Part shown: piece by piece, positions 1 through 64,000 of the stretch
How the letters are laid out: every line of letters begins with the position of its first letter
Position numbering within the stretch: position 1 is the first letter of the stretch
Program-made: the position numbers and the translations under genes
The notes under the pieces: generated by a model
Told to the model about the DNA's origin: nothing
The model's input: the letters and a program-made list of their open reading frames with translations, nothing else
Databases searched by the model: none
Assembly: GCF_009932555.1 (NCBI RefSeq)
Contig: NZ_BLJO01000010.1
Location: 247,972 to 311,971 of the forward strand
Reading direction: 5' to 3'
DNA: 64,000 nt
DNA from: Steroidobacter agaridevorans
GTDB taxonomy: Bacteria > Pseudomonadota > Gammaproteobacteria > Steroidobacterales > Steroidobacteraceae

Positions 1-774
1 GCTGATGCGTGCGCGTTCGAGAATCTGACGCTCCCGAAAGATTTGCGCGTTTATGCGGCGGGCGCCTATTCCGGCCGGCGACTGGGCTATGCGCTCGATG
101 AGAGCGGACACGAAGCGACTCGTTTCGACATCACCGTGAACAGCCCTTCGCAATCGGTCGCGCTGCTGCTGGGGGCCTACGAGCCGAGCGTTTGGAATAT
201 CAGTTGGAGCAAAGGCACCCGAATCGTCGCGGTGATGATCTCCGGTTACCACCACCAGGCGGTCGTCGGCCTGGAAGAGTCGGTCCCGGTCTTGAAGAGC
301 AGCTACGACAATCCGGGTCCCTGCGGATATTTCTATGTGAGCGGTGCGCAGAGCGGTTCGGTCAACCCCATCGCCCGCAAGCTTTTCCAACAGCCGGTCA
401 ATCAGATTTTTCCCGGCTACAGCGACGGCACGATATTGGTCGGCGATTCGTTGTCGATCGACTCGGAGCTGCTGACTTCGCCGTGGTCTGGGCAAGCGGC
501 TATCGATAGCGCCGTCGCGAAAGGTTTGCTTCGTCCAGCCACGCCCGCCGATACGGAGGCCTGGGCTCTGCTCACGACAGCAAGATCCCGGCCCGGGCTG
601 GACAAAGCCTATGTCGTGCTCGCGCCCTTCACTTATCCGAGCGGCCTTTCCGGCGCGGATCCAGCGACCTTCTTCATTCTCCGAAACGTCCCTCGGCCCT
701 CGGGCAACCCCGGTCAGTCCGCCGTTTATGATTTCAATTCGCTGACGTGCAGCGGGCCGCGGTGTGTGCGCTGA
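1..774 (+). CDS. Unknown protein, 5' end outside window
   Basis: The frame is open from the first base, so the true start lies upstream and at least 257 residues are visible. A TTG at 43 is a possible but unneeded internal start. The visible part has no transmembrane segment or motif I recognise. It is rich in Gly, Ser, Pro and aromatic residues, with a Cys pair near the C-terminus (SLTCSGPRCVR), like a secreted or surface protein. The stop lies three bases before the preferred start of the Nudix gene, so the two may be cotranscribed. Function unknown; the coding call rests on the long open frame with normal codon use. Confidence 0.6.
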   Translation, partial: ADACAFENLTLPKDLRVYAAGAYSGRRLGYALDESGHEATRFDITVNSPSQSVALLLGAYEPSVWNISWSKGTRIVAVMISGYHHQAVVGLEESVPVLKSSYDNPGPCGYFYVSGAQSGSVNPIARKLFQQPVNQIFPGYSDGTILVGDSLSIDSELLTSPWSGQAAIDSAVAKGLLRPATPADTEAWALLTTARSRPGLDKAYVVLAPFTYPSGLSGADPATFFILRNVPRPSGNPGQSAVYDFNSLTCSGPRCVR

Positions 775-776
775 CT

Positions 777-1313
777 GTGCGCGACGTCATCCGAGCTGAA
801 ATTTCATCCATTGAACCCTGCGACGCGCTCGAGCGGGCGCATCGTGACGATGCGTTGGCGTGGATCGACTCCGGTGCGGACCTGTGCCGAATTCACAAGC
901 CGGCGACGCCGCCCAAGCATCTTGTTTCGTACTTCGTCCTGGTGGACGGCGATCATGTACTGCTCGTGGATCACAAGAACGCGCGACTCTGGCTCCCCAC
1001 CGGCGGACACGTCGAGCCGGGCGAGCATCCGCGAGTCACTGTGATACGGGAGTTGGCGGAAGAGCTCGGACTGGAGCTAACGGAAGCTGTCGGCGCTCCC
1101 TTGATGCTGACCGTTGCCGACACCGTGGGCATCACAGCGGGGCATACCGATGTATCGCTGTGGTACGTCCTGAACGGAGATCGCCACGCCCCTCTCAATT
1201 TCGATACCGAGGAGTTTTACTCGATAAAGTGGTTTCACTTCGATGAAGCGCCGACCTTCCGAAGCGACCCGCATCTGTCACGGTTCTTGGGAAAGCTGGC
1301 TGGACGAAGATGA
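777..1313 (+). CDS. Nudix hydrolase
   Basis: About 178 residues containing a full Nudix box: GHVEPGE, seven residues, then RELAEELGL, matching the family consensus GX5EX7REUXEEXGU. The Glu residues of the REUXEE part bind the divalent metal that hydrolyses a nucleoside diphosphate linked to another moiety. The box sits in the middle of an otherwise ordinary Nudix fold; the substrate cannot be read from it. In-frame GTG codons at 747, 762 and 777 are all possible starts. I prefer 777 because it follows the upstream stop and the residues before it look unlike a protein start. Probably cotranscribed with the upstream gene. Confidence 0.85.
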   Translation: MRDVIRAEISSIEPCDALERAHRDDALAWIDSGADLCRIHKPATPPKHLVSYFVLVDGDHVLLVDHKNARLWLPTGGHVEPGEHPRVTVIRELAEELGLELTEAVGAPLMLTVADTVGITAGHTDVSLWYVLNGDRHAPLNFDTEEFYSIKWFHFDEAPTFRSDPHLSRFLGKLAGRR

Positions 1314-1427
1314 GTCGCAGGAACAAAAGTCATCGCCTTCCTGGCGCTTGCAGTGCCGCTGCCGGCATCGGCATGCGACTGCGAACCACAGAGCGGACCA
1401 CTTGCAGCCCGGGCAAAGGCCAACTAG
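1314..1427 (+). pseudogene. Signal-peptide-like remnant without a start codon
   Basis: Directly after the Nudix stop, in the same frame, the DNA reads through a convincing secretion signal (KVIAFLALAVPLPASA) followed by CDCEPQSGPL and a stop about 38 codons on. No ATG, GTG or TTG precedes it in frame. It looks like the surviving front of a Cys-rich exported protein that lost its start and most of its body. It could also be chance coding-like sequence; confidence is low. Confidence 0.25.
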
Positions 1428-1430
1428 CCG

Positions 1431-2108
1431 TCACTCCTTTGGCGCGAAGTCATACTGCCCGCCGCGCTCCAGCGCGCGTCGATAGGCAGGGCGTGCGTGG
1501 ATCTTTTGTAGAAAAGCATAGAGCCGCGGTCGGGTCTGATCCAAGCCGCCGCGCACCGCGGCTGCTTCCAGCGGGAAGCTCAGCTGGATATCGGCGGCGG
1601 TGAATTCATTACCCACGAACCATTCGCTGCGCCCGAGCTCGCCTTCCAGATAATCCAGGTGCAGCTGTAACTGCGGCGTAATAAACGTCTGCTTCACCTT
1701 CTGCGCGATCCCCCGCGCTACCGGACGGATGAAAAACGGCATCGGCCCGCCCTCGATTCGATCGAACACTAACTTTAGTAAGAGCCACGGCATGGCCGAG
1801 CCCTCGGCGTAGTGCATCCAGTACCCGTAGCGCAATCGCTCCTCGGAGCCCGCGGGCGGCGCCAATTTTCCGGCACCGTAACGTTCCACCAGATACTCGA
1901 GAATCAATCCAGACTCGGCAATGGTGCGTCCGTCGTCGGTAATCACCGGCGATTTACCTAGCGGATGGACCTTCTTCAGCTCCGGCGGCGCCAGCATGGT
2001 CCGGGCATCGCGCTGATAACGCTGAATTTCATAGGGCACGCCCAACTCTTCCAGCAACCACAACACTCGTTGCGAGCGTGAGTTGTTCAGGTGATGCACC
2101 ACAATCAT
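1431..2108 (-). CDS. Glutathione S-transferase
   Basis: A 225-residue protein with the two-domain GST layout. The N-terminal thioredoxin-like part begins MIVVHHLNNSRSQRVLWLLE, where the Ser of NNSRSQR sits at the usual glutathione-activating position. It carries the conserved cis-Pro/Ser region (GKSPVI) and the ESGLILEYL glutathione-binding turn. The C-terminal helical domain has the FTAADIQLSFPL element typical of GSTs. A longer reading from 2222 exists, but the start at 2108 gives the family N-terminus and has a GGAG ribosome site about nine bases away. It would conjugate glutathione to electrophiles in the cytoplasm. It is divergent from the RND efflux operon, which may suit a shared detoxification role (inference). 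Confidence 0.9.
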   Translation of the reverse strand: MIVVHHLNNSRSQRVLWLLEELGVPYEIQRYQRDARTMLAPPELKKVHPLGKSPVITDDGRTIAESGLILEYLVERYGAGKLAPPAGSEERLRYGYWMHYAEGSAMPWLLLKLVFDRIEGGPMPFFIRPVARGIAQKVKQTFITPQLQLHLDYLEGELGRSEWFVGNEFTAADIQLSFPLEAAAVRGGLDQTRPRLYAFLQKIHARPAYRRALERGGQYDFAPKE

Positions 2109-2385
2109 TCGGAGTAACTCCGTTACCTGCGACGTAATTGCCGCCGTGCCCTGATTGTCGCAATTCTGCAGCGACTGGATGCACTTAACGCGTATGTGAC
2201 AGGGGTCTTTTGATGACGGCATATCGAAATAACCGATCGATTCGAGCGCGATTCCTGATCCGACTTCATCAATGTCGTGCGCTCAACCCGATTTCTCCTC
2301 TTGCGTCCGATGCCTAAAGTTGCGCCCCAGTCAGGCAGTGCCGCTGCCACACAGATCTGTCTTGAAGGTTTTAAGGGAGTCTCGA

Positions 2386-3606
2386 ATGAACAATACAACT
2401 CGTGACAGCCAGCCCGCCGGTCGTTTTGTGACCGTTGTGTTGCCAGCGCTCGCCGCTGCCGTGCTGACGCTGCTGCTGCAGGGCTGCAGCAGTGAAGCGC
2501 AGACGCAAGCTGCCGCTCCGCTGCCGCAGGTTTCCGTCGCTGCCGCACTCGAGCGCGACGTGCAGGAATGGGATGAATTCACCGGCCGCCTCGAAGCGGT
2601 GGAATCGGTGGAGATTCGTCCGCGCGTCACTGGATATATCGAAAGCGTGAACTTCACCGAAGGCAGCATCGTAAAAAAGGGCGAGCTGCTGTTCGTGATC
2701 GATCCGCGTCCGTACCGCGCCGATCTGTCGAAGGCGGAAGCCGAGCTGGCTCGCGCCGTCGCCCGTGCAGAATTGAGCAATACCGATGTGGTGCGCAGTG
2801 AGAAGCTGCTCGGCGTGAAGGCCGTCTCTCGCGAAGAGTATGACCAGCGTCTCAACGCGCAGCGTGAATCGCAGGCCAACGTCGAAGCTGCTCGCGCCGC
2901 CGTGACCGCTGCGAAGTTGAATCTGGAATTCACTCGCGTGACGGCGCCGATCACCGGCCGCGTCAGCCGCGCTGTCGTCACTGCGGGCAACCTGGTGACG
3001 GGCGGTTCGACTCAGGCGACGCTGCTGACGACGCTGGTGTCGATCGATCCGATCTACGTGACCTTCGAAGGCGACGAGCAGGTGTATCTGAAGTACACCG
3101 AACTGGCGCGTCGCGGCGATCGTCCGAGCTCGCGCGACGCCGCCAACCCCGTGTTGATGGCGCTGGCGAACGAGCAGGGATTTCCGCACAAGGGCGCGAT
3201 GACGTTCGTCGATAACCAGGTCGATCCGCGCACCGGCACGATCCGCGCCCGCGCTTCGTTCGAGAACAAGGACGGCTATCTCACGCCGGGCTTGTTTGCC
3301 CGAGTGAAGTTGCTGGGTCACAGCTCGCACAAGACCGTGCTGGTCGACGATCGCGCCATCGGCACCGATCAGAGCCAGAAGTTCGTTTACGTGGTCGATG
3401 GCGAGAACAAAGTCTCCTATCGCAGCGTGAAGGTCGGCCGGCTCACCGACGGCCTGCGCATCGTCGAAGACGGTCTGGCGCCCGGCGAGAACGTGGTCGT
3501 CAACGGCCTGCAGCGTGTGCATCCGGGCGTGATCGTCGCTCCCGAAAAGGTGGCGATGGATGCGCGGCTGAACGACAACGCGATGCTCGCGTCGACCAAG
3601 CCTTAA
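2386..3606 (+). CDS. RND efflux periplasmic adaptor lipoprotein
   Basis: A 406-residue membrane-fusion protein of the AcrA/MexA type. It starts with a signal and lipobox ending LLLQGC, so it should be lipid-anchored to the inner membrane facing the periplasm. Then come the barrel-sandwich half (VEIRPRVTGYIESV), an alpha-hairpin of helical repeats around residues 100-170, the second lipoyl half (FTRVTAPITGRVSRA), a beta-barrel and a membrane-proximal domain. The start at 2386 is set by an AGGGAG ribosome site and the lipobox; a longer reading from 2272 adds unrelated residues. It is the first gene of a three-gene efflux operon, linking the permease to the outer-membrane channel. No local repressor is present. 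Confidence 0.95.
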   Translation: MNNTTRDSQPAGRFVTVVLPALAAAVLTLLLQGCSSEAQTQAAAPLPQVSVAAALERDVQEWDEFTGRLEAVESVEIRPRVTGYIESVNFTEGSIVKKGELLFVIDPRPYRADLSKAEAELARAVARAELSNTDVVRSEKLLGVKAVSREEYDQRLNAQRESQANVEAARAAVTAAKLNLEFTRVTAPITGRVSRAVVTAGNLVTGGSTQATLLTTLVSIDPIYVTFEGDEQVYLKYTELARRGDRPSSRDAANPVLMALANEQGFPHKGAMTFVDNQVDPRTGTIRARASFENKDGYLTPGLFARVKLLGHSSHKTVLVDDRAIGTDQSQKFVYVVDGENKVSYRSVKVGRLTDGLRIVEDGLAPGENVVVNGLQRVHPGVIVAPEKVAMDARLNDNAMLASTKP

Positions 3607-3638
3607 GTAATCAATCAAGTATTGCCTGGACCTGTTTG

Positions 3639-3663
3639 GCCGCGGCGCCTCTGGCGCCGCGGC
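3639..3663 (+). promoter_or_regulatory. Strong hairpin between adaptor and permease genes
   Basis: A perfect 11-bp GC-only inverted repeat (GCCGCGGCGCC and its complement) with a TCT loop, 32 bases after the adaptor stop and about 40 before the permease start. There is no T-run, so it is more likely an mRNA-stability or partial-attenuation element than a full terminator. Confidence 0.5.
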
Positions 3664-3704
3664 TGTAGGGGACGCTTTCGCCCCCGTTTTGTGGGGAACA
3701 CGCT

Positions 3705-6700
3705 ATGAAATTCGCTCGCTTCTTCATCGATAGACCGATCTTTGCCGCGGTCGTCTCGATCGTCATCTTCCTGGTCGGCGCCATTGCGATGTGGCAGCTG
3801 CCGATCAGCCAGTATCCGGAAGTCGTGCCGCCGACCGTGGTGGTCAACGCCTCTTATCCGGGCGCCAATCCCAAGGTGATCGCGGAAACCGTCGCCGCGC
3901 CGCTGGAGCAGGAGATCAATGGCGTCGAGAACATGCTCTACATGTCCTCACAGGCCATGAGCGACGGTCAGATGACCCTGACTGTCACGTTCCGTCTCGG
4001 CACCAACATCGACACAGCACAGGTGCAGGTCCAGAACCGCGTGGCGCAGGCATTGCCACGCCTGCCTGAAGACGTGCGACGCGTCGGTGTCACGACGCTG
4101 AAGGCGTCGCCCGACTTGTTGATGGTCGTGCACCTCACTTCGCCCGATGGCCGTTACGACACCGTGTATCTGCGCAACTATGCGACGCTGCAGATTCGTG
4201 ACGTGCTGGCTCGTCTGCCTGGCATGGGCGACGTGCGATTGTTCGGCTCGGGCGATTACTCCATGCGCGTGTGGCTCGATCCGGAGCGTATCGCGAGCCG
4301 CGGCTTGACCGCGGGCGATGTAGTCAACGCGATTCGCGAACAGAACGTCCAGGTCGCCGCTGGCGTGATCGGCGCGGATCCCGCGCCGGCGAACGTCGAC
4401 TATCAGTTGAACGTCACCGCGTCCGGACGCTTGATCACCGAAGAACAGTTCGGCGACATCATCGTCAAGACGCTGCCCGACGGCTCCGTCACGACGCTCA
4501 AAGACGTGGCGCGCATCGAGCTCGATGCCGCCCAATATTCGTTGCGCAGCCTGTTGGGGAACAAGTCCGCCGTCGCGATTCCGGTCTCCCAGTCCCCGGG
4601 CGCCAACGCGCTCGAGCTGTCCGATGCCGTGCGCGCCACCATGAAGGAGCTGAGCAAGAACTTCCCTGAAGGCGTCAGCTACGAAATCGTGTACGACCCG
4701 ACGATCTTCGTCCGCGACTCGATCAAGGCCGTGATCAAGACATTGCTGGAAGCGCTGGCGTTGGTCGTCATCGTCGTGATCGTGTTCCTGCAGACCTGGC
4801 GCGCCTCGATCATTCCGCTGCTGGCCGTGCCCGTCTCCATCATCGGCACGTTCGCGCTGATGCTCGCCTTCGGCTTCTCCATCAACGCGCTGTCGTTGTT
4901 CGGTCTGGTGCTGGCCATCGGTATCGTGGTCGACGATGCGATCGTGGTGGTCGAAAACGTCGAGCGCAATATCGAAAGCGGACTGTCGCCGTTGGAAGCG
5001 ACCTACAAAGCCATGGATGAGGTCAGCGGTCCCATCATCGCGATTGCCCTGGTGCTGGTCGCGGTGTTCGTGCCGATCGCCTTCATCACCGGCCTGACCG
5101 GCGAGTTCTACAAGCAGTTCGCGTTGACCATCGCGATCTCCACGGTGATCTCTGCGATCAACTCGCTCACGCTGAGCCCGGCGCTGGCGTCGCTGCTGCT
5201 GAAGCCGCACGGTGCGAAACCGGACGCGCTGACGCGTGGCATGGACAAAGTGCTCGGCCGCTTCTTCCGGGCGTTCAACAACTTCTTCCATCGCTCCGGC
5301 GACAAGTATGTCGGCGGCGTGCGTGGCGTGCTCCGTCACAAGAGCATGACGATGGGTGTGTTCGCGCTGTTGCTGGTGGCAACCTGGGGCCTGTTCCAGG
5401 TCACGCCCAAGGGCTTCATCCCGGTGCAGGACAAGCAGTACCTGATCACGCTGATTCAGCTGCCGAACGCGGCGTCGTTGAATCGCACGGAACAAATCGT
5501 GCGTGAGGTGGGTGAGATCGGCATGAAGGTGCCCGGCGTGCACAACGCGGTGCAATTCCCCGGCTTGTCGGTGGCCGGTTTCACCAACAGCTCCAACTCA
5601 GCCATCGTGTTCTTCGCGCTGGACGATTTCGACAAGCGCAAGTCGCCGGAGCTGTCGGGCTTCGCCATTGCGCAGCAGTTGAACGGCGCGCTGAGCTCGA
5701 TCAAGGAAGCGCAGATCGTGACGTTCCCGCCGCCGCCGGTGAACGGCCTCGGCACGCTCGGTGGCTTCAAGCTGCAGCTCGAGGATCGCGCTGACTTGGG
5801 CTACGACGAGTTGTACAAAGCAACGCAGGCGGTGATCGCCAAGGCGCGTCAGGCGCCCGAGCTCACCGGTGTGTTCTCGAACTACGAAGTGAACGTGCCG
5901 CAAATCCTCGCCGACGTGAATCGCGTCAAGGCGAAGGAGCACGGCGTGCCGCTCAACAATGTGTTCGAGACGCTGCAGGTGTATCTCGCGTCCCAGTACG
6001 TGAACGACTTCAATCGCTTCGGCCGCACCTACAAAGTGATCGCGCAGGCGGACTACGACTACCGCGCGAAGGCTGAAGACATTCTGCGATTGAAGACGCG
6101 TAACGAAGCGGGCGAGATGGTTCCGCTCGGCTCCGTCGTGCAGGTGTCGCAGACCTACGGCCCGGACCGCGTGTTCCGTTACAACGGCTATCTGACTGCC
6201 GACATCAACGGCGGCCCGGCGCCCGGCTATTCGACTGGCCAGGCGAAGGCGGTGATGGAGCGCATCCTCGCCGAGAATCTGCCGAACGGCGTGAAGTATG
6301 AGTGGACCGATCTCACCTATCAGGAAATCCTGGTCGGCAACAGCTCGGTGTTCGTCTTCCCGCTGTGCGTGCTGCTGGTCGTGCTGGTGCTCGCCGCACT
6401 GTATGAGAGCTGGACGCTGCCGCTGGCCATCGTCGCCATCGTGCCGATGGCGCTGCTGTCCGCGATCTTCGGTGTGTGGATCACCGGCGGCGACAACAAC
6501 ATCTTCACGCAGATCGCGCTGTTCGTGCTCGTGGGTCTGGCGAGCAAGAACGCGATTCTGATCGTCGAGTTCGCCAAAGACCGCGAGAAGGCCGGCGTCG
6601 ATCCGTATAACGCCGCGCTGGAAGCCGCGCGTCTGCGACTGCGGCCCATCCTGATGACCTCGATCGCGTTCATCATGGGTGTGGTGCCGCTGGTGCTCGC

Positions 6701-6887
6701 GTCGGGAGCGGGTGCGGAGATGCGTCACGCCATCGGCATCGCCGTGTTCTCCGGCATGCTCGGAGTGACCTTCTTCGGCCTGTTCCTGACACCAGTGTTC
6801 TACGTCCTGCTGCGCGCGGCCGTCGTCAAGAAATTCCGTGCCGGCAACAAATCAGAGGCCATCGAAGGAGCGGCCCATCATGCGTAA
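3705..6887 (+). CDS. RND efflux transporter permease (AcrB/MexB type)
   Basis: 1060 residues, the usual size of a hydrophobe/amphiphile-efflux RND pump. The N-terminus (KFARFFIDRPIFAAV) is typical of the family. There are twelve expected membrane helices in two halves, each followed by a large periplasmic loop. Helix 4 contains GIVVDDAIVVVENVER, carrying the paired Asp residues of the proton relay, and the second half has the matching LASKNAILIVEFAKD segment. It exports drugs or hydrophobic compounds in exchange for protons, as a trimer with the adaptor and outer-membrane factor encoded on either side. A GGGGAA ribosome site precedes the ATG. Its last codons overlap the start of the next gene by eight bases, consistent with coupled translation. 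Confidence 0.97.
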   Translation: MKFARFFIDRPIFAAVVSIVIFLVGAIAMWQLPISQYPEVVPPTVVVNASYPGANPKVIAETVAAPLEQEINGVENMLYMSSQAMSDGQMTLTVTFRLGTNIDTAQVQVQNRVAQALPRLPEDVRRVGVTTLKASPDLLMVVHLTSPDGRYDTVYLRNYATLQIRDVLARLPGMGDVRLFGSGDYSMRVWLDPERIASRGLTAGDVVNAIREQNVQVAAGVIGADPAPANVDYQLNVTASGRLITEEQFGDIIVKTLPDGSVTTLKDVARIELDAAQYSLRSLLGNKSAVAIPVSQSPGANALELSDAVRATMKELSKNFPEGVSYEIVYDPTIFVRDSIKAVIKTLLEALALVVIVVIVFLQTWRASIIPLLAVPVSIIGTFALMLAFGFSINALSLFGLVLAIGIVVDDAIVVVENVERNIESGLSPLEATYKAMDEVSGPIIAIALVLVAVFVPIAFITGLTGEFYKQFALTIAISTVISAINSLTLSPALASLLLKPHGAKPDALTRGMDKVLGRFFRAFNNFFHRSGDKYVGGVRGVLRHKSMTMGVFALLLVATWGLFQVTPKGFIPVQDKQYLITLIQLPNAASLNRTEQIVREVGEIGMKVPGVHNAVQFPGLSVAGFTNSSNSAIVFFALDDFDKRKSPELSGFAIAQQLNGALSSIKEAQIVTFPPPPVNGLGTLGGFKLQLEDRADLGYDELYKATQAVIAKARQAPELTGVFSNYEVNVPQILADVNRVKAKEHGVPLNNVFETLQVYLASQYVNDFNRFGRTYKVIAQADYDYRAKAEDILRLKTRNEAGEMVPLGSVVQVSQTYGPDRVFRYNGYLTADINGGPAPGYSTGQAKAVMERILAENLPNGVKYEWTDLTYQEILVGNSSVFVFPLCVLLVVLVLAALYESWTLPLAIVAIVPMALLSAIFGVWITGGDNNIFTQIALFVLVGLASKNAILIVEFAKDREKAGVDPYNAALEAARLRLRPILMTSIAFIMGVVPLVLASGAGAEMRHAIGIAVFSGMLGVTFFGLFLTPVFYVLLRAAVVKKFRAGNKSEAIEGAAHHA

Positions 6888-8322
6888 CCTGAAACAAGTA
6901 GCGTTGAGTGTGAGCAAGAAGTTGTCCGTTCTCGCGGTGAGCGCCGTACTCGCCGCCTGCGCGGTCGGGCCGGACTATCAACGGCCCGAGACAAAGTCTC
7001 CCGATGAGTTCGTGAGCACCGACGCGACGCAGTTCGCGACGGCCGATGTCGAGGGCGATTTCTGGAAGGCGTTCAACGATGAGCAGTTGAACTCGCTCAT
7101 CGAAGAGGCGCTGGCCGCAAACCACGACATTCGCATCGCGACTGCCCGCCTGCGAGAAGCGCGCGCGATTCGTGGCGAGGCTCAGTTGGACTTCGCACCG
7201 ACCGTGACCGCTTCGGCCGGTCAGACCGAATCGCGAGGCAGTTCGCGCCAGGCTCTCGGCTTTGCCCGTGACCAGGACTACTACGATGCGGGCTTCGACG
7301 CGTTCTGGGAGTTGGACTTCTTCGGTCGCATCCGTCGCAACGTCGAAGCGAACACGGCGTTGGTGCAGGCTGCAGAGGCGGGCGTGTACAGCACGCAAGT
7401 GAGCATCACTGCTGAAGTCGCCCGCAACTACTTCGAGTTGCGTGGCTCGCAGCAGCGGCTCGAGGTTGCTCAGCGTAACGCCGAGAACCAGCGCGAAACT
7501 TTGCGAATCACCACCGCTCGGCTCGATGCGGGCCGTGGCACGCAGCTCGACACATCACGCGCGCAAGCTCAGTTGTCCGCGACGCTGGCGACGATTCCGG
7601 ATTTCGAATCGGACATCACTCGCAGCATCCTGCGTCTGGGCGTGCTGACCGGCAAGTCGCCCGAAGCGCTGTTCCCACAGCTCTCGGCGGTGCAGAAGCT
7701 GCCCACGCTGCCGACGACTCAAAACATCGGCACGCCGGAACTGCTGCTGCGTCGTCGCCCCGACATCATGGTTGCGGAACGTCAGCTGGCCTCGGCGACG
7801 GCGCAGATCGGTGTTGCGGTCGGCGACCTGTTCCCGCGTATCTCGTTCGTCGGACGCTGGGGCTTCGACGCCATCGACAGCGGCGACCTCGGCAAAGGCA
7901 GCAGCGAAAGTTACGCCTTCGGCCCGAGCATTCAATGGGCCGCGTTCGACCTCGGCCGCGTGCGTCAGCAGATCAAACAGCGCGAAGCTGCTACGGATCG
8001 TGCATTGGCCGTGTACCAACAAACAGTGCTTCAGGCGTTGGAGGAGACTGACGCGAGCATGACCGCGTACGTGAAGGCCAAGGTGAAGCAAGCTCACCTG
8101 CAAGACAGCACCACCGCTTCGCTCGAAGCCGTAACTCTGGCTCGCGCCCGTTACGAAAGCGGCGTCGCCGACTTCCTCACCGTCCTCGACGCGGAACGCA
8201 GCGCGCTAACGGCGGAAGATCAGCTGGCGCTGAGTGAAACACAGACAGCGACGGCGCTGCTGGCGACATACAAGGCGCTCGGCGGCGGCTTCCGGCCGTT
8301 GGATGCCAAGGCGTCGTTGTAA
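6880..8322 (+). CDS. RND outer-membrane factor lipoprotein (OprM/NodT family)
   Basis: A 480-residue outer-membrane channel lipoprotein. The signal ends in AVLAACAVGPDYQRPE, the classic lipobox and N-terminal hallmark of OprM/NodT proteins. Two OEP repeats follow, each with long helices (around residues 80-220 and 290-470), and the second includes LLRRRPDIMVAERQLASA. It forms the TolC-like trimeric tunnel completing the pump encoded by the two preceding genes. The ATG at 6880 lies inside the end of the permease gene and has a GAAGGAG ribosome site; a longer frame from 6838 would spoil the lipoprotein signal. A hairpin follows the stop. Confidence 0.95.
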   Translation: MRNLKQVALSVSKKLSVLAVSAVLAACAVGPDYQRPETKSPDEFVSTDATQFATADVEGDFWKAFNDEQLNSLIEEALAANHDIRIATARLREARAIRGEAQLDFAPTVTASAGQTESRGSSRQALGFARDQDYYDAGFDAFWELDFFGRIRRNVEANTALVQAAEAGVYSTQVSITAEVARNYFELRGSQQRLEVAQRNAENQRETLRITTARLDAGRGTQLDTSRAQAQLSATLATIPDFESDITRSILRLGVLTGKSPEALFPQLSAVQKLPTLPTTQNIGTPELLLRRRPDIMVAERQLASATAQIGVAVGDLFPRISFVGRWGFDAIDSGDLGKGSSESYAFGPSIQWAAFDLGRVRQQIKQREAATDRALAVYQQTVLQALEETDASMTAYVKAKVKQAHLQDSTTASLEAVTLARARYESGVADFLTVLDAERSALTAEDQLALSETQTATALLATYKALGGGFRPLDAKASL

Positions 8323-8343
8323 AGGCGACGCCTCTCGAAGTCC

Positions 8344-8368
8344 CGCTCTGCCCATGAGAGGCAGAGCG
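8344..8368 (+). terminator. Hairpin after the efflux operon
   Basis: A perfect 9-bp stem (CGCTCTGCC and complement) with a seven-base loop, 21 bases after the outer-membrane factor stop. No T-run follows, so it may end transcription only weakly or protect the mRNA 3' end. Confidence 0.5.
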
Positions 8369-8526
8369 CGATCGAGCCATCTCAGCGTCGAGGTTGCCAG
8401 CAAATTCGGGATATTCTTGCTTGCCCTTAACCACATTTCCGTAAACCGGCAGTACTGGTCTTAGTAGTATTATTCAGTGCTAGCATGCCGATGTCGTCAC
8501 TACCGTCGCTAATCGGGGGTTACTGA

Positions 8527-8700
8527 ATGAGCAAAAAAACTGTCGCTGCTTCGGTCAATCGACAACAGCTCCTTGCCCCGTATGACGCAATCAAGGGTGT
8601 GCAAGCGGAGGCCCGAGAGCGCATGGAGCGGGTAAATCGCATCTTGCGCGAATCCAGAAACGCAGTTGCAGCAAAACGAGCTGCCGACCAGCGCCGCTAG
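8527..8700 (+). CDS. Small basic protein, unknown
   Basis: A 57-residue frame starting ATG, eight bases after a GGGGG ribosome-like site, and ending 47 bases before dgt. The product begins MSKKTVAASVNRQQLL and is Arg/Lys/Ala-rich. From residue 25 it is predicted to be one long charged helix (EARERMERVNRIL), resembling a small nucleic-acid-binding or regulatory protein. No family recognised. Position and spacing suggest cotranscription with dgt. The good ribosome site and helical composition support coding; the size leaves doubt. Confidence 0.5.
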   Translation: MSKKTVAASVNRQQLLAPYDAIKGVQAEARERMERVNRILRESRNAVAAKRAADQRR

Positions 8701-8747
8701 TTTTCTGTGGGGTCCATGATGGCCCCGGCTCTGGTCAATGGCATCAT

Positions 8748-10157
8748 ATGCCGGAGCTCTACACCGCAAGCGATATCACACGAATAAGTGGCGCAGCGGG
8801 CGCCGACGCGACTCGCGAGCATGGTCGCAGCCCGTTTAGAAAAGATTACGGTCGCCTGCTGCATGCACCTTCCTTTCGACGCCTCCAAGGCAAGACGCAG
8901 TTATTTCCAGGAACCGAATCGGATTTTTTCCGCAATCGACTGACACACTCGCTGGAGGTGGCGCAGATTGCGGGCGGCATAGCGCAGCGACTGAACGCGA
9001 GCAACGCGCAGGACTATCAGATCGACCTCGATCTGGTGCAATTCGCCGGCCTGGCTCACGACTTGGGCCATCCTCCGTTCGGACACAACGGTGAACGGGC
9101 GCTCGACGAACTGATGCGCGAGTTCGGAGGCTTCGAAAGCAACGCCCAGACGCTCCACATTCTTGCGCAGGTCGAACGGAAGATTGTTTTGGACCGGGAT
9201 GGCGTACGCAGGGACGACTGCGGACTCGACCTGTGCTATCGCACGCTCGCGTCGATCTTGAAGTACGACCACGCCATTGCATTCGTGCGCCCTGCGGAGG
9301 CCGACATCGACAAAGGCTATTACGCATCCGAAGCCAGCCTGGTCGAGACAGTAAAGGTGGCGTTATCACGGGGACATTCGGGGCAGTTCAAGACCTTGGA
9401 ATGCCAACTCATGGAGTTGGCCGATGACATCGCGTACTCGACCTATGACCTCGAAGATTCGATGCATGCAGGTTTCGTCACGCCGCTGACCTTGATCGAC
9501 TCACTGATGAACGACGAAGGAATCTGCGCGACCGTCCTCCGGAAGACCAACAGGAGTCTGCTGCAGAATTCCTATGAGTCAGTTTCATTTGCAGAGCTCT
9601 GTGAGGCAGCCGCGGGAATTTTCGGCGACACCGGCTTCGGCAACGGCTGCTCGGGGGCGCCTGATGCAAGCGAGCTGCTGAAAGCTGCACTAGCGGGAGT
9701 CCAGTGCTTTACCGTCGATCGCAACCTGAGTACGAACGGCAAGTGGCGAACGCGGTTCACGGCGGAACGTATCGGAGAATTGATAGGCAGCGTCGAGTTC
9801 GTCTGCAACGAATCTCATCCCGCCTTCTCGACCGTGCGCCTGACCCGCGATGCCTTGATTCAAGTCGAGATACTGAAGCATCTGAACTTCGAACTGGTCA
9901 TCCGCTCGCCCCGACTGGCTGTTGTCGAGTATCGAGGCAAAGACATCGTCCGGGACATCTTCAAAGCGCTGCATGGGAGCAACGGCAGCCTGTTGCCAAA
10001 TGACTGGAAAGGCAGGTACCGCTTGGCAACGAACGTGAGCGGGGCGGCTGCATGCCGCGTCATCTGCGACTTCGTCGCTGGAATGACGGATCGCTATGCC
10101 GTCGAGTTCCATTCCGCAATTGCGGGAGAAGGCGCCAGCATATTCAGACCGCTTTAG
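8748..10157 (+). CDS. dgt: Deoxyguanosinetriphosphate triphosphohydrolase-like protein
   Basis: 469 residues of the HD-domain dNTPase family, which splits dNTPs (dGTP in the founding member) to the deoxynucleoside and triphosphate and so tunes dNTP pools. The N-terminus has FRRLQGKTQLFP and the first metal His in RLTHSLEVAQIA; the core HD motif is GLAHDLGHPPFGHNGE, near residue 100. Further conserved parts include ELADDIAYSTYDLED, which supplies the distal metal Asp and substrate-side residues. Length agrees with the family. No strong ribosome site is visible before the ATG. It stands alone or with the small upstream gene. Confidence 0.93.
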   Translation: MPELYTASDITRISGAAGADATREHGRSPFRKDYGRLLHAPSFRRLQGKTQLFPGTESDFFRNRLTHSLEVAQIAGGIAQRLNASNAQDYQIDLDLVQFAGLAHDLGHPPFGHNGERALDELMREFGGFESNAQTLHILAQVERKIVLDRDGVRRDDCGLDLCYRTLASILKYDHAIAFVRPAEADIDKGYYASEASLVETVKVALSRGHSGQFKTLECQLMELADDIAYSTYDLEDSMHAGFVTPLTLIDSLMNDEGICATVLRKTNRSLLQNSYESVSFAELCEAAAGIFGDTGFGNGCSGAPDASELLKAALAGVQCFTVDRNLSTNGKWRTRFTAERIGELIGSVEFVCNESHPAFSTVRLTRDALIQVEILKHLNFELVIRSPRLAVVEYRGKDIVRDIFKALHGSNGSLLPNDWKGRYRLATNVSGAAACRVICDFVAGMTDRYAVEFHSAIAGEGASIFRPL

Positions 10158-10421
10158 CGAACCTGAAGCGCACTGAACGGGCATCTTGAGGTTGTAAGAT
10201 CACCTCATGAATGAGCAAACAACCCCACCGCGGACAAGACGCGGCGGAGGTTTCTATGCGCGTAAGCGAATTCATCGGAAACACCTGTCGAGACCGGAGA
10301 GCTGAGCCGAAACAAGACGCTGACTGGCAGGGATCGATAGCATGCTGCGCCGATTCCCCAGACCCGCTCTTGAACTCGCGTCATCGTTCTCAACGTCTGG
10401 GGTATGCTCGGCGCTGCCCCC

Positions 10422-13400
10422 ATGAGTCACACCCCTTATTTCCACCCGGCGGTCGACGCCTGGTTCAACACCCGATTTCATGCGCCCACGCCTGCGCAGG
10501 CGGACGCGTGGCCGGCGATTCAGTCAGGAAAACATGTACTGATCGCGGCTCCCACCGGTTCGGGTAAGACGCTGGCGGCGTTTCTTGCGGCCATCGATGA
10601 GCTGGTGCGCGAAGGCGAGCAGTTCGGGCTGCCGGATGAGACGCGGATTGTCTATGTGTCGCCGTTGAAGGCGCTGTCGAACGACATCAATCGCAATCTC
10701 GAAGCGCCGCTCGCCGGCATTCGCGACAAATTGCTCGAGCTGGGCATGCGCGATGTCGACATCCGCACCTGGGTCCGCACCGGCGACACGCCGCAGACCG
10801 AGCGCAATCAGATGCGGCGCAAGCCGCCGCACATCGTTGTAACGACGCCGGAGTCGCTCTACATCCTGCTCGGCTCCGAATCGGGACGTGAGATGTTGAG
10901 CACGACGCGCACGGTCATCGTCGACGAAATCCATGCGGTCGCCGGCAGCAAGCGCGGCTCGCATTTGTCGCTTTCGTTGGAACGGCTGGAAGCGCTGGTC
11001 GGCCGACGACTCACTCGGGTCGGTCTCTCCGCGACTCAGCAGCCCATCGAAGAAGTCGCGCGTTTTCTGGTCGGTGGACGTTACTTGCTGCCGGATGGCG
11101 AGGCCGACTGCGCCATCGTCGACAGCGGCCACATTCGCCAACGCGACCTGGCCATCGAGCTGCCGGAAGAGCCGCTGGAAGCGGTGATGTCGAATGAAAC
11201 CTGGGGTCAGGTCTACGACCGCCTCGTGCAACTCATCAACGAGCATCGCACGACGCTGATCTTCGTGAACACGCGGCGCACGGCCGAGCGGATCTGTCGT
11301 CAGCTCACCGAGCGTCTGGACAAGGACAAGCCCAAAGATGCGCCGCCTTCCGTTACCGCCCATCACGGCAGCCTGGCGAAGGAGCTGCGCTTCGATGCCG
11401 AGCAGCGTTTGAAGTTCGGTCAGCTCAAAGCGCTGGTGGCGACAGCTTCTCTCGAGCTCGGCATTGATATTGGCGATGTCGATCTGGTCTGTCAGATCGC
11501 CTCGCCGCGCACTATCAATGCGTTCCTGCAGCGCGTGGGTCGGTCCGGTCACGCGGTCGGCGCGACACCGAAAGGGCGTTTGTTTCCTCAATCGCGCGAC
11601 GACCTGGTGGAGTGCACGGCGCTGCTCGACAGCGTGCGTCGAGGCGAGCTGGACCGGTTGAGAATTCCGGTGGCGCCGATCGACGTGCTGTCTCAGCAAA
11701 TCGTCGCCGAAGCCGCTGCCCGCGAATGCACGGAGCAAGAGCTGTTCGATCTGGTTCGACACGCATATCCGTTCAAGACGGTTACGCGCGAATCGTTCGA
11801 TGAAATCGTCCACATGCTGGCCGAGGGGTTCACGACCCGACGCGGCCGGCACGGCGCGCTGCTGTATCACGATGCTGTCAATCACATCATCAAGGGTCGC
11901 AAAGGCGCTCGCCTGACGGCGATCACTTCCGGCGGAGCAATTCCGGATACGGCCGACTATCAAGTGATGCTGGAGCCGGAAGGCGTGATGGTCGGCACGC
12001 TGAACGAAGACTTCGCGGTCGAGAGCATGTCGGGCGACGTCTTCCAGCTCGGCAATTCGTCGTATCGCATCCTGCGAGTCGAGCGCAACACGGTGCGAGT
12101 CCAGGACGCGAAGGGCGAAGCGCCGAGCATTCCGTTCTGGCTTGGCGAGGCGCCGGGACGGACCGATGAGTTGTCTGGCGCGGTCTCGCGCTTACGCGAA
12201 GAGATCGAAAGCCGCTTCGATGAGCACTCCTTCAATGGCGACGCGGCCAGATCCGCCGCCTACCAGTGGCTGATCGACGAAGTGGGCCTCGGCGAAATCG
12301 CCGCCGGCCAACTCGTTGCCTATCTGGCGTCGGCGCAGGCCGCGCTCGGCGCGTTGCCGACGCAGCAGAAAGTGATCTTCGAGCGCTTCTTCGATGAGTC
12401 CGGCGGCATGCAACTGGTGATTCACTCGCCCTTCGGCAGCCGGATCAATCGCGCCTGGGGCCTGGCCCTGCGCAAACGTTTCTGCCGCACATTCAACTTC
12501 GAGCTGCAGGCCGCGGCCACCGAAGACACGATCATTCTGTCGCTGACCGGCTCGCACAGTTTCGAGCTGTTGGATGTGGCGAAGTATCTGCACCCGAACA
12601 CTGCGCGCGACATCCTTATTCAAGCCATGCTTGATGCGCCGATGTTCAATACGCGTTGGCGTTGGGGCGCATCGATCGCGCTGGCGCTGCCGCGATTCCG
12701 CGGTGGCAAGAAGGTGCCGCCGCAGATCGCACGTATGAATGCGGAAGACCTGCTCGCGTCCGTGTTCCCAGACCAGGTGGCGTGCGGCGAGAACATCGTC
12801 GGCGACATCGTGGTCCCCGATCATCCCTTGGTCCAGCAGACGGTGCGCGACTGCCTGGAAGAGGCGATGGATATCGAAGGCTTCGAGCGGCTGTTGCGCG
12901 CCCTGACCACCCAAGCAATCAAAGTGGAGGGTCGCGATCTCACCGAGCCGTCACCGCTGGCCCTGGAAGTGCTGAACGCGCGCCCGTATGCCTATCTCGA
13001 CGACGCGCCACTGGAGGAGCGACGCACGCAGGCGGTGATGAGCCGTCGCTGGATGGACCCTCAATCCGCGTCCGATATCGGCAAGCTGGATCCAGCTGCG
13101 ATTGCTCGCGTTCGTGAAGAAGCCTGGCCGGATGCAGGCAATGCAGATCAGCTGCACGATGCCTTGTTGTGGCTGAGCTTCATGACGAACGAAGAAGTCG
13201 AGAGTCAGCCGAGCTGGCCGGGTCTTTGTCACGAGCTCATGACTCAGCGGCGCCTGACCAGGCTCAACGTCGGCACAGCCAGCATCTTCGTCGCTACCGA
13301 GCGCGTGCCTTACTTCGAAGCCCTGTTCCCCAATGTTTCCATGGACCCGCCCATCGTCGTGCCCGCGACCTATGCAGCCAAGCGCGACCGCGACGAGGCG

Positions 13401-14810
13401 GTACGCGAGATTGTGCGTGGACGCCTGGAGGGACTCGGCCCGACGACCGCCGCACAACTGGCTGCATCGTTCGGTGGAAACGTCGAAGACGTCGACGGCG
13501 CGCTGTTGGCGCTCGAAGCCGAAGGCACCGCGATGCGCGGAAGCTTCGACTCGGACGCCTCCGCAGGCACCCTTCAGTGGTGCGATCGCCGCTTGCTTGC
13601 ACGCATTCATCGCTACACCGTGAAGCGACTGCGTGCCGAGATCGAACCGGTCCAGGCGCGCGATTTCCTGCGCTTCCTGTTCGACTGGCAACGGGTCACG
13701 CCGAACCATCGCATGCAGGGTCCGGACTCTGTGCCCGCGGTGCTGGCGCAGCTAGAGGGCTTCGATGCTCCGGCCGGTGCGTGGGAGACAGAAATATTGC
13801 CGGCGCGCATCGCCGAGTACGAACCCGCCTGGTTGGATGAGCAATGTCTCGCCGGCCGCATCATTTGGACGCGTCTGGCCACTCGCAGCAGCGACTCAGA
13901 ACGGGGCGCCGCGCCGGTGCGTTCGACGCCGATTGCGTTGCTGCCTCGGCGCAATGTGAAACAGTGGTCGCAGTTCTCGAACAATATCGAACGCTCACAG
14001 CTCACCGACAAGGCACGCCGCGTCGCCGATTACATCGATGACAACGGCGCGTCGTTCTACGACGAGATCGTGGATCACGTCGGCTTGTTGCCGGTACAGG
14101 TGGAGGAGGCGCTGGGCGAACTGGTCGCGCTCGGCCTGGTGAACTCCGACAGCTTCGGCGGTCTGCGCGCCTTGTTGATGCCAGCGGATCGACGCCGCAG
14201 CAGCGCGCGTGATCGTCGCCGGCATCGACGCATCGCCATTTTCGGCATGCAGGATGCGGGTCGATGGGCGCTGGTCAGGAGGAAAGAAACAAAGCTCGAC
14301 GAGGTCAAGCCGGTGCCGCCGCGCAATGACGAAGCCGTCGAGCATATCTGTCGCACGTTGCTGAGGCGTTGGGGCGTCGTGTTCTGGAAATTGTTGGAAC
14401 GTGAGGCGGATTGGCTGCCGCCGTGGCGCGATCTGGTGATGTGCCTGCGGCGACTGGAAGCACGCGGCGAGATTCGCGGCGGGCGTTTTGTGGCTGGGTT
14501 CTCGGGCGAACAGTTCGCGCTGCCGGAAGCGATCGGTCAGCTGCGCGAAGTGCGCCGGCGAGATAGTGATTTGCAGTTGGTTTCGCTGTCCGCGGCCGAT
14601 CCGCTGAATCTGGTTGGCATTCTCACACCGGGCGGACGGTTGCCGGCGCTCACTGGCAATCGCGTGTTGTATCGGGACGGTGTGCCGACGGCGTTGTACG
14701 CGGGCGGCGAAGTGAAATTCATCGAACAGCTCGACGCGGCCGAGCAATGGCAGGTGAGAGGCGCGCTGTTGAAGCGGCAGGTGCCGGCGCCGCTGGCCGA
14801 TCTCGCTTAA
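10422..14810 (+). CDS. lhr: Large ATP-dependent helicase Lhr
   Basis: 1462 residues, near the size of the long bacterial Lhr proteins. These 3'-5' superfamily 2 helicases are linked to DNA repair and have uracil-DNA glycosylase activity in some members (family knowledge). The helicase core begins with TPAQADAW (Q-like motif), Walker A GSGKT at residues 46-50 and the DEIH box. The second RecA domain has [20 protein letters not shown] and QRVGRSGH. The rest contains the winged-helix and Lhr-specific C-terminal domains. I chose ATG 10422 (MSHTPYFHP) over an ATG six codons earlier because the latter has no usable ribosome-site spacing. Transcribed alone and ended by a GC-rich hairpin. Confidence 0.95.
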
Positions 14811-14835
14811 TCCGGCCGGAAGACCCACCCCCTAA

Positions 14836-14856
14836 CCCCCTCCCGCCGGGAGGGGG
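14836..14856 (+). terminator. Bidirectional hairpin between convergent genes
   Basis: A perfect 9-bp stem, CCCCCTCCC and its complement around GCC, lies between the ends of lhr and the leftward lipoprotein gene. The CCTAACCCCCTCCC form resembles dispersed intergenic repeats common in Gammaproteobacteria. It probably ends transcription from both sides. Confidence 0.55.
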
Positions 14857-14898
14857 AACAAGAAACCGGAGTGGACCCGAAACACCGGGTCGATCAAA

Positions 14899-15687
14899 TC
14901 AGATCACGATGATGCGGCCTTCCTTGTGATTCACCGGCTCCTGCTTCGGATCTTCGCGCTCGAGCTCCAGTGAGTCCGGGTCGGCTGGCGGCTGTTCCGG
15001 CTCGACCTTCGGCTCGCTGCTCGAGCCGTCGTTCGAATCTTGCCGGGCGATCGTGCCCAAGCCGTTCATGCGTGTGTTCACTTTGCGCGGCGAGCCTGTG
15101 TAGAAAATCGCGCCGACGCCGTTCATGGTCGCATCGAGCGATTCCTGAGGGTTCACGATCACGCTGCCGACGCCGTCGACCGTAACTTTCGCGTCGGCGA
15201 CCGCGAGCTTGCTCAGGTCCGCGTGACCCGCGCCGGCGAGGCGGACAGTGAGTTCGTCTAGCTGACCATCCGCTGTGATGTTGGTCGCGCCGGCCGCCTT
15301 GATCGCCGTGTCGCCGCCGTGCAGGCCGGCCACGCTCACATCGTTGCCGCCTTCCACCTCCAGCGACTCGAGCTTGGGCAGAGTGATCTGTACGGTAAGG
15401 CGTGTGTTGTTCCGGATCGTCCAGTCGCGCGCTTTGTTCTTGATATGCAACGTGCCGCCGCTGACGTTGGTCTCGGTGCGGCCGACCGTTTTCTCGTTGC
15501 CGCTGACCTGCACCGACAGCGGCTCGCCGATCTTGATCTCCAGCTTGGCGGCGCCTTCCAGACTGATGGAATCGAACGAGCCGACATCGCGGCGCTCACT
15601 CACCACCGGGCCGCGATCGCCGCCGTCGTGCCCGCCGCAGCCGCTCAGTAGCAACGCCATCGCGGCCAGCATGGGAAGTTTGTTCAT
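14899..15687 (-). CDS. DUF2807 (GIN-type) lipoprotein
   Basis: A 262-residue exported lipoprotein: the signal ends in MALLLSGCGG, a lipobox. The body is a right-handed beta-helix-like repeat region matching the auto-transporter-adhesin head GIN / DUF2807 family: FDSISLEGAAKLEI, SLEVEGGNDVSV and the repeated GVG/GLG turns (VDGVGSVIV, NGVGAIF, NGLGTI). The tail after residue 215 is acidic and Pro-rich (EPKVEPEQPP), probably disordered. Probably sits at the outer membrane or periplasmic face; the molecular role of this family is not established. Convergent with lhr and divergent from a diguanylate cyclase. Confidence 0.85.
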   Translation of the reverse strand: MNKLPMLAAMALLLSGCGGHDGGDRGPVVSERRDVGSFDSISLEGAAKLEIKIGEPLSVQVSGNEKTVGRTETNVSGGTLHIKNKARDWTIRNNTRLTVQITLPKLESLEVEGGNDVSVAGLHGGDTAIKAAGATNITADGQLDELTVRLAGAGHADLSKLAVADAKVTVDGVGSVIVNPQESLDATMNGVGAIFYTGSPRKVNTRMNGLGTIARQDSNDGSSSEPKVEPEQPPADPDSLELEREDPKQEPVNHKEGRIIVI

Positions 15688-16008
15688 GACGCGACCTCGG
15701 AATTTTACATAGCCCCTGGTTCATGATGGGCCGAGCCCTCGCCCCGGCGGAAGCCCATGCCGGCGAATCGCGGCCCGCCGCCGGTGAGCCACCAAAGCAC
15801 CGATTGCTTCCTGGCGGCCGTCCCGACGACGTGCGAACGTGCGCGTCCCCTGCAGCACCCCGGCGCCAAGTGTGACCTGGGTCACAACTTCATCACTCCG
15901 CCCCGCTTTTCTGCCGATTTGGGACGCATGCTGTGAGGGTAATGCGAGCAACGTGATTTTCGTCCGTGTCCTCAGAGCACGTACAGGGTTAACCTTACTC
16001 CCGTGCAC
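15688..16008. promoter_or_regulatory. Divergent intergenic region with a CRP-type site
   Basis: 321 bases between the DUF2807 lipoprotein gene and the diguanylate cyclase, holding promoters for both. The clearest element is TGTGACCTGGGTCACA at 15871-15886, an exact match to the CRP/Vfr/Clp consensus TGTGA-N6-TCACA, about 123 bases before the cyclase start. A leftward open frame of 104 codons crosses the region, but its Arg-rich product and lack of a ribosome site argue against a gene. Confidence 0.65.
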
Positions 16009-17256
16009 ATGAAGCCTCCGTCCCGAACCAAGCACCGCAACACCCTACGCGAGCGCTTCGCGAAGCTGTTGCCGCCGCTGACCTTTGCCGAGCCGCTCGA
16101 GAGCCAGTATCGCAACTGGCATACCGATCATGTGCGCGAGCGGGTGAAGTACACGATGCTGCCGGCGATGGGGCTGCTGCTGATCGTGTCGATGGCGGGC
16201 GGTCCGTTTCGCGAGCTGCGCGCAGCCTTGTTCGCGCCGGATCAGATGGTCATCGTCGACGTGCTTCGATTCGGCGTGCTGTTGCCGACCTGCACGGCGA
16301 TGCTGTTGGTGACTTACACCAAACTGTACTCGCGCTGGCTGACGTTCGCGGCGCCGGCCGTGGCCCTATTGCAGAGCCTGTGCATCGTCGCTTGTGACTT
16401 GCTCATGCATCGGCAGGGCTATTCGCTCAGCTCGGTGCTGCCCATGCTGGTGCTCTCGGCGTACATGCTGTTCGGCATGATGCAGGGGCAGGCGACCATC
16501 ACCGCAACCGCCATCGTGGTCGCTTACGGCCTGGCCGGCTGGGTTGCCGGGTTGAACACCGGCCAGCGCTTGTTCGATCTGGCCATGACCAGCGTCGCGC
16601 TGGTGCTGGGATTTTTCTTTCATTACAGCTTCTCGCGCACGCAGCGCTTGAACTGGTTCAGAAACATGATGCTGACCGACTCGGTGCATCGTGACGCGCT
16701 GACCAACATCGGCAACCGTCGCATGTTCGACGCCCACATCGATCGCTTGTGGAATCAAGCGATCCGCACGCGCGCGCCGCTCGCACTGCTGCTGGTCGAT
16801 CTCGATCACTTCAAGGCGTTCAACGATCACGCCGGCCATCAGGCTGGCGATCACTGCCTGGCGCGCGTCGCCGAAGCCATCGCGCAGTCGGCACGGCGTC
16901 CATTGGACGTCGCGGCTCGTTACGGCGGCGAAGAGTTCGTGGTGCTGTTGTTCGACGTGAAACGCGATCGCGTCGAAGAGTTGTGCCGCGAGATGCATTC
17001 CAACCTGGCGGCGCTGCAGATTCCGCATCCGGCGTCGTCGGTCGGCCCGTATGTGACGGTGAGCATCGGCGCCGCGTGCGTCGAGCCGCAAGCCGGCCGC
17101 AATCACGATGGCTTGATCCAGCTCGCCGACGAAGCGCTGTACGCAGCGAAAGAAGGCGGCCGCAATCGAACCGTCGTCATGGATCGCGAATACGCGACGC
17201 TCAAAACCGGTGCGTTCCGCGTGCCTCGCAAACGCGAGCGCACCGAAGCCGCCTGA
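16009..17256 (+). CDS. Membrane diguanylate cyclase (GGDEF domain)
   Basis: About 415 residues. The N-terminal half has roughly six hydrophobic helices between residues 45 and 215 and looks like an integral membrane sensor. A GGDEF domain follows, with the active-site loop as GGEEF (RYGGEEFVVLLF), substrate-side DLDHFKAFND and the inhibitory I-site RPLD exactly five residues before GGEEF. It should condense two GTP to c-di-GMP and be product-inhibited. Start could be GTG 16003 or ATG 16009; neither has a strong ribosome site. A CRP-type palindrome upstream suggests control by cAMP-CRP or a relative. Confidence 0.92.
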   Translation: MKPPSRTKHRNTLRERFAKLLPPLTFAEPLESQYRNWHTDHVRERVKYTMLPAMGLLLIVSMAGGPFRELRAALFAPDQMVIVDVLRFGVLLPTCTAMLLVTYTKLYSRWLTFAAPAVALLQSLCIVACDLLMHRQGYSLSSVLPMLVLSAYMLFGMMQGQATITATAIVVAYGLAGWVAGLNTGQRLFDLAMTSVALVLGFFFHYSFSRTQRLNWFRNMMLTDSVHRDALTNIGNRRMFDAHIDRLWNQAIRTRAPLALLLVDLDHFKAFNDHAGHQAGDHCLARVAEAIAQSARRPLDVAARYGGEEFVVLLFDVKRDRVEELCREMHSNLAALQIPHPASSVGPYVTVSIGAACVEPQAGRNHDGLIQLADEALYAAKEGGRNRTVVMDREYATLKTGAFRVPRKRERTEAA

Positions 17257-17423
17257 CGCCATCCAGCGACGTCACAACCTGCTATTTCTCATGTACAGCG
17301 TTATCAATCGACGCTGTTCCCCGGCGCGTTGTTTTCTGATGATACATTTCGACTGAGCGCGGCGGATCCAAACGGTCCGCCGGTGCATTACATCGAACTT
17401 CAAATCAGAGCCCCATCGCCCGT

Positions 17424-18440
17424 ATGTCCGCCATGATCGATACGCCCGCCGACGCGCCCGCCCGCTCCAACGAGATCGTCACGCTGCAAGCTCACATCCT
17501 GCAGCAGCAGACGCGTTATCCCGAGGCGAGCGGTCAGTTCTCCTGGATCCTCTCGGCGCTGGCCATCTCGGCGAAGATGATCGCCTCGCACGTCCGTCGC
17601 GCGCGGCTCGACGACGTGCTGGGCACGGTCGGCAATCAAAACGTCCAGGGCGAGCAGCAGCAGAAGCTCGACGTCATCGCCAACGACATCCTGTTACGCA
17701 CGCTCGGCGGCCGTGAAGGCGTGGCCATCGTCGCTTCGGAGGAGAACGAGGAGCCCGTGATCCTGCGCGCCGACGATGCCGCCGAGCGCAAGTACTGCGT
17801 GCTGTTCGATCCGTTGGATGGTTCGTCGAATCTCGACGTCTGCGGCTCGGTCGGCACCATCTTCTCCATCCTACGCAAGGATCGTCGCTCGCCACAACCG
17901 CAGTCGTCGCTGTTGCAACCCGGCGCCGAGCAGGTCGCGGCGGGCTATGTGCTGTACGGTTCGTCGACCGTCTTCGTGCTGACCATCGGCCTGGGCGTGG
18001 ATATGTTCGTGCTCGATCCGGCGTACGGCGCGTTCATGCGCGTGGCGCAGGGCGTGCGGATTCCGAAGTCCAACAAGTGCTACTCGGTCAATGAAGGCAA
18101 TCGGCTCAGCTTTCCCGAGGGCTACCAGAAGTATCTGTCCTGGGCGCAGGAGCGCGGTTATTCGAGCCGCTATGCCGGCGCGATGGTGGCCGACGTGCAT
18201 CGCATCCTGTTGCAGGGCGGCGTGTTCATGTATCCGCCGACCCGAAAAGCGCCCAAGGGCAAGCTGCGCCTGATGTACGAAGCCAATCCGATGGCCATGA
18301 TCGTCGAACAGGCTGGCGGCAAGGCGCTCAGCGCCCCGGGCGAGCGCATTCTCGAGGTGCGGCCCACCGATATTCACCAGCGGGTCCCGGTCATCATCGG
18401 CAGCAGCGAGGAAGTGGAGCACGTCGCCGCGCATTTGTGA
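17424..18440 (+). CDS. fbp: Fructose-1,6-bisphosphatase class 1
   Basis: 338 residues, full class 1 FBPase length. The metal-binding core is visible: ASEENEEP (loop Glu residues) and FDPLDGSSNLDV, the Li+-sensitive phosphatase motif with its metal Asp residues. Substrate-side segments GAMVADVHR, GGVFMYPPT and KLRLMYEANPMA are also present. It removes the 1-phosphate of fructose 1,6-bisphosphate in gluconeogenesis. The N-terminal 40 residues match the helical and allosteric start of the family. Monocistronic in appearance, with about 165 bases upstream containing a small inverted repeat (GGCGGA...TCCGCC at 17361-17381). Confidence 0.96.
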   Translation: MSAMIDTPADAPARSNEIVTLQAHILQQQTRYPEASGQFSWILSALAISAKMIASHVRRARLDDVLGTVGNQNVQGEQQQKLDVIANDILLRTLGGREGVAIVASEENEEPVILRADDAAERKYCVLFDPLDGSSNLDVCGSVGTIFSILRKDRRSPQPQSSLLQPGAEQVAAGYVLYGSSTVFVLTIGLGVDMFVLDPAYGAFMRVAQGVRIPKSNKCYSVNEGNRLSFPEGYQKYLSWAQERGYSSRYAGAMVADVHRILLQGGVFMYPPTRKAPKGKLRLMYEANPMAMIVEQAGGKALSAPGERILEVRPTDIHQRVPVIIGSSEEVEHVAAHL

Positions 18441-18587
18441 GACAAGGCGCCGCCCCAGACTCATTTCAGCCGGGCTGGGGTATCCGCAGACCCCAGTAAT
18501 TCATTGTGGAAGTCCGCGCGTTGCAGCAACCTGTGACGGCGGAGTGTATTCTTCTATCCTGGTGGTTTGGGTCTTTCGGGAAGCTCA

Positions 18588-20435
18588 GTGCTCACGGCCG
18601 ATAAAGTTCTAGTCACGGTAGGAACGCCCTGCTCGATCTCAGCAGTGGGGAGCACGGAAACCTATCGCGCGCGCGTGACCAACGCGCCGGAATTCATCGC
18701 GCTCGCGGCGTTCGATGCCGGCCTGATCGACATCGACCCGCAAGACGACGGCTCGCTGAAACTGCGCTGGGTCAATGGCGAGAGCACCAGCGCCGAGGAA
18801 ATCGAGCGGCTGCATGGCAAGCAGCTGCGCGCGTCACTGGGCATCCGTTACATCGACGAACTCACCGCGCTCGGCAACGCCGTCGTCACGGATGTGGCCG
18901 CCTCCTTGCCTCATGACTTCGACCGTGGCGGCTTGCGCAAGCTAGCCGGCCTCACCTATCGCGATGTCCGCGAGTCGGCGCTCAAGGACATGTATGGCTT
19001 GTTCGACGACGATCCGCGCCTCGGCCCGTCGTTGCAGTCCCAGTTGTTTGCCTACACCGGCTTGGGTGCGCTGGCGGCGCTGCCCGTGTCGCTGGCGGAG
19101 CTGATCCCGAATCCGTATGAATTTCGTGTTGCCGGCGCGACTGCCTTTCCCGGCCTGGACGCGCACGGCCAGTTGCGCGCGGCCGGTACAGTCACGCCGG
19201 AGAACGACAAGCTGCGAGACAAGTTCGCAATGCGTCTGGCGAACTCGCTGTCGTCGCACGGCCCGGCGCTGCTGTCGACGATGCTTGCGCCGTCGTATTC
19301 GCTCAGCAAGTCGCTGAAACATCCTGAACTGCTCGATTCATTGCGCTCGGCCAGCGGCTTCATGCGCGTGCCGCAGACTCCGCTGAACGCGGTCGGTGCG
19401 TGTGCATCCAGTTCCATCGTGTTCTCCGAGTTCGCGCCGCAGATGGTGCTCGACTATCCGGGTTATCAGCGTCCGCAGCTGGTGTTGTGGACCGCGGCCG
19501 ACGCGGCCACCCGTCCGAACTGGCAGATCCTCGACGCCTTCGGTCCCGGCGCGCTGATGACCCGAGGCAAGCTGGAAGCGCTCAACGCCGGCCGCAGCCC
19601 CGCTGAACAGCGCTCGATCGCGGACAGCCTCGCGCCGTTCGACATCGACGCGAACGGGACCGTGGTGGGCGAGGGCGGCTCGGGCCTGATGATCACGACG
19701 CTCGACTTCGCGTTGCGTAACTTCCTGGATATCACTTCCATCATCGTGGGCTGGGGCCAGAGCGGTGAGGCGGGCGGCAAGGCGCACTTCGCCGGCGTCG
19801 GCTTCGGGGGCGAGAACGCGCTGATGCACGCGTTGGAGCTCGCCTACCGCGGTCATGGCTACGGGGTGGCCGATTTCCAATATCTGGTCGCGCACGCCAC
19901 CGGCACGCGCACGAATTCGAAGACCGATCTGACGACTGCGGCGAACGCGCGTTCAGCGGCCGCGGAGAGACAAGGCATCAAAGGCGCATTGCCGACGGTG
20001 GCCGTGGGCACGCCGAAAGCGGTGGGCGATGGCCACACCATGGGCGAGACGGGATTGAAGGCAGTCTCGCAGGCGCTGCAGTTCCTGCTTGGCAAGCCTG
20101 CCGTGGGCGTGCCGACATTGCGGCATCTCGATCCGGATCTAGGCACGGTGGCCGAATCGTTCAAGCTGCAGTCAGCGCCGGTGATTGGTAACGGCGATGG
20201 CGGCGCGCTGTGCGCAACTCAAGGCTTCGGTGGTTACAACGGCGCCATGGCTTTGCGCGCGGCGCATGCCGAAGCGTTCGCTCGCTACTCGCCCGACAAG
20301 AAAGTGCTCGCGGCGTATCTCGAGCGCTGGCCCGAGCTACGCCGTGAACGTGAACAGCGCGAGCGCCACTGGCGCCTGCGCCGTCGCAGCGCCATCGAGC
20401 TGGCGCAAATGCATTGCTGGAAAGGGCTGGATTAG
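18588..20435 (+). CDS. Divergent beta-ketoacyl-ACP synthase, long form
   Basis: About 615 residues, much longer than FabB/FabF (about 410), closer in size to the Pseudomonas FabY type. The condensing triad is intact: Cys in GACASSSIVF, the first His in AHATGTRTN and the second in GDGHTMGETG, which replaces the usual KSxxGHT form. A C-terminal GFGGYNGAMAL loop matches the ketoacyl-synthase glycine loop. It should join an acyl or acetyl unit with malonyl-ACP. The first 120 and last 70 residues are extra; the tail is very Arg-rich (RREREQRERHWRLRRR). GTG 18588, with GGGAAG upstream, is preferred to TTG 18567. Two hairpin repeats follow directly. Confidence 0.8.
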   Translation: MLTADKVLVTVGTPCSISAVGSTETYRARVTNAPEFIALAAFDAGLIDIDPQDDGSLKLRWVNGESTSAEEIERLHGKQLRASLGIRYIDELTALGNAVVTDVAASLPHDFDRGGLRKLAGLTYRDVRESALKDMYGLFDDDPRLGPSLQSQLFAYTGLGALAALPVSLAELIPNPYEFRVAGATAFPGLDAHGQLRAAGTVTPENDKLRDKFAMRLANSLSSHGPALLSTMLAPSYSLSKSLKHPELLDSLRSASGFMRVPQTPLNAVGACASSSIVFSEFAPQMVLDYPGYQRPQLVLWTAADAATRPNWQILDAFGPGALMTRGKLEALNAGRSPAEQRSIADSLAPFDIDANGTVVGEGGSGLMITTLDFALRNFLDITSIIVGWGQSGEAGGKAHFAGVGFGGENALMHALELAYRGHGYGVADFQYLVAHATGTRTNSKTDLTTAANARSAAAERQGIKGALPTVAVGTPKAVGDGHTMGETGLKAVSQALQFLLGKPAVGVPTLRHLDPDLGTVAESFKLQSAPVIGNGDGGALCATQGFGGYNGAMALRAAHAEAFARYSPDKKVLAAYLERWPELRREREQRERHWRLRRRSAIELAQMHCWKGLD

Positions 20436-20496
20436 CCCGGAAAAAGTCACGCCTTTTTCCGGGCGTATCAAAAGGGCCTCGGCCGCTTTTGATCAG
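20436..20496 (+). repeat. Double-hairpin repeat, copy 1
   Basis: First of two tandem copies, starting immediately after the ketoacyl-synthase stop. Hairpin 1 pairs CCCGGAAAAAG with CTTTTTCCGGG around a six-base loop; hairpin 2 pairs ATCAAAAG with CTTTTGAT around a GGCC-rich centre. It probably also ends transcription between the convergent genes. Confidence 0.85.
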
Positions 20497-20507
20497 GAAA
20501 ACCAGTT

Positions 20508-20567
20508 CCGGAAAAAGTCGCGCCTTTTTCCGGGCGTGTCAAAAGGGCCTTGGCCGCTTTTGACCAG
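20508..20567 (+). repeat. Double-hairpin repeat, copy 2
   Basis: Tandem copy, 71 bases after copy 1 start to start. Hairpin 2 reads GTCAAAAG...CTTTTGAC, so the outermost base pair changes from A-T to G-C on both arms relative to copy 1, which indicates the stem is conserved. It ends just before the stop of the small leftward gene. Confidence 0.85.
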
Positions 20568-20575
20568 AAAATATG

Positions 20576-20953
20576 TCAGCTGGTCTTCTTGCCGGTGAAG
20601 GTGCCTTCGCCCAGCTCGCCGAGCTTCACGGTGCCCTTCATGCTCGCGCCATCGACGGTGCCGGTGTAGCTCACCGCCAGGTCCGTGCCCTGCGCGTTCA
20701 CTTGAAAGCTGATGACGATGTCGTTGCCCTTCACGGTGCCGGTGACCGGCGACTCGCCCAGCATGCCCTTGTAGGTGCCGCTGATCTTGGCGCCGTCCTG
20801 CTTCAGGCTGAAATGCGGATTGCCGGCGCCGGCCTGGGTCTCGACGGTCAGGTCCCACTCGCCGGCCACGTTGGCGTCGGCGGCGAAAGCGGACGTGGTG
20901 AGCATCACGGCGGCGGCGGAGGCGGCCAGAAGCATTCTGCGCAGGCTGTTCAT
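20576..20953 (-). CDS. Small secreted beta-rich protein
   Basis: A 125-residue exported protein. The signal peptide (MLLAASAAAVMLTTSAFA) is cut after AFA and leaves a mature part of about 100 residues. This part has alternating beta-strand patterns, GEWDLTVET, PHFSLKQDG, KISGTYKG and GTVKGNDIVISF, typical of small periplasmic beta-sandwich or lipocalin-like proteins. It has no Cys in the mature part. A longer frame reaches 21037, but the start at 20953 places the signal peptide correctly. Function unknown. It is convergent with the ketoacyl synthase across two hairpin repeats and has a third copy about 120 bases upstream. Confidence 0.75.
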   Translation of the reverse strand: MNSLRRMLLAASAAAVMLTTSAFAADANVAGEWDLTVETQAGAGNPHFSLKQDGAKISGTYKGMLGESPVTGTVKGNDIVISFQVNAQGTDLAVSYTGTVDGASMKGTVKLGELGEGTFTGKKTS

Positions 20954-21071
20954 GACGATTCCCTGGAAGTGATTGTTGGGGTCCGTGTGAATTGTGGGTG
21001 GTCGCCCCGAGCACCGGCAACTGCGTTGACGTTTCATGACGCTGGTCCGTTTCGGCCTGCGTAATGGAGAG

Positions 21072-21132
21072 CCCGGAAAAAGTCGCGCCTTTTTCCGGGC
21101 GTATCAAAAGGGCCTCGGCCGCTTTTGATCAG
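21072..21132 (+). repeat. Double-hairpin repeat, copy 3
   Basis: Same 60-bp unit as copies 1 and 2, differing from copy 1 in one loop base (TCGCGC for TCACGC). It lies between divergent genes, where a terminator is not needed, so the unit behaves as a dispersed repeat rather than only a terminator. Confidence 0.85.
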
Positions 21133-21244
21133 AAGACAGGACGCGTTTTGCCCTGCGGTCCCGCCGTGTATGCAACAATGGCCGCCCAGGAATGGACTGA
21201 CGGACTAAGGACAGCAGCGCTCAGAGTGTTTAAATAGCGAGCTG

Positions 21245-22459
21245 ATGTTCCGCGACTTCCGCAAAATCTCGCCACGCATTTTCTGGCTGGTCACGCTCGC
21301 CGCGACGGCCGTGCTGTTGACCGTGGTGGCGGTTCCGCAGTGGCTGTCGAAGAACGCGCGGCTGCAGGTCCTGCGCTCGCACGTCGCTGAAATTGCGCAG
21401 ATTGCGGCCAGCGTCGTGGACGGCGATCTGCATCGGCAATTGCTCGATCCCGCCAACTACACGCCCGAACTGTACGAGCGCGTGGTCGCGCCGCTGGTGC
21501 GCTTCCATTCGGCGGATCCAGAGATCTTTTATGTCTACACGATGGTGGAGCGCGGCGGGAAGAGCCTGTTCGTCGTCGACACCGCCGCGTCCAGCAAGCT
21601 GAAGACCACGCGCAAGCTGCGACCTTCGGCATACATGGAGCCGTTCGAAAGCATCGATGTCGAGCCGGATCCGGACTATCTGCAGCGGATCGCGAACGGC
21701 GAAACCTACGTCTACCCCAGCTTTCAGCGCGACGTTTACGGCACATTCCTGTCCGGTCACACGCCCATCTACGACAGCCAGGGCCGTTACAGCGGCTTCG
21801 TCGGCGTCGACTTCGACATCAAATATTATCTGGCGCTGGAATCGAGTTTCCGCGCGATCTTTTACGGCTCGGTGGCCGGCGCGGTGCTGATCGCGCTGCT
21901 GATCGGCTATGTGGTCGCGCGTTATCACTATCACATCCAGGATCGCATCGATGAGCAGTATCGGATCTCGATCCGCGACGAGCTGACTCAGCTGCTGAAT
22001 CGACGGGGCGCGCTCAGATTCTCGCGCGAGGCGCTGGCGGCGCGGGTGGCCAGTTACGCCGTGATTCTGGTGGATATCGACGACCTGAAGGGCATCAACG
22101 ATCTGTACGGCCATGCGGCCGGCGACGAGTTCATCGTGAAGGTCGCGGATACAATTCGTAACAGTGTGCGCGAGAAGGACATCTGCGCCCGCATGGGCGG
22201 CGATGAATTCCTGATTTTCGCCACCGGCTGCGACCTGGATGCGGCGACGGAGATCGCGCGTCGCATCCTGGGCAAAGTGTTTTCACACGACAGCAACTCG
22301 AGCCGCTCGCACTTTGGCGTGTCGATCGGAATCTGTGTATCGCCCGGCGCCGATGCGAGTTTCGAGTTGTTATACCGGCAGGCGGACGAAGCGCTGTACA
22401 AGGCCAAGCAGGCGGGCCGCAACCGTTTCGTGATTTTCGACCCGATGGTCGCGGCTTAA
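21245..22459 (+). CDS. Diguanylate cyclase with extracytoplasmic sensor
   Basis: 404 residues: a membrane helix at about 14-32, a periplasmic sensor region to about 205, a second membrane helix (AVLIALLIGYVVARY) and a C-terminal GGDEF domain. The periplasmic part has the Cache-like pattern FIYVYTMVER...GFVGVDFDI. The catalytic loop is RMGGDEFLIF, with DIDDLKGINDLYGH for GTP and metal and an intact I-site (REKD) five residues before GGDEF. It should make c-di-GMP in response to a periplasmic ligand, with feedback inhibition. ATG 21245 follows a GCGAG site. Convergent with a sensory protein gene, separated by a strong hairpin. Confidence 0.92.
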   Translation: MFRDFRKISPRIFWLVTLAATAVLLTVVAVPQWLSKNARLQVLRSHVAEIAQIAASVVDGDLHRQLLDPANYTPELYERVVAPLVRFHSADPEIFYVYTMVERGGKSLFVVDTAASSKLKTTRKLRPSAYMEPFESIDVEPDPDYLQRIANGETYVYPSFQRDVYGTFLSGHTPIYDSQGRYSGFVGVDFDIKYYLALESSFRAIFYGSVAGAVLIALLIGYVVARYHYHIQDRIDEQYRISIRDELTQLLNRRGALRFSREALAARVASYAVILVDIDDLKGINDLYGHAAGDEFIVKVADTIRNSVREKDICARMGGDEFLIFATGCDLDAATEIARRILGKVFSHDSNSSRSHFGVSIGICVSPGADASFELLYRQADEALYKAKQAGRNRFVIFDPMVAA

Positions 22460-22495
22460 CGCGGCCACATATTTTTTATTTTTTCTTACAAAGAG

Positions 22496-22525
22496 CAGTT
22501 TTTCCCCGAAGGGGAAAAATGGCTG
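22496..22525 (+). terminator. Bidirectional terminator
   Basis: TTTTTCCCC and GGGGAAAAA pair around GAA (22499-22519), giving T-runs on both strands. It lies between the stop of the diguanylate cyclase and that of the leftward PAS/receiver gene, the expected place for a shared rho-independent terminator. Confidence 0.8.
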
Positions 22526-22528
22526 CTG

Positions 22529-23683
22529 TCAGGAAGCACCCTGAGCTCGACTCTGCGCCATCAAGCGATGCAGGACGTCGCCCAGCTCTTCCACCGTATT
22601 CGGCTTCAATAACAGATCCCGCACGCCGGTCTTCATCACCGACTCCCGGTCCTTGGCGCGCACATAGCCCGACGTCATCACGACCGGCACTTCCGGCCGC
22701 AATTGCAGAACATGCGAGGCGAACTCGATGCCCGACATGCTCGGCATCGACAGGTCGGTGACCACCGCTTCATACGCCGCCGGATTGGAACGGAACGCCG
22801 CCAGCGCTTCGTTCGCGTCGGTGAAGCCCGCGACCCGGTAACCCAACCGCTGCAACACGCGGGTTACGAGATATACAAGCGATTCCTCATCGTCGACGTA
22901 GAGAACGCTCTGGCCTTGGCCACGCGGCACTTGCGAGCCGAGCGACGGATGCTGGGCCGCCGCGTCGTGGAATAACACAACGTCCTTCGAGGTTTCTTCT
23001 TCATTGCCGCTGAACGCCAGGATTTGAGTGATGATGCCGGCCGCACGGGCGCTGGCCCGCTGCACTTCGGCGAGCGACAGCTGCGCCGGATGATCGGCCG
23101 GGAGGTCTTCCGCCGCGAGCCGGGCATTGCCGCAGATCGCCAGCAGGATGTTGTTGAAGTCATGCGCGATGCCGCCGGCCATGGCCGCGAGCGCGCGGCT
23201 CTTCTCCAGCAACTCGCGATCCCGTTCAGCCTGCAGGCGAGCGGTCACGTCGCTGGCGAAGGCGATGACACCCTCGTCGGCAGTGCCACGATCCACCAGC
23301 GCCAGGTGCCAGTGACATTGCATATGGCTGCCGTCCTTGCGCCGGGTCTCGAGCGTCACGCCATCGGGAAATTCGGTGCCGGAAAGTAACTTGGGACACA
23401 CCTCGTCGATGATGGGCATGCTGGCGGGCGTGGCGACCAGCTCATGGATGTGCCGGCCGATGGCTTCCGCTTCCGAATATCCAAAGGTCGCGGCCGCCGC
23501 CGGATTCCAGGCGCGCACGATGTGGTCGGTGTCCCAGACAATGCAGGCGAGCGGTGCGCGATCGAGATACAGCTGCAATCGTTTGTTGATTGCCTGCAGC
23601 TGCTGCACGCCGCCGTCCGCATCCAAATTGCCACGCCTCGCAGGCCGGCGGCGTTGCCGCCACCACTGCGTGAACCCGAACAT
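22529..23683 (-). CDS. PAS-HisKA-receiver protein lacking the ATPase domain
   Basis: 384 residues. A PAS domain spans about 35-150. A HisKA dimerisation helix follows with the phospho-acceptor His at residue 174 (GGIAHDFNNILLAI). After ILAFSG at about 226 the protein passes through about 30 linker residues straight to a complete receiver domain (Asp 264/265, phospho-acceptor Asp 310, Lys 360). The HATPase_c domain expected between them is absent, and the frame is intact. It cannot phosphorylate itself; it may be a phosphorelay partner, a phosphatase or a decaying gene. It faces a diguanylate cyclase across a terminator and lies downstream of a LysR gene on the same strand. Confidence 0.88.
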   Translation of the reverse strand: MFGFTQWWRQRRRPARRGNLDADGGVQQLQAINKRLQLYLDRAPLACIVWDTDHIVRAWNPAAAATFGYSEAEAIGRHIHELVATPASMPIIDEVCPKLLSGTEFPDGVTLETRRKDGSHMQCHWHLALVDRGTADEGVIAFASDVTARLQAERDRELLEKSRALAAMAGGIAHDFNNILLAICGNARLAAEDLPADHPAQLSLAEVQRASARAAGIITQILAFSGNEEETSKDVVLFHDAAAQHPSLGSQVPRGQGQSVLYVDDEESLVYLVTRVLQRLGYRVAGFTDANEALAAFRSNPAAYEAVVTDLSMPSMSGIEFASHVLQLRPEVPVVMTSGYVRAKDRESVMKTGVRDLLLKPNTVEELGDVLHRLMAQSRAQGAS

Positions 23684-23877
23684 AACGCCCCGCTGAAGTC
23701 TGAAGTAGGTGACTTATCGCGTCTGCGCTGGACGCGGCTCTTTCTTCTTCCCCGGGGCCAACGTATCACAGCGGACGCATCCGGCGCGTTGAGCAACTCT
23801 CCCGGCTATCGCTTAGGAGAATGGAGTAAGCAGCGCGTACCAAGGGAAGCGCTGCAAATATTCCAGTGAATGCGGAT

Positions 23878-24759
23878 TCAGATATTCCAGCGCTCGCGGC
23901 ACAGCGCCAGGAATCTGGCTCCGGCTTGCGACAATGGCTGATGACGAAGGTGATAGACGCCCACCTGTCGCTCGATACTGGAGAACGGCAGGCCTTCGAT
24001 GTGCTCGAGCTCGGGCGGCAGCTCGGTCACCAGATTGGAGACATAGGTCACGGCCTTGCCCTCGGCGACCAGCGCCAGCCGCAACTCCATGTGGCTGACC
24101 TCCCAAACCGACGCGAAGGCATTGCGCAAACGATCGCCGCTGGGACGCCGGGCCGCTTCGTCGAGATAGGAAGTCACTAGAGGCAGCGTGCGCAGCGTCG
24201 CTTGCGGATCGCGCTTGAGCGCTTCGCGGCTGGGGTGGTCGCGGGCAATCATCAAACGGCGGGTCTCGGCGAAGCACGAGTAGACCGTGAAGTAATCCGG
24301 CATGGTGTGTTGCAAGGGTCCGAAGCCAACTTCCCAACGGCCGTCGGACACGCCATGGACGATCTCGCGGCTGGGCGCGACCGTCACCTTGAAGCGGGTC
24401 AGAGGATTGCGCTCCGAGAACTCGCGCAACAGCGCGATACCGAAACGCGCATTGGTGGCGGGCGAAAGCGCCAGGGACAAAGTGGACAACGCACCTGTCT
24501 TGATCTGCGCAATGTCCGCTAATGTCTCGCGCTCTTCGTTCAGCACCGTCTCCGCATAGCGCAGTAACCGGATGCCGGCTTCGGTCAATTGCGGCGGATT
24601 GCCCCGACGCAGCAGCACCGCGCCGAGCCGATGCTCGAGGTTGGCGATGGCCTGACTCACCGCCGATTGCGATAAGTTCAATCGTTCAGCGGCGCGACTG
24701 AACCCGCCCGCCTCCACCACGGCGTGAAAACAACGGATTTCATTGCGCTCGATCTGCAT
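23878..24759 (-). CDS. LysR-family transcriptional regulator
   Basis: 293 residues. The N-terminal winged helix-turn-helix is textbook LysR: IRCFHAVVEAGGFSRAAERLNLSQSAVS, continuing QAIANLEHRLG. The C-terminal effector-binding domain runs from about residue 90 (LSTLSLALSPA) to the end. It is divergent from the citrate-synthase-like gene, the standard LysR arrangement, so that gene is its likely target. An inverted repeat (GCAGT-N7-ACTGC) lies 18 bases upstream of its own start. The ligand is unknown. Confidence 0.93.
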   Translation of the reverse strand: MQIERNEIRCFHAVVEAGGFSRAAERLNLSQSAVSQAIANLEHRLGAVLLRRGNPPQLTEAGIRLLRYAETVLNEERETLADIAQIKTGALSTLSLALSPATNARFGIALLREFSERNPLTRFKVTVAPSREIVHGVSDGRWEVGFGPLQHTMPDYFTVYSCFAETRRLMIARDHPSREALKRDPQATLRTLPLVTSYLDEAARRPSGDRLRNAFASVWEVSHMELRLALVAEGKAVTYVSNLVTELPPELEHIEGLPFSSIERQVGVYHLRHQPLSQAGARFLALCRERWNI

Positions 24760-24777
24760 GTGGTCAATTTTCGCGCA

Positions 24778-24794
24778 GCAGTCGTGACTACTGC
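24778..24794. promoter_or_regulatory. Putative LysR operator
   Basis: GCAGT, seven bases, ACTGC: a 17-bp near-perfect palindrome with further pairing inside the spacer. It sits close to the LysR start in the 193-base divergent region and could serve autoregulation and activation of the opposite gene. A second small inverted repeat (CCGATA...TATCGG) lies further right. Confidence 0.45.
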
Positions 24795-24952
24795 AAATTA
24801 GTGAGAAAAGCGCTGCCTGTCAGCGCGGCCGATAAGAGTATCGGATGCGTCGATGCGATCACAGCCGCTGATAAACGCATCGCTGGCGCGGCGTCGTGGA
24901 GTGGGGCGCTCAGGCGTAGCTTGAGCAGTCATCGAGGCCGCAGGAACGAGTC

Positions 24953-26086
24953 ATGAGCGAGTCATTGCAACACGTTCACAAGGGTCTGGAAGGCGTGATC
25001 GCCGACACCACCTCGGTGTCGTTGATCGATGGCGACGCCGGCCGGCTGTACTACCGCGGCTACGCCGTCGAAGAGCTGGCGCGTAAACGCTTCGCAGAAG
25101 TGATGCACCTGGTCGTGTTCGGCACGCTCCCGGACGCCGATCGACTCCAGGAAGTCGAAGACTATTTGTGGATCGCTGGCCGCTTGCCGCCGGAGCTCGC
25201 CGCATCTCTTCGTCAGATCGCGCGGCATGGCGAGCATCCCATGGCGACCTTGCAAGCGATCACGACCTTGCTCGCGTTGGAACCTCCGGCAGTCAGCCTG
25301 GGCCGGTCGCCGCAGGAAGAAGAGGCGCTCATCGTCGCTGCTCGCATTCCCGCGGCCATCGCCACCATTTACGCAGCGCTGCAGGATCATCCAGAGCATC
25401 CCTATCCAGCCTCGCGCCGCTATGGCGAGCGTTACCTGCAACTGTTGCATGGCCGCCAGCCGTCGCCGATCGAAGTCTCGGTGTTTGAAAGCGCGCAGAT
25501 CTTGCAACTCGATCATGGCTTCAACGCCAGCACATTCACCGCGCGCGTGGTCACTTCGACACTGGCCCCGGCGACTTCGGCCCTCTCGGCCGCCATGGGC
25601 GCGTTATATGGACCGTTGCACGGCGCCGCCGATCAACAAGCACTGGAGATGGCGCTCGAAGTCGGCCAGCCTGAACGAGCACGCGAGTTCGTGGCGCAGT
25701 GCCTTGCAAGCGGGCGCAAGGTGATGGGCATGGGTCATCGCGAGTATCGCGTGGTCGATCCTCGCTCACGCATGATCCGGGCGCTGGCTCAGCAGGTCGC
25801 GCATCGGCCTGAACACATCCAGCTGCTCGATGTGTTGAGCGCCGTCGACGAAGCCTTCATCGAGCAAACTCGTGAGAAACGACGCACGCTGCGCGCCAAC
25901 CTGGAGTTCTACAAAGGCGTCGTTTATCTGGCGCTGGGCATTCCCAAGGAGTTTTTCACCGCGAGCTTCGCGGCCGCGCGCGTGTTCGGCTGGATCGCGC
26001 ATGTGATGGAACAGCGACAGGACAATCGCATCATCCGGCCCACCGCGCATTATGTTGGCCCTGCTCCACGCTCGATGACGCAATAA
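24953..26086 (+). CDS. Citrate synthase family protein with Asp-to-Glu change
   Basis: 377 residues, the length of the short bacterial citrate/methylcitrate synthases. Family landmarks are present: LDHGFNASTF (His 188), GPLHGAAD (His 223, matching the catalytic His of GPLHG), GMGHREYRVVDPR (His 262, second catalytic His) and the C-terminal Arg residues at AARVFGW and IIRPTAHYVG. The third catalytic residue, the Asp of the usual NVDFYS motif, reads Glu here (ANLEFYKG, residue 318). The substrate may therefore not be oxaloacetate plus acetyl-CoA. The gene is divergent from a LysR regulator and precedes the attenuated acetolactate synthase, suggesting a role in organic-acid or amino-acid metabolism (inference). 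Confidence 0.88.
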   Translation: MSESLQHVHKGLEGVIADTTSVSLIDGDAGRLYYRGYAVEELARKRFAEVMHLVVFGTLPDADRLQEVEDYLWIAGRLPPELAASLRQIARHGEHPMATLQAITTLLALEPPAVSLGRSPQEEEALIVAARIPAAIATIYAALQDHPEHPYPASRRYGERYLQLLHGRQPSPIEVSVFESAQILQLDHGFNASTFTARVVTSTLAPATSALSAAMGALYGPLHGAADQQALEMALEVGQPERAREFVAQCLASGRKVMGMGHREYRVVDPRSRMIRALAQQVAHRPEHIQLLDVLSAVDEAFIEQTREKRRTLRANLEFYKGVVYLALGIPKEFFTASFAAARVFGWIAHVMEQRQDNRIIRPTAHYVGPAPRSMTQ

Positions 26087-26110
26087 ACGACGAGTTGCAC
26101 GTCAGCGCAC

Positions 26111-26140
26111 TTGTCAGGTTACGCGCCGGGTGGCTATAGT
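26111..26140 (+). promoter_or_regulatory. Sigma-70-type promoter of the ilv leader
   Basis: TTGTCA at 26111-26116 and TATAGT at 26135-26140 with an 18-base spacer, close to the -35 and -10 consensus. Transcription would begin near 26147, about 26 bases before the leader peptide. Confidence 0.6.
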
Positions 26141-26172
26141 GCAGTCACGTGACTTAAGTGACTAACCCGCAC

Positions 26173-26259
26173 GTGTCCCATACTTCCTCCCCCATCGCCG
26201 TGATCATCACCCTGATCAACGTCGTAGTACCGGTCGTAGCCATCAGCGACGCGCCGTAG
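26173..26259 (+). CDS. Branched-chain amino acid leader peptide
   Basis: A 28-codon frame starting GTG and ending TAG, too short for usual gene calling. The product starts VSHTSSPIAVIITLINVVVP and continues VVAISDAP, packing six Ile, one Leu and about seven Val into a short stretch, the hallmark of ilv leader peptides such as E. coli IvbL. It sits between a clear promoter and a clear terminator that precedes an acetolactate synthase gene. Stalling on Ile/Val codons when charged tRNA is scarce would change the RNA fold (see the attenuator entry). Confidence 0.82.
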   Translation: MSHTSSPIAVIITLINVVVPVVAISDAP

Positions 26260-26318
26260 GGGAACTATTAAATTACGAATCAACGACCCCCGTCGGTGCA
26301 AAGCCGGCGGGGGTTTTT
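26251..26318 (+). promoter_or_regulatory. Transcription attenuator (antiterminator and terminator)
   Basis: The terminator pairs 26287-26296 with 26304-26313 around a seven-base loop and is followed by TTTTT. An alternative pairing joins 26251-26262 (GCGCCGTAGGGG, spanning the leader stop codon) with 26288-26299, giving six plus four base pairs across a two-base mismatch; it would break the terminator. A ribosome reaching the leader stop covers the first segment and lets the terminator form; one stalled on Ile/Val codons leaves it free. Confidence 0.78.
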
Positions 26319-26366
26319 CGTTTTATGCGCCGGTTTTGTGTCGATGGGCCCAACAAGGAGCCCTCC

Positions 26367-28076
26367 GTGATCGCGACACAACCGGCCGCTGCACCGAAAC
26401 GCACTGGCGCCGACCTCATCATCCATCTGCTGGAGCGGCAGGGGGTCGACATCGTCGCGGGCATTCCCGGCGGCGCATTATTGCCGTTGTATGAAGCGCT
26501 GGGCCGCTCGACCCGCATTCGCCACATCCTGGCTCGACACGAGCAAGCTGCAGGCTTCATCGCGCAAGGCATGTCACGCATCACGCGCAAGGCGGGCGTC
26601 TGCTTCGCGACTTCTGGCCCCGGCGTGACGAACGTGGTGACCGCGCTCGCCGACGCCAAGCTCGATTCGATTCCGTTGGTGTGCATCGCCGGCCAGGTGC
26701 CGCAGTCGCTGATCGGCACCGACGCCTTCCAGGAAGTGCCGACGATCGACATGGTGCGACCCATCACCAAGGCGAGTTTCTTCGTGCGGAATGCGAGCGA
26801 ACTTTGGCACGTGATCCCGGAAGCCTTCCGTATCGCCGAGGGCGGACGGCCCGGCCCGGTGCTGATCGATGTGCCCAAGGATGTTCAGCTCCAGCTCTCG
26901 GAGCATGAGCCTGCGAGCGAAGCACCGCGTGAGCACGCGTCGATCTCCGTGCTCGATACGCGACAACACTTCGATCTTGCGGCTCAACTGATCAACGCGG
27001 CCCAGCGGCCGGTGCTCTATGTGGGCGGCGGCATCGTCAAAGCGAGCGCGCATGCGGAAGTTCGCGAGCTGGCTGAACGTGCCGGCCTGCCGGTGACCTC
27101 GACACTGATGGCGTTAGGGGCGTTGCCCGCCGGCCACAGTTTGGACATCGGTATGTTGGGCATGCATGGCGCGCGCTACACCAACTTGATCATCGACGAG
27201 TGCGACCTGTTGATCGCCCTCGGCGCGCGCTTCGATGACCGCGCCACCGGCGATCCAAAACGGTTCGCCCCGCACGCTCGCATCATTCACATCGACATCG
27301 ACCCGCGCGAATTCGGCAAGATCAAGGCGGTCGATGTGTCGATCTGCGCCGACGCCGGCTTCGCGACCCGCGAATTGCTGAAACGCGTGCAACCGATGCC
27401 GCGAACGCTGTGGCTGTCCCGAGTGGATCAACTGAAGCAGGGTCATCCACTGCGGACACCAGGCAGCCGCGACTTGTGCTCGCCGTACGGGATCGTGCAA
27501 GCGGTGGGCGCGCTCGCGCCGGATGACGTCATCGTGACCACCGACGTCGGCCAACATCAGATGTGGGTGGCGCAACGCTTCCCGTTCATGCGCCCGGATC
27601 GCTGGCTCACCTCGGGCGGCCTCGGCACGATGGGCTTCGGGCTGCCCGCCGCGATCGGCGCCGCGCTCGTTGAGCCAGAGGCGACCACCGTGTGCTTCAC
27701 CGGCGATGGCAGCCTGCTCATGAACGTGCAGGAGCTGGCGACGCTGGCCGAACTCGATTTGAATGTAAAAATCGTGCTGCTCGATAATGCCGCGCTCGGC
27801 CTGGTCCGGCAGCAGCAGGAATTGTTCTATCGGCAGCGCTACGTCGCCTCGCTGTATTCGCAGCCGAGCCGCTTCGTCGCCATCGCGCAGGCTTTCGGCA
27901 TTCCGGCGCTGGACCTGGGCGATGCAGACGATCCGCACGATGCGCTGTCTCGCGCGATGGCCGCTCGCGGCCCGGTGTTGATCCGCGTGCCGATCGCCGC
28001 CACCCAACATGTGATGCCGATGGTCGCGCCGGGCGCCGCCAATACCGAAGCGCTCGATCATGTAGAGGAAATGTAA
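26367..28076 (+). CDS. ilvB: Acetolactate synthase, large subunit
   Basis: 569 residues of the ThDP-dependent acetohydroxyacid synthase family. It joins two pyruvates, or pyruvate and 2-oxobutyrate, in the first common step of Val, Leu and Ile synthesis. The catalytic Glu is in [12 protein letters not shown] near residue 50, [10 protein letters not shown] follows, and the ThDP/Mg motif is [19 protein letters not shown] 26367, with AAGGAG six bases upstream, is clearly the start; an in-frame ATG at 26325 would overlap the attenuator. No regulatory small subunit (ilvN/ilvH) follows; instead csaA begins in the stop codon (TAATG). The leader and attenuator support a biosynthetic role. Confidence 0.93.
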
Positions 28077-28432
28077 TGACTCAACCACCGCTCGCGCCGT
28101 CCATCGGCTGGGCTGACTTCGAGAAGGTAGAGCTGCGCGCCGGCACCGTTCTGGAAGTGATGGAATTTCCCGAAGCCCGTCGACCCGCGTGGAAGCTGCG
28201 CATCGACTTCGGCCCGCAGATCGGCGAGCGGGTCTCGAGCGCACAGATCACCGCGCTTTACGGCAAGGAAGATCTGGTCGGACAACAAGTGATGGCGGTT
28301 GTGAATTTCCCGCCCAAACAGATCGGTCCATTCCGCTCTGAAGTCCTGGTCACTGGATTCCACGATGAGGAAGGACGAGTGGTGCTGGTTCGTCCTGAAA
28401 GACGAGTGCCGAACGGCGCGAAGCTGCTGTAA
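28076..28432 (+). CDS. csaA: CsaA-type tRNA-binding-domain protein
   Basis: 118 residues, a stand-alone EMAP/tRNA-binding OB fold of the CsaA type, dimeric proteins with proposed secretion-chaperone or tRNA-binding roles. Typical elements are [33 protein letters not shown] and the NFPPKQIG region. The start codon overlaps the acetolactate synthase stop by one base, so translation is probably coupled and expression should follow the attenuator. Length is slightly over the family norm of about 110. Confidence 0.9.
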
Positions 28433-28460
28433 TGTGCGCCGTCCGGAACAGGGCCCAGCG

Positions 28461-29249
28461 ATGCGTTTCTCTGAAATTCTCGATTCGATTAGTGCGACAG
28501 GCGAGCAATGCCAGGTCACGGTCAGCGACGATTGGATGCAGGGTCGCGCCACCTACGGCGGACTGGTCGCCGCGGTAGGAAACGAAGCGATGCGCAAGCT
28601 GGTCCCACGCGACCGGCCGCTGCGCTCGTTGCAAACAACGTTCGTCGGTCCGGCGGCAGCCGGGACGTGGCGCATTCGAGCCCGCGTATTGCGTGTCGGA
28701 CGAGCGGTGACGCTCGCTCAATGCGAAGTGCTCGATGGCGATCAAGTTGCCGCCGTGCAGGTTGGCGTCTACGGCATGGACCGCGAGTCGGCGGTGCTGG
28801 TCAAACCCGCTGCAGTCGATTCGCCGCGGAAGGTCGAGGAGATCAACGAGGTTCGTTACTCACCCGATCGCTTCCCTGCCTTCGTACAACACTTCGCGAT
28901 GCGCTGGGCGTTGGGCGCGAAACCTTTCAGCGGCACGCGCTCGCCTTCCAAAGTGTTCATTCGACATCGCGATCCCGCGCCCCTGACTGAATCGCACATC
29001 GTCGGCCTGGTGGATTGCATCCCGACGCCGGCGCTGTCCATGTACCAGGCGCCAGCTCCAGGGAGTTCCCTGGTGTGGATGCTGGAGTTCTTCGAGCACG
29101 ATCTGGAATTCAGCCCGGAGGCCTGGTGGCGCATCGACAGCGATATCGATGCCGCGACCGGCGGCTATGTGAATCAAACCGGCTTGCTGCACGATCCGAA
29201 CGGCCGGCCGGTCGCGCTGTCCCGGCAGTTGTTCGCTGTGTTTGGATAG
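28461..29249 (+). CDS. Acyl-CoA thioesterase, double hotdog fold
   Basis: A 262-residue protein of the TesB-like/4HBT_3 thioesterase group. The N-terminal hotdog has YGGLVAAVGNEAM (the GG-helix of these folds) and PLRSLQTTFVGPAAAG; the C-terminal one has LVDCIPTPALSMY and the hydrophobic strand LVWMLEFFEHD. It should cleave acyl-CoA to free acid and CoA. ATG 28461 gives the family N-terminus (MRFSEILDSI); the frame is open further upstream to 28365 but that part overlaps csaA in another frame. It follows csaA by 28 bases, so may belong to the same transcript. The end of a hairpin repeat begins at its stop codon. Confidence 0.85.
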   Translation: MRFSEILDSISATGEQCQVTVSDDWMQGRATYGGLVAAVGNEAMRKLVPRDRPLRSLQTTFVGPAAAGTWRIRARVLRVGRAVTLAQCEVLDGDQVAAVQVGVYGMDRESAVLVKPAAVDSPRKVEEINEVRYSPDRFPAFVQHFAMRWALGAKPFSGTRSPSKVFIRHRDPAPLTESHIVGLVDCIPTPALSMYQAPAPGSSLVWMLEFFEHDLEFSPEAWWRIDSDIDAATGGYVNQTGLLHDPNGRPVALSRQLFAVFG

Positions 29250-29278
29250 TCGAAAGGGCCTCGGCCGCTTTCGACCAG
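29249..29278 (+). repeat. Double-hairpin repeat, half copy 4
   Basis: Only the second hairpin of the 60-bp unit is present: GTCGAAAG pairs with CTTTCGAC around the same GGCCTCGGCC centre, followed by the shared CCAGAAAA tail. One inner A-T pair of the other copies is G-C here on both arms. It lies between two convergent genes and probably acts as a terminator. Confidence 0.8.
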
Positions 29279-29282
29279 AAAA

Positions 29283-29939
29283 TCAGACGGCGCGGGCCAG
29301 CCGCACCACATCCAGCACGCCGTTGATCATGAACTGCACGCCGATGCAGATCAGCAGGAAGCCCATGATCCTCGCCATCGCGTTCATGCCCGCGATGCCG
29401 AGCACCTTCGACAGCTTGGTCGCAGCCCGCAGCGTGATGTAAGAAATCACGCCGACCACGGCGATGCCCAGCGCGATCAACACATGGCCCACCACGATGT
29501 GCTCGGTCTGCTGCGCCGAGGCCGATAAGCCGATGACGACGGCGATCGAACCCGGGCCGCTCAAGCCCGGCATGGCGAGTGGCGTGAAGGACACGTCGGC
29601 CTTGCCGGCCGCTTCCATCTGCTCCTGCCGCGACATCGCGACGGTATCCGGAAACAGCATGCGAAAGCCCAGGTAGCTCACGATCATGCCGCCGGCGATG
29701 CGCAGGCCGGGAATGGAAATGCCGAAGAAGTTCATGATCAGGCCGCCCGCGACCAGGAACGACGTGAGAATGAAGAACATGTAAATGCAGGCGCGCCGGA
29801 TCTGCTCGGTGCGCTCGTGCTCGTTCAAGTTGGCGGTGATGGTCACCACCATGCCGACCGCGGACAGCGGATTGACGATGGGCAACAGCGCCAAGATCGT
29901 ACTCAGCACCAGGGTGAAGCCTTGGGCAAACCAATTCAT
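29283..29939 (-). CDS. MarC-family integral membrane protein
   Basis: 218 residues with six predicted membrane helices, the topology of the MarC/UPF0056 family: TLVLSTILALLPIVNPLSAVG at the N-terminus, then FFILTSFLVAGGLIMNFFGI, the re-entrant GLRIAGGMIVSYLG and the PGLSGPGSIAVVIGLSA segment. The molecular function is unsettled, and the early link to multiple antibiotic resistance was withdrawn for the E. coli protein. It sits just downstream of the TetR gene in the same direction, about 30 bases apart, so they may be cotranscribed. Confidence 0.9.
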   Translation of the reverse strand: MNWFAQGFTLVLSTILALLPIVNPLSAVGMVVTITANLNEHERTEQIRRACIYMFFILTSFLVAGGLIMNFFGISIPGLRIAGGMIVSYLGFRMLFPDTVAMSRQEQMEAAGKADVSFTPLAMPGLSGPGSIAVVIGLSASAQQTEHIVVGHVLIALGIAVVGVISYITLRAATKLSKVLGIAGMNAMARIMGFLLICIGVQFMINGVLDVVRLARAV

Positions 29940-29970
29940 GGGCCGACGTTGTACCTGAAACCGCGCGGCT

Positions 29971-30678
29971 TCAGGTGGCCTTTTTACGTTTCGCCGCCTG
30001 CGGTTTGCACAGACGCTCGAAACCGCTGGCGATGAACGGCGCCATGCGCCGGCCGATGGCTTCGAAATCGCTGGATTTACATAGCCCCTCGGACAGGCGG
30101 TCGATGCGCCCGGTCTGCGACAGCGTGAGCGTCAGCGCACCGGACAGGAAGTGATAGCTCCAATACAGCTCTTCTTCGCTCACATCGGGCAGGGCCTTGC
30201 GAAGCGCGTCGATCAGGTGATGAATCACGTTGTCGAAGGTGCGGCCCATGGTTTCGCCGCCCCAGGCCGGTGTGTTGTTCACCTGGGCAATCAATGCAAA
30301 GTAATTGTGCCAGCGCTGATCGCCGGTGGCGGCCCGCTGCAGGATGGGCTGTAAGAACGCATCGATCACGCCTTCCACGGTGATGGCGCTGCCGGCCGAC
30401 TTCACATAGGCGTCGATGGACTCGATGCGCTCCTCGTTGATGATCTCCGCCCGGCGCTCGAACACGGCGTCGAACAAGCCGCGCTTGGTGTTGAAGTAGT
30501 AATGCAACAGGGCGGTGTCGACCTTCGCTTCCTGCGCCACCTCGCGCACTGTCACGCCCCAGAAGCCATGGCGCGAAAAGTGATCTTCGGCGGCGTCGAG
30601 GATCCGCTCCCGCATGTCGGGCGCGGCGTCGGTCTTCAAGGGCCGGCCCCGACGGACCTTGCGGCGTTTGGTGCTCAT
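29971..30678 (-). CDS. TetR-family transcriptional repressor
   Basis: 235 residues. The N-terminal helix-turn-helix is VREVAQEAKVDTALLHYYFN, preceded by RERILDAAEDHFSRHGFWG. The C-terminal ligand domain resembles TetR_C groups with a long helix near residues 90-130. The first 15 residues are very basic (STKRRKVRRGRPLK). It is divergent from the TonB receptor gene; two near-identical palindromes in the shared region are likely operators, so it should control the receptor and itself. Confidence 0.92.
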   Translation of the reverse strand: MSTKRRKVRRGRPLKTDAAPDMRERILDAAEDHFSRHGFWGVTVREVAQEAKVDTALLHYYFNTKRGLFDAVFERRAEIINEERIESIDAYVKSAGSAITVEGVIDAFLQPILQRAATGDQRWHNYFALIAQVNNTPAWGGETMGRTFDNVIHHLIDALRKALPDVSEEELYWSYHFLSGALTLTLSQTGRIDRLSEGLCKSSDFEAIGRRMAPFIASGFERLCKPQAAKRKKAT

Positions 30679-30686
30679 GTTTGTGG

Positions 30687-30804
30687 GTTAGGTAAAAACC
30701 CTAACAGGATACATGGTTGGCGCGCGACAAGTATTCATCAACTGCTGAATAATTGACAGCGAGCCCGGCCGGAGGCAATCTCGCCAATAATCATCAACTG
30801 ATGA
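30687..30804. promoter_or_regulatory. Paired palindromes, likely TetR operators
   Basis: TCATCAACTGATGA at 30791-30804 is a perfect palindrome apart from its two-base centre. TCATCAACTGCTGA at 30734-30747 differs by one base, and both continue into ATAA. Their centres are 57 bases apart between the TetR and TonB receptor starts. A third, different inverted repeat (GTTAGG...CCTAAC, 30687-30705) lies next to the TetR start. Confidence 0.6.
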
Positions 30805-30853
30805 ATAAATCCAGGCCTGCATTGCACGACGGGTCAGTTAGGGGGACTTGAGC

Positions 30854-33163
30854 ATGACTGCCTATGCTTCTCGGGGCGCCTTGCGCCTGTCGATCGCCGC
30901 CATTCTCGCTGCACAGCTGCCGACGCCGGCCAGCGCGCAATCGAGCAATGACGCAGCCGTTACCAGCATCGAAAGCGTCGTCGTCACCGCACGCCGGCGT
31001 GAAGAAAGCCTGCAGGACGTGCCTGTAGCGATCTCCGCGCTCACAGCGGATCAGCTGCAGACACAGAACGTCCGCACTCTCGAAGACATGACGGCGTTTG
31101 CACCGAACATCAAAGTGAACGCCGGCCGCGCCACCAGCAGCACGATCAACGCATACATCCGTGGCGTCGGGCAAAACGACCCGCTGTGGGGCTTCGAGCC
31201 CGGCGTCGGCATTTACATCGATGACGTTTATATCGCCCGCCCGCAAGGCGCGCTGCTCGACGTTTACGATGTGGAGCGCATCGAAGTCCTGCGCGGTCCG
31301 CAAGGCACGCTGTACGGCAAGAACACGATCGCCGGCGCCATCAAATACGTGACGCGCGACATCGCGACGGATGAGGCGGCGCTGAATGTTTCGGCGACCG
31401 GCGGCAGTTACAACCAGCGCGAAGTCAAAGTTGGCGGCTCGATGCCAGTGATCGATGAGCATGTCTTCCTCGGCGCCGCGGTGGCCTATCTGAGACGGGA
31501 CGGCTATGGCGAGATCGTCGATGACGGCCGGGCACGCTCGTACAACCGCGTCGGCCAGGACGTTTCAGACAAAGACGTGCTCGCCGCGCGCGCCAATGCG
31601 ACGTTTGTCTGGGGCGAGAGCTCCAGGCTGCGCATTCTGGCCGATACGGTGCAGGACAACTCGAACGCCACCGGCGGCCAGCGTCTCAACAATCTCACGA
31701 TCGCCGCCGGTCCGGCAGCCGGCACATATCCGCGCTTGAACGATCGTTACGATCAACGCACCGACATGCCGGTGGACCGCGATCGCTTCATCAACAAAGG
31801 CGTCGCGGCGACGTACACCCAATCGCTCACTGACGCGTTGGACCTGAAAGTCGTCGGCGCGTACCGCGAAGGCGAGGGCCGCCAGTTCATCGACTTCGAC
31901 GAGTTGAACGCCAACCTGTTTCAGGTGCCGGCACAGTACAGCGACGATCAGACCAGCGGCGAAGTGCAGCTGACCTATACCAGCGATCTGGTGAAGGGTG
32001 TCGCGGGTGTTTATTACTTCACCGGCCAGGCCACGGGCGCATTCGATGCGTCGTTGGGCTCGCTGGGCCTGACTTCGCTCACCAAAGGCAGCGTCGATAC
32101 CGACAGCATCGCGGTGTACTTCGATACGACCTGGTCGCTCACCGATCGTTTGAACCTGAACGTCGGCGCACGCTGGAACGAGGACGACAAGGAGGCGACG
32201 GTGTTCGTCGCCCAATATGCCGGCGTGCTCGCGCCGAACGCCACGCTGTTCGATGAGCGGAATGTTCCCGCCGGCTTCACGCTGGTGGCCGTACAGAGCG
32301 ACTACACCAACGACCGCAGCTTCTCCAACGTCTCGCCGCGGCTTGGCATGGACTTCAAGCTCAACGACGACCTGATGCTGTATTTCAGCTACGCCGAAGG
32401 CTTCAAGAGCGGCGGCTTCGACATGCGCGGCAATCAGCTCCTCAATCCGAACACAAGCAACGGTTACGACTCGGAGACTGCGGACAACTTCGAGGTCGGC
32501 ATGAAATCGGCCTGGTTCGACGACACGCTGCAGCTGAATCTCACGGTGTTCTACACGCCGTACGAGGACATTCAGATCACCACGCAAGAGTTCGTGGTGC
32601 GCAATGGCACTCCCACCAACGCCACGGCCGTGCTGAATGCCGGCAAGCAGGTGAACCAGGGCGTGGAACTGGAAACGATGTGGCGACCGCTGGCGGGGCT
32701 GACGTTCGTGGCGAATGTGGGTTACCTGGACGCGGAATTCGAGGAGTTCTTCACCTCCTGCGTGCCTGCGGCGCCTGGCTGCCGTCTGGATCTGAGCGGC
32801 TTCAACGAGCCGATCAATTCGCCCGACTGGACGACGTTCCTCGGCGGCACCTATGAGTGGTCGCTGGGCGCCGGCGACATGAGTATTCATGCGGGTTATC
32901 AGTACCGCAGCGCTACGAAGGTGGCGAACACGACTGCGAGCATCACGGATCAGGATGCCTATGACATTCTCGATCTGGGCGTTGCCTACACGACTGCGGA
33001 TGAGACCTGGCGCTTCGCCGTCGAGGGAAAAAATATTCTAGACGAGGAATACCGTGTCGCCGGTTATGACTTCGGCGCGACCGGCCCGACGGGTGGGTTC
33101 AGCCAGATCGGTTTCTACGGACCGCCCCGGACGGTGTCGGTGACGGCGACGTATCGGTACTGA
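30854..33163 (+). CDS. TonB-dependent outer-membrane receptor
   Basis: 769 residues. A signal peptide ends at PTPASA; a TonB-box-like ESVVVTARR follows near residue 40. The plug domain (about 50-165) has DVPVAISALTADQL, YIRGVGQNDP and VEVLRGPQGTLYGKNTIAGAI-type segments. A 22-strand beta-barrel runs to the end, which closes with the aromatic terminal residue expected for outer-membrane insertion (TATYRY). It imports a bulky substrate across the outer membrane using TonB energy; the fold is in the group common in Sphingomonads and Steroidobacter, whose substrates are often organic rather than siderophores (inference). ATG 30854, behind GGGGGA, is preferred over TTG 30848. Followed after 66 bases by a dehydrogenase. 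Confidence 0.95.
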   Translation: MTAYASRGALRLSIAAILAAQLPTPASAQSSNDAAVTSIESVVVTARRREESLQDVPVAISALTADQLQTQNVRTLEDMTAFAPNIKVNAGRATSSTINAYIRGVGQNDPLWGFEPGVGIYIDDVYIARPQGALLDVYDVERIEVLRGPQGTLYGKNTIAGAIKYVTRDIATDEAALNVSATGGSYNQREVKVGGSMPVIDEHVFLGAAVAYLRRDGYGEIVDDGRARSYNRVGQDVSDKDVLAARANATFVWGESSRLRILADTVQDNSNATGGQRLNNLTIAAGPAAGTYPRLNDRYDQRTDMPVDRDRFINKGVAATYTQSLTDALDLKVVGAYREGEGRQFIDFDELNANLFQVPAQYSDDQTSGEVQLTYTSDLVKGVAGVYYFTGQATGAFDASLGSLGLTSLTKGSVDTDSIAVYFDTTWSLTDRLNLNVGARWNEDDKEATVFVAQYAGVLAPNATLFDERNVPAGFTLVAVQSDYTNDRSFSNVSPRLGMDFKLNDDLMLYFSYAEGFKSGGFDMRGNQLLNPNTSNGYDSETADNFEVGMKSAWFDDTLQLNLTVFYTPYEDIQITTQEFVVRNGTPTNATAVLNAGKQVNQGVELETMWRPLAGLTFVANVGYLDAEFEEFFTSCVPAAPGCRLDLSGFNEPINSPDWTTFLGGTYEWSLGAGDMSIHAGYQYRSATKVANTTASITDQDAYDILDLGVAYTTADETWRFAVEGKNILDEEYRVAGYDFGATGPTGGFSQIGFYGPPRTVSVTATYRY

Positions 33164-33229
33164 TTGCACATCGAACGTTTCAGGTGTCGTGTTGACGCAC
33201 GACATCTGGACAGCTGCTTGCCTGGGCTC

Positions 33230-33988
33230 ATGGCTTCCAAACATCGCATCCTGATCACCGGCGCGGCCAGCGGCATTGGCCTGGCGCTCACCGAGCACTT
33301 CTCAGCTCTCGGTCACGAGGTTATCGCCTGTGACTTGCAGCCTGGAGCATTGGATTCACTGCAGAAAAGGCTGCCGAGGATTCGTACGCTGGCGTTCGAT
33401 TTGTCGGATGCGAAGCAGATCGATGCGGCGTTTGCGTCTTTGGGGGATGACACGCCGGACATCCTGATCAATAACGCCGGCCTGCAGTTTGTGTCGCCGC
33501 TCGAGGAGTTTCCACCGGAGAAGTGGCAGCTGCTGATTGCGGTGATGCTGACGGGAACGGCTTTGCTGACGCGAGCTGTGTTGCCATCGATGCGGAAACG
33601 GAACTATGGCCGGGTTGTGAATATTGGATCGATTCATGCGCTGATCGCGTCGCCGTTCAAGAGTGCGTACGTCGCGGCGAAGCATGGGCTCGTGGGCTTC
33701 AGCAAGGCGATTGCACTGGAGACGTCTGACGCCGATATCACGATTAACACGGTGTGCCCAGGGTATGTGAAGACGCCCCTCGTCGATGCGCAGATCGCCT
33801 CGCTGGCGAAGACGCATCACATGACTGAGCAGCAGGTGGTCGAGGAGATCATGCTAAAGCCGATGCCGAAGGGGGAGTTCATCACGACGGAAGAGTTGGT
33901 TGGGTGCGTTGAGTTTCTGCTGAGCCCGTCGGCGCGGAATATTACGGGTCAGTGTTTGGTGCTCGATGGAGGGTGGACGGCACAGTAG
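33230..33988 (+). CDS. 3-hydroxybutyrate dehydrogenase-like SDR
   Basis: 252 residues of the classical short-chain dehydrogenase family. NAD-binding TGAASGIGLAL is at the N-terminus, NNAGLQF in the middle, the Ser of NIGSIHAL, and the YVAAK catalytic Tyr-Lys pair (SAYVAAKHGLVGFSKA). The region after it (NTVCPGYVKTPLVDAQI) and the C-terminal CLVLDGGWTAQ match D-3-hydroxybutyrate dehydrogenases, which convert 3-hydroxybutyrate to acetoacetate. ATG 33230 gives the normal N-terminus; the frame is open to 33164. Probably cotranscribed with the TonB receptor, so another hydroxy-acid substrate linked to the imported compound is possible. Confidence 0.88.
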   Translation: MASKHRILITGAASGIGLALTEHFSALGHEVIACDLQPGALDSLQKRLPRIRTLAFDLSDAKQIDAAFASLGDDTPDILINNAGLQFVSPLEEFPPEKWQLLIAVMLTGTALLTRAVLPSMRKRNYGRVVNIGSIHALIASPFKSAYVAAKHGLVGFSKAIALETSDADITINTVCPGYVKTPLVDAQIASLAKTHHMTEQQVVEEIMLKPMPKGEFITTEELVGCVEFLLSPSARNITGQCLVLDGGWTAQ

Positions 33989-34431
33989 CGTTCAAGAGGT
34001 TTGCCAAGGGGAAGAGGGGCCAGACCGGAGTTCAGCGCTGTCGCGCGCGAGCTGACGCGCCATTTCTCACAAGAGGCCCGGGGTACGCTAATCCGCAGCC
34101 GCCGCCCCCAAAACTTTACCCCCTCTCGCGCCCAGCGAAGCGCATGGCGCCCGCGAGAGCGCAGCAGGCGCGAAGCGCCCCCGCTCAATGCTGACCAACG
34201 CGGCCCGCGCTACAAGGCATCGAGTCGCGCATCTTCGAGCTGGGGAAAGGTGGGGGTCTCGGGAAGTTCGCAACCACGGTGACTCGGCCACCGCCGCCAT
34301 TCGAGCAAGCCTTGCACGTTGGCAGTACAGCTGACGACGCGCGTTGCAGCTCGCAACGCGAAGCGCAGCGCGAAGCGAGCGAAGCACACTAAACTACCGG
34401 TCACCGCAGATGGATCGAGGCCGAGTGGCGG
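33989..34431. other. 443-base gap without a recognised gene
   Basis: No frame with a start, ribosome site and protein-like composition was found on either strand. The sequence is very GC-rich, with an inverted repeat CTCTCGCG...CGCGAGAG (34123-34159) and repeated GCGAAGCG words near 34360-34385. It may hold a structured RNA, a decayed gene or a dispersed repeat. Confidence 0.5.
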
Positions 34432-35658
34432 ATGACTCGTAGCTACAAAATCACCCTGCTGATCGCCCTCTACATGGCGCAAGGCCTGCCGTTCGGCTTC
34501 TTCACCCTCGCACTCCCAGTGCTACTCCGCGAAGCCGGCTACTCGCTGACACAAATCAGCCTCCTCAGCTTCGTAGCCCTGCCATGGGTGCTGAAGTTCC
34601 TCTGGGCGCCCATCCTCGATCACACCGGCACACGGCGCGCCTGGTTGCTCGGCTTTCAGTTGGCTTCCATCATCGGCGCACTGCTATTGACGCAGGCTGA
34701 TCCAAGCCACGGTTTGATGGTGCTGATCGTCGCCGCCTTCGCCTTCAACATCCTGGCCGCCTCGCAGGATGTGATTACTGACGGGCTGGCGGTCCGGATG
34801 CTCGATACCAAGGAGCGCGGGCTCGCCAACGCCATTCAAGTGGGCGCCTATCGTTTCGGGATGATTCTCGGCGGCGGGCTGCTGCTCAGCGTCTTCGCCC
34901 GCACTAACTGGCAAGTCACCTTCGTCTGCATGGCTGGCCTCCTGGCAGTCACCGTGCTACCCACCTTCTTCCTGAAAGAAACAACGACAACGGCAGACGG
35001 CGCAAAATACAGCGCCAGCGACCTGCTCATCGGCTGGGCACGCAGGCTGATGCAGCCAGGCATTCTGTGGTTTGCCGCCATCATCTTTCTATATCGCTTC
35101 GGCGATCAGATGGTGGCCACGCTGCTCGGCCCGTTTCTCATCGATCAGGGGATGAACAAGGAAGCCATCGCCTTGATGAAAGGCACGGTCGGCTCCGCGA
35201 CCAGCCTGTTCGGCGCAGTGATTGGCGGCTGGCTCGCCTACATCGCCGGCCGGCGAACGGCCGTTCTCACGAGTGGCATTGCTCAGGCGGCGTCGTACAC
35301 GCTCTACATCGTCGCCGCGTTAGGCATGGGCGGCGTGCCGCTGCTATGGGTAGCGACGATCTGCGAAGGCGTCATTGGCACAATGGCGACAGTCGCCTTG
35401 TTCACCTTGATGATGGACGCGTCCGACCCCGAACACGCCGGCACGGACTACACCTTGTTCGCTAGCCTCGTGGTCGTCATGAGCCCGATCGGCAATCTCT
35501 CGGGCGCAGCGGTTGCCGACGCAGTCGGCTACGCACCGGCCTTCACGCTGGGATCGATACTGGCACTGCTAGGCACATTGCTCGTGGTCCGCATGCTCGA
35601 TCACAAGCCCGTGCCCGCTCGCATCGAGCAGGTGTGGCGACGGGCGGCGGCGAATTAG
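34432..35658 (+). CDS. AmpG-like MFS permease
   Basis: 408 residues with twelve predicted membrane helices. The AmpG/PAT signature is clear: YMAQGLPFGFF at the N-terminus, LPWVLKFLWAPILD, ASQDVITDGLAVRML, and RGLANAIQVGAYRFGMILGG. AmpG proteins import anhydro-muropeptides from the periplasm for cell-wall recycling, and can feed induction of ampC beta-lactamase; other members carry other substrates. The last four bases overlap the end of the convergent kinase gene. It stands alone after a long non-coding gap. Confidence 0.88.
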   Translation: MTRSYKITLLIALYMAQGLPFGFFTLALPVLLREAGYSLTQISLLSFVALPWVLKFLWAPILDHTGTRRAWLLGFQLASIIGALLLTQADPSHGLMVLIVAAFAFNILAASQDVITDGLAVRMLDTKERGLANAIQVGAYRFGMILGGGLLLSVFARTNWQVTFVCMAGLLAVTVLPTFFLKETTTTADGAKYSASDLLIGWARRLMQPGILWFAAIIFLYRFGDQMVATLLGPFLIDQGMNKEAIALMKGTVGSATSLFGAVIGGWLAYIAGRRTAVLTSGIAQAASYTLYIVAALGMGGVPLLWVATICEGVIGTMATVALFTLMMDASDPEHAGTDYTLFASLVVVMSPIGNLSGAAVADAVGYAPAFTLGSILALLGTLLVVRMLDHKPVPARIEQVWRRAAAN

Positions 35659-37475
35659 GGCAGTTCGATCGTGAAGGTCGAGCCTTCGCCCGGCTTGCTC
35701 TGCGCCCACACCTTGCCGCCCAGGCGTTCGATGGCCTTGCGCACCAGGGCGAGTCCGATGCCCGTGCCGGGATATTGATCGTCGCGGTGCAGGCGCTGGA
35801 ACAGTTTGAAAATGTGATCGTGGTATTGCATGTCGAAGCCGATGCCGTTGTCGGTCACCGCTAACAGCACGCCGCCCTCTTTGCGACGACAGACAACCGC
35901 GATGCGTGGCGTCTTGGTGTCGCGCGTGTACTTCAACGCATTCTCCACGAGATTACGCAGCGCCAACGACAGGCCGCTGGCATCGACACGCACCGTCATC
36001 GGCTCGACGACCACCGTCATCACAATCCCGCGCCGTTGAATCTCGTCCTGATAGGGACTCAACACCTGATCCACCAGCGACGGCAGGCTGATGACACTCG
36101 CCTGCATGCCGCGGCGGTCGATATGCGAATACGACAGCAGATCGTCGATCAGCGTCGACATCTTCAACGAGCCGTTACGAATGCGTGACAGATGCTCCCG
36201 CGCGCGCTCGGTCAGCTGCCCTTCCATCTCCTGCTCGAACAAATGCGCGAAGCCGTTGATGGCACGCAACGGCGCCTTCAGGTCATGAGCGACGGCGTAC
36301 GAGAAGCCTTCGAGCTCCTCATAAGCGCGCTTGAGCTCGGTGGTGCGCTCGCCAACGCGTTGTTCGAGTGCCGTGGTCAGCTCGCGATAGCGCTGCTCGC
36401 TATGGCGCAACTCGATATTCGCGTCCTGCAGCTGCTGATTGGCGCTCATCAGCTGGTCTGTCAGCTCCTGCGACTCGCTCTGAATCCACGCCTCGCGCGC
36501 GCCGAGAATCACCGCGAACAGGATGAAGATCGTCGCCGACAGCCAGATGACTCGAGGGGTGAAGGTCGCCGAGCTGCTCAACGCCACACCGATCATGATG
36601 ACGATCAGCAGCGCCGGCATCACGGCCTCGAGCCAACGCTCGCGCACCTGCGTCTTCTGCGCGATGTCAGCCTGCTCGCGTTTGCTCAGCCACGCCTGCT
36701 CATGAGCCGCGCTCGCCACCAGTCCGAACATGAGCAGCCAACTGACGTTGACGACGTCATCCGGCAGATAGCTTTCGGTGAGAAGGGCATGCGCATACGC
36801 GAAGTTCGACACCGCATAGATGCAAGTGCCGATGACGATCAACAGCATGGGCGTCCACGACGGCCCCCAGCGGAAGGTCCACAGCGCGCTCAGCGTGAAC
36901 AGGAATGTGCCGGCAACCAGCACGGTGTGGGCAACACCAATCCAGAGAAACGTGGGCGTAACACTCGGGTTCTGCAGCGCCGGCTCGAGCATGCCCAGCA
37001 CCACCGTAACTGCCAGGCAGCAAGTGACGAGCCCGAGGTTACCGACATGCTTGAGAGTAAACGGCTCGCGATTGCGAGCCTCGGGCAGCTGCATGACCCC
37101 GACCATGATGAAGAGCGCGAAGCCGGTGTAGAAGATCTGGTTGAGGCTCGGAAAGGGCTGCTGCACCTCGAGGATCAGGTGCACATAGTTCCAATGCAGT
37201 TGCCCTAACAACCAGCTGGTGCAGGCGACGGTGATCCACAACCAGGCCCGGCGTCGCTCGAGCTCGACCTGTCGGGCGGCGCGGAAGCAGCAATACGCAG
37301 CGGCAGCGGCCGCAACGGTCCACGCCAGGTCGTTGATCCAGCGCTGGACGTCGTTGCTCGCGATGTAGATGGCGACGGCGTAAACGACCAACCCCGCGAG
37401 CCACGCGTACGCGAGCGCCCAACGCGAACGCGTTGTGTCGATCTCCGTGTTGATCTTGTCTGCTTCGGCTGCCAC
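35655..37475 (-). CDS. Membrane sensor histidine kinase
   Basis: 606 residues. About nine or ten hydrophobic helices fill residues 20-345, an integral membrane sensor without a large periplasmic loop. A coiled coil (ELTDQLMSANQQLQDANIEL) follows, then HisKA with the acceptor His in SYAVAHDLKAPLRAING, and HATPase with NLVENALKYT, DNGIGFD and PGTGIGLALV. It phosphorylates itself and presumably a response regulator not encoded nearby. Start is GTG 37475. The gene is the last of the leftward run, 28 bases after a small zinc-ribbon gene, so it may be cotranscribed with the MoxR/VWA genes. Confidence 0.92.
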   Translation of the reverse strand: MAAEADKINTEIDTTRSRWALAYAWLAGLVVYAVAIYIASNDVQRWINDLAWTVAAAAAAYCCFRAARQVELERRRAWLWITVACTSWLLGQLHWNYVHLILEVQQPFPSLNQIFYTGFALFIMVGVMQLPEARNREPFTLKHVGNLGLVTCCLAVTVVLGMLEPALQNPSVTPTFLWIGVAHTVLVAGTFLFTLSALWTFRWGPSWTPMLLIVIGTCIYAVSNFAYAHALLTESYLPDDVVNVSWLLMFGLVASAAHEQAWLSKREQADIAQKTQVRERWLEAVMPALLIVIMIGVALSSSATFTPRVIWLSATIFILFAVILGAREAWIQSESQELTDQLMSANQQLQDANIELRHSEQRYRELTTALEQRVGERTTELKRAYEELEGFSYAVAHDLKAPLRAINGFAHLFEQEMEGQLTERAREHLSRIRNGSLKMSTLIDDLLSYSHIDRRGMQASVISLPSLVDQVLSPYQDEIQRRGIVMTVVVEPMTVRVDASGLSLALRNLVENALKYTRDTKTPRIAVVCRRKEGGVLLAVTDNGIGFDMQYHDHIFKLFQRLHRDDQYPGTGIGLALVRKAIERLGGKVWAQSKPGEGSTFTIELP

Positions 37476-37503
37476 GGCCGATAGTATGCCTGCCGAAGCG
37501 GGC

Positions 37504-37686
37504 TCAGGTCAGTTTGATGCGCTCTTCGCCGCAGCGCTTGCAGCGCTCGGTGCTCACCAGACGCCCTTGCTTCACGTCGAAACGACGACCGGACAGCACT
37601 TCCCACTTGTGAAAGCCCGAAGAGCACAGCGTCTTGCCCTCGGCGCGCTGCTGTTTGGCTTTTTTAAGATTGATGACGTTGGTCAT
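37504..37686 (-). CDS. Small zinc-ribbon-like protein
   Basis: 60 residues, MTNVINLKKAKQQRAEGK then Cys 22, and a closing CKRCGEE knuckle, so one CxxC pair plus an isolated Cys and a His (GFHKW) could hold a metal. Arg/Lys-rich throughout. Family not recognised. It lies 13 bases downstream of the DUF4159 gene and 28 before the kinase, all in the same direction. The compact fit between neighbours and codon use support a real gene. Confidence 0.6.
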   Translation of the reverse strand: MTNVINLKKAKQQRAEGKTLCSSGFHKWEVLSGRRFDVKQGRLVSTERCKRCGEERIKLT

Positions 37687-37699
37687 GGTCGCGTGGAGC

Positions 37700-38533
37700 T
37701 CAGTGCGTCATTGCATACACAACCACGTTGACGCCGACCATATAGGAGCGCGTCGAGAAGGTCTCGAAGTACCACTCGCCATAGGCCTCGCGCTCCCAGC
37801 CGTCGCCGACATCGGTGTTGTGGGTGGCGAGCACCATGATACGGCCATCGTCGTCCAGCCATGCGCGCATCTGCGGCGTGTCGAGCGAGCCGGCCGGAAA
37901 CTTGTGTGCGCCCGGCGATTCGGCCGTGCTGCCGCCGGGGCTGGCGAACGGCAGCGCCGGGATCTGCGGCATCTCCTTGAGATCGAACACGGTATGAAAG
38001 ATGGGATGATCGAGCGAGAGCACGCGCCATTCGCGATTCGGCAGCACGGTGCGCATCACGTTGGCGAACTGCTGCCACTCGGCATCGCCCCAGAAGTCGT
38101 CGACCCACACGAAGCCGCCGCGCTTCAAATAGTTCGCGAACGCGGTGCGCTCCTCTTCCGTAATCACCATGTAACCGGGATCGGACATATAGAGCATGGG
38201 AAAGTCGCCGAGGTCGGGCGCGGTGAGCAGGCGGCTCGCGGCCTTCGGTGCGACATTGATACGAGTCAGCTGTTTGAGCCGATGACCGAAGTTGTCGTCG
38301 CCTTCGGGAAAGTCCGTCTCCCAACGCGCCCACACGCGGCCGTCATAGGCGTAGTAAGCCTCGCCCATGCCGCCTTCGCTGTCGTAGATGGCGCGAACCA
38401 GATTGAGTCGCGACAGATCGGCCGGAGCGGACGCGCGTCCGCCATCGCCAGTGATGAGATTACTGCCCGCGAGCGCGCCCAGCGTCGCGAAGGCGCCGGT
38501 GGCGAGCATCGAGAGGTGAAGGAGGTTCCTCAT
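37700..38533 (-). CDS. DUF4159 exported protein
   Basis: 277 residues with an N-terminal signal (LSMLATGAFATLGALAG) and a DUF4159 body: NLVRAIYDSEGGM, LKQLTRINVAPK, FPMLYMSDPGYM, LKRGGFVWVDDFWGD and VLSLDHPIFHTVF. The fold is flavodoxin-like and related to glutamine amidotransferase-type domains found beside MoxR and VWA genes. The function is unknown. It follows the DUF4175 gene by 15 bases in the leftward operon. In other bacteria DUF4159 is also joined to BatA-type N-termini, which supports a common complex here (family knowledge plus inference). Confidence 0.85.
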   Translation of the reverse strand: MRNLLHLSMLATGAFATLGALAGSNLITGDGGRASAPADLSRLNLVRAIYDSEGGMGEAYYAYDGRVWARWETDFPEGDDNFGHRLKQLTRINVAPKAASRLLTAPDLGDFPMLYMSDPGYMVITEEERTAFANYLKRGGFVWVDDFWGDAEWQQFANVMRTVLPNREWRVLSLDHPIFHTVFDLKEMPQIPALPFASPGGSTAESPGAHKFPAGSLDTPQMRAWLDDDGRIMVLATHNTDVGDGWEREAYGEWYFETFSTRSYMVGVNVVVYAMTH

Positions 38534-38548
38534 GGGCGACCGTCACGT

Positions 38549-41500
38549 TCAGCGATTCCCCAAGCGACGGTAGTACTCGGCCACAGCCTCGCGATAACGC
38601 GGCGAATCCGGCGACGGCAATGTTGCGTGCGCCGGTGTATCGCCCTTGGCGCGAGCCGCGGCATTCAACGCAGTCAGTTCGATTTGATCGATGACTCGCA
38701 GCATGGCCTCGCCCTGGTCGGCCAATGGATCGCCATTGAGCCGTCGCAATTGATTGGCGTGACGGCGCAGCGCTTCGAGCTCGGCATCCGTCAGCTCGCC
38801 GCCCGTCATCCGATTCGTGATCTCGCGAATGCGCTGACTGATGGCGCTGGTCTGTCGAGCCAACGAGCCGCGACCATCTTCGAGCGTGTTGAGTCCGCGC
38901 GCGGGGATGATTGGATTCCAGGCGGCGAGGCCATTCTGAGCACCGGCCGTACCGCCGCGCGTGCTCTGCGACTGTGACGTGCCGCCCTGGCGCGAGCCCG
39001 GCGAACCTTTGCTGCCATCGGCCTGCTGACCTTCGCTGTTGTCGCCGCCTTTCTGATTCTCGCCCTTCAGACTCGCACTACGGGCGTCGTTGTTGCCGGC
39101 CTGGTCGCCTTGACCTTGGTTCGCTTCGCCTTGCTGGCCCGCTTGACCGCCTTGTTCCTCGCCCGAGCGCTGCGCACTCCTCACAGCACGACGCAGCTCG
39201 GCGACTTCCGCAAGCAGATCGTCTGTCGTCACCGAGTCGCGCTTCTGCGAACGTTCGGTGGACGCTTGAGTCGCCGCCTCGCGCAGGTCGTGCTCGAGCG
39301 ATTCGAGCGCATCGGTGATCAGCCCCTCACGAGGCGCGGCCTCGCGGGCCCGGCCGTAGTAAACCTCGGCGGCGCTGCGATTGAGCCGGTACATCACGTC
39401 GGAACCTTCGATATCCCGCACGATCTCGCTCAGACGCTGCGTGGACTTAGGCGTCTTCGTACGATGCTCATGGACGGCGCCGCGCATATCGCCTTGCAAC
39501 TCCGACAGCTCGGAGGCCAGGCGCTGCTTCGCTTCGACCAGGTCTTTGACTTCGCGTTGGCTCAAGCCGCCACGCCCGCTGGAACGGAACGTCGACTCCG
39601 TTCCCTGCGACATGGCTTTGTACAACTCGCTTTCGATGCGGCGCTGGTTCTCCAGCATCTGGTCGCTCCGGTCCGCGAAGCGCTCGAGCGTTTCATCCAG
39701 CCGTGAGCCATCGGGCTTGTCGATCTGCTTCAGCGCCTGGCGCAGATGTTTGCTCGCTTCCTGCGCCGATTGCGCGTTCGCTCCGTTCTCGCCTTGCGAC
39801 TGATTCGCCGCGCGCATCTGCTCCAGCGCCTGCTCGACCGACTGCAATGCCTGCTCGACTTCGGAGCGCTCTTGAGAATTGCTGCCGCTGCTGCGCTGGC
39901 CTTTATCGCCAGCGTTGGAGCCGCTCGAACCGCTGGAGCCGCCGCCCTGACTCTGCCGTGATGAGTTGTTGGCTTGCTGCTGCTGCTGCGACGACTGCTG
40001 CTGACGATTCAATTCGTTGAGGCGACGGCGCAGATCTTCCGCCTCGCGGCGCAACTGTTCCTGCTGCCAGCGCTGCTCTTGCAGAGCCTGGGCATTGCGC
40101 TGCTGTTGCGCGAGTTTCTCCTGTCGCTCGGCCAGCTCCTTCAGTTTGCGGATGGCCTCGTTCAATTCCTGCTGACTGTTCTGCTGTGACAGCTGCGATT
40201 CGCTTTCGTACTGGCTCTTCTCGACATCCATCTCCAGCTCGAACATTTCGCTGAAGTTGCGGGCGGCCTGCGAGCCTTCGCCGCCGCCGTCCTGCTGCAT
40301 GGAGACCTGCACTTCCCGGAACGCCGATTCGGCGCGCAGCAGTTGTTGAAGCGCCTGCTGTTCGGGAGTGACGGCCTCCTGCAAACGGAAGGCGGACAGA
40401 TGTCCGGCCGCGGGCTCCATCAATCCCGCCGCGCGTTCCAGGCTCTCGACGAACGTCTTCACTCGATCGTCGGAATCGACATCCATGCGTGCGCGCGTTC
40501 TTTGCGCCAGCGTGCGGGCCTGCGTGGATAGTGTTGTCTGGAAGTCCGCCAGCATCCGAGCGCTGTCTTCGAGCTGTTCGCGAGAGCGATTGTTGCGTTC
40601 ATCGCTTCGCTGCAAATTCCACGTCGCCAGCAGAATCTCACGCTGACGCTCGGAGATCGCGCCCTGCTCATCGGCCATGCCGCCACCGCCGCCGCCGCCT
40701 CCTTGTCCCTGCTTGAAGGTCCGCTCGAACGGCTGGACCTGCACCATGAACAGATCGGTCTGCACGGTCTGCTTGCGATCCTTGGCCACGGCGTAATACG
40801 ACACCAGATCGCCCGGCACGAGCCGCTGCGCCTCCGCTGCCTTCGCGCCCAGGTCTTCCATGCTCAGCAACGATTCGTTCTCGGAGCGCTTGGCGCCGCC
40901 GCCCACCGGCATCTTCTTCCACTCGCCGCCGTTGACGGAGTAGAGCAATGAAACGTCGCGCAGCTTGAAATCGTCTTCGGCCTGGATGTGTACCGGCACC
41001 TCTTCGATGCTGGTGGCGCGCCAGTCGCGACCGGGCTTGCGAATCTCGATGGTGGGCTTTTCGTCGGCGACGATTTCGATCGTGTACTCGTCGCTCAGCG
41101 CCACGAACTCATCTGCGACACGCGCCCCGATCTGATACTTGCCTGGGTCCTTTACCGCGATGGTGCCGATGCTGGCCTGGCCGTCCTGCTCCAGTTCCTG
41201 GCTGAGCCCATCGACGATCAATGCCGGCGCATCGAGAGGCGCATCGGCGAACACTTCGACTTTGACGTCCGTTCCCGCGACCGCGCGGATGTCACGCGAC
41301 TCCTCATCCGTGGTCGCGTCCAGTCCAGTCCACTCCGGATACTGATATGTCAGCCGCACCCGCTCGATTTTCGGCAGGTCGACGACGCCAATGTTGTGCT
41401 CGGCGCTGCGTACGCCATCGGCCTCGACGTAATAGGAGAGCGGGCCACGCACGGCGTACAGCTTGAAGTCGAACAGGCCTTCCTCCGCCGAGCGCATGGG

Positions 41501-42211
41501 AGCAGCTTCCCATTGCTGTTGATCCGCGAAGCGCACGAAGACCTGCGTCTGATCGGGCCGGAAGCCTTCGATGGTCGCCTGAATCGCCACGTCGCTGTTA
41601 CGCCGGACAGTTGCATTGCCCGGCTCGACCGTCACGCGCTTCAGCGTGATGGCTGCACGCGGCAGCTCCGCGCCCAATAACAAGTGACGACTGCCAAAAC
41701 CCCAATACGATGGGCCGACGCTCAACAGCAACGCGAGCGCGACGACCGCGACAACGGCAATCGAAGCCGCGAGCATGAACCGACGCTGCGAAACGATGAC
41801 CGACGGGGGAGTTTTCTCGGCGATTTCCGCCGCATCGGCGGCGAGCAGCTCGATCAGCGGCGACGCATGTCCTTCAGCTTCACGTCGTTTGCTATCGAGA
41901 TAGGTTTGAATGCGGCCGTGCTCGGCCGGCAGGTGCTGCTCGAACACTTTCGAGCCGTCGTCTCGTTTCAGCCGACGCAATGGCAACCAGAGCAGCATCA
42001 GCCCGACCAGCAGCAGCAACACCACCAGGGCAATGCGAGCGGAAATCGCAATCGACGCGGCGAAGCCTTCCTGATTGAACAGCCAGACGGCGATGCAGGT
42101 CAGCAGCAACGTGCCGGCGGCGCCAACCGCGCCGGCGCGCAGATAGATATGTGCGCGCAGCCGGCTGCGTAATTCAGCCAGATAGCTTTCGAGTCGTTCA
42201 CGTGAGGTCAT
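38549..42211 (-). CDS. DUF4175-type giant Gln-rich membrane protein
   Basis: 1220 residues. Two or three membrane helices lie in the first 190 residues (AGAVGAAGTLLLTCIAVWLF, SARIALVVLLLLVGLMLLWL, ASIAVVAVVALALLLSVG). A beta-rich extracytoplasmic region of about 350 residues follows with immunoglobulin-like repeats (ITLKRVTVEPGNATVRR, IERVRLTYQYPEWTG). The second half is a long Gln/Glu/Arg coiled-coil and low-complexity region with poly-Gln and Ser/Gly tracts. ATG 42211 overlaps the stop of the BatA/VWA gene as ATGA; a longer frame from 42289 would run into that gene. Probably a scaffold of the MoxR/VWA system; function unknown. Confidence 0.82.
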   Translation of the reverse strand: MTSRERLESYLAELRSRLRAHIYLRAGAVGAAGTLLLTCIAVWLFNQEGFAASIAISARIALVVLLLLVGLMLLWLPLRRLKRDDGSKVFEQHLPAEHGRIQTYLDSKRREAEGHASPLIELLAADAAEIAEKTPPSVIVSQRRFMLAASIAVVAVVALALLLSVGPSYWGFGSRHLLLGAELPRAAITLKRVTVEPGNATVRRNSDVAIQATIEGFRPDQTQVFVRFADQQQWEAAPMRSAEEGLFDFKLYAVRGPLSYYVEADGVRSAEHNIGVVDLPKIERVRLTYQYPEWTGLDATTDEESRDIRAVAGTDVKVEVFADAPLDAPALIVDGLSQELEQDGQASIGTIAVKDPGKYQIGARVADEFVALSDEYTIEIVADEKPTIEIRKPGRDWRATSIEEVPVHIQAEDDFKLRDVSLLYSVNGGEWKKMPVGGGAKRSENESLLSMEDLGAKAAEAQRLVPGDLVSYYAVAKDRKQTVQTDLFMVQVQPFERTFKQGQGGGGGGGGMADEQGAISERQREILLATWNLQRSDERNNRSREQLEDSARMLADFQTTLSTQARTLAQRTRARMDVDSDDRVKTFVESLERAAGLMEPAAGHLSAFRLQEAVTPEQQALQQLLRAESAFREVQVSMQQDGGGEGSQAARNFSEMFELEMDVEKSQYESESQLSQQNSQQELNEAIRKLKELAERQEKLAQQQRNAQALQEQRWQQEQLRREAEDLRRRLNELNRQQQSSQQQQQANNSSRQSQGGGSSGSSGSNAGDKGQRSSGSNSQERSEVEQALQSVEQALEQMRAANQSQGENGANAQSAQEASKHLRQALKQIDKPDGSRLDETLERFADRSDQMLENQRRIESELYKAMSQGTESTFRSSGRGGLSQREVKDLVEAKQRLASELSELQGDMRGAVHEHRTKTPKSTQRLSEIVRDIEGSDVMYRLNRSAAEVYYGRAREAAPREGLITDALESLEHDLREAATQASTERSQKRDSVTTDDLLAEVAELRRAVRSAQRSGEEQGGQAGQQGEANQGQGDQAGNNDARSASLKGENQKGGDNSEGQQADGSKGSPGSRQGGTSQSQSTRGGTAGAQNGLAAWNPIIPARGLNTLEDGRGSLARQTSAISQRIREITNRMTGGELTDAELEALRRHANQLRRLNGDPLADQGEAMLRVIDQIELTALNAAARAKGDTPAHATLPSPDSPRYREAVAEYYRRLGNR

Positions 42212-44286
42212 TGCGGCACCTCGCGGCGAATGGCCAGGTGCCGATTCGCCAACAGTGTTTCCGCCAACAGCAGGATGGCGGCCAACCACAGCAGCCAGGG
42301 GCCGAGCGATTCCGGCTTGGCTTCGGCAGCAGGCGCCGAAGCAACCGCCGGCGTCGGTTCCTGTGCACGTAACGCCTGCCAGCGGGCGACGAAGTCCGGA
42401 GGCAACGTGGCGAGATCCGATTCACGCGCATCCACGTTCACCGCCAGCCAGCGCGCCCCTTCGCTGCCGCGAATCTCGTAAAACCCGGCCTGGTCGGGAA
42501 TCAGACGGTCGGTCGTACTCTGCGCCAGCGCCAACACCCGACGGCCCCGTGGATCGAATATCTGCCCGCCGCCGCCCGCGGTCAATCCGGTGGTCACGGT
42601 CGAGCCGACCAATGCGCTGGTCGTGGTCGCCTCGGCCTGCGTGAGGTAACTCGCGGCCGCGCCGATGAAATGAACGAATAGCGGATGGATCGCCATGTCG
42701 CTCCAGCGTCGGTCGACCGGCACCGTCAGGATCAGCATCCGGCCAGCGCCGAGCGTGCGCTCGATCAGCAGCGGCATGCCGTCGTCCAGCGCAATCAGGA
42801 CCTTGTCGTCGGCGGTCGGCTGAATGTCGCGGTGTCGGAAGAATCGCACCTGGTTCCAATCCGCCGCTTCGCGCAGGACTGGATGCGTGCTCGCAACTTC
42901 ACCGACCTTGCCGGTCCGGTTCTTGACCTCACCGCTGTGCAGATCGCCGAGCAGCGGATCGTCTTTCTCCTGCGCCTCGCTCAACGTAGCCAGCACCGCA
43001 CCACCGGCGGCCACATAGGATTGAATGCGTCGAGCCGCGGCACTGGACAGCGAGCTCGGATCGGAGACGACGATCAACGAGTATTTGCTCAGCCCGCCGG
43101 AATCCATCGAATTGGCCACGCGCTGCTCAACCGTCAATCTTGGCGCGGAGAGCGCGCCAATCGCTGCCGCGAAATAGGCCGTGTCGTCCGATTCCGCATC
43201 GCGCGAGATCAGCAACGCAGCCGGATCGGCCTGCTCGATGACAGAATAGAAACGATCGTCCTGCGGCAACTCGTCACCGGGTTCGAGCACGACTTCCATG
43301 CGATGCGCACCGGGACTCAGGTTCAGGTCGCTGAATGTGACTTTCGTGAACGAGGCGCTATTGAAAGTCGCGGGCTGCGCGACCGGTTGCATGGAAAGGT
43401 TGGCTCCACGCGCAGTGCCACCTTCACCCGCCACGATTTCGGGCTGGGCCGCCGCGGCCGCGAGAGTCACAGTCTTTCTCGAGACTTCTTTATCGTCGAC
43501 GCGAAGAATCACGTCGCGTTGTTGAGGTTCCGTGACCGAGTTGCCCACCGTGGCTTGCAGCGAATGCGTGTCGAGCGGCATCACGGTGGCCGCAGTGATA
43601 TAGATGTTACCGGCGGCTCCGTCGCTCACGTCGTGCATCACGAGCTGGGTCTGCGCGGGCAGTTGCAGATCGGCGAACCGTAACGGCGCCGCGCTCCGTT
43701 GCATATCCGAGATCAAATGCAACTGGACCTTCGGCCGCGGCGAGCCGAGCCAGGAATTCGCGGTGCTCATCGCGAAGCCATAATCGAGGCGCTCGATCCC
43801 GGGCTTGAGATCTTTCAACAATGCGCGCACTGCGCCGGCATTTCCCGCCGGCGTGCTCGGGCTCACGACAGCAATGCGCCGACCGGAGCCAGTCAGCAGC
43901 ATCACGCGATCCGACGAGGGAAGCGCGGCGATGACGCTCTCCGCCTCTTGCAATGCCCGCTGCCAGCGACCTCGATGCTGCATGGACAGCGACGAATCGA
44001 CCAGGATCGCATGCAACTGCGCGTTGGCATTCGGCTGCGGCACCATGCGAGCCGTCAACAGCGGACCGGCGAATGCGAGCACCAGCGCGATCAATAGCAG
44101 GATGCGAGTAATCAGCAGCAGCCAATAACGCAGCGTTCTCTTCGCCGTGCGCTGAGTCTCGCTCGCTTCCAGCAACATGAGCGATGCGAACTGATGCTGC
44201 GTCGGATTCGCACGCGCCACGCGATGCAGCCATAGCGGCAATCCGATGGCCAGCAATCCAAACAGCAGTGCGGGCGCGAGAAACAT
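42208..44286 (-). CDS. BatA/VWA-domain membrane protein
   Basis: 692 residues. The N-terminus is the BatA aerotolerance-type segment (FLAPALLFGLLAIGLPLWLHR), followed by a second helix (YWLLLITRILLLIALVLAFAG). A von Willebrand factor A domain follows with a full MIDAS start, DSSLS in AILVDSSLSMQ. From about residue 330 there is a GATase/DUF4159-like Rossmann region (PAALLISRDAESDD, YSLIVVSDPSSLS), and the protein ends with a membrane helix (LLWLAAILLLAETLLA). It should sit in the inner membrane with the VWA domain in the cytoplasm or periplasm. It lies three bases after DUF58 and overlaps DUF4175 by ATGA. Confidence 0.85.
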   Translation of the reverse strand: MFLAPALLFGLLAIGLPLWLHRVARANPTQHQFASLMLLEASETQRTAKRTLRYWLLLITRILLLIALVLAFAGPLLTARMVPQPNANAQLHAILVDSSLSMQHRGRWQRALQEAESVIAALPSSDRVMLLTGSGRRIAVVSPSTPAGNAGAVRALLKDLKPGIERLDYGFAMSTANSWLGSPRPKVQLHLISDMQRSAAPLRFADLQLPAQTQLVMHDVSDGAAGNIYITAATVMPLDTHSLQATVGNSVTEPQQRDVILRVDDKEVSRKTVTLAAAAAQPEIVAGEGGTARGANLSMQPVAQPATFNSASFTKVTFSDLNLSPGAHRMEVVLEPGDELPQDDRFYSVIEQADPAALLISRDAESDDTAYFAAAIGALSAPRLTVEQRVANSMDSGGLSKYSLIVVSDPSSLSSAAARRIQSYVAAGGAVLATLSEAQEKDDPLLGDLHSGEVKNRTGKVGEVASTHPVLREAADWNQVRFFRHRDIQPTADDKVLIALDDGMPLLIERTLGAGRMLILTVPVDRRWSDMAIHPLFVHFIGAAASYLTQAEATTTSALVGSTVTTGLTAGGGGQIFDPRGRRVLALAQSTTDRLIPDQAGFYEIRGSEGARWLAVNVDARESDLATLPPDFVARWQALRAQEPTPAVASAPAAEAKPESLGPWLLWLAAILLLAETLLANRHLAIRREVPQ

Positions 44287-44289
44287 GGC

Positions 44290-45189
44290 TTACGTCCGGC
44301 CTTCCCTGAGCAGCAAGTAGCGCCGGAGCGCGTTGTCGAGAGGCTCGTCCGTGGTAATCAACAACTGATGTGCGCCGACATTCGCGGCGGCACGTCGCAG
44401 CGACTGCAGATGGTTGTCCAGTCGCTGTTGATACTCGGTCGCCAGATACTCGGGCGAGACGTTCAGTGTTCGCTGCGTCTCGATGTCCTCGAGCAGCACG
44501 GACTCGCGCCAGTTCGGCCGCATCTCCTGCGGGTCGAGCAGCTGGAACAACATGATGTCGTGACCGCGATACGCCAGGGGCTGCACCGCGCGACTCATCT
44601 CTTCCGGATTGCAATAGAGATCCGAGATCACCGCGACCAGGCCACGACGCGACAGATGCTCGCCGAAACGCTGGAAGCAGGCTTCGAGGTTGGTGCCGTT
44701 GCCCGGAGTCACCGCGTCGATGGCGTGGATCATGGCGGTCAGGCTGCCCGCACGACTGGTCGCGGGGCGGAAGGTTCGCACCTTCTCGTCGAACACAATG
44801 AGCCCGACGGGATCGTGCTGACGCGCGGCCAGGTAGGCGAGCGCAGCGGCCAGGAACTTGCCGTATTGAAGCTTGCTGATCGAGTGCGAGCCGTAGCCCA
44901 TCGACGCGCTCGCATCCAGCAAGATCATCAAGCGCGTATTGGTCTCGCCTTCGTAACGACGGATGTAAGTGCGCTCGGTGCGCGCGAAGACATTCCAATC
45001 GACGAAGCGGGGGTCGTCGCCTTCGACATAGGCGCGATATTCCTTGAACTCCTGACTGAAGCCGTAGTGCGGCGAGCGATGCAAGCCGGTGAGAAAGCCT
45101 TCCACGGCGGTGCGCGCGATCAACTCCAGATTCGCCAGTCCGGCCAGCGTTTCCGGCGGCAGCAAGCGATTGGAGGCGGCGGCGTTCAC
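44290..45189 (-). CDS. DUF58 protein with VWA-like fold
   Basis: 299 residues. The DUF58 hallmark is complete: GLHRSPHYGFSQEF, YVEGDDPRFVDWNVFAR, then RRYEGETNTRLMILLDASAS with the MIDAS-like DASAS. DUF58 proteins partner MoxR AAA ATPases. The start is GTG 45189, overlapping the MoxR stop as GTGA; the frame is open to 45540 but that would lie inside moxR. It has no membrane helix, being the short form. It lies between MoxR and BatA, the canonical order for these systems. Confidence 0.92.
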   Translation of the reverse strand: MNAAASNRLLPPETLAGLANLELIARTAVEGFLTGLHRSPHYGFSQEFKEYRAYVEGDDPRFVDWNVFARTERTYIRRYEGETNTRLMILLDASASMGYGSHSISKLQYGKFLAAALAYLAARQHDPVGLIVFDEKVRTFRPATSRAGSLTAMIHAIDAVTPGNGTNLEACFQRFGEHLSRRGLVAVISDLYCNPEEMSRAVQPLAYRGHDIMLFQLLDPQEMRPNWRESVLLEDIETQRTLNVSPEYLATEYQQRLDNHLQSLRRAAANVGAHQLLITTDEPLDNALRRYLLLREGRT

Positions 45190-46187
45190 CGTTCGACGAC
45201 CTCGCGCAGCACTTCGTCCACGCTTCGGCCGTCTGACTCGGCCTGATAATTGGTGAGCACGCGATGTCGCAGCACCGGCAGTGCGAGTGTTCGCAGATCG
45301 TCGTCGGTCACGTGGTAGCGCCCTTGCATCAACGCACGCGCCTTGGCGGCGAGGCACAGGAACTGGGTCGCGCGGACGCTGGCGCCATAACGAACATAGC
45401 GGCGCACCGATTCGGGCGCGCTTGCTTCCCGAGGACGCGTGGATCGGATCAATTCCACCGCTTTCCGGCGCACTTCGGTGGACAGCGGCACCTGTCGCAC
45501 CAGCCATTGGAATTTCACGATCTCCTCGGCACTGGTACACGAGCGCAACTGCGGTCCTTCCACTCGCGACGTGTTGCGGTCGACAACTTCCATTTCGTCC
45601 TCGGCGCTCAGGTAGTCGAGCAGCACATTGAACAGGAAGCGATCGAGCTGGGCTTCCGGCAATGGATAGGTGCCTTCCAACTCGATGGGGTTCTGGGTCG
45701 CCAGCACGAAGAACGGCTCACTGAGCGTATGCGTCGTGCCGCGCACGGTCACCGAATGTTCCTGCATGGCTTCCAGCAACGCCGCCTGCGTCTTCGGCGG
45801 CGTGCGATTCACTTCGTCGGCCAGCAGCACGTTCGCGAACAAGGGACCGGGCACGAACGTCCAACGGCGATGGCCCGTGGTGATGTCCTCTTCGATGATG
45901 TCGGTGCCGGTCACGTCGGTGGGCATCAGGTCCGGCGTGAACTGAATGCGCTTGAATGACAGGCCCAGCGCCGTGGCCAGCGTCTTCACGAGCAGCGTCT
46001 TGGCTGTGCCCGGCATGCCGGTAATCAAACAATGACCGCCGACCAGTAGCGTCAACAGCAAGTAGTCGATGACTTCGTCCTGGCCGACGATGACGCGGCG
46101 GACCTGGTCGCGGATCGCACCGATGCGATCGCGGAAGAGATTCACCAGCGCGGCGGTTTCCTGCTCGGTCGCGACGACGTCACTCAT
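45186..46187 (-). CDS. MoxR-family AAA+ ATPase
   Basis: 333 residues. Walker A is GMPGTAKTLLVKTLA, Walker B LLADEVNRTPPKTQAALLEAMQE, with sensor FVLATQNPIELEGTYPLPEAQ and arginine region LDRFLF, all typical MoxR. These ATPases act as chaperone-like remodelling enzymes for VWA-domain partner proteins, which are encoded on both sides here. It starts one base inside the stop of the TPR/protease gene (TAATG) and its own stop overlaps DUF58. Cytoplasmic. Confidence 0.95.
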   Translation of the reverse strand: MSDVVATEQETAALVNLFRDRIGAIRDQVRRVIVGQDEVIDYLLLTLLVGGHCLITGMPGTAKTLLVKTLATALGLSFKRIQFTPDLMPTDVTGTDIIEEDITTGHRRWTFVPGPLFANVLLADEVNRTPPKTQAALLEAMQEHSVTVRGTTHTLSEPFFVLATQNPIELEGTYPLPEAQLDRFLFNVLLDYLSAEDEMEVVDRNTSRVEGPQLRSCTSAEEIVKFQWLVRQVPLSTEVRRKAVELIRSTRPREASAPESVRRYVRYGASVRATQFLCLAAKARALMQGRYHVTDDDLRTLALPVLRHRVLTNYQAESDGRSVDEVLREVVER

Positions 46188-48442
46188 TAACTACGCTCCT
46201 CGATCATTTTCAGCAGCAGGGCCTGCGCGGGCTTGAAGTGTGGCGCCGTGGCGAGCGCGTCCAGCAGATGACGACGACTGCCCATTTTGTCGCCCATCTC
46301 ACGCAAGGCGCGCGCCATTCCGTAGTGAGCTGGCGCTTGATCCAGCGTATTGAGCGCGAGCAGGGCTTGGAATTCACGCAACGCGTCTTCATTACGGCCT
46401 GCAGTCAACAAGCGCTCGCCGAGTTGTGCGTGCACCTCGGCGTTCAGCGGATCGGAATAGTTGAGCGACACCATCAAGTTGGTGGCGTCCTGGGTGCGGC
46501 CGGCTTCATCGAGCCAGCGAGCCAGCTCGCGCAGCGCAGTCGGATCCCAACCGCCGGCGCGGCGATAATCTTCCAAGGCCACGATCGCATCGGAGCGGCG
46601 ATTCAACTTGTCGAGCGCCTTGGCCAGCATCAAGTGCGCGCTGTCTCCGCCGACGTGCTCCGGATACAGCGCGACCGCACGGCGCGCCGGTTCAACCGCA
46701 TCGGCCCAACGCTCCTTTTGAATCGCCTGACGCGCGGCCTGCATTTGCCGCTGCCAGTCTTCGAAGTTCGCCAGCACGTTCGCGAAGCGGGTCCGCACGA
46801 ACGTATCGAACTCCTTGTCGAAAGCGGCCGGCGCGATCTTGAACGTGGCTTCGATGGCCTGCGCCGTCGTGCGCTTGCCGTCGAACTGCCGGAGCAGCAC
46901 GCCTAGCTGCTCGAAGCCCCAGCGCTGCTCGATGAACAGGCACACCAGGCCCGACTGCATGTACGACACCTGCACCTGGCCCGGGTAACTCGGGCGAATG
47001 AAGCCGGAATCCAGATCGGCGACCGGCAGGAATTGTTTCTTTTCGAGCGCGTTGATGGCTTCGGGCGTCACCGCCACGCCGGGCGTCGGGCCGGTGCGCC
47101 ACTCCTCGAACACCGAGATGCCTTCGCTCAACCAGCGCGGCACGTAATGATCGGTGACTTCCAGGGTAAACACGTGCGCCATCTCGTGCCACAGCGTGCT
47201 GCCCCAGTGAAACTCGCTGGTCGGGCGGCTGGACGGACTGTCCATGGCGACGACATAGCCAAACGTGACACCGAGCAGGCCGATGCCAGGCAACGCAGCC
47301 ACGCGCACGGCGAAGTCGTCATGGTCCGGATATAGCTCGACGGTGATGGGCTCGCGCGGCTTGAAACCGTAACGCTGCGAAAAACTTTGGATGCTGCGAC
47401 TGGTGAGATCGAGCACATACGGCCGCAGCACGTCGGACTCTTTCTTATGCAGGCGCAACTGGACTTGATAAGTGTCCTGGCCGATCACGACCGGATCTTC
47501 GCTGATCGAGAATTCGTCGATACGATCCAACAGACGCAGCGAGTTCACCGTCGTCGGGCTGTAGGGATCGCCGGAGTACGCGGCCTGCAGATGGGTGCGG
47601 GCTTCATTGACGTTGCCGAGTCGCAGCAGGTTTGAGCCGAGCTCGGCGTGCGCGCCCCACAGATCCGGTTGTACTTCGACCGCCCGGCGCAGCAGCACGG
47701 TCGCTTCTTTATAACGACGGCGCATGATCTCGAAGTGCGCCAGCTGCTGATACATCGCGCCGTAGCGAGGGTTGTAATCGAGGATGCGCTTGATCCACTG
47801 ATCAGGATTATTGCCGCGAGCCATCTCCAACGACGCGCGCAGCGTGTAAACCTCGAGTGGCGGCAGCTTCTCTTTGCTGACGACTCGCATGGCGCGGTCC
47901 AACGCCTTGTCCGCGTCGTCGAGCTGGCCTTCTTCGAGATCCATCGACGCAGTGAGCAGGTGGGCCTCGATCAGATCGGCGTCCTGCTTCAAGGCGTCCT
48001 CGACCAATGGCCGTGCCTGTCCTTCGAAGCGCTCGGCATACACGCTCGCGAGACCGAGTTTGGCGTGCACATCGTTGGGGAACACCTTCAACGCTTCGCC
48101 GAACAGTTCGACGGCGTCGGAGTACTGGTGCGTCTGCAGATACAGTCGCGCCCATCGAACGCGCGGCTGCACGGCACGCTCGTTGTTCTGCACGGTGTCG
48201 CGGAAAATTCGATTGGCGCGCTGAATATCACCCACAGCCCAAGCCGCCTCGGCTTGCACGATGGGCGTCGGCGACTCCAACAATTTCGCGTAACAGGTGC
48301 GTGCCTGCTCGCTCCGCCCGTGATAGCGATGCTCGTCACAAGGCCGCAGCTCGACCGCGCGGCGCGGATCGTAATCGATGGACTGCGCGCCCACCGTCGC
48401 GGCGAACAGCAACAACACCAAAGTGGCAGTGCGGGTCATCAT
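46187..48442 (-). CDS. Secreted TPR protein with gluzincin peptidase domain
   Basis: 751 residues: a signal peptide (MTRTATLVLLLFAATVGAQS), TPR-type helical repeats over about 40-290, a peptidase-MA-like domain, then further TPR repeats to the end. The peptidase motif is HEMAH at about residues 419-423, with the third zinc ligand Glu expected in WLSEGISVFEEW. It should be a zinc metalloprotease in the periplasm or anchored outside. The stop is shared with the MoxR start (TAATG) and the start overlaps the stop of the caspase-like gene (ATGA). A peptidase inside a MoxR/VWA operon is unusual. Confidence 0.87.
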   Translation of the reverse strand: MMTRTATLVLLLFAATVGAQSIDYDPRRAVELRPCDEHRYHGRSEQARTCYAKLLESPTPIVQAEAAWAVGDIQRANRIFRDTVQNNERAVQPRVRWARLYLQTHQYSDAVELFGEALKVFPNDVHAKLGLASVYAERFEGQARPLVEDALKQDADLIEAHLLTASMDLEEGQLDDADKALDRAMRVVSKEKLPPLEVYTLRASLEMARGNNPDQWIKRILDYNPRYGAMYQQLAHFEIMRRRYKEATVLLRRAVEVQPDLWGAHAELGSNLLRLGNVNEARTHLQAAYSGDPYSPTTVNSLRLLDRIDEFSISEDPVVIGQDTYQVQLRLHKKESDVLRPYVLDLTSRSIQSFSQRYGFKPREPITVELYPDHDDFAVRVAALPGIGLLGVTFGYVVAMDSPSSRPTSEFHWGSTLWHEMAHVFTLEVTDHYVPRWLSEGISVFEEWRTGPTPGVAVTPEAINALEKKQFLPVADLDSGFIRPSYPGQVQVSYMQSGLVCLFIEQRWGFEQLGVLLRQFDGKRTTAQAIEATFKIAPAAFDKEFDTFVRTRFANVLANFEDWQRQMQAARQAIQKERWADAVEPARRAVALYPEHVGGDSAHLMLAKALDKLNRRSDAIVALEDYRRAGGWDPTALRELARWLDEAGRTQDATNLMVSLNYSDPLNAEVHAQLGERLLTAGRNEDALREFQALLALNTLDQAPAHYGMARALREMGDKMGSRRHLLDALATAPHFKPAQALLLKMIEERS

Positions 48443-49353
48443 GGCGTCGCGCCTCCACCGGCTTTGGCATCGATTTCCTTTTGGAGCAGCGCCAGGCGCA
48501 CCAGCACTTCTTCGAGCTGGTCGTAATACTGAGTATCCGGCAGCGAGGCTTTTTGTTCCTTCACGCGGTTCAGATCCAGCTCGATCGCGCCTCGTTGTGA
48601 CAACAAGGCTGCGACTTCGGGATTGTCCGGCATCACCTCGCCGGCGCCGAGGCGGGCGAGGGTGAAGCGGCCGGCGTCGTTACCTTCCATACGGGCGTGC
48701 TCGGTCGCCATCGAGGTCTCGGCTTTGAAGGCGGCCGCGATCTGGTTGGTCGCGAAGGCATAGGCCTCGGCCGCAGTGACGATCTGGTCTTTGTTGGTGT
48801 CCGCCGCTTCCGACGCGACGGCCTGGGCCCAGAATTGAGCAAAGCGCGTCGCCGTCTTTTCGCCGCCGTTCTTCGTGGCGGTGATCACGACACGCCTGGG
48901 CTTTTGCCAGCGTTCGATCACAGCGCCGCTGGCGCTGGTCGCATTGATGATCAGCTGATCGCGGGCCGGCAGCTCATCGAACAGGCGCGCGAGCTCGCTG
49001 TCGGTGAGATCGGGACCGGGCAGATTGAATCGATAGTTCTCGCCGTCGTAACTGCCATGACCGATGAGCACGATCACGGCCGAGTCGTTGGCATTCATCC
49101 GCGCGGCGAGCGTTTTGATGTCGCGCTTCACAGCGTCCGCCCGGGCAGCATCGCCGCTCAGTGAAATGACATTTGCGGTGCTGCCGGCTGCTTTCTCGGC
49201 GGCGCTTGCCACCGCGGCGGCATGTTCGCGAAATCTTTGTTCGTAGCCGGGCTCGCCGCCCAAGCCGGCGACAACGAAGGTGTAGGTGGCTGCGGACGCG
49301 GGCAAGGCACATGCCGTTGCCAGTAATGCGGCGATAAGATGCGCTTTGTTCAC
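48439..49353 (-). CDS. Caspase/C13-like exported protein, catalytic Cys missing
   Basis: 304 residues with a signal peptide ending at LPASA. The fold matches bacterial C13/caspase-like peptidases: VLIGHGSYDGENYRFN carries the catalytic-type His, and DQLIINATSASGAVIERW is where the family has a Cys before SG, here Thr/Ala instead. It then has DTNKDQIVTAAE, an EF-hand-like calcium loop also seen in active relatives. It is probably an inactive ligand-binding or scaffold form, or uses another nucleophile. GTG 49353 overlaps the upstream stop (GTGA); a longer frame to 49434 lies inside the neighbour. Followed by the TPR/protease gene with ATGA overlap. Confidence 0.78.
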   Translation of the reverse strand: MNKAHLIAALLATACALPASAATYTFVVAGLGGEPGYEQRFREHAAAVASAAEKAAGSTANVISLSGDAARADAVKRDIKTLAARMNANDSAVIVLIGHGSYDGENYRFNLPGPDLTDSELARLFDELPARDQLIINATSASGAVIERWQKPRRVVITATKNGGEKTATRFAQFWAQAVASEAADTNKDQIVTAAEAYAFATNQIAAAFKAETSMATEHARMEGNDAGRFTLARLGAGEVMPDNPEVAALLSQRGAIELDLNRVKEQKASLPDTQYYDQLEEVLVRLALLQKEIDAKAGGGATP

Positions 49354-51590
49354 AGCCGCCCCCACCGTAGTCGGAGCAACCACTCGCCCAGCTTCAGTGC
49401 GAGCAGCACGATGAACACGATGGGCAGATTCCAAAGGTCCAGCGTCTGTCGTTCGACGATGCCGGCCTTGGAATAAGGAATGGCTCCAACCATGGTATCC
49501 AGCTCGCGCAACGGCCAGTAACGTCCGCCAGTGACGTTCGCAATACGTTCCAGCAGATCGCGATGCTGATAAGTCGCGAAGTGCTCGGCCACACCGTCGT
49601 TACGCAGTACGTGCGTGACGGCCGACCCGACTTCTTTATCTCCTGAGCGTGCGGTCATCTCGATCCGATACAGGCCGGCGGACGCGGCATCGAGGGTCGC
49701 GGTGTAGCGGCCATCGCTCTGCCCGGAGGGTTGCATGGTCTGCTTGAACGGCGCGTCGCGTTCAGGCGCCACCTGTAATTCGACCGTAGCATCGCTGATG
49801 GGTTCGAAGCGCTCGTCGCGGACTTCCGCTTCGAGCCGCACGGTGCGTTCGTCCTCATAAACGGTGCGCTCGCCGTTCACGATGACCCGCGCCGGCGCCG
49901 TCGACGAAATGGCATGCAGCAGCTGGCGCCAGAACATTTCGTGACTCTGATCGTCGGACGGCATGCGCATCTGCCAGCGCAGGGTGCTGGCCGTCGCCAG
50001 CACATAAGTAGCACCGCGGCCGTAATGCTGCCAGACCAGCAAAGGTGCACGGCCTTGTTCACCATTCGCTTCCAGCAACACGATGGCGCCCGGCTTCAGC
50101 CGTCCCAGCGATTGATAATCGGCCAGCGGCGGCAGGCTTTTCCAGCGATCCAGATTCTTGCGGGGATCGACATCGAGTCGGGGAATCGGCGACTCGGCGC
50201 CGTACATCGTCAGCAGCGCTTGCCCGGGACGCTGCACGAATTGCGTGGGTTGCCGCCCGGTGAGTTGCACCGGCAGCGTTTGCGCCAGCGCCGCGTTCTG
50301 CCAGCCGCCGGCGGACAAGCCATAACGGCCGGCCAGCATCAGCACGGCGCCGCCGCGCTTGTCGACGAACTCCTTTAATAACCTGTGCTGCTCGGCGCGC
50401 AGCCCGGCTGCTTCGTAGCTGCCGATAATGACCGCGTCGTAACCGAACAATTCCGCTGGATCGGACGGGAAGCCGTCGACGAGCTCGTCCGGCGTGTTCA
50501 CGCCTTGGCGATAATGTTTATTCGGCGTGGTGCGGACGATACTGGCGACGCGTAAGGCGCGATCGCGATCGACCGCCCGGCGCAGAAACTTATATTCCCA
50601 GCGCGGCTCGCCCTCGACGTACAGAATGCCGCGCCGGGCGGCGGGCACATTCACTACTCGAGTGCGCGAGTTGTTGATTACGTTGCGCTCGCCATCCAGC
50701 GGATCGAGCACGAAGCGCAATTCGTGCGTGCCTGCCTGACCGGCGGGCAAATCCAAGGCAAGCTGAGTGGTGGCCGCATCGGGCCGTAGTTTGATGTCGC
50801 GCGCAGCGACCAGATTGTCACGATCGTAAACGCGCAGACGCGCTTGGGACGCACCGTTGTGACGAATGCCGATCTGCGCATCGATGGTCGAGCCCGCGGG
50901 CGCCGACCCTGCAACCTCGACACGCTCCAGCTCGAGATCGTCGCTCACCCGCTCGGGACCGAGACCGACGGTATGAACGGGCACGCCATAGGAGGCGATC
51001 TCAGCGAGACGCTCTTCGCTCAGCGTGTCGCCATTTTCCGCGCCGTCGCTGAACAAGATGACGCCGGCAAGGGGCGCGCTGCCTGCACTTTGCAACACTT
51101 GATGGAGCGCGTCGCCGATGCGTGTCTGCCGGCCGGGCGGCGGCATGGCGTCGAGGGTGTTCAGCGGCGTCGTGGTTTGCGCGAATCCGAACAAGCGCAC
51201 GGCGAAGGTTTTTTCCAGTCGTTGCAGCGTGCCGTTCTGCAAGGCGGTGGCAACTTCTTGAAGCCGGGATTGCCCGGCATCGCCGTACGCCATGCTGGCG
51301 GAAGCGTCGACGGCGACGGCGAGTTCATTCTCGCGATCGCGCACTCGCTCGACATTCAGCACTGGACGCCACAACAGGCAGAGGATCAGCGCGAGCAGCA
51401 GGGTTTGCAGAACGCCGACCGGCGCCAGCATTCGCCAGCCGAGCGCACGCCGTCGCCAGAGCGAGAACGCCACCACCGCCGCGGCCGCCAAAATCAAAGT
51501 AATGAGCAGCCCTATCGGCCAGGCGCTCGCAAATGCAAACGTGCCGGTTCGATACGCCCAAAGGGGATGAGTGAAGAGCCGCTCGAACAC
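49350..51590 (-). CDS. Membrane VWA / amidotransferase-fold protein
   Basis: 746 residues, first gene of the leftward operon. Two membrane helices near the N-terminus (LLITLILAAAAVVAFSLW and VLQTLLLALILCLLWRPVL) are followed by a VWA domain with DASAS MIDAS (LAVAVDASASMAYG) and DGAENGDT. Then come a CARDB-like beta region, a class-I amidotransferase-fold region from about 330 (ILYVEGEPRWEYKFL, FGYDAVIIGSYEAAG, GGAVLMLAGRYGLS), and a C-terminal membrane helix (VFIVLLALKLGEWLL). No amidotransferase Cys triad was seen, so the domain is probably structural. Start GTG 51590 has no clear ribosome site; 147 bases separate it from the divergent encapsulin genes. Confidence 0.83.
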   Translation of the reverse strand: MFERLFTHPLWAYRTGTFAFASAWPIGLLITLILAAAAVVAFSLWRRRALGWRMLAPVGVLQTLLLALILCLLWRPVLNVERVRDRENELAVAVDASASMAYGDAGQSRLQEVATALQNGTLQRLEKTFAVRLFGFAQTTTPLNTLDAMPPPGRQTRIGDALHQVLQSAGSAPLAGVILFSDGAENGDTLSEERLAEIASYGVPVHTVGLGPERVSDDLELERVEVAGSAPAGSTIDAQIGIRHNGASQARLRVYDRDNLVAARDIKLRPDAATTQLALDLPAGQAGTHELRFVLDPLDGERNVINNSRTRVVNVPAARRGILYVEGEPRWEYKFLRRAVDRDRALRVASIVRTTPNKHYRQGVNTPDELVDGFPSDPAELFGYDAVIIGSYEAAGLRAEQHRLLKEFVDKRGGAVLMLAGRYGLSAGGWQNAALAQTLPVQLTGRQPTQFVQRPGQALLTMYGAESPIPRLDVDPRKNLDRWKSLPPLADYQSLGRLKPGAIVLLEANGEQGRAPLLVWQHYGRGATYVLATASTLRWQMRMPSDDQSHEMFWRQLLHAISSTAPARVIVNGERTVYEDERTVRLEAEVRDERFEPISDATVELQVAPERDAPFKQTMQPSGQSDGRYTATLDAASAGLYRIEMTARSGDKEVGSAVTHVLRNDGVAEHFATYQHRDLLERIANVTGGRYWPLRELDTMVGAIPYSKAGIVERQTLDLWNLPIVFIVLLALKLGEWLLRLRWGRL

Positions 51591-51737
51591 CGGTCAGTAA
51601 TAGTAGATGCGCCGCCCCAAACGCAAGCCACAATCCTGCTGAAATCGTGAAGAAGCGGTTACCCGCAGTCGGAACCGCAGGCGGCTTCATGCGTACTGGT
51701 TTGACGTACCCAACAACCACTGCGCATTCATCTACCC

Positions 51738-52166
51738 ATGGCTAGCGAATCCTTGCATGAAAGCGCCAAGGCGCTGCGCCCGGAAACCATCGACCGGCAC
51801 CGCGCCGTGTCCTCGTTGATGGAAGAGCTCGAAGCGGTCGACTGGTACGACCAGCGCATCGACGCCGCCACCGACGAGGAGCTCAGGCGCATCCTGGCGC
51901 ACAACCGCGACGAGGAAAAAGAGCACGCCGCCATGGTGTTGGAGTGGCTGCGCCGTAAGGATCCGAAGCTCGACGAGCACTTGCGCACCTACCTGTTCAC
52001 GGAGAAGTCCGTGCTGGAGATCGAGGACGAGGCCGAACACGGTGGTGGCGACGGCAGCGAGGCGGGCGCCGCTGACGGGTGTCTTGGAATCGGCAGCCTG
52101 CGCGGTGAACAGCAGAACCCGATTCGCGAGCTGGCGCTGTTCGCCGGCACAGGAATCAAACCATGA
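51738..52166 (+). CDS. Encapsulated ferritin-like protein (encapsulin cargo)
   Basis: 142 residues of the EncFtn family. The ferroxidase residues are in SLMEELEAVDWYDQR (Glu 30) and DEEKEHAAMVLEWLRR (Glu 60, His 63), matching the pattern known for Rhodospirillum rubrum. After a Gly/Asp-rich linker, CLGIGSLRG (residues 115-123) is the encapsulin-targeting peptide. The protein then continues for another 19 residues (EQQNPIRELALFAGTGIKP), beyond the usual end near the targeting peptide. It oxidises Fe2+ for storage inside the encapsulin shell. The stop overlaps the encapsulin start (ATGA). No clear ribosome site precedes the ATG. Confidence 0.93.
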   Translation: MASESLHESAKALRPETIDRHRAVSSLMEELEAVDWYDQRIDAATDEELRRILAHNRDEEKEHAAMVLEWLRRKDPKLDEHLRTYLFTEKSVLEIEDEAEHGGGDGSEAGAADGCLGIGSLRGEQQNPIRELALFAGTGIKP

Positions 52167-52990
52167 ACGAGCTGTTGCGCAATCATGCCCCGATCTCCAC
52201 CGAAGCCTGGAAGGAGATCGACGCCGAGGCCAGCCGTACGCTGAAGACGCTGCTCGCCGCCCGCCGGCTGGTGGATTTCAAAGGTCCGCTCGGCTGGAAT
52301 TGCTCGTCGGTCTCGACGGGGCGCACCCACACCCTGTCGCCGTCCTTACAGGACGGCGTGGTGTCCAAGCTGCGGCTGTCGCTGCCGTTGATCGAGATCC
52401 GCATTCCGTTCGAAGTCGATCGCGAAGAGCTGGATGCGATCGGGCGCGGCGATACCAATCCCGACCTGGATTCGGTTCGCAACGCGGCTCGGGCAGCAGC
52501 GATCGCCGAAGATCGCGCCATCTTCCAGGGCTATAGCGCCGCGCACATCGAGGGCATCTTTCCCGCCGCCGGCGACCATGGCCTGACGATTCCCGAGGAT
52601 TTCGACGCATATCCCGACGTGGTCGCGGAAGCTACCCATCGATTGCGCAGCGAAGGCGTCAGCGGCCCCTATGGCATCGCGCTTGGACCGCGTTGTTACA
52701 CCGGCCTGACTAGAAGCACGCTGCGCGGCTATCCGATCATCAATCATGTGCGCGAACTGGTGGATGGACCTATCGTGTGGGCGCCAGCCGTCGATGGCGC
52801 CGTCGTGATGAGTCTGCGCGGCGGCGACTTCGAGCTGATCGTCGGACAGGATTTCTCGGTCGGCTATCTCGACCACACCAGTACCTCGGTACTGCTGTAT
52901 TTGCAGCAGAGCTTCACGTTCCGGGTGCTGTCGCCCGAAGCGGCGGTGCCGCTGACGCACGCCGCGGTGGATGTCACTCCCGCGAAATAA
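52163..52990 (+). CDS. Family 1 encapsulin shell protein
   Basis: 275 residues with the HK97-type encapsulin fold. Marks of family 1 include LRNHAPISTEAWKEID, AARRLVDFKGPLGW, the E-loop region near 60-75 (SLQDGVVSKLRLSLPLIEI), the P-domain AGDHGLTIPED and the C-terminal HTSTSVLLYLQQSFTFRV. Sixty or more copies self-assemble into an icosahedral nanocompartment that loads proteins carrying the targeting peptide, here the ferritin-like protein encoded immediately upstream. Coupled by a four-base overlap. Together they form an iron-storage compartment, probably protective against oxidative stress. Confidence 0.96.
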   Translation: MNELLRNHAPISTEAWKEIDAEASRTLKTLLAARRLVDFKGPLGWNCSSVSTGRTHTLSPSLQDGVVSKLRLSLPLIEIRIPFEVDREELDAIGRGDTNPDLDSVRNAARAAAIAEDRAIFQGYSAAHIEGIFPAAGDHGLTIPEDFDAYPDVVAEATHRLRSEGVSGPYGIALGPRCYTGLTRSTLRGYPIINHVRELVDGPIVWAPAVDGAVVMSLRGGDFELIVGQDFSVGYLDHTSTSVLLYLQQSFTFRVLSPEAAVPLTHAAVDVTPAK

Positions 52991-53221
52991 AATATTGACG
53001 GATTATTAACAAAGGGTGACTTAACCCATTGACCGCACTCTAATTGCGCGCGATTTGCCGGAGTTGCCTGCGTGTGGGGCGACTGTTACCGCTGCCAGCC
53101 GCTGATTGTCGCCGGCGGCCAGGGAATTCGCGGGTTCTGAGACACGGCACAGTACTTGCTGTCATGAAGGCGTGACATCCTGTCTCGCCCTGACCTGCCG
53201 CCGTTTCGCGGCTCGCGACCA

Positions 53222-54109
53222 ATGCGCCTGCCCTCGCTGAAGTTTCTCAAGACCTTTCAAGTCGCCGCGACGCGCCTGAGCTTCAAGGCTGCCGCCGAGG
53301 AGCTGTGCATTACGCCGTCCGCGGTCAGTCACCAGATCAAGGGACTGGAGGAGCAACTCGGCGTCGCACTGTTCGAGCGCGGGCCGAGCTCGTTGACGCT
53401 CACCGAAGCCGGCGAGAGTTATTTGCAGCACCTGGAGACGGTGTTCGCCCGGCTCGAAGCCGTCACCGAGCAGTTGCGCATCCGTTACGGCCGCGACGTG
53501 GTCCGTCTGCACATCCCGCCGTTCTTCGCGACCGAAATGTTGTTGCCGCGCCTGCCGTCGTTTCTGGAAGTGCGACCGGAAACCGACGTGCACATCAATA
53601 CGGTGGCGGGCACGTTGGATTCGCATCCGGCCGAGGCGGATCTGTCCATTGTCGTGGATACGTTGCCCGAAGAGCTGCACGATCACGACTGTCACAAGCT
53701 GTTCTCGCAAACCTTCGTGCCGGCCTGCTCGCCGACGTTGCTGCAACGTCTGCCGATCGATTCGGTGCAGGACCTGAACAAACATACGTTGATCATTCAC
53801 GAAGCGCGTCGCGATAGCTGGCAGCGCTGGGCGCAGACGCTCGGCATCGATCTGCGGCCCAAGAGCATCGTGCGCTTCGATTCCATGAATACCGCAGCGG
53901 AAGCGGCCGAGCACGGCGTGGGTGTCGCGCTCGTTTCGACGCGTCTCGGCAACGAGCGCTTCGCGCAGGGCTCGCTGGTGAAACTGTTCGATCGCGAGCT
54001 CGAGACCGGCGAAAGTTATTTTTTGATCCTGCGCAAGGAAGACGCTGCGCGACCCAATGTCAAAGCGCTCACCGAATGGCTGATCGAAGAATTCAGCATC
54101 GCGGCGTGA
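53222..54109 (+). CDS. LysR-family regulator, GcvA-like
   Basis: 295 residues. The helix-turn-helix reads FLKTFQVAATRLSFKAAAEE followed by LCITPSAVSHQIKGLEEQLG, the GcvA/AmpR subgroup form. The effector domain from about residue 92 has VVRLHIPPFFATEMLLPRL and the hinge-lobe segments typical of the group. It is downstream of the encapsulin genes by 231 bases, in the same direction but with its own promoter space. Possible targets are unknown; the closeness to encapsulin suggests but does not show a link. Confidence 0.93.
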   Translation: MRLPSLKFLKTFQVAATRLSFKAAAEELCITPSAVSHQIKGLEEQLGVALFERGPSSLTLTEAGESYLQHLETVFARLEAVTEQLRIRYGRDVVRLHIPPFFATEMLLPRLPSFLEVRPETDVHINTVAGTLDSHPAEADLSIVVDTLPEELHDHDCHKLFSQTFVPACSPTLLQRLPIDSVQDLNKHTLIIHEARRDSWQRWAQTLGIDLRPKSIVRFDSMNTAAEAAEHGVGVALVSTRLGNERFAQGSLVKLFDRELETGESYFLILRKEDAARPNVKALTEWLIEEFSIAA

Positions 54110-54353
54110 TCCAGCGCGCGCTTTAACGCAAAGAAATCCAGGGGCGAGTTTGTTTTTTATCCGCGGCGGCAGCGGAGGCCGGCGCGCGCCCGTTTGTTTC
54201 TATTTTGTTTCGCGTCAGGGATTGCCTGCATGAGCGCGTTTGGGGCCAGCATGAAATCTTCTCGTTTGTCGGCGCGGCTCGCCGGCCCTAGATTGGCCCC
54301 ATTCCATAAAGAAACGTTCCAGGGGATTAATTAACACCTTTGGAGTTACTTCG

Positions 54354-54692
54354 ATGAACACTCTCAGCAAGTCCTTGTCTATCGCCGCCGCCACTGTCGC
54401 TCTCGCCGTGCCGTTCGCCACTCAGGCCAGCAGCTACGACGCCGCGATGGATTCGTGCATCAACGCCTTCGTCGCCTCCAGCTTGCCGAAAGAGCAGCCG
54501 GTGCGGATCAAGAAGGATGCTGGCGTGAACAGCCCGCTCAGCGTTCACTCGCGCGCTTACAAGATCGTGGTCAGCGCGAAGGGTGTGGAAAGCGGCAAGT
54601 ACTTTGCCCGTGGTACCTGCATCGTCGATCGCAGCGGCGCGGTGATCGCGCTGAACGGCAAGCCGCTCACGCAGAAGCTGGCTTCTCGCTGA
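54354..54692 (+). CDS. Small exported protein, unknown
   Basis: 112 residues: a signal peptide (SLSIAAATVALAVPFATQA cut after QAS) and a mature part of about 87 residues with two Cys (MDSCINAF and GTCIVDR) that could form a disulfide. It is otherwise basic and beta-rich (YKIVVSAKGV, GAVIALNGKPL). Related sequences in this group are small periplasmic proteins of unknown role. A GGAG ribosome site lies before the ATG. A strong hairpin follows 21 bases after the stop. Confidence 0.75.
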   Translation: MNTLSKSLSIAAATVALAVPFATQASSYDAAMDSCINAFVASSLPKEQPVRIKKDAGVNSPLSVHSRAYKIVVSAKGVESGKYFARGTCIVDRSGAVIALNGKPLTQKLASR

Positions 54693-54713
54693 TATTGATT
54701 AAATATTAATGAT

Positions 54714-54735
54714 GGCACCACCCAAGGGTGGTGCC
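54714..54735 (+). terminator. Hairpin after the small exported protein
   Basis: A perfect 10-bp stem (GGCACCACCC and complement, loop AA) right after the AT-rich stretch following the stop codon. No T-run on the downstream side; possible terminator or mRNA-end protector. Confidence 0.5.
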
Positions 54736-54951
54736 GGGGCTCACGCTCCGGGAGCGGCGCAACTGACATCCCCCTGAAAGTTCGCGCCCGCAAGGACGCT
54801 CCTCCCGGAGCGATTTTCTGACAACTTTCTCGACAAGTTCCCGCAGCCGCAAGTTTCTTTCGCGACTGATTACGGTAACTTCAGCCCATGACAGCGCACG
54901 CTTCGCGCACACTGACCGTGCTGCAAGTAGCAAGTCGAGGCTCTCATATCC

Positions 54952-55425
54952 ATGCACGCAACGGAACGCGTCCCCAACGATCGTCGCAGCGGTGTTGAAC
55001 GCCGCCATTACAGCATCGCCGCGTATTGGCGTGGCGCGCTGAATCCGCGCCGTCGGATGGGACGGCGGACGACCGATCGTGTCTACACCATCATCGATTG
55101 GCACTCACCGCGCGTGCTGGCGCTGGTGTTGCTGATTCTCGGCTTGTCGACGCTCGATGGCGTGCTGACTTTGATGTTGATGAGCCAGGGTGCGCAGGAA
55201 GTGAACCCGGTGATGGCGCTGTTCGTGCCTCACAACCTCGGCTGGTTCGCGGCGATCAAACTGACGCTCACCAGCGTCGGCGCCGCCATCCTGGTGGTCT
55301 GCGCGAGGATGAAGCTGTTCAGGCTGTTCCCGGGCGAAGTGCTGCTGTACCTGGTCGTCGGGTGCTATGTCGCGCTGGTGGCTTACGAGCTGGAGCTGCT
55401 CGCCAACCCGCCGCCGACGTTCTAG
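54952..55425 (+). CDS. DUF5658 membrane protein
   Basis: 157 residues. A basic N-terminal 45 (RRSGVERRHYSIAAYWRG, RRRMGRRTT) is followed by three membrane helices: LALVLLILGLSTLDGVLTLML, AIKLTLTSVGAAILVVCA and LLYLVVGCYVALVAYEL. The NPVMALFVP and Asp-containing first helix fit the DUF5658 family, whose function is unknown. Convergent with another small membrane protein, eight bases apart. Confidence 0.75.
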   Translation: MHATERVPNDRRSGVERRHYSIAAYWRGALNPRRRMGRRTTDRVYTIIDWHSPRVLALVLLILGLSTLDGVLTLMLMSQGAQEVNPVMALFVPHNLGWFAAIKLTLTSVGAAILVVCARMKLFRLFPGEVLLYLVVGCYVALVAYELELLANPPPTF

Positions 55426-55432
55426 GACCTGA

Positions 55433-55933
55433 TTACTTGCGGACCGCGGCCGGCGAGCGATAACCGCCGACGTACCAGCGAAAGGCAAAGTAGGTCCAGG
55501 CCGACAAGGTGCCGCTGACCACGGCGGTCACGAAGTATTCGGCATCGAACAGACGGGCCGCGACCACGATGCCGCCCAGCATCGACAACGTCGCCTGCCC
55601 CAGGCGCAGCTCCCAGCGATCCACATAGTGCATGTACGCAGGCGCGCATTCGGCGATGCGCGTGCGATGTGGATCGAATCCAAACAATCGCGACAGCACC
55701 ATGTAACTGCCGACGCCGATCATGCTCCACAGCGCCACGCGCCACAGATCCACCGGCTTATCCGACAGCGCGGAATAAACGACCGCGGCCACGAGGAACA
55801 AAGCAAAAGCGATCAGTCCGTGCAGCTTGCGCGATTGCATGGCGGTGAACCGGGTGAGGAACGATATGGCCAGATATAGCGCCGTCACTTTGCCATTTCT
55901 GTGATGAAGGTCAAAGCGCGGACCCCTGAGCAT
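55433..55933 (-). CDS. Small membrane protein, unknown
   Basis: Up to 166 residues with four predicted membrane helices: GLIAFALFLVAAVVYSAL, ALWSMIGVGSYMVLSRLFG, LGQATLSMLGGIVVAARLF and FVTAVVSGTLSAWTYFAFRW. It ends in a basic tail. No family recognised. Possible starts are ATG 55933, GTG 55888 and ATG 55840, none with a good ribosome site; 55840 gives a clean four-helix protein. Convergent with the DUF5658 gene and divergent from the hybrid kinase. Confidence 0.65.
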   Translation of the reverse strand: MLRGPRFDLHHRNGKVTALYLAISFLTRFTAMQSRKLHGLIAFALFLVAAVVYSALSDKPVDLWRVALWSMIGVGSYMVLSRLFGFDPHRTRIAECAPAYMHYVDRWELRLGQATLSMLGGIVVAARLFDAEYFVTAVVSGTLSAWTYFAFRWYVGGYRSPAAVRK

Positions 55934-56068
55934 GACCGTGCCCTTTCCCGTAGTGTCCTCCCAGTCGATTACCTACGCGACGCTGCCCGCACCCCCTACA
56001 GCTATCTCACAACGGCCACGCGAGGCAGAATATGTCTTTGGCCATCGAAGGCCGGACGAGAACAAATA

Positions 56069-58123
56069 ATGCGATTCTTCCGGCGCTCGCTGATCACTTT
56101 GGGGGTGGCGGCGACGCTGCCCACCGTGGTGTTCGTTGCCGTCGGCGCCTTCTATTTCCTGCGTGCCGAACGGGCCCGTGTCGAGACCGACACGCTTGGC
56201 CGCAGCGAAATCGCGACCATGCTGGTCGACGGCCGCCTGCGCCGCGATCTGGCCGCGCTCAACGTGCTGACCAGCTCGGTGGACCTGGCCCGGGGCAACA
56301 TGCGGGAGTTTTATTCCCGCGTGCAACGAGTGCAGGCGGCCAATCCGGCATGGCGCACTATCGTTCTGATCGATGTTCTCAGCGCGCAGGAACTGTTCGA
56401 TCTACGCCGACCGCTGGGCGAGCCCAGGGCGCTCGATACGGTGCATGCGCAGGCCCTGGACGACATCCGTCGCAGTCAGGCGCCGAGCGCCGGGTCGATC
56501 ACTGCACCTCCCGAAGCGCTCGCCTGGGTGTATGCGCCCGTCAGCAACGATGGTGTACTCCGTTACGTGCTCGCGGCGGGCATTGAACCGAAGGCATTTC
56601 AAGAACTGCTGACCGCAGTGGCCGAGCCGGGCACGACCGCCGCCATCGTCGATCGGCAAGGCAGTTTCGTGGCACGCACGCTCAGCTTCGAAACACGCGT
56701 GGGCACGCCGGCTACCGAATTCGTGCGCAAGGCGATCAGCGAAGGCGACAGCGGCCTGTATCCCGGCACCACTTACGAAGGGTTGAAGAACTACACGGCG
56801 TTTCATACATCGCCGTGGTCGCAATGGTCAGCTCACCTGGCCGTGGCATCGACCGCCATCGATGCGCCAACGCGATGGTCATTCGTTGCCGCAGCGTTGG
56901 CAGCATCCGGTGCGTTGTTACTCGGCGGCACGCTGGCTGTCTTGATGTTGCGGGACATGGCTGAACGCCGCCGCGCCGAGGAAACATTGCGTCAGTCGCA
57001 AAAGATGGAAGCCGTGGGTCAGCTGACGGGCGGCATCGCGCACGACTTCAACAATCTGCTGACCGCCGTCATCGGCAATCTCGATCTGATCCGCAACAAG
57101 GTCCAGGACAACGAGCGGCTGCGCAGGCTCGCCGACAATGCGCTCGAGGCGTCGCGACGAGGCGCAAAGCTCGCATCGCAACTGCTGGCGTTTTCTCGCA
57201 GCCAGCGCATGGCGGTGGGGCCGGTCGATCTGCAGCAGCTGTTCAACGGCATGAGCGGCTTGCTCACCCAGTCGGTCGGCCCCTCGATCGACGTGCGCAT
57301 GTCGCTCGATCCCGATGCGCGTCTGGTCATGAGCGACGCGAATCAGCTCGAGCTGGCGCTGCTCAACCTGGCGGTGAATGCGCGAGATGCGATGCCTGCC
57401 GGTGGCAAGCTCATCATCAGCGCCCGTCGCGCCAATGTCGTCGATCGACATCTGGCGAGGGGCGACTATGTGCAGTTGTCTGTGACCGACACCGGCGTTG
57501 GCATGACCGAAGAGGTGCGCGCGCGTGCGGTCGAACCTTTCTTTACGACCAAGCCCGTCGGCCAGGGCACCGGACTGGGACTGTCGCAGGTGTATGCGGT
57601 GGCTCGCGAATCGGGCGGTTCTCTGCACATCGACAGCGAAACCCAGCAGGGCACGACGATTCGTTTGATTCTGCCGCTCGCGCCCGCGGATGCGGTCGCG
57701 CCGCCGCTGGCATCGGCTGCCCTCGTAGCAGCGGATCCGGAGCCCGAGCCAGTAAAGAAGAGCGCCAGCGTGGTGGTCGTCGATGACGACCGGCTGGTGC
57801 GACGATTCATGACCGAATCGTTGCGTTCGCTGGGCTACGAAGTGCGCGACACGGATAACGGCATCGATGCGCTGGTGCTGCTCGATGCACAGCGCTGCGA
57901 TCTGCTGCTCGCCGATTTCGCCATGCCGGGCATGAACGGCGCGGAACTGGCCAAAGCCGCTCAGATGAAACAACCTGGGCTGCCCGTGCTTATAGTCTCG
58001 GGTTACGCCGACAGCGCCGCCTTGGAAGCAGTGCTGGGCACCGCCAGGCAGCTGCGCAAGCCATTCGACATGGCCGAGCTCGGCGCCGCCGTGGCGGAAG
58101 TATTGCAATCCTCTCGGAGCTGA
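56069..58123 (+). CDS. Hybrid sensor histidine kinase with receiver
   Basis: 684 residues. A membrane helix at about 9-30 and a second at about 270-290 (FVAAALAASGALLLGGTLAVL) enclose a periplasmic sensor region. The cytoplasmic part is complete: HisKA with His in GGIAHDFNNLLTAV, HATPase with NLAVNARDAMP, DTGVGMTE and GQGTGLGLSQVY, then a receiver domain (VVVDDDRLV, acceptor Asp in LLLADFAMPG, Lys in LRKPFD). It has the same GGIAHDFNN layout as the defective protein at 22.5-23.7 kb but with the ATPase domain intact. ATG 56069 is preferred; the frame is open to 55901 but that part reads unlike a protein. Followed by a carboxylesterase one base later. Confidence 0.92.
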   Translation: MRFFRRSLITLGVAATLPTVVFVAVGAFYFLRAERARVETDTLGRSEIATMLVDGRLRRDLAALNVLTSSVDLARGNMREFYSRVQRVQAANPAWRTIVLIDVLSAQELFDLRRPLGEPRALDTVHAQALDDIRRSQAPSAGSITAPPEALAWVYAPVSNDGVLRYVLAAGIEPKAFQELLTAVAEPGTTAAIVDRQGSFVARTLSFETRVGTPATEFVRKAISEGDSGLYPGTTYEGLKNYTAFHTSPWSQWSAHLAVASTAIDAPTRWSFVAAALAASGALLLGGTLAVLMLRDMAERRRAEETLRQSQKMEAVGQLTGGIAHDFNNLLTAVIGNLDLIRNKVQDNERLRRLADNALEASRRGAKLASQLLAFSRSQRMAVGPVDLQQLFNGMSGLLTQSVGPSIDVRMSLDPDARLVMSDANQLELALLNLAVNARDAMPAGGKLIISARRANVVDRHLARGDYVQLSVTDTGVGMTEEVRARAVEPFFTTKPVGQGTGLGLSQVYAVARESGGSLHIDSETQQGTTIRLILPLAPADAVAPPLASAALVAADPEPEPVKKSASVVVVDDDRLVRRFMTESLRSLGYEVRDTDNGIDALVLLDAQRCDLLLADFAMPGMNGAELAKAAQMKQPGLPVLIVSGYADSAALEAVLGTARQLRKPFDMAELGAAVAEVLQSSRS

Positions 58124-58124
58124 C

Positions 58125-58805
58125 ATGCCTTATACGACTCGAGAATCCGCCGACGCCGTCGTTCTCACGCCCGCGGCACCGGCCGCTGCCGCAGTGATCT
58201 GGCTGCACGGGCTCGGCGCGGACGGTTTCGATTTCGTGCCCATCGTCGATGAGCTGCGCTTGCCGGCAACGCTGCCGGTGCGATTCATTTTTCCGCATGC
58301 AGCGCCGCGCCCGGTGACGATCAACAACGGCTATGTCATGCGCGCGTGGTATGACATCAAAGGATTCGGCCCGGAGCGAGCCGAAGACGATGCCGGCATC
58401 CGCGAGTCCGAAGGTGTCGTGCAGCGATATATCGAACAAGAGATTGCCCAAGGCATTCCGGCCAGCAAAATCGTGATTGCCGGTTTCTCGCAAGGCGGTG
58501 CGATCGCGCTACAAACGGCCTTGCGTTATCAGCAGCGCCTCGCCGGAGTGATGGCGTTGAGCACCTATCTGCCTTTGGCCGCATCCTTGTCCGCGGAAGC
58601 GTCCGATGCGAATCGCGATGTGCCGATCCTGATGTGTCACGGCGTGCACGACCCCGTCGTGCCGGTACAGATGGGCGAGGCGTCGCGCGACGCGTTGAAG
58701 GCACTCGACTATCTCATCGAATGGCGCACCTATCCGATGGAGCATTCGGTTTGCATGGAAGAAGTGCTCGACCTCTCGACCTGGCTGCAGGCCCGGCTGG
58801 CCTGA
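58125..58805 (+). CDS. Carboxylesterase, alpha/beta hydrolase (phospholipase/carboxylesterase family)
   Basis: 226 residues, the typical size of this family. The oxyanion segment is WLHGLGADGFDF; the nucleophile elbow is GFSQGGAIALQ, with the catalytic Ser in the G-x-S-x-G form. The acid is the Asp of HGVHDPVVPVQ and the His is in YPMEHSVCMEE. It hydrolyses carboxylic esters of short to medium chains in the cytoplasm. It starts one base after the kinase stop, so is likely cotranscribed. Confidence 0.92.
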   Translation: MPYTTRESADAVVLTPAAPAAAAVIWLHGLGADGFDFVPIVDELRLPATLPVRFIFPHAAPRPVTINNGYVMRAWYDIKGFGPERAEDDAGIRESEGVVQRYIEQEIAQGIPASKIVIAGFSQGGAIALQTALRYQQRLAGVMALSTYLPLAASLSAEASDANRDVPILMCHGVHDPVVPVQMGEASRDALKALDYLIEWRTYPMEHSVCMEEVLDLSTWLQARLA

Positions 58806-58869
58806 GGAACAATCGTCCGAGCTCTGACGTACCGCCTGTGATCCTTTCATCACAAACGAAGGCGCGGGT

Positions 58870-59007
58870 ATGTACGTCAGCATCGGTCCCCTGGTTGCAC
58901 TGGTCGCCGGCATTCTGATCCTGGTCGTGCCGCGGCTGCTGAACTTCATCGTCGCCATCTATCTCATCATCATCGGCCTGCTCGGGTTGTTCGGGCCGCG
59001 ACTCTAG
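58870..59007 (+). CDS. DUF3096-like small membrane protein
   Basis: 45 residues, too short for routine calling. The product, starting MYVSIGPLVALVAGILILVV, then PRLLNFIVAIYLIIIGLLGL, matches the DUF3096 pattern of two short membrane helices joined by PRLLN. Function unknown. An inverted repeat TGTGAT...ATCACA lies just upstream at 58837-58854. Confidence 0.7.
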   Translation: MYVSIGPLVALVAGILILVVPRLLNFIVAIYLIIIGLLGLFGPRL

Positions 59008-59020
59008 GCCTTACGGTTCT

Positions 59021-59037
59021 CACTTTGCGGTAAAGTG
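59021..59037. promoter_or_regulatory. Inverted repeat before an EamA transporter
   Basis: CACTTT, five bases, AAAGTG, ending eight bases before GTG 59045. It could be an operator or a small hairpin masking the start region. Confidence 0.4.
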
Positions 59038-59044
59038 CCGCTGA

Positions 59045-59962
59045 GTGAAGAACCTTACCGCCCGCTACCACCGCCTGCATCGCAATTCCCGTGGCACGCT
59101 GTGGATGCTCGCATCCGCCGCGTCGTTCACTGTGATGACGATGCTCATCAAGTTCCTCGGCGAGGACTATTCGGCGCCGTTGCAAACGTTCTATCGGAAC
59201 GCCGCCGGCCTGATCGTGATGATCCCATTGATTGCGCGGAACCCCCGGCAAACGTTTCGCACCTCGCGGCCGGGATTGTTGTTGTTTCGCGCGACGGCTG
59301 GAACGGTCGGCATGATCCTGGGCTTCTACGCTTATCAGAAGATGCCGCTGGCCGACGCGAATGCGCTGTCGTTCACGCGCACGCTGTGGCTCGTGCCGCT
59401 GGCTGCATTCGTGTTGAAGGAACCGGTGGGGCCACGCCGGATCGCCGCCACCCTGGTGGGTTTTTTCGGCGCGCTGCTGATGTTGCAGCCATCGAGCGCG
59501 AGCGGCTTCGGGTTGCCCGCTGCCGCCGCCCTGCTATCCGCGCTGTTGATCGCACTGACCGTGACCGGGATGAAGGTCATGACGCGCGATCACACGACCA
59601 TGACATTGATGGCCTGGTCCGCGGTGCTCGGCTTCGTGCTGACCATTCCGGGCGCGCTGCTCGCCTGGCGCACGCCGAACTGGTCGGATCTGGTGCTGCT
59701 GAGCGGGCTCGGAATCCTGGGCCTGGTGAACCAGGCTTGCTACATCAAAGGAATGGCGGAGGGTGACGCCATGGTGATGGCGCCGATCGATTACACCCGC
59801 CTGATCTTCGCGATCGTGCTCGGCTACGCGTTGTTTGGCGAAGTCCCGAACAGCGTGACCATGCTCGGCGCCGGCGTCATCATTGCTTCGACCTTGTACA
59901 TCACCTGGCGCGAAGCGCAGCTCGGTCAGCCCAAGCCCGAAGCGCAACGCGCCGAGTCATGA
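59045..59962 (+). CDS. EamA/DMT-family transporter
   Basis: 305 residues with about ten membrane helices in two EamA repeats: GTLWMLASAASFTVMTMLIK begins the first and LMAWSAVLGFVLTIPGALLA the second. It exports small metabolites (amino acids, nucleobases or similar) by the drug/metabolite-transporter mechanism; the substrate cannot be predicted. GTG 59045 fits the family N-terminus and has an inverted repeat directly upstream. A second, unrelated-looking EamA gene lies at 62.6-63.5 kb. Confidence 0.9.
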   Translation: MKNLTARYHRLHRNSRGTLWMLASAASFTVMTMLIKFLGEDYSAPLQTFYRNAAGLIVMIPLIARNPRQTFRTSRPGLLLFRATAGTVGMILGFYAYQKMPLADANALSFTRTLWLVPLAAFVLKEPVGPRRIAATLVGFFGALLMLQPSSASGFGLPAAAALLSALLIALTVTGMKVMTRDHTTMTLMAWSAVLGFVLTIPGALLAWRTPNWSDLVLLSGLGILGLVNQACYIKGMAEGDAMVMAPIDYTRLIFAIVLGYALFGEVPNSVTMLGAGVIIASTLYITWREAQLGQPKPEAQRAES

Positions 59963-60017
59963 GGTCCGGCGACGCGCCGTTCGCAGCCGGTCGCGTCGCC
60001 TCGAGCAGGCCGGCATT

Positions 60018-60407
60018 TCAAGTGCTGGCCCGGGACTTCATCGAGCGGCTCGCAATCCGCACATTCTCATCCGCCGCATACACGGCCTGCACCGAGGCAT
60101 GGCCGACGCTATCGACCGCGCGAGCCAGCGCGTCCTGATAGCAAGCGTTGTACAACTTCATCTTGCGAAGATCGCGCTGCTCCTTGTACTGAGTGCAGAC
60201 CCGATTCGAGGCGCGCTGCAGGCGGCTGTACAAAGTCTGCGCATCGGCCTGCTTGGCAAGATTCAAATCGGAGTAGTCCACCGTCGTCTCGGGGACTTTG
60301 GCCGTGCCGTCCGCATCGCCAGCGTGAGCCGCGGCGCCGAAGGTCAAGGCAGTGAAAGCACAGGCGGCAACGTAACGCGCAACGCGGAATTTCTTCTGGC
60401 TGGACAT
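60018..60407 (-). CDS. UrcA-family exported protein
   Basis: 129 residues with a signal peptide (YVAACAFTALTFGAAAHA) and the UrcA core: VDYSDLNLAKQADAQTLYSR, then RASNRVCTQYKEQRDLRK and CYQDALARAV, with the two Cys likely paired. The family is common in Sphingomonads and Steroidobacter-like bacteria; its function is unknown. AGAGGAG ribosome site precedes the ATG. Confidence 0.88.
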   Translation of the reverse strand: MSSQKKFRVARYVAACAFTALTFGAAAHAGDADGTAKVPETTVDYSDLNLAKQADAQTLYSRLQRASNRVCTQYKEQRDLRKMKLYNACYQDALARAVDSVGHASVQAVYAADENVRIASRSMKSRAST

Positions 60408-60725
60408 GATCGAGTCTCCTCTAACTTCGCTTCTCTTTCGTACCGTTCATCGCGCGCTTGTCCTTGAGATGCGAGGGCTTCGCCAAGGGTTGCAAGCGTC
60501 GCGAGAAATTTTCATCGACGCGAAGTTCGACCGGCCGCAACGGCCCGACATTCCTTCTGCTCATCGTGCCGGCGGATCGTTTCGACGCACACGCAATTGC
60601 CGCTACAACAGCGCGGAAGCGCGTTATGTCGGGCGGAATCTCGGTAGAGCAGGGCTTGCGACCGGGCGTGCCGCCGGCGCGACGAAACGATGGAATGCGT
60701 CGCGGCTCTTGCTTACAGTGGCCGC
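60408..60725. promoter_or_regulatory. Divergent promoter region
   Basis: 318 bases between urcA-like and the LytS-type kinase. No convincing gene: a leftward frame of 105 codons crosses it (60421-60738), but it is Arg/Lys-rich with no ribosome site. Presumably holds both promoters; no clear site was picked out. Confidence 0.5.
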
Positions 60726-61796
60726 ATGGACCTCGCACAACTGAAACAAAACAGAAATCTGCTGTTCTGGTCCCTGCATGTCCTCGGCTGGAGCGGCTAC
60801 GGCGTTTCGCAATACGTCGGCGCCCTGCTGTATGGCAAGCCGGTATCCTATGTGCAGTACATCGCCGTCGCGGCCGCCTCGGGCTGCGTGCTCACCATGC
60901 CGCTGCGTTATATCTGCCGATGGCTATGGAAGAAGCCGCCGGCGGTGATGATGGCGGGCGCTCTCGCCGCTGCCTGGGTCACGGCGTGCTTCCTCCGCGT
61001 CATCATGAACTGGTTCTACCATCGCTGCGTGGAGCCGGAATGGCCCATCATGCACTGGCACGAGTACTTCAGCGGTGCGCTGAGCTCGACTTATCTCATC
61101 ATGTGCTGGATCGGCCTGTACTTCGGCGTGAAGTACTACGAATCCTTGCAATCGCAACGCATCGCCACGCTGCAGGCGGCGTCGCTCGCGCAGGAAGCAC
61201 AGCTGAAGATGCTGCGTTATCAGCTGAATCCTCACTTCCTGTTCAACACGCTCAACGCCATCTCGACGCTGATCCTCGACAACCGCAACAGCACGGCCAA
61301 CAACGCGGTCACGGGGCTGTCGGAGTTCCTGCGCTATACGCTCGATCAGGACCCGATGAAGAAAGTCACGGTCGCGCAGGAGATCGACGCACTCAATCTG
61401 TATCTGAATATCGAGACGATGCGCTTCGGCTCGCGCCTGAGGCTGAACTACGCCATCGAAGATGCGGCCAGCACCATGCTGATGCCCAGCCTGCTGTTGC
61501 AGCCCCTGATCGAGAACGCCATCAAGTACGCGGTCTCGCCACGGGAGCAAGGCGGGCAAATCCGCATCGGCGCGCACGTCACCGGGGGTATGCTGCAACT
61601 GGAAGTGGCCGATGACGGGCCGGGCATGATCGATGCGACCCGTTTGGCCAATGGTCGCGGCGTCGGTATTCGCAATACTCGCGAGCGCCTGCAGGTGCTG
61701 TATGGAGAACGCGGCACCGTTGCAGTAACGAACACCGACCCCGGCTTGCGGGTGTCGCTGACGTTTCCAGCGGAACGCGCCACGGCTCCCAACTGA
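60726..61796 (+). CDS. LytS/YehU-type sensor histidine kinase
   Basis: 356 residues. The first 150 hold four membrane helices; the cytoplasmic part is a His_kinase domain (LRYQLNPHFLFNTLNAISTL, with the acceptor His in NPHFLFN) and HATPase (LLQPLIENAIKYAV, ADDGPGM, GVGIRNTRERL). This group pairs with LytTR response regulators, and one follows 24 bases later. ATG 60726 gives MDLAQLKQNRN; the upstream open part reads unlike a protein. Confidence 0.92.
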   Translation: MDLAQLKQNRNLLFWSLHVLGWSGYGVSQYVGALLYGKPVSYVQYIAVAAASGCVLTMPLRYICRWLWKKPPAVMMAGALAAAWVTACFLRVIMNWFYHRCVEPEWPIMHWHEYFSGALSSTYLIMCWIGLYFGVKYYESLQSQRIATLQAASLAQEAQLKMLRYQLNPHFLFNTLNAISTLILDNRNSTANNAVTGLSEFLRYTLDQDPMKKVTVAQEIDALNLYLNIETMRFGSRLRLNYAIEDAASTMLMPSLLLQPLIENAIKYAVSPREQGGQIRIGAHVTGGMLQLEVADDGPGMIDATRLANGRGVGIRNTRERLQVLYGERGTVAVTNTDPGLRVSLTFPAERATAPN

Positions 61797-61820
61797 GCCA
61801 AGGCGTGGCATGAGTAAGCC

Positions 61821-62645
61821 ATGACTGACCAACCCATTCGCACCATCATCGTGGACGATGAAGAACTGGCCCGGCGAGGCATCGAGCTGCGCCTGGCCCA
61901 GCATTCGGATATCGCAATCGTCCGCCATTGCGCCAACGGCCGCGAAGCCATCGAATCGGTGGTGGACGACCAGCCGGACCTGATGTTCCTGGACATCCAG
62001 ATGCCGGGAATCTCCGGTTTCGAAGTGCTGGCGCGACTGCCACAGGAATCGCTGCCGATGGTGATCTTCGTCACTGCCTACGATCGTTATGCGCTGGACG
62101 CCTTCGAGGCGCAGGCCATCGACTACCTGCTCAAGCCTATCAACGACACGCGCTTCGTCCAGGCGCTGGATCGCGTGCGTGGTTATTGGCAGCAACGCAA
62201 TGCCCTCAGCCAGCGGGAGCAGCTGATGAAGTTGCTCGCGACCACGCAAGGGACCGGGCACGTGGATGAGCAAACGTTGCGACAATATCTGCACGCAGAA
62301 CGTCAGCCCCAATACCCGCAGATTCTTCCGATTCGCGACGACGCCGGCACGGTCCGGGTCGATGTGAAGAGCATCGATTGGATCGACGCCGCCGGCGACT
62401 ACATGTGCGTGCACGCCGACGGGCGCACGTACGTATTGAGGGAGACGATGAAATCGCTGGAGGCGGTGCTCGATCCGAAGCTGTTCCAGCGCGTGCACCG
62501 TTCGACCATCGTCAACGTGTCACGCGTGCGACGGCTGCGGCCTCACACCAACGGCGAATATTTCCTGACGCTCGACGACGGGCAGGAGATCAAGCTGAGC
62601 CGCTCTTACCGGGATCGGGTCGATCAGCTGTTGCAGCGGCGCTGA
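61821..62645 (+). CDS. LytTR-family response regulator
   Basis: 274 residues. The receiver has DDEELARRG, acceptor Asp in LMFLDIQMPGISG, Lys in YLLKPIND. A linker leads to the LytTR DNA-binding domain (IDWIDAAGDYMCVHA, FQRVHRSTIVNVSRV, GQEIKLSRSYRDRV). It is the partner of the kinase just upstream. Its 3' end overlaps the convergent EamA gene by 56 bases. Confidence 0.94.
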   Translation: MTDQPIRTIIVDDEELARRGIELRLAQHSDIAIVRHCANGREAIESVVDDQPDLMFLDIQMPGISGFEVLARLPQESLPMVIFVTAYDRYALDAFEAQAIDYLLKPINDTRFVQALDRVRGYWQQRNALSQREQLMKLLATTQGTGHVDEQTLRQYLHAERQPQYPQILPIRDDAGTVRVDVKSIDWIDAAGDYMCVHADGRTYVLRETMKSLEAVLDPKLFQRVHRSTIVNVSRVRRLRPHTNGEYFLTLDDGQEIKLSRSYRDRVDQLLQRR

Positions 62646-63513
62646 CGGGATGGCGCACCAGCCACGGGTGCAGAAACACCGCCGCCAGCACGATGGCGAC
62701 GCCTAAATAGAAACTCGGGCTGAGCTCGCGCTGCTCGCCGAGCAACACGATGGCCATCACGATCGCATACACCGGCTCCATGTTGAGCGCGATGGTCGCA
62801 GAGAACGCGCTCACGTGACGCAGCGCTGCCAGCGATACGGCGAACGGCAGCAGCGTGCAGCCCATCGCGAGCACGGTGAGTAACGTCGCATCCCGCACGG
62901 TTGGCAGAACAAACACCGTGTCCGGCGCCGTCACCGCGGAGATCACGGTGATCAACAACAGACCGGCCCCGATTTCCAGGCCAGTGACGGCCAGCGCATC
63001 CGAGTTCCCGATGTATCGCTTGTTCAGGCTGGCAAAGATGGACACCAGCAGAGCGCCGAGCACACCGACTGCGACGCCCAGACGCATGGTGGTTGGTGTT
63101 CCGCCGACGACCAACGCGACGCCAGGGATCGCCGCGAGGCCGAACAACAGTTCGCGCATGTCGAAGCGGCGGCCGACCAGAAACGGCTCGATGAAGGCGA
63201 GGAACACCGGCGACAGCGCCAGGCAGGTGGCGGCAACCGACGCATTGGCCAATCGAATGGAGCCGTAGAACGCCAGCCAATGAAGCGCGACCACCATGCC
63301 GATACCGGCGTAGATCGCAATCAGGCGCGGCGGCAACGCAGATAGTCCGCGCCAGAAGCGCGGCACGAGCGCCAGCGCGCCGGCCACAAGCACCAGCCGC
63401 CACCAGACCAGCGACAGCGTATCCAGGGAGATCAGCTTGCCGAGGATGGCAGTGAATCCCCACAGGATGACGCAGAAATGAATTTGCCAATTGGCGCGAG
63501 AGACCGCGGACAT
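62590..63513 (-). CDS. EamA/DMT-family transporter
   Basis: 307 residues with two EamA repeats: FCVILWGFTAILGKLISLD, VVWWRLVLVAGALALVPRF-like helices in the first half and VGVLGALLVSIFASLNKRY and AFSATIALNMEPVYAIVMAIV in the second. Substrate unknown. The last 18 codons lie opposite the end of the LytTR gene. Confidence 0.9.
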   Translation of the reverse strand: MSAVSRANWQIHFCVILWGFTAILGKLISLDTLSLVWWRLVLVAGALALVPRFWRGLSALPPRLIAIYAGIGMVVALHWLAFYGSIRLANASVAATCLALSPVFLAFIEPFLVGRRFDMRELLFGLAAIPGVALVVGGTPTTMRLGVAVGVLGALLVSIFASLNKRYIGNSDALAVTGLEIGAGLLLITVISAVTAPDTVFVLPTVRDATLLTVLAMGCTLLPFAVSLAALRHVSAFSATIALNMEPVYAIVMAIVLLGEQRELSPSFYLGVAIVLAAVFLHPWLVRHPVSAAATADRPDPGKSGSA

Positions 63514-63623
63514 CGAATGAGCACCTTGGCGACAGCTGTCATGCCCCGTCCGAGGCCAGCGCCTGTCGATTAACGTTGGTCGCGGCCACCCGAGACAGCC
63601 GGCCGCATGCTAGCAGCCGGGAA

Positions 63624-63650
63624 CACCGGCGCTCATTGGCAGCGCCGGTG
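63624..63650 (-). terminator. Hairpin after proS
   Basis: A perfect 10-bp stem, CACCGGCGCT and complement with a seven-base loop, eight bases after the proS stop. No strong T-run on the leftward side; probable terminator or mRNA-end structure. Confidence 0.55.
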
Positions 63651-63657
63651 TATTTGC

Positions 63658-64000
63658 TCAGTAGGCTTTGGCCCAGACGACTCGCTGCGGGCTCGGCTTG
63701 CCGGTGAACGGGCAGATGCCGGGCTCGCTCTTCTCTAACGGAATGCAACGCACGGTCACGCCAAGCTCGGCCTTGATCCGCTCTTCGAGGGCCGCTTCGC
63801 CGCTGAAGTGCGTCAGGGCGAAGCCGCCGTGAATGGGCGTCGGCGCATTCTCGGGTACGCGCGGGGCGGTGAAGTACTCGTAAAACTCTTCCTTGGTATC
63901 GATGCGCTTCGTGAACTGCTCGCGATAGGCCTTCGCGCGCTCGAACAACCCCTCTTGAATGGATTGCAGCGTGGCGCCGATGGACGCGACGAATTCACTG
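63658..64000 (-). CDS. proS: Prolyl-tRNA synthetase, C-terminal part (archaeal type)
   Basis: The frame is open to the window edge, so only the last 113 residues are seen. They match the C-terminal zinc-binding-like domain of the archaeal/eukaryal-type (type 3) ProRS: EGLFERAKAYREQFT, THFSGEAALEERIKAELG, then CPFTGKPSPQRVVWAKAY, ending in the conserved C-terminal Tyr that reaches toward the active site in Thermus thermophilus ProRS. Most Gammaproteobacteria use the bacterial type with an editing domain instead. It charges tRNA-Pro. The TTG at 63948 is internal. Confidence 0.85.
   Translation of the reverse strand, partial: SEFVASIGATLQSIQEGLFERAKAYREQFTKRIDTKEEFYEYFTAPRVPENAPTPIHGGFALTHFSGEAALEERIKAELGVTVRCIPLEKSEPGICPFTGKPSPQRVVWAKAY

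Follow-up and report, generated by a model that had tools for sequence, protein, structure and literature searches.

The window analyzed here, a 64,000-nucleotide stretch of the Steroidobacter agaridevorans genome, carries three complete copies and a half copy of a short element composed of two consecutive hairpins. The element behaves like a REP and fails some of the tested defining features of the GTAG/RAYT and CGTC families. It is probably a non-autonomous mobile DNA of the REP class, made of two hairpin modules and moved in trans by a Y1-type transposase; we infer the Y1 step from the anatomy of the element and from the REP literature. The preliminary description of this stretch had proposed a dispersed REP-like element, a proposal borne out by 23 copies in the genome of origin, by copies in relatives, and by orthologous sites that are empty in one genome and filled in another.

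Copies in the window and anatomy of the element

Read directly from the sequence, the full copies are 60 bases long and start at 20436, 20508, and 21072 (Table 1); these positions, and that of the half copy, are as the preliminary description gave them. Copies 1 and 2 share a convergent gap, and copy 1 directly follows the TAG that terminates the ORF ending at 20435. The gap holding copy 3 is divergent, and the half copy occupies a convergent gap directly behind the TAG stop of the thioesterase-like gene, the G of which is its first paired base. The gene layout thus agrees with the earlier statement that copies occur in convergent gaps and also in a divergent one. Also as stated before, two pairs of hairpin 2 switch between A-T and G-C on both sides: copies 1 and 3 have A-T as the outer pair (20467/20493 and 21103/21129), copy 2 and the half copy have G-C there (20538/20564 and 29249/29275), and the inner pair, A-T in every full copy of the window, is G-C in the half copy.

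We built a covariance model from 18 copies of the S. agaridevorans genome (G000), so that 18 of its 20 full copies are in the model. The full window copies, all three used in building the model, scored E values of 2.1e-18, 2.5e-18, and 1.6e-16, and the half copy, which was left out of model building, scored 6.6e-8. Opposite strands of these palindromes aside, the next-best site in the window had an E value of 0.87. Copies 1 and 3 fold at -35.0 kcal/mol, whereas their shuffled sequences average -18.6 and -20.9 (z -5.6 and -4.5), and the half copy folds at -18.0 kcal/mol (z -3.9 versus shuffles). Since the GGAAAAAG form of hairpin 1 occurs only in the three window copies among the 20 full copies of the genome, these three constitute a local subfamily.

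Table 1. Coordinates of element copies and associated features. Plain numbers are positions in the window; positions beginning with C refer to contigs of the S. agaridevorans genome.
Feature	Position	Strand	Remarks
Foot TAG 5′ of copy 1	20433..20435	+	doubles as stop codon of ORF 18567-20435
Copy 1, hairpin 1	20435..20464	+	perfect 12-bp stem, loop TCACGC; from sequence, covariation, and folding
Copy 1, hairpin 2	20467..20493	+	one bulged G in stem, loop CTCG, outer pair A-T
Copy 2, hairpin 1	20508..20533	+	loop TCGCGC; head-to-tail, 72 bp downstream of copy 1
Copy 2, hairpin 2	20538..20564	+	loop CTTG, outer pair G-C
Small secreted-protein-like gene	20576..21037	-	between copies 2 and 3; no Pfam match
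Copy 3, hairpin 1	21071..21100	+	divergent gap
Copy 3, hairpin 2	21103..21129	+	outer pair A-T
Half copy (hairpin 2 alone)	29249..29275	+	adjoins acyl-CoA thioesterase-like gene
Copy at L069	C5:402527-402596		between the arms of a hairpin
Copy at L080	C10:25135-25204		in frame within HAD-hydrolase gene
Second family, L039	C11:156117-156231		four hairpins
Second family, L043	C3:820608-820723		four hairpins
Second family, L058	C6:24196-24312		four hairpins
Degraded Y1/RAYT-related gene, L266	C1:506471-507484		contains C1:507068
Degraded Y1/RAYT-related gene, L267	C9:401625-402737		contains C9:401736

The order of parts is fixed and head-to-tail: an (N)TAG-like foot, hairpin 1, a CGTG-like linker, hairpin 2, and a tail. 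The stem of hairpin 1, typically CCGGCAAAAG, is 10-12 bp long, and its loop has the six bases TCRCGC. In hairpin 2, which reads TCRAAAGGGC-CTYG-GCC-G-CTTTYGA, the bulged G is conserved and the loop has 4 bases (CTYG); the first pairs of this hairpin are G-C or A-T, then T-A, then C-G, and it is mostly preceded by CGTG or CGTA and followed by a tail beginning C/T-C-A. The tail, typically CCAGAGAA, has about 8 conserved positions, of which the fifth is weak in the S. agaridevorans copies. A weaker (N)YAG often lies 3′ of the tail, about 8 nt past hairpin 2, with little conservation beyond. Its G is present in 13 of the 20 S. agaridevorans copies and in 18 of 30 copies of relatives (orthologs included), and the motif may either belong to the element or be what is left of another tandem unit. 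At the left foot, the full copies of S. agaridevorans have AG in 17/20, TAG in 9/20 (versus 0.4% per position in the flanks), and exact GTAG in 6/20; the foot G pairs with a C past hairpin 1 in 17 of 18 copies. The comparison of feet and tandem copies used 59 rows, after repeats belonging to the same locus had been merged. The counts for relatives (30 full, 23 hairpin 2 only) are rough because the hairpin-1 pattern was narrow: some full copies, namely the rows of L110, L116, L121, and L189 and one of L191, were counted as hairpin 2 only.

The covariation analysis that the preliminary description had proposed revealed paired changes in excess of shuffles. Among the 18 copies of the model, two-sided changes occurred at 7 of 23 pairs, in 23 cells versus 5.4 in shuffles. 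At the variable outer and inner pairs of hairpin 2, both sides were changed in 9 cells and one side in 0, although the copies share descent and these changes are not independent events. Loops are nearly invariant while stems covary.

Units also occur in tandem arrays with a period of 68-72 bp, in which adjacent units have one TAG-like foot in common. In S. gossypii (L172:5382-5527), hairpin 2 alone forms a four-fold tandem with a 40-bp unit, flanked by genes that we take, by eye, to be cmk and rpsA.

Distribution and orthologous sites

In the 8.0-Mb S. agaridevorans genome, the covariance model found 20 full copies (79-97 bits) and 3 copies of hairpin 2 only (36-45 bits). An additional weak match (C11:115328, 35 bits) is ambiguous, and many lower-scoring matches are opposite strands of the palindromes or belong to a second repeat family. 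The preliminary description had held that a lack of further genomic copies would mean a local duplication only; the genome-wide search that it proposed instead yielded 23 copies. At E 0.001, matches were present in 9 of 60 genomes, S. agaridevorans (24 matches) and 8 of 59 relatives: P. soli JW-3 (G002), 25; G005, 24; P. agariperforans KA5-B (G011), 16; G019, 11; S. gossypii S1-65 (G010), 8; G003, 2; G012, 2; and G008, 1. The four richest relatives of the same genus thus have 25, 24, 16, and 8. The 11 matches in G019, which belongs to another genus of the family, are divergent double hairpins (35-58 bits), with the loop CCACGC at L104, L112, L118, and L123. Scanning 84,980 species genomes for the exact hairpin-2 pattern, a search that misses diverged copies and from which records near the S. 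agaridevorans genome were possibly excluded, gave 38 stretches, in Steroidobacter and Peristeroidobacter only. Neither the window nor 20 loci gave an Rfam match above the gathering score, and we found no study of repetitive extragenic elements in Steroidobacter in the open-licence literature.

The second dispersed family, which lies outside the finding in the window, consists of four consecutive hairpins over about 105-115 bp (examples in Table 1). With a model that omits L050 and L065, it was detected in 9 of 60 genomes: S. agaridevorans, 34 matches; P. soli, 48; G003, 54; S. gossypii, 46; P. agariperforans, 28; G008, 12; G012, 4; G004, 3; and G029 (another genus), 4; G005 had 0. The loop of its third hairpin is identical to the hairpin 1 loop of the two-hairpin element. 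On one strand, its first and fourth hairpins have GGA at the apex (ACANGGATGT-like), which we take to resemble a CsrA site. Two copies folded with z scores of -4.6 and -5.9, and the loci tested gave no Rfam match.

To follow the element site by site, we compared all 22 S. agaridevorans sites (23 copies, with copies 1 and 2 as one site) with the closest relative, P. agariperforans. L070 has no matched ortholog there, leaving 21 comparable sites. Ten are empty in P. agariperforans (21072, 29249, L069, L071, L072, L073, L075, L080, L083, and L088) and seven are full, some of them degenerate (L078, L079, L081, L082, L084, L086, and L087), with L082 a tandem of two. L090 and L091 hold the same half copy in both genomes, L074 holds hairpin 2 only, and the 20436 site has a possible remnant of about 10 bases. 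Several sites empty in P. agariperforans are empty elsewhere too: 21072, 29249, and L075 in S. gossypii and G008, L072 in P. soli, and L083 in S. gossypii. Other sites are filled in both S. agaridevorans and P. agariperforans and empty outside, namely L084 (P. soli, S. gossypii, and G008) and L079, L078, and L086 (P. soli). The comparison took in all 18 matched places of P. agariperforans and, of 64 matches in P. soli, S. gossypii, and G008, 22 places (11, 7, and 4), chosen mostly for a junction-spanning match and therefore leaning toward empty and hairpin-2-only alleles.

Judging from these alignments, insertion gain is the simplest reading of the filled/empty differences, and loss of copies seems to happen as well, as at 20436 in P. 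agariperforans. Where S. agaridevorans has the 20436/20508 pair, P. soli has one full copy, of the GGAARAAG type, and the gene upstream of it stops with TGA, not TAG. Since no two of the P. soli full copies compared are identical at different sites, nothing points to very recent copying in that genome. Junction alignments of filled and empty sites revealed neither a clear target duplication nor exact boundaries of the insertions.

The two hairpins can be separated, as four orthologous sites carry the pair in one species and hairpin 2 alone in another: L074 is full in S. agaridevorans and hairpin 2 only in P. agariperforans and S. gossypii; L075 and L071 are full in S. agaridevorans and hairpin 2 only in P. 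soli (degenerate at L071); and the half copy at 29249 corresponds to a full copy in P. soli, both directly behind TAG. Thus, hairpin 1 was gained or lost 5′ of hairpin 2.

Two further sites concern the surroundings of a copy. The copy at L080 lies within an open frame of 235 aa that matches PF00702 over residues 5 to 206; the corresponding P. agariperforans stretch is without it. At L069, the copy sits, by eye, between the arms of a hairpin behind a gene, and this hairpin, intact and perfect in P. agariperforans, is a probable terminator there.

Candidate enzymes and known systems

Using PF01797, we found no match at E 0.001 in S. agaridevorans, P. soli, S. gossypii, or P. agariperforans, which have 8-25 element matches each. 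NF047646, which is more sensitive here, revealed three divergent Y1 relatives in S. agaridevorans, all below its cut-off, and this overturned the view that the genome is without any Y1 protein. Two are degraded: C1:507068 has lost both HUH histidines (TTEAIYLAV), C9:401736 has lost one (PQAIHLIL), and both have another residue in place of the N in the NPV motif. The corresponding genes, L266 and L267, are kept in several members of the genus and, by their sequences, look like domesticated transposases; the C1:507068 relative is 93-97% identical among S. agaridevorans, P. agariperforans, and P. soli, and L266 is 78-97% identical in P. agariperforans, P. soli, S. gossypii, and G008.

The third relative, C13:108902 at a contig end, has an intact HUH and tyrosine region and scores 30 bits, where the family cut-off is 80. 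Homologs of it are present in P. agariperforans (two) and in G012, G013, and G001; at E 0.001 there was no homolog in P. soli, S. gossypii, or G008, and there were only weak ones in G005, G007, and G009. G005 holds one RAYT over the family cut-off. In P. soli and S. gossypii, we detected only the two degraded Y1 types, none with an intact HUH. A weak NF047646 match in P. soli (C1:1527465, E 0.38) was rejected, as the frame looks by eye like that of a periplasmic glucan biosynthesis protein.

The preliminary description had also suggested looking for a RAYT transposase, and here the search found no RAYT linked to the copies. Among 30 Y1 loci, 0 element matches flanked the Y1 genes; 20 further Y1 loci gave one half copy beside a degraded-HUH gene, in P. 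agariperforans only and absent at four orthologs. For the intact Y1 gene of S. agaridevorans, which lies at a contig end, this comparison covers the one visible flank. Two other candidates were rejected. The small gene between copies 2 and 3 is not a transposase unit, since it is present without flanking copies in P. agariperforans, and it has no Pfam match. An inverted pair of copies 2.8 kb apart (L186) encloses two long ORFs that read by eye as zinc-protease-like.

In Nunvar et al. (2010, PMC2817692) and Di Nocera et al. (2013, PMC3733652), GTAG REPs served by RAYTs are, like our element, short, palindromic, mostly extragenic, and dispersed, a description that the 23 S. agaridevorans copies fit. 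The likeness extends to single and tandem units, an AG/TAG foot 5′ of the hairpin, TAG stops supplied by the foot (PMC3733652), and occasional intragenic copies and complementary stem changes (PMC3733652 and PMC2817692). GTAG REP families commonly number 20-100 or fewer members (PMC3733652). However, most GTAG REP families keep an unpaired GTAG tag in >90% of members (PMC3733652), whereas the tag of our element is degenerate, with exact GTAG in the minority noted above and the foot G nearly always paired, and no RAYT flanked by element copies was found in the 30 and 20 Y1 loci. CGTC REPs have a CGTC/TGTC/CCTC tag, a stem opening with two A-T pairs, a 4-5 nt loop, and a CCA-like tail (PMC3733652). 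The element resembles them in having no associated transposase gene, in the CGTG/CGTA before hairpin 2, and in a CCA/TCA tail, and differs in a stem without two opening A-T pairs, a bulged G, the CGTG/CGTA form of the tag itself, and a second hairpin head-to-tail.

One other origin, which we regard as possible though unlikely, is that the element is a MITE of an IS200/IS605-like element, its two hairpins descending from the left and right ends of that element (PATE-like), each with a TAG-like cleavage site. MITEs derived from IS200/IS605, the palindrome-associated transposable elements, have two hairpin ends, flanking motifs that resemble cleavage sites, and no clear target duplication. In favor of this origin are the two different hairpins of fixed order, the short flanking motifs ((N)TAG on the left, (N)YAG past hairpin 2), the TAG shared by tandem units, and the lack of a clear target duplication. 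Unlike in these MITEs, hairpin 2 occurs and multiplies alone, at 3 S. agaridevorans sites and in the S. gossypii four-fold tandem, which is unexpected for a two-ended transposon. The loci examined also contained neither a parent element nor a Y1 gene between copies.

We find it rather doubtful that the element is gained and lost site by site through an enzyme outside RAYT/IS200, perhaps one reading the hairpin 1 loop common to the four-hairpin family. This reading draws on P. soli and S. gossypii, in which copies are present and a Y1 with intact HUH was not detected. However, since S. agaridevorans and P. agariperforans, the two genomes with demonstrated insertion differences, both hold an intact Y1, a Y1 could act in trans.

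In the mechanism that we favor, a Y1-type transposase (RAYT or IS200/IS605-like) acting in trans would recognize the single-stranded hairpins, cleave at the TAG-like foot, and insert a copy. The enzyme would have been lost from these genomes or would be encoded at a place unlinked to the copies. An element landing behind a gene may bring a TAG stop with it and would add two stable hairpins to the mRNA 3′ end.

Element copies at gene ends

We called gene gaps with a home-made ORF caller. Of the 23 S. agaridevorans copies, 21 lie between called genes; the L080 copy, counted as tandem, is inside a gene, and the L083 copy, also counted as tandem, overlaps a weak ORF. Seven copies begin exactly after a TAG stop. 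These seven are among 11 that start 11 nt or less past a sense stop. As TAG accounts for 35 of the 156 stops in these loci, the seven included, the TAG excess has a nominal p of 0.004. At sites behind TAG, the empty alleles have TAA or TGA stops in 6 of 10 cases (L075 in P. agariperforans, S. gossypii, and G008; L088 in P. agariperforans; 29249 in P. agariperforans and S. gossypii) and TAG in 4 of 10 (20436 in S. gossypii and G008; 29249 and L091 in G008). The six are consistent with TAG often arriving with the element, and Di Nocera et al. (2013, PMC3733652) report that the ends of GTAG REPs often provide TAG stops.

Could the copies instead be bidirectional intrinsic terminators, or stabilizers of mRNA 3′ ends, that are immobile and under selection at gene ends? 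We consider this very unlikely. The closeness of the 11 copies to sense stops and the high stability of the hairpins are in its favor, as is the placement of 8 of 23 copies in convergent gaps, compared to 6 of the 36 gaps in the window. However, the convergent share is not significantly different (Fisher p 0.13), and copies are not depleted from divergent gaps (4/23 versus 8/36, p 0.75), the remainder being in tandem gaps (11 versus 22); these p values are nominal, as related copies are treated as independent. We looked for a U-tract in the 20 full copies and found none: the 9 nt past hairpin 2 contain 0-3 T in 20 of 20, and the count past hairpin 1 on the other strand is 0-5. Within 20300-21300, there were 2 terminator-like matches versus 1.3 in shuffles. 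Also against this reading are the intragenic copy, the 10 sites that are empty in P. agariperforans among the 21 compared, the L069 copy that splits, by eye, the arms of a hairpin intact in P. agariperforans, and the conserved loop sequence, which terminators do not need. The preliminary description had called the element "possibly also a terminator"; a dedicated terminator is not supported, given the missing U-tract together with the divergent and intragenic copies. An incidental or regulatory effect of copies on mRNA 3′ ends is possible.

Local tandem or segmental duplication with gene conversion and without transposition has almost no chance of being the sole explanation, as the 23 copies lie on many contigs with unrelated flanks and clean empty sites, and it is retained solely to account for how copies 1-3, which alone carry their form of hairpin 1, arose from each other.

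REPs of the CGTC group, for which no transposase is evident, are an open question in Di Nocera et al. (2013, PMC3733652). Because the element described here forms a small family whose sites are filled in some sequenced sister species and empty in others, and because its hairpins are separable, both the mover and the part that it recognizes are directly testable. The in-frame copy in the HAD-hydrolase gene and the copies directly behind stops show how such elements alter gene ends.
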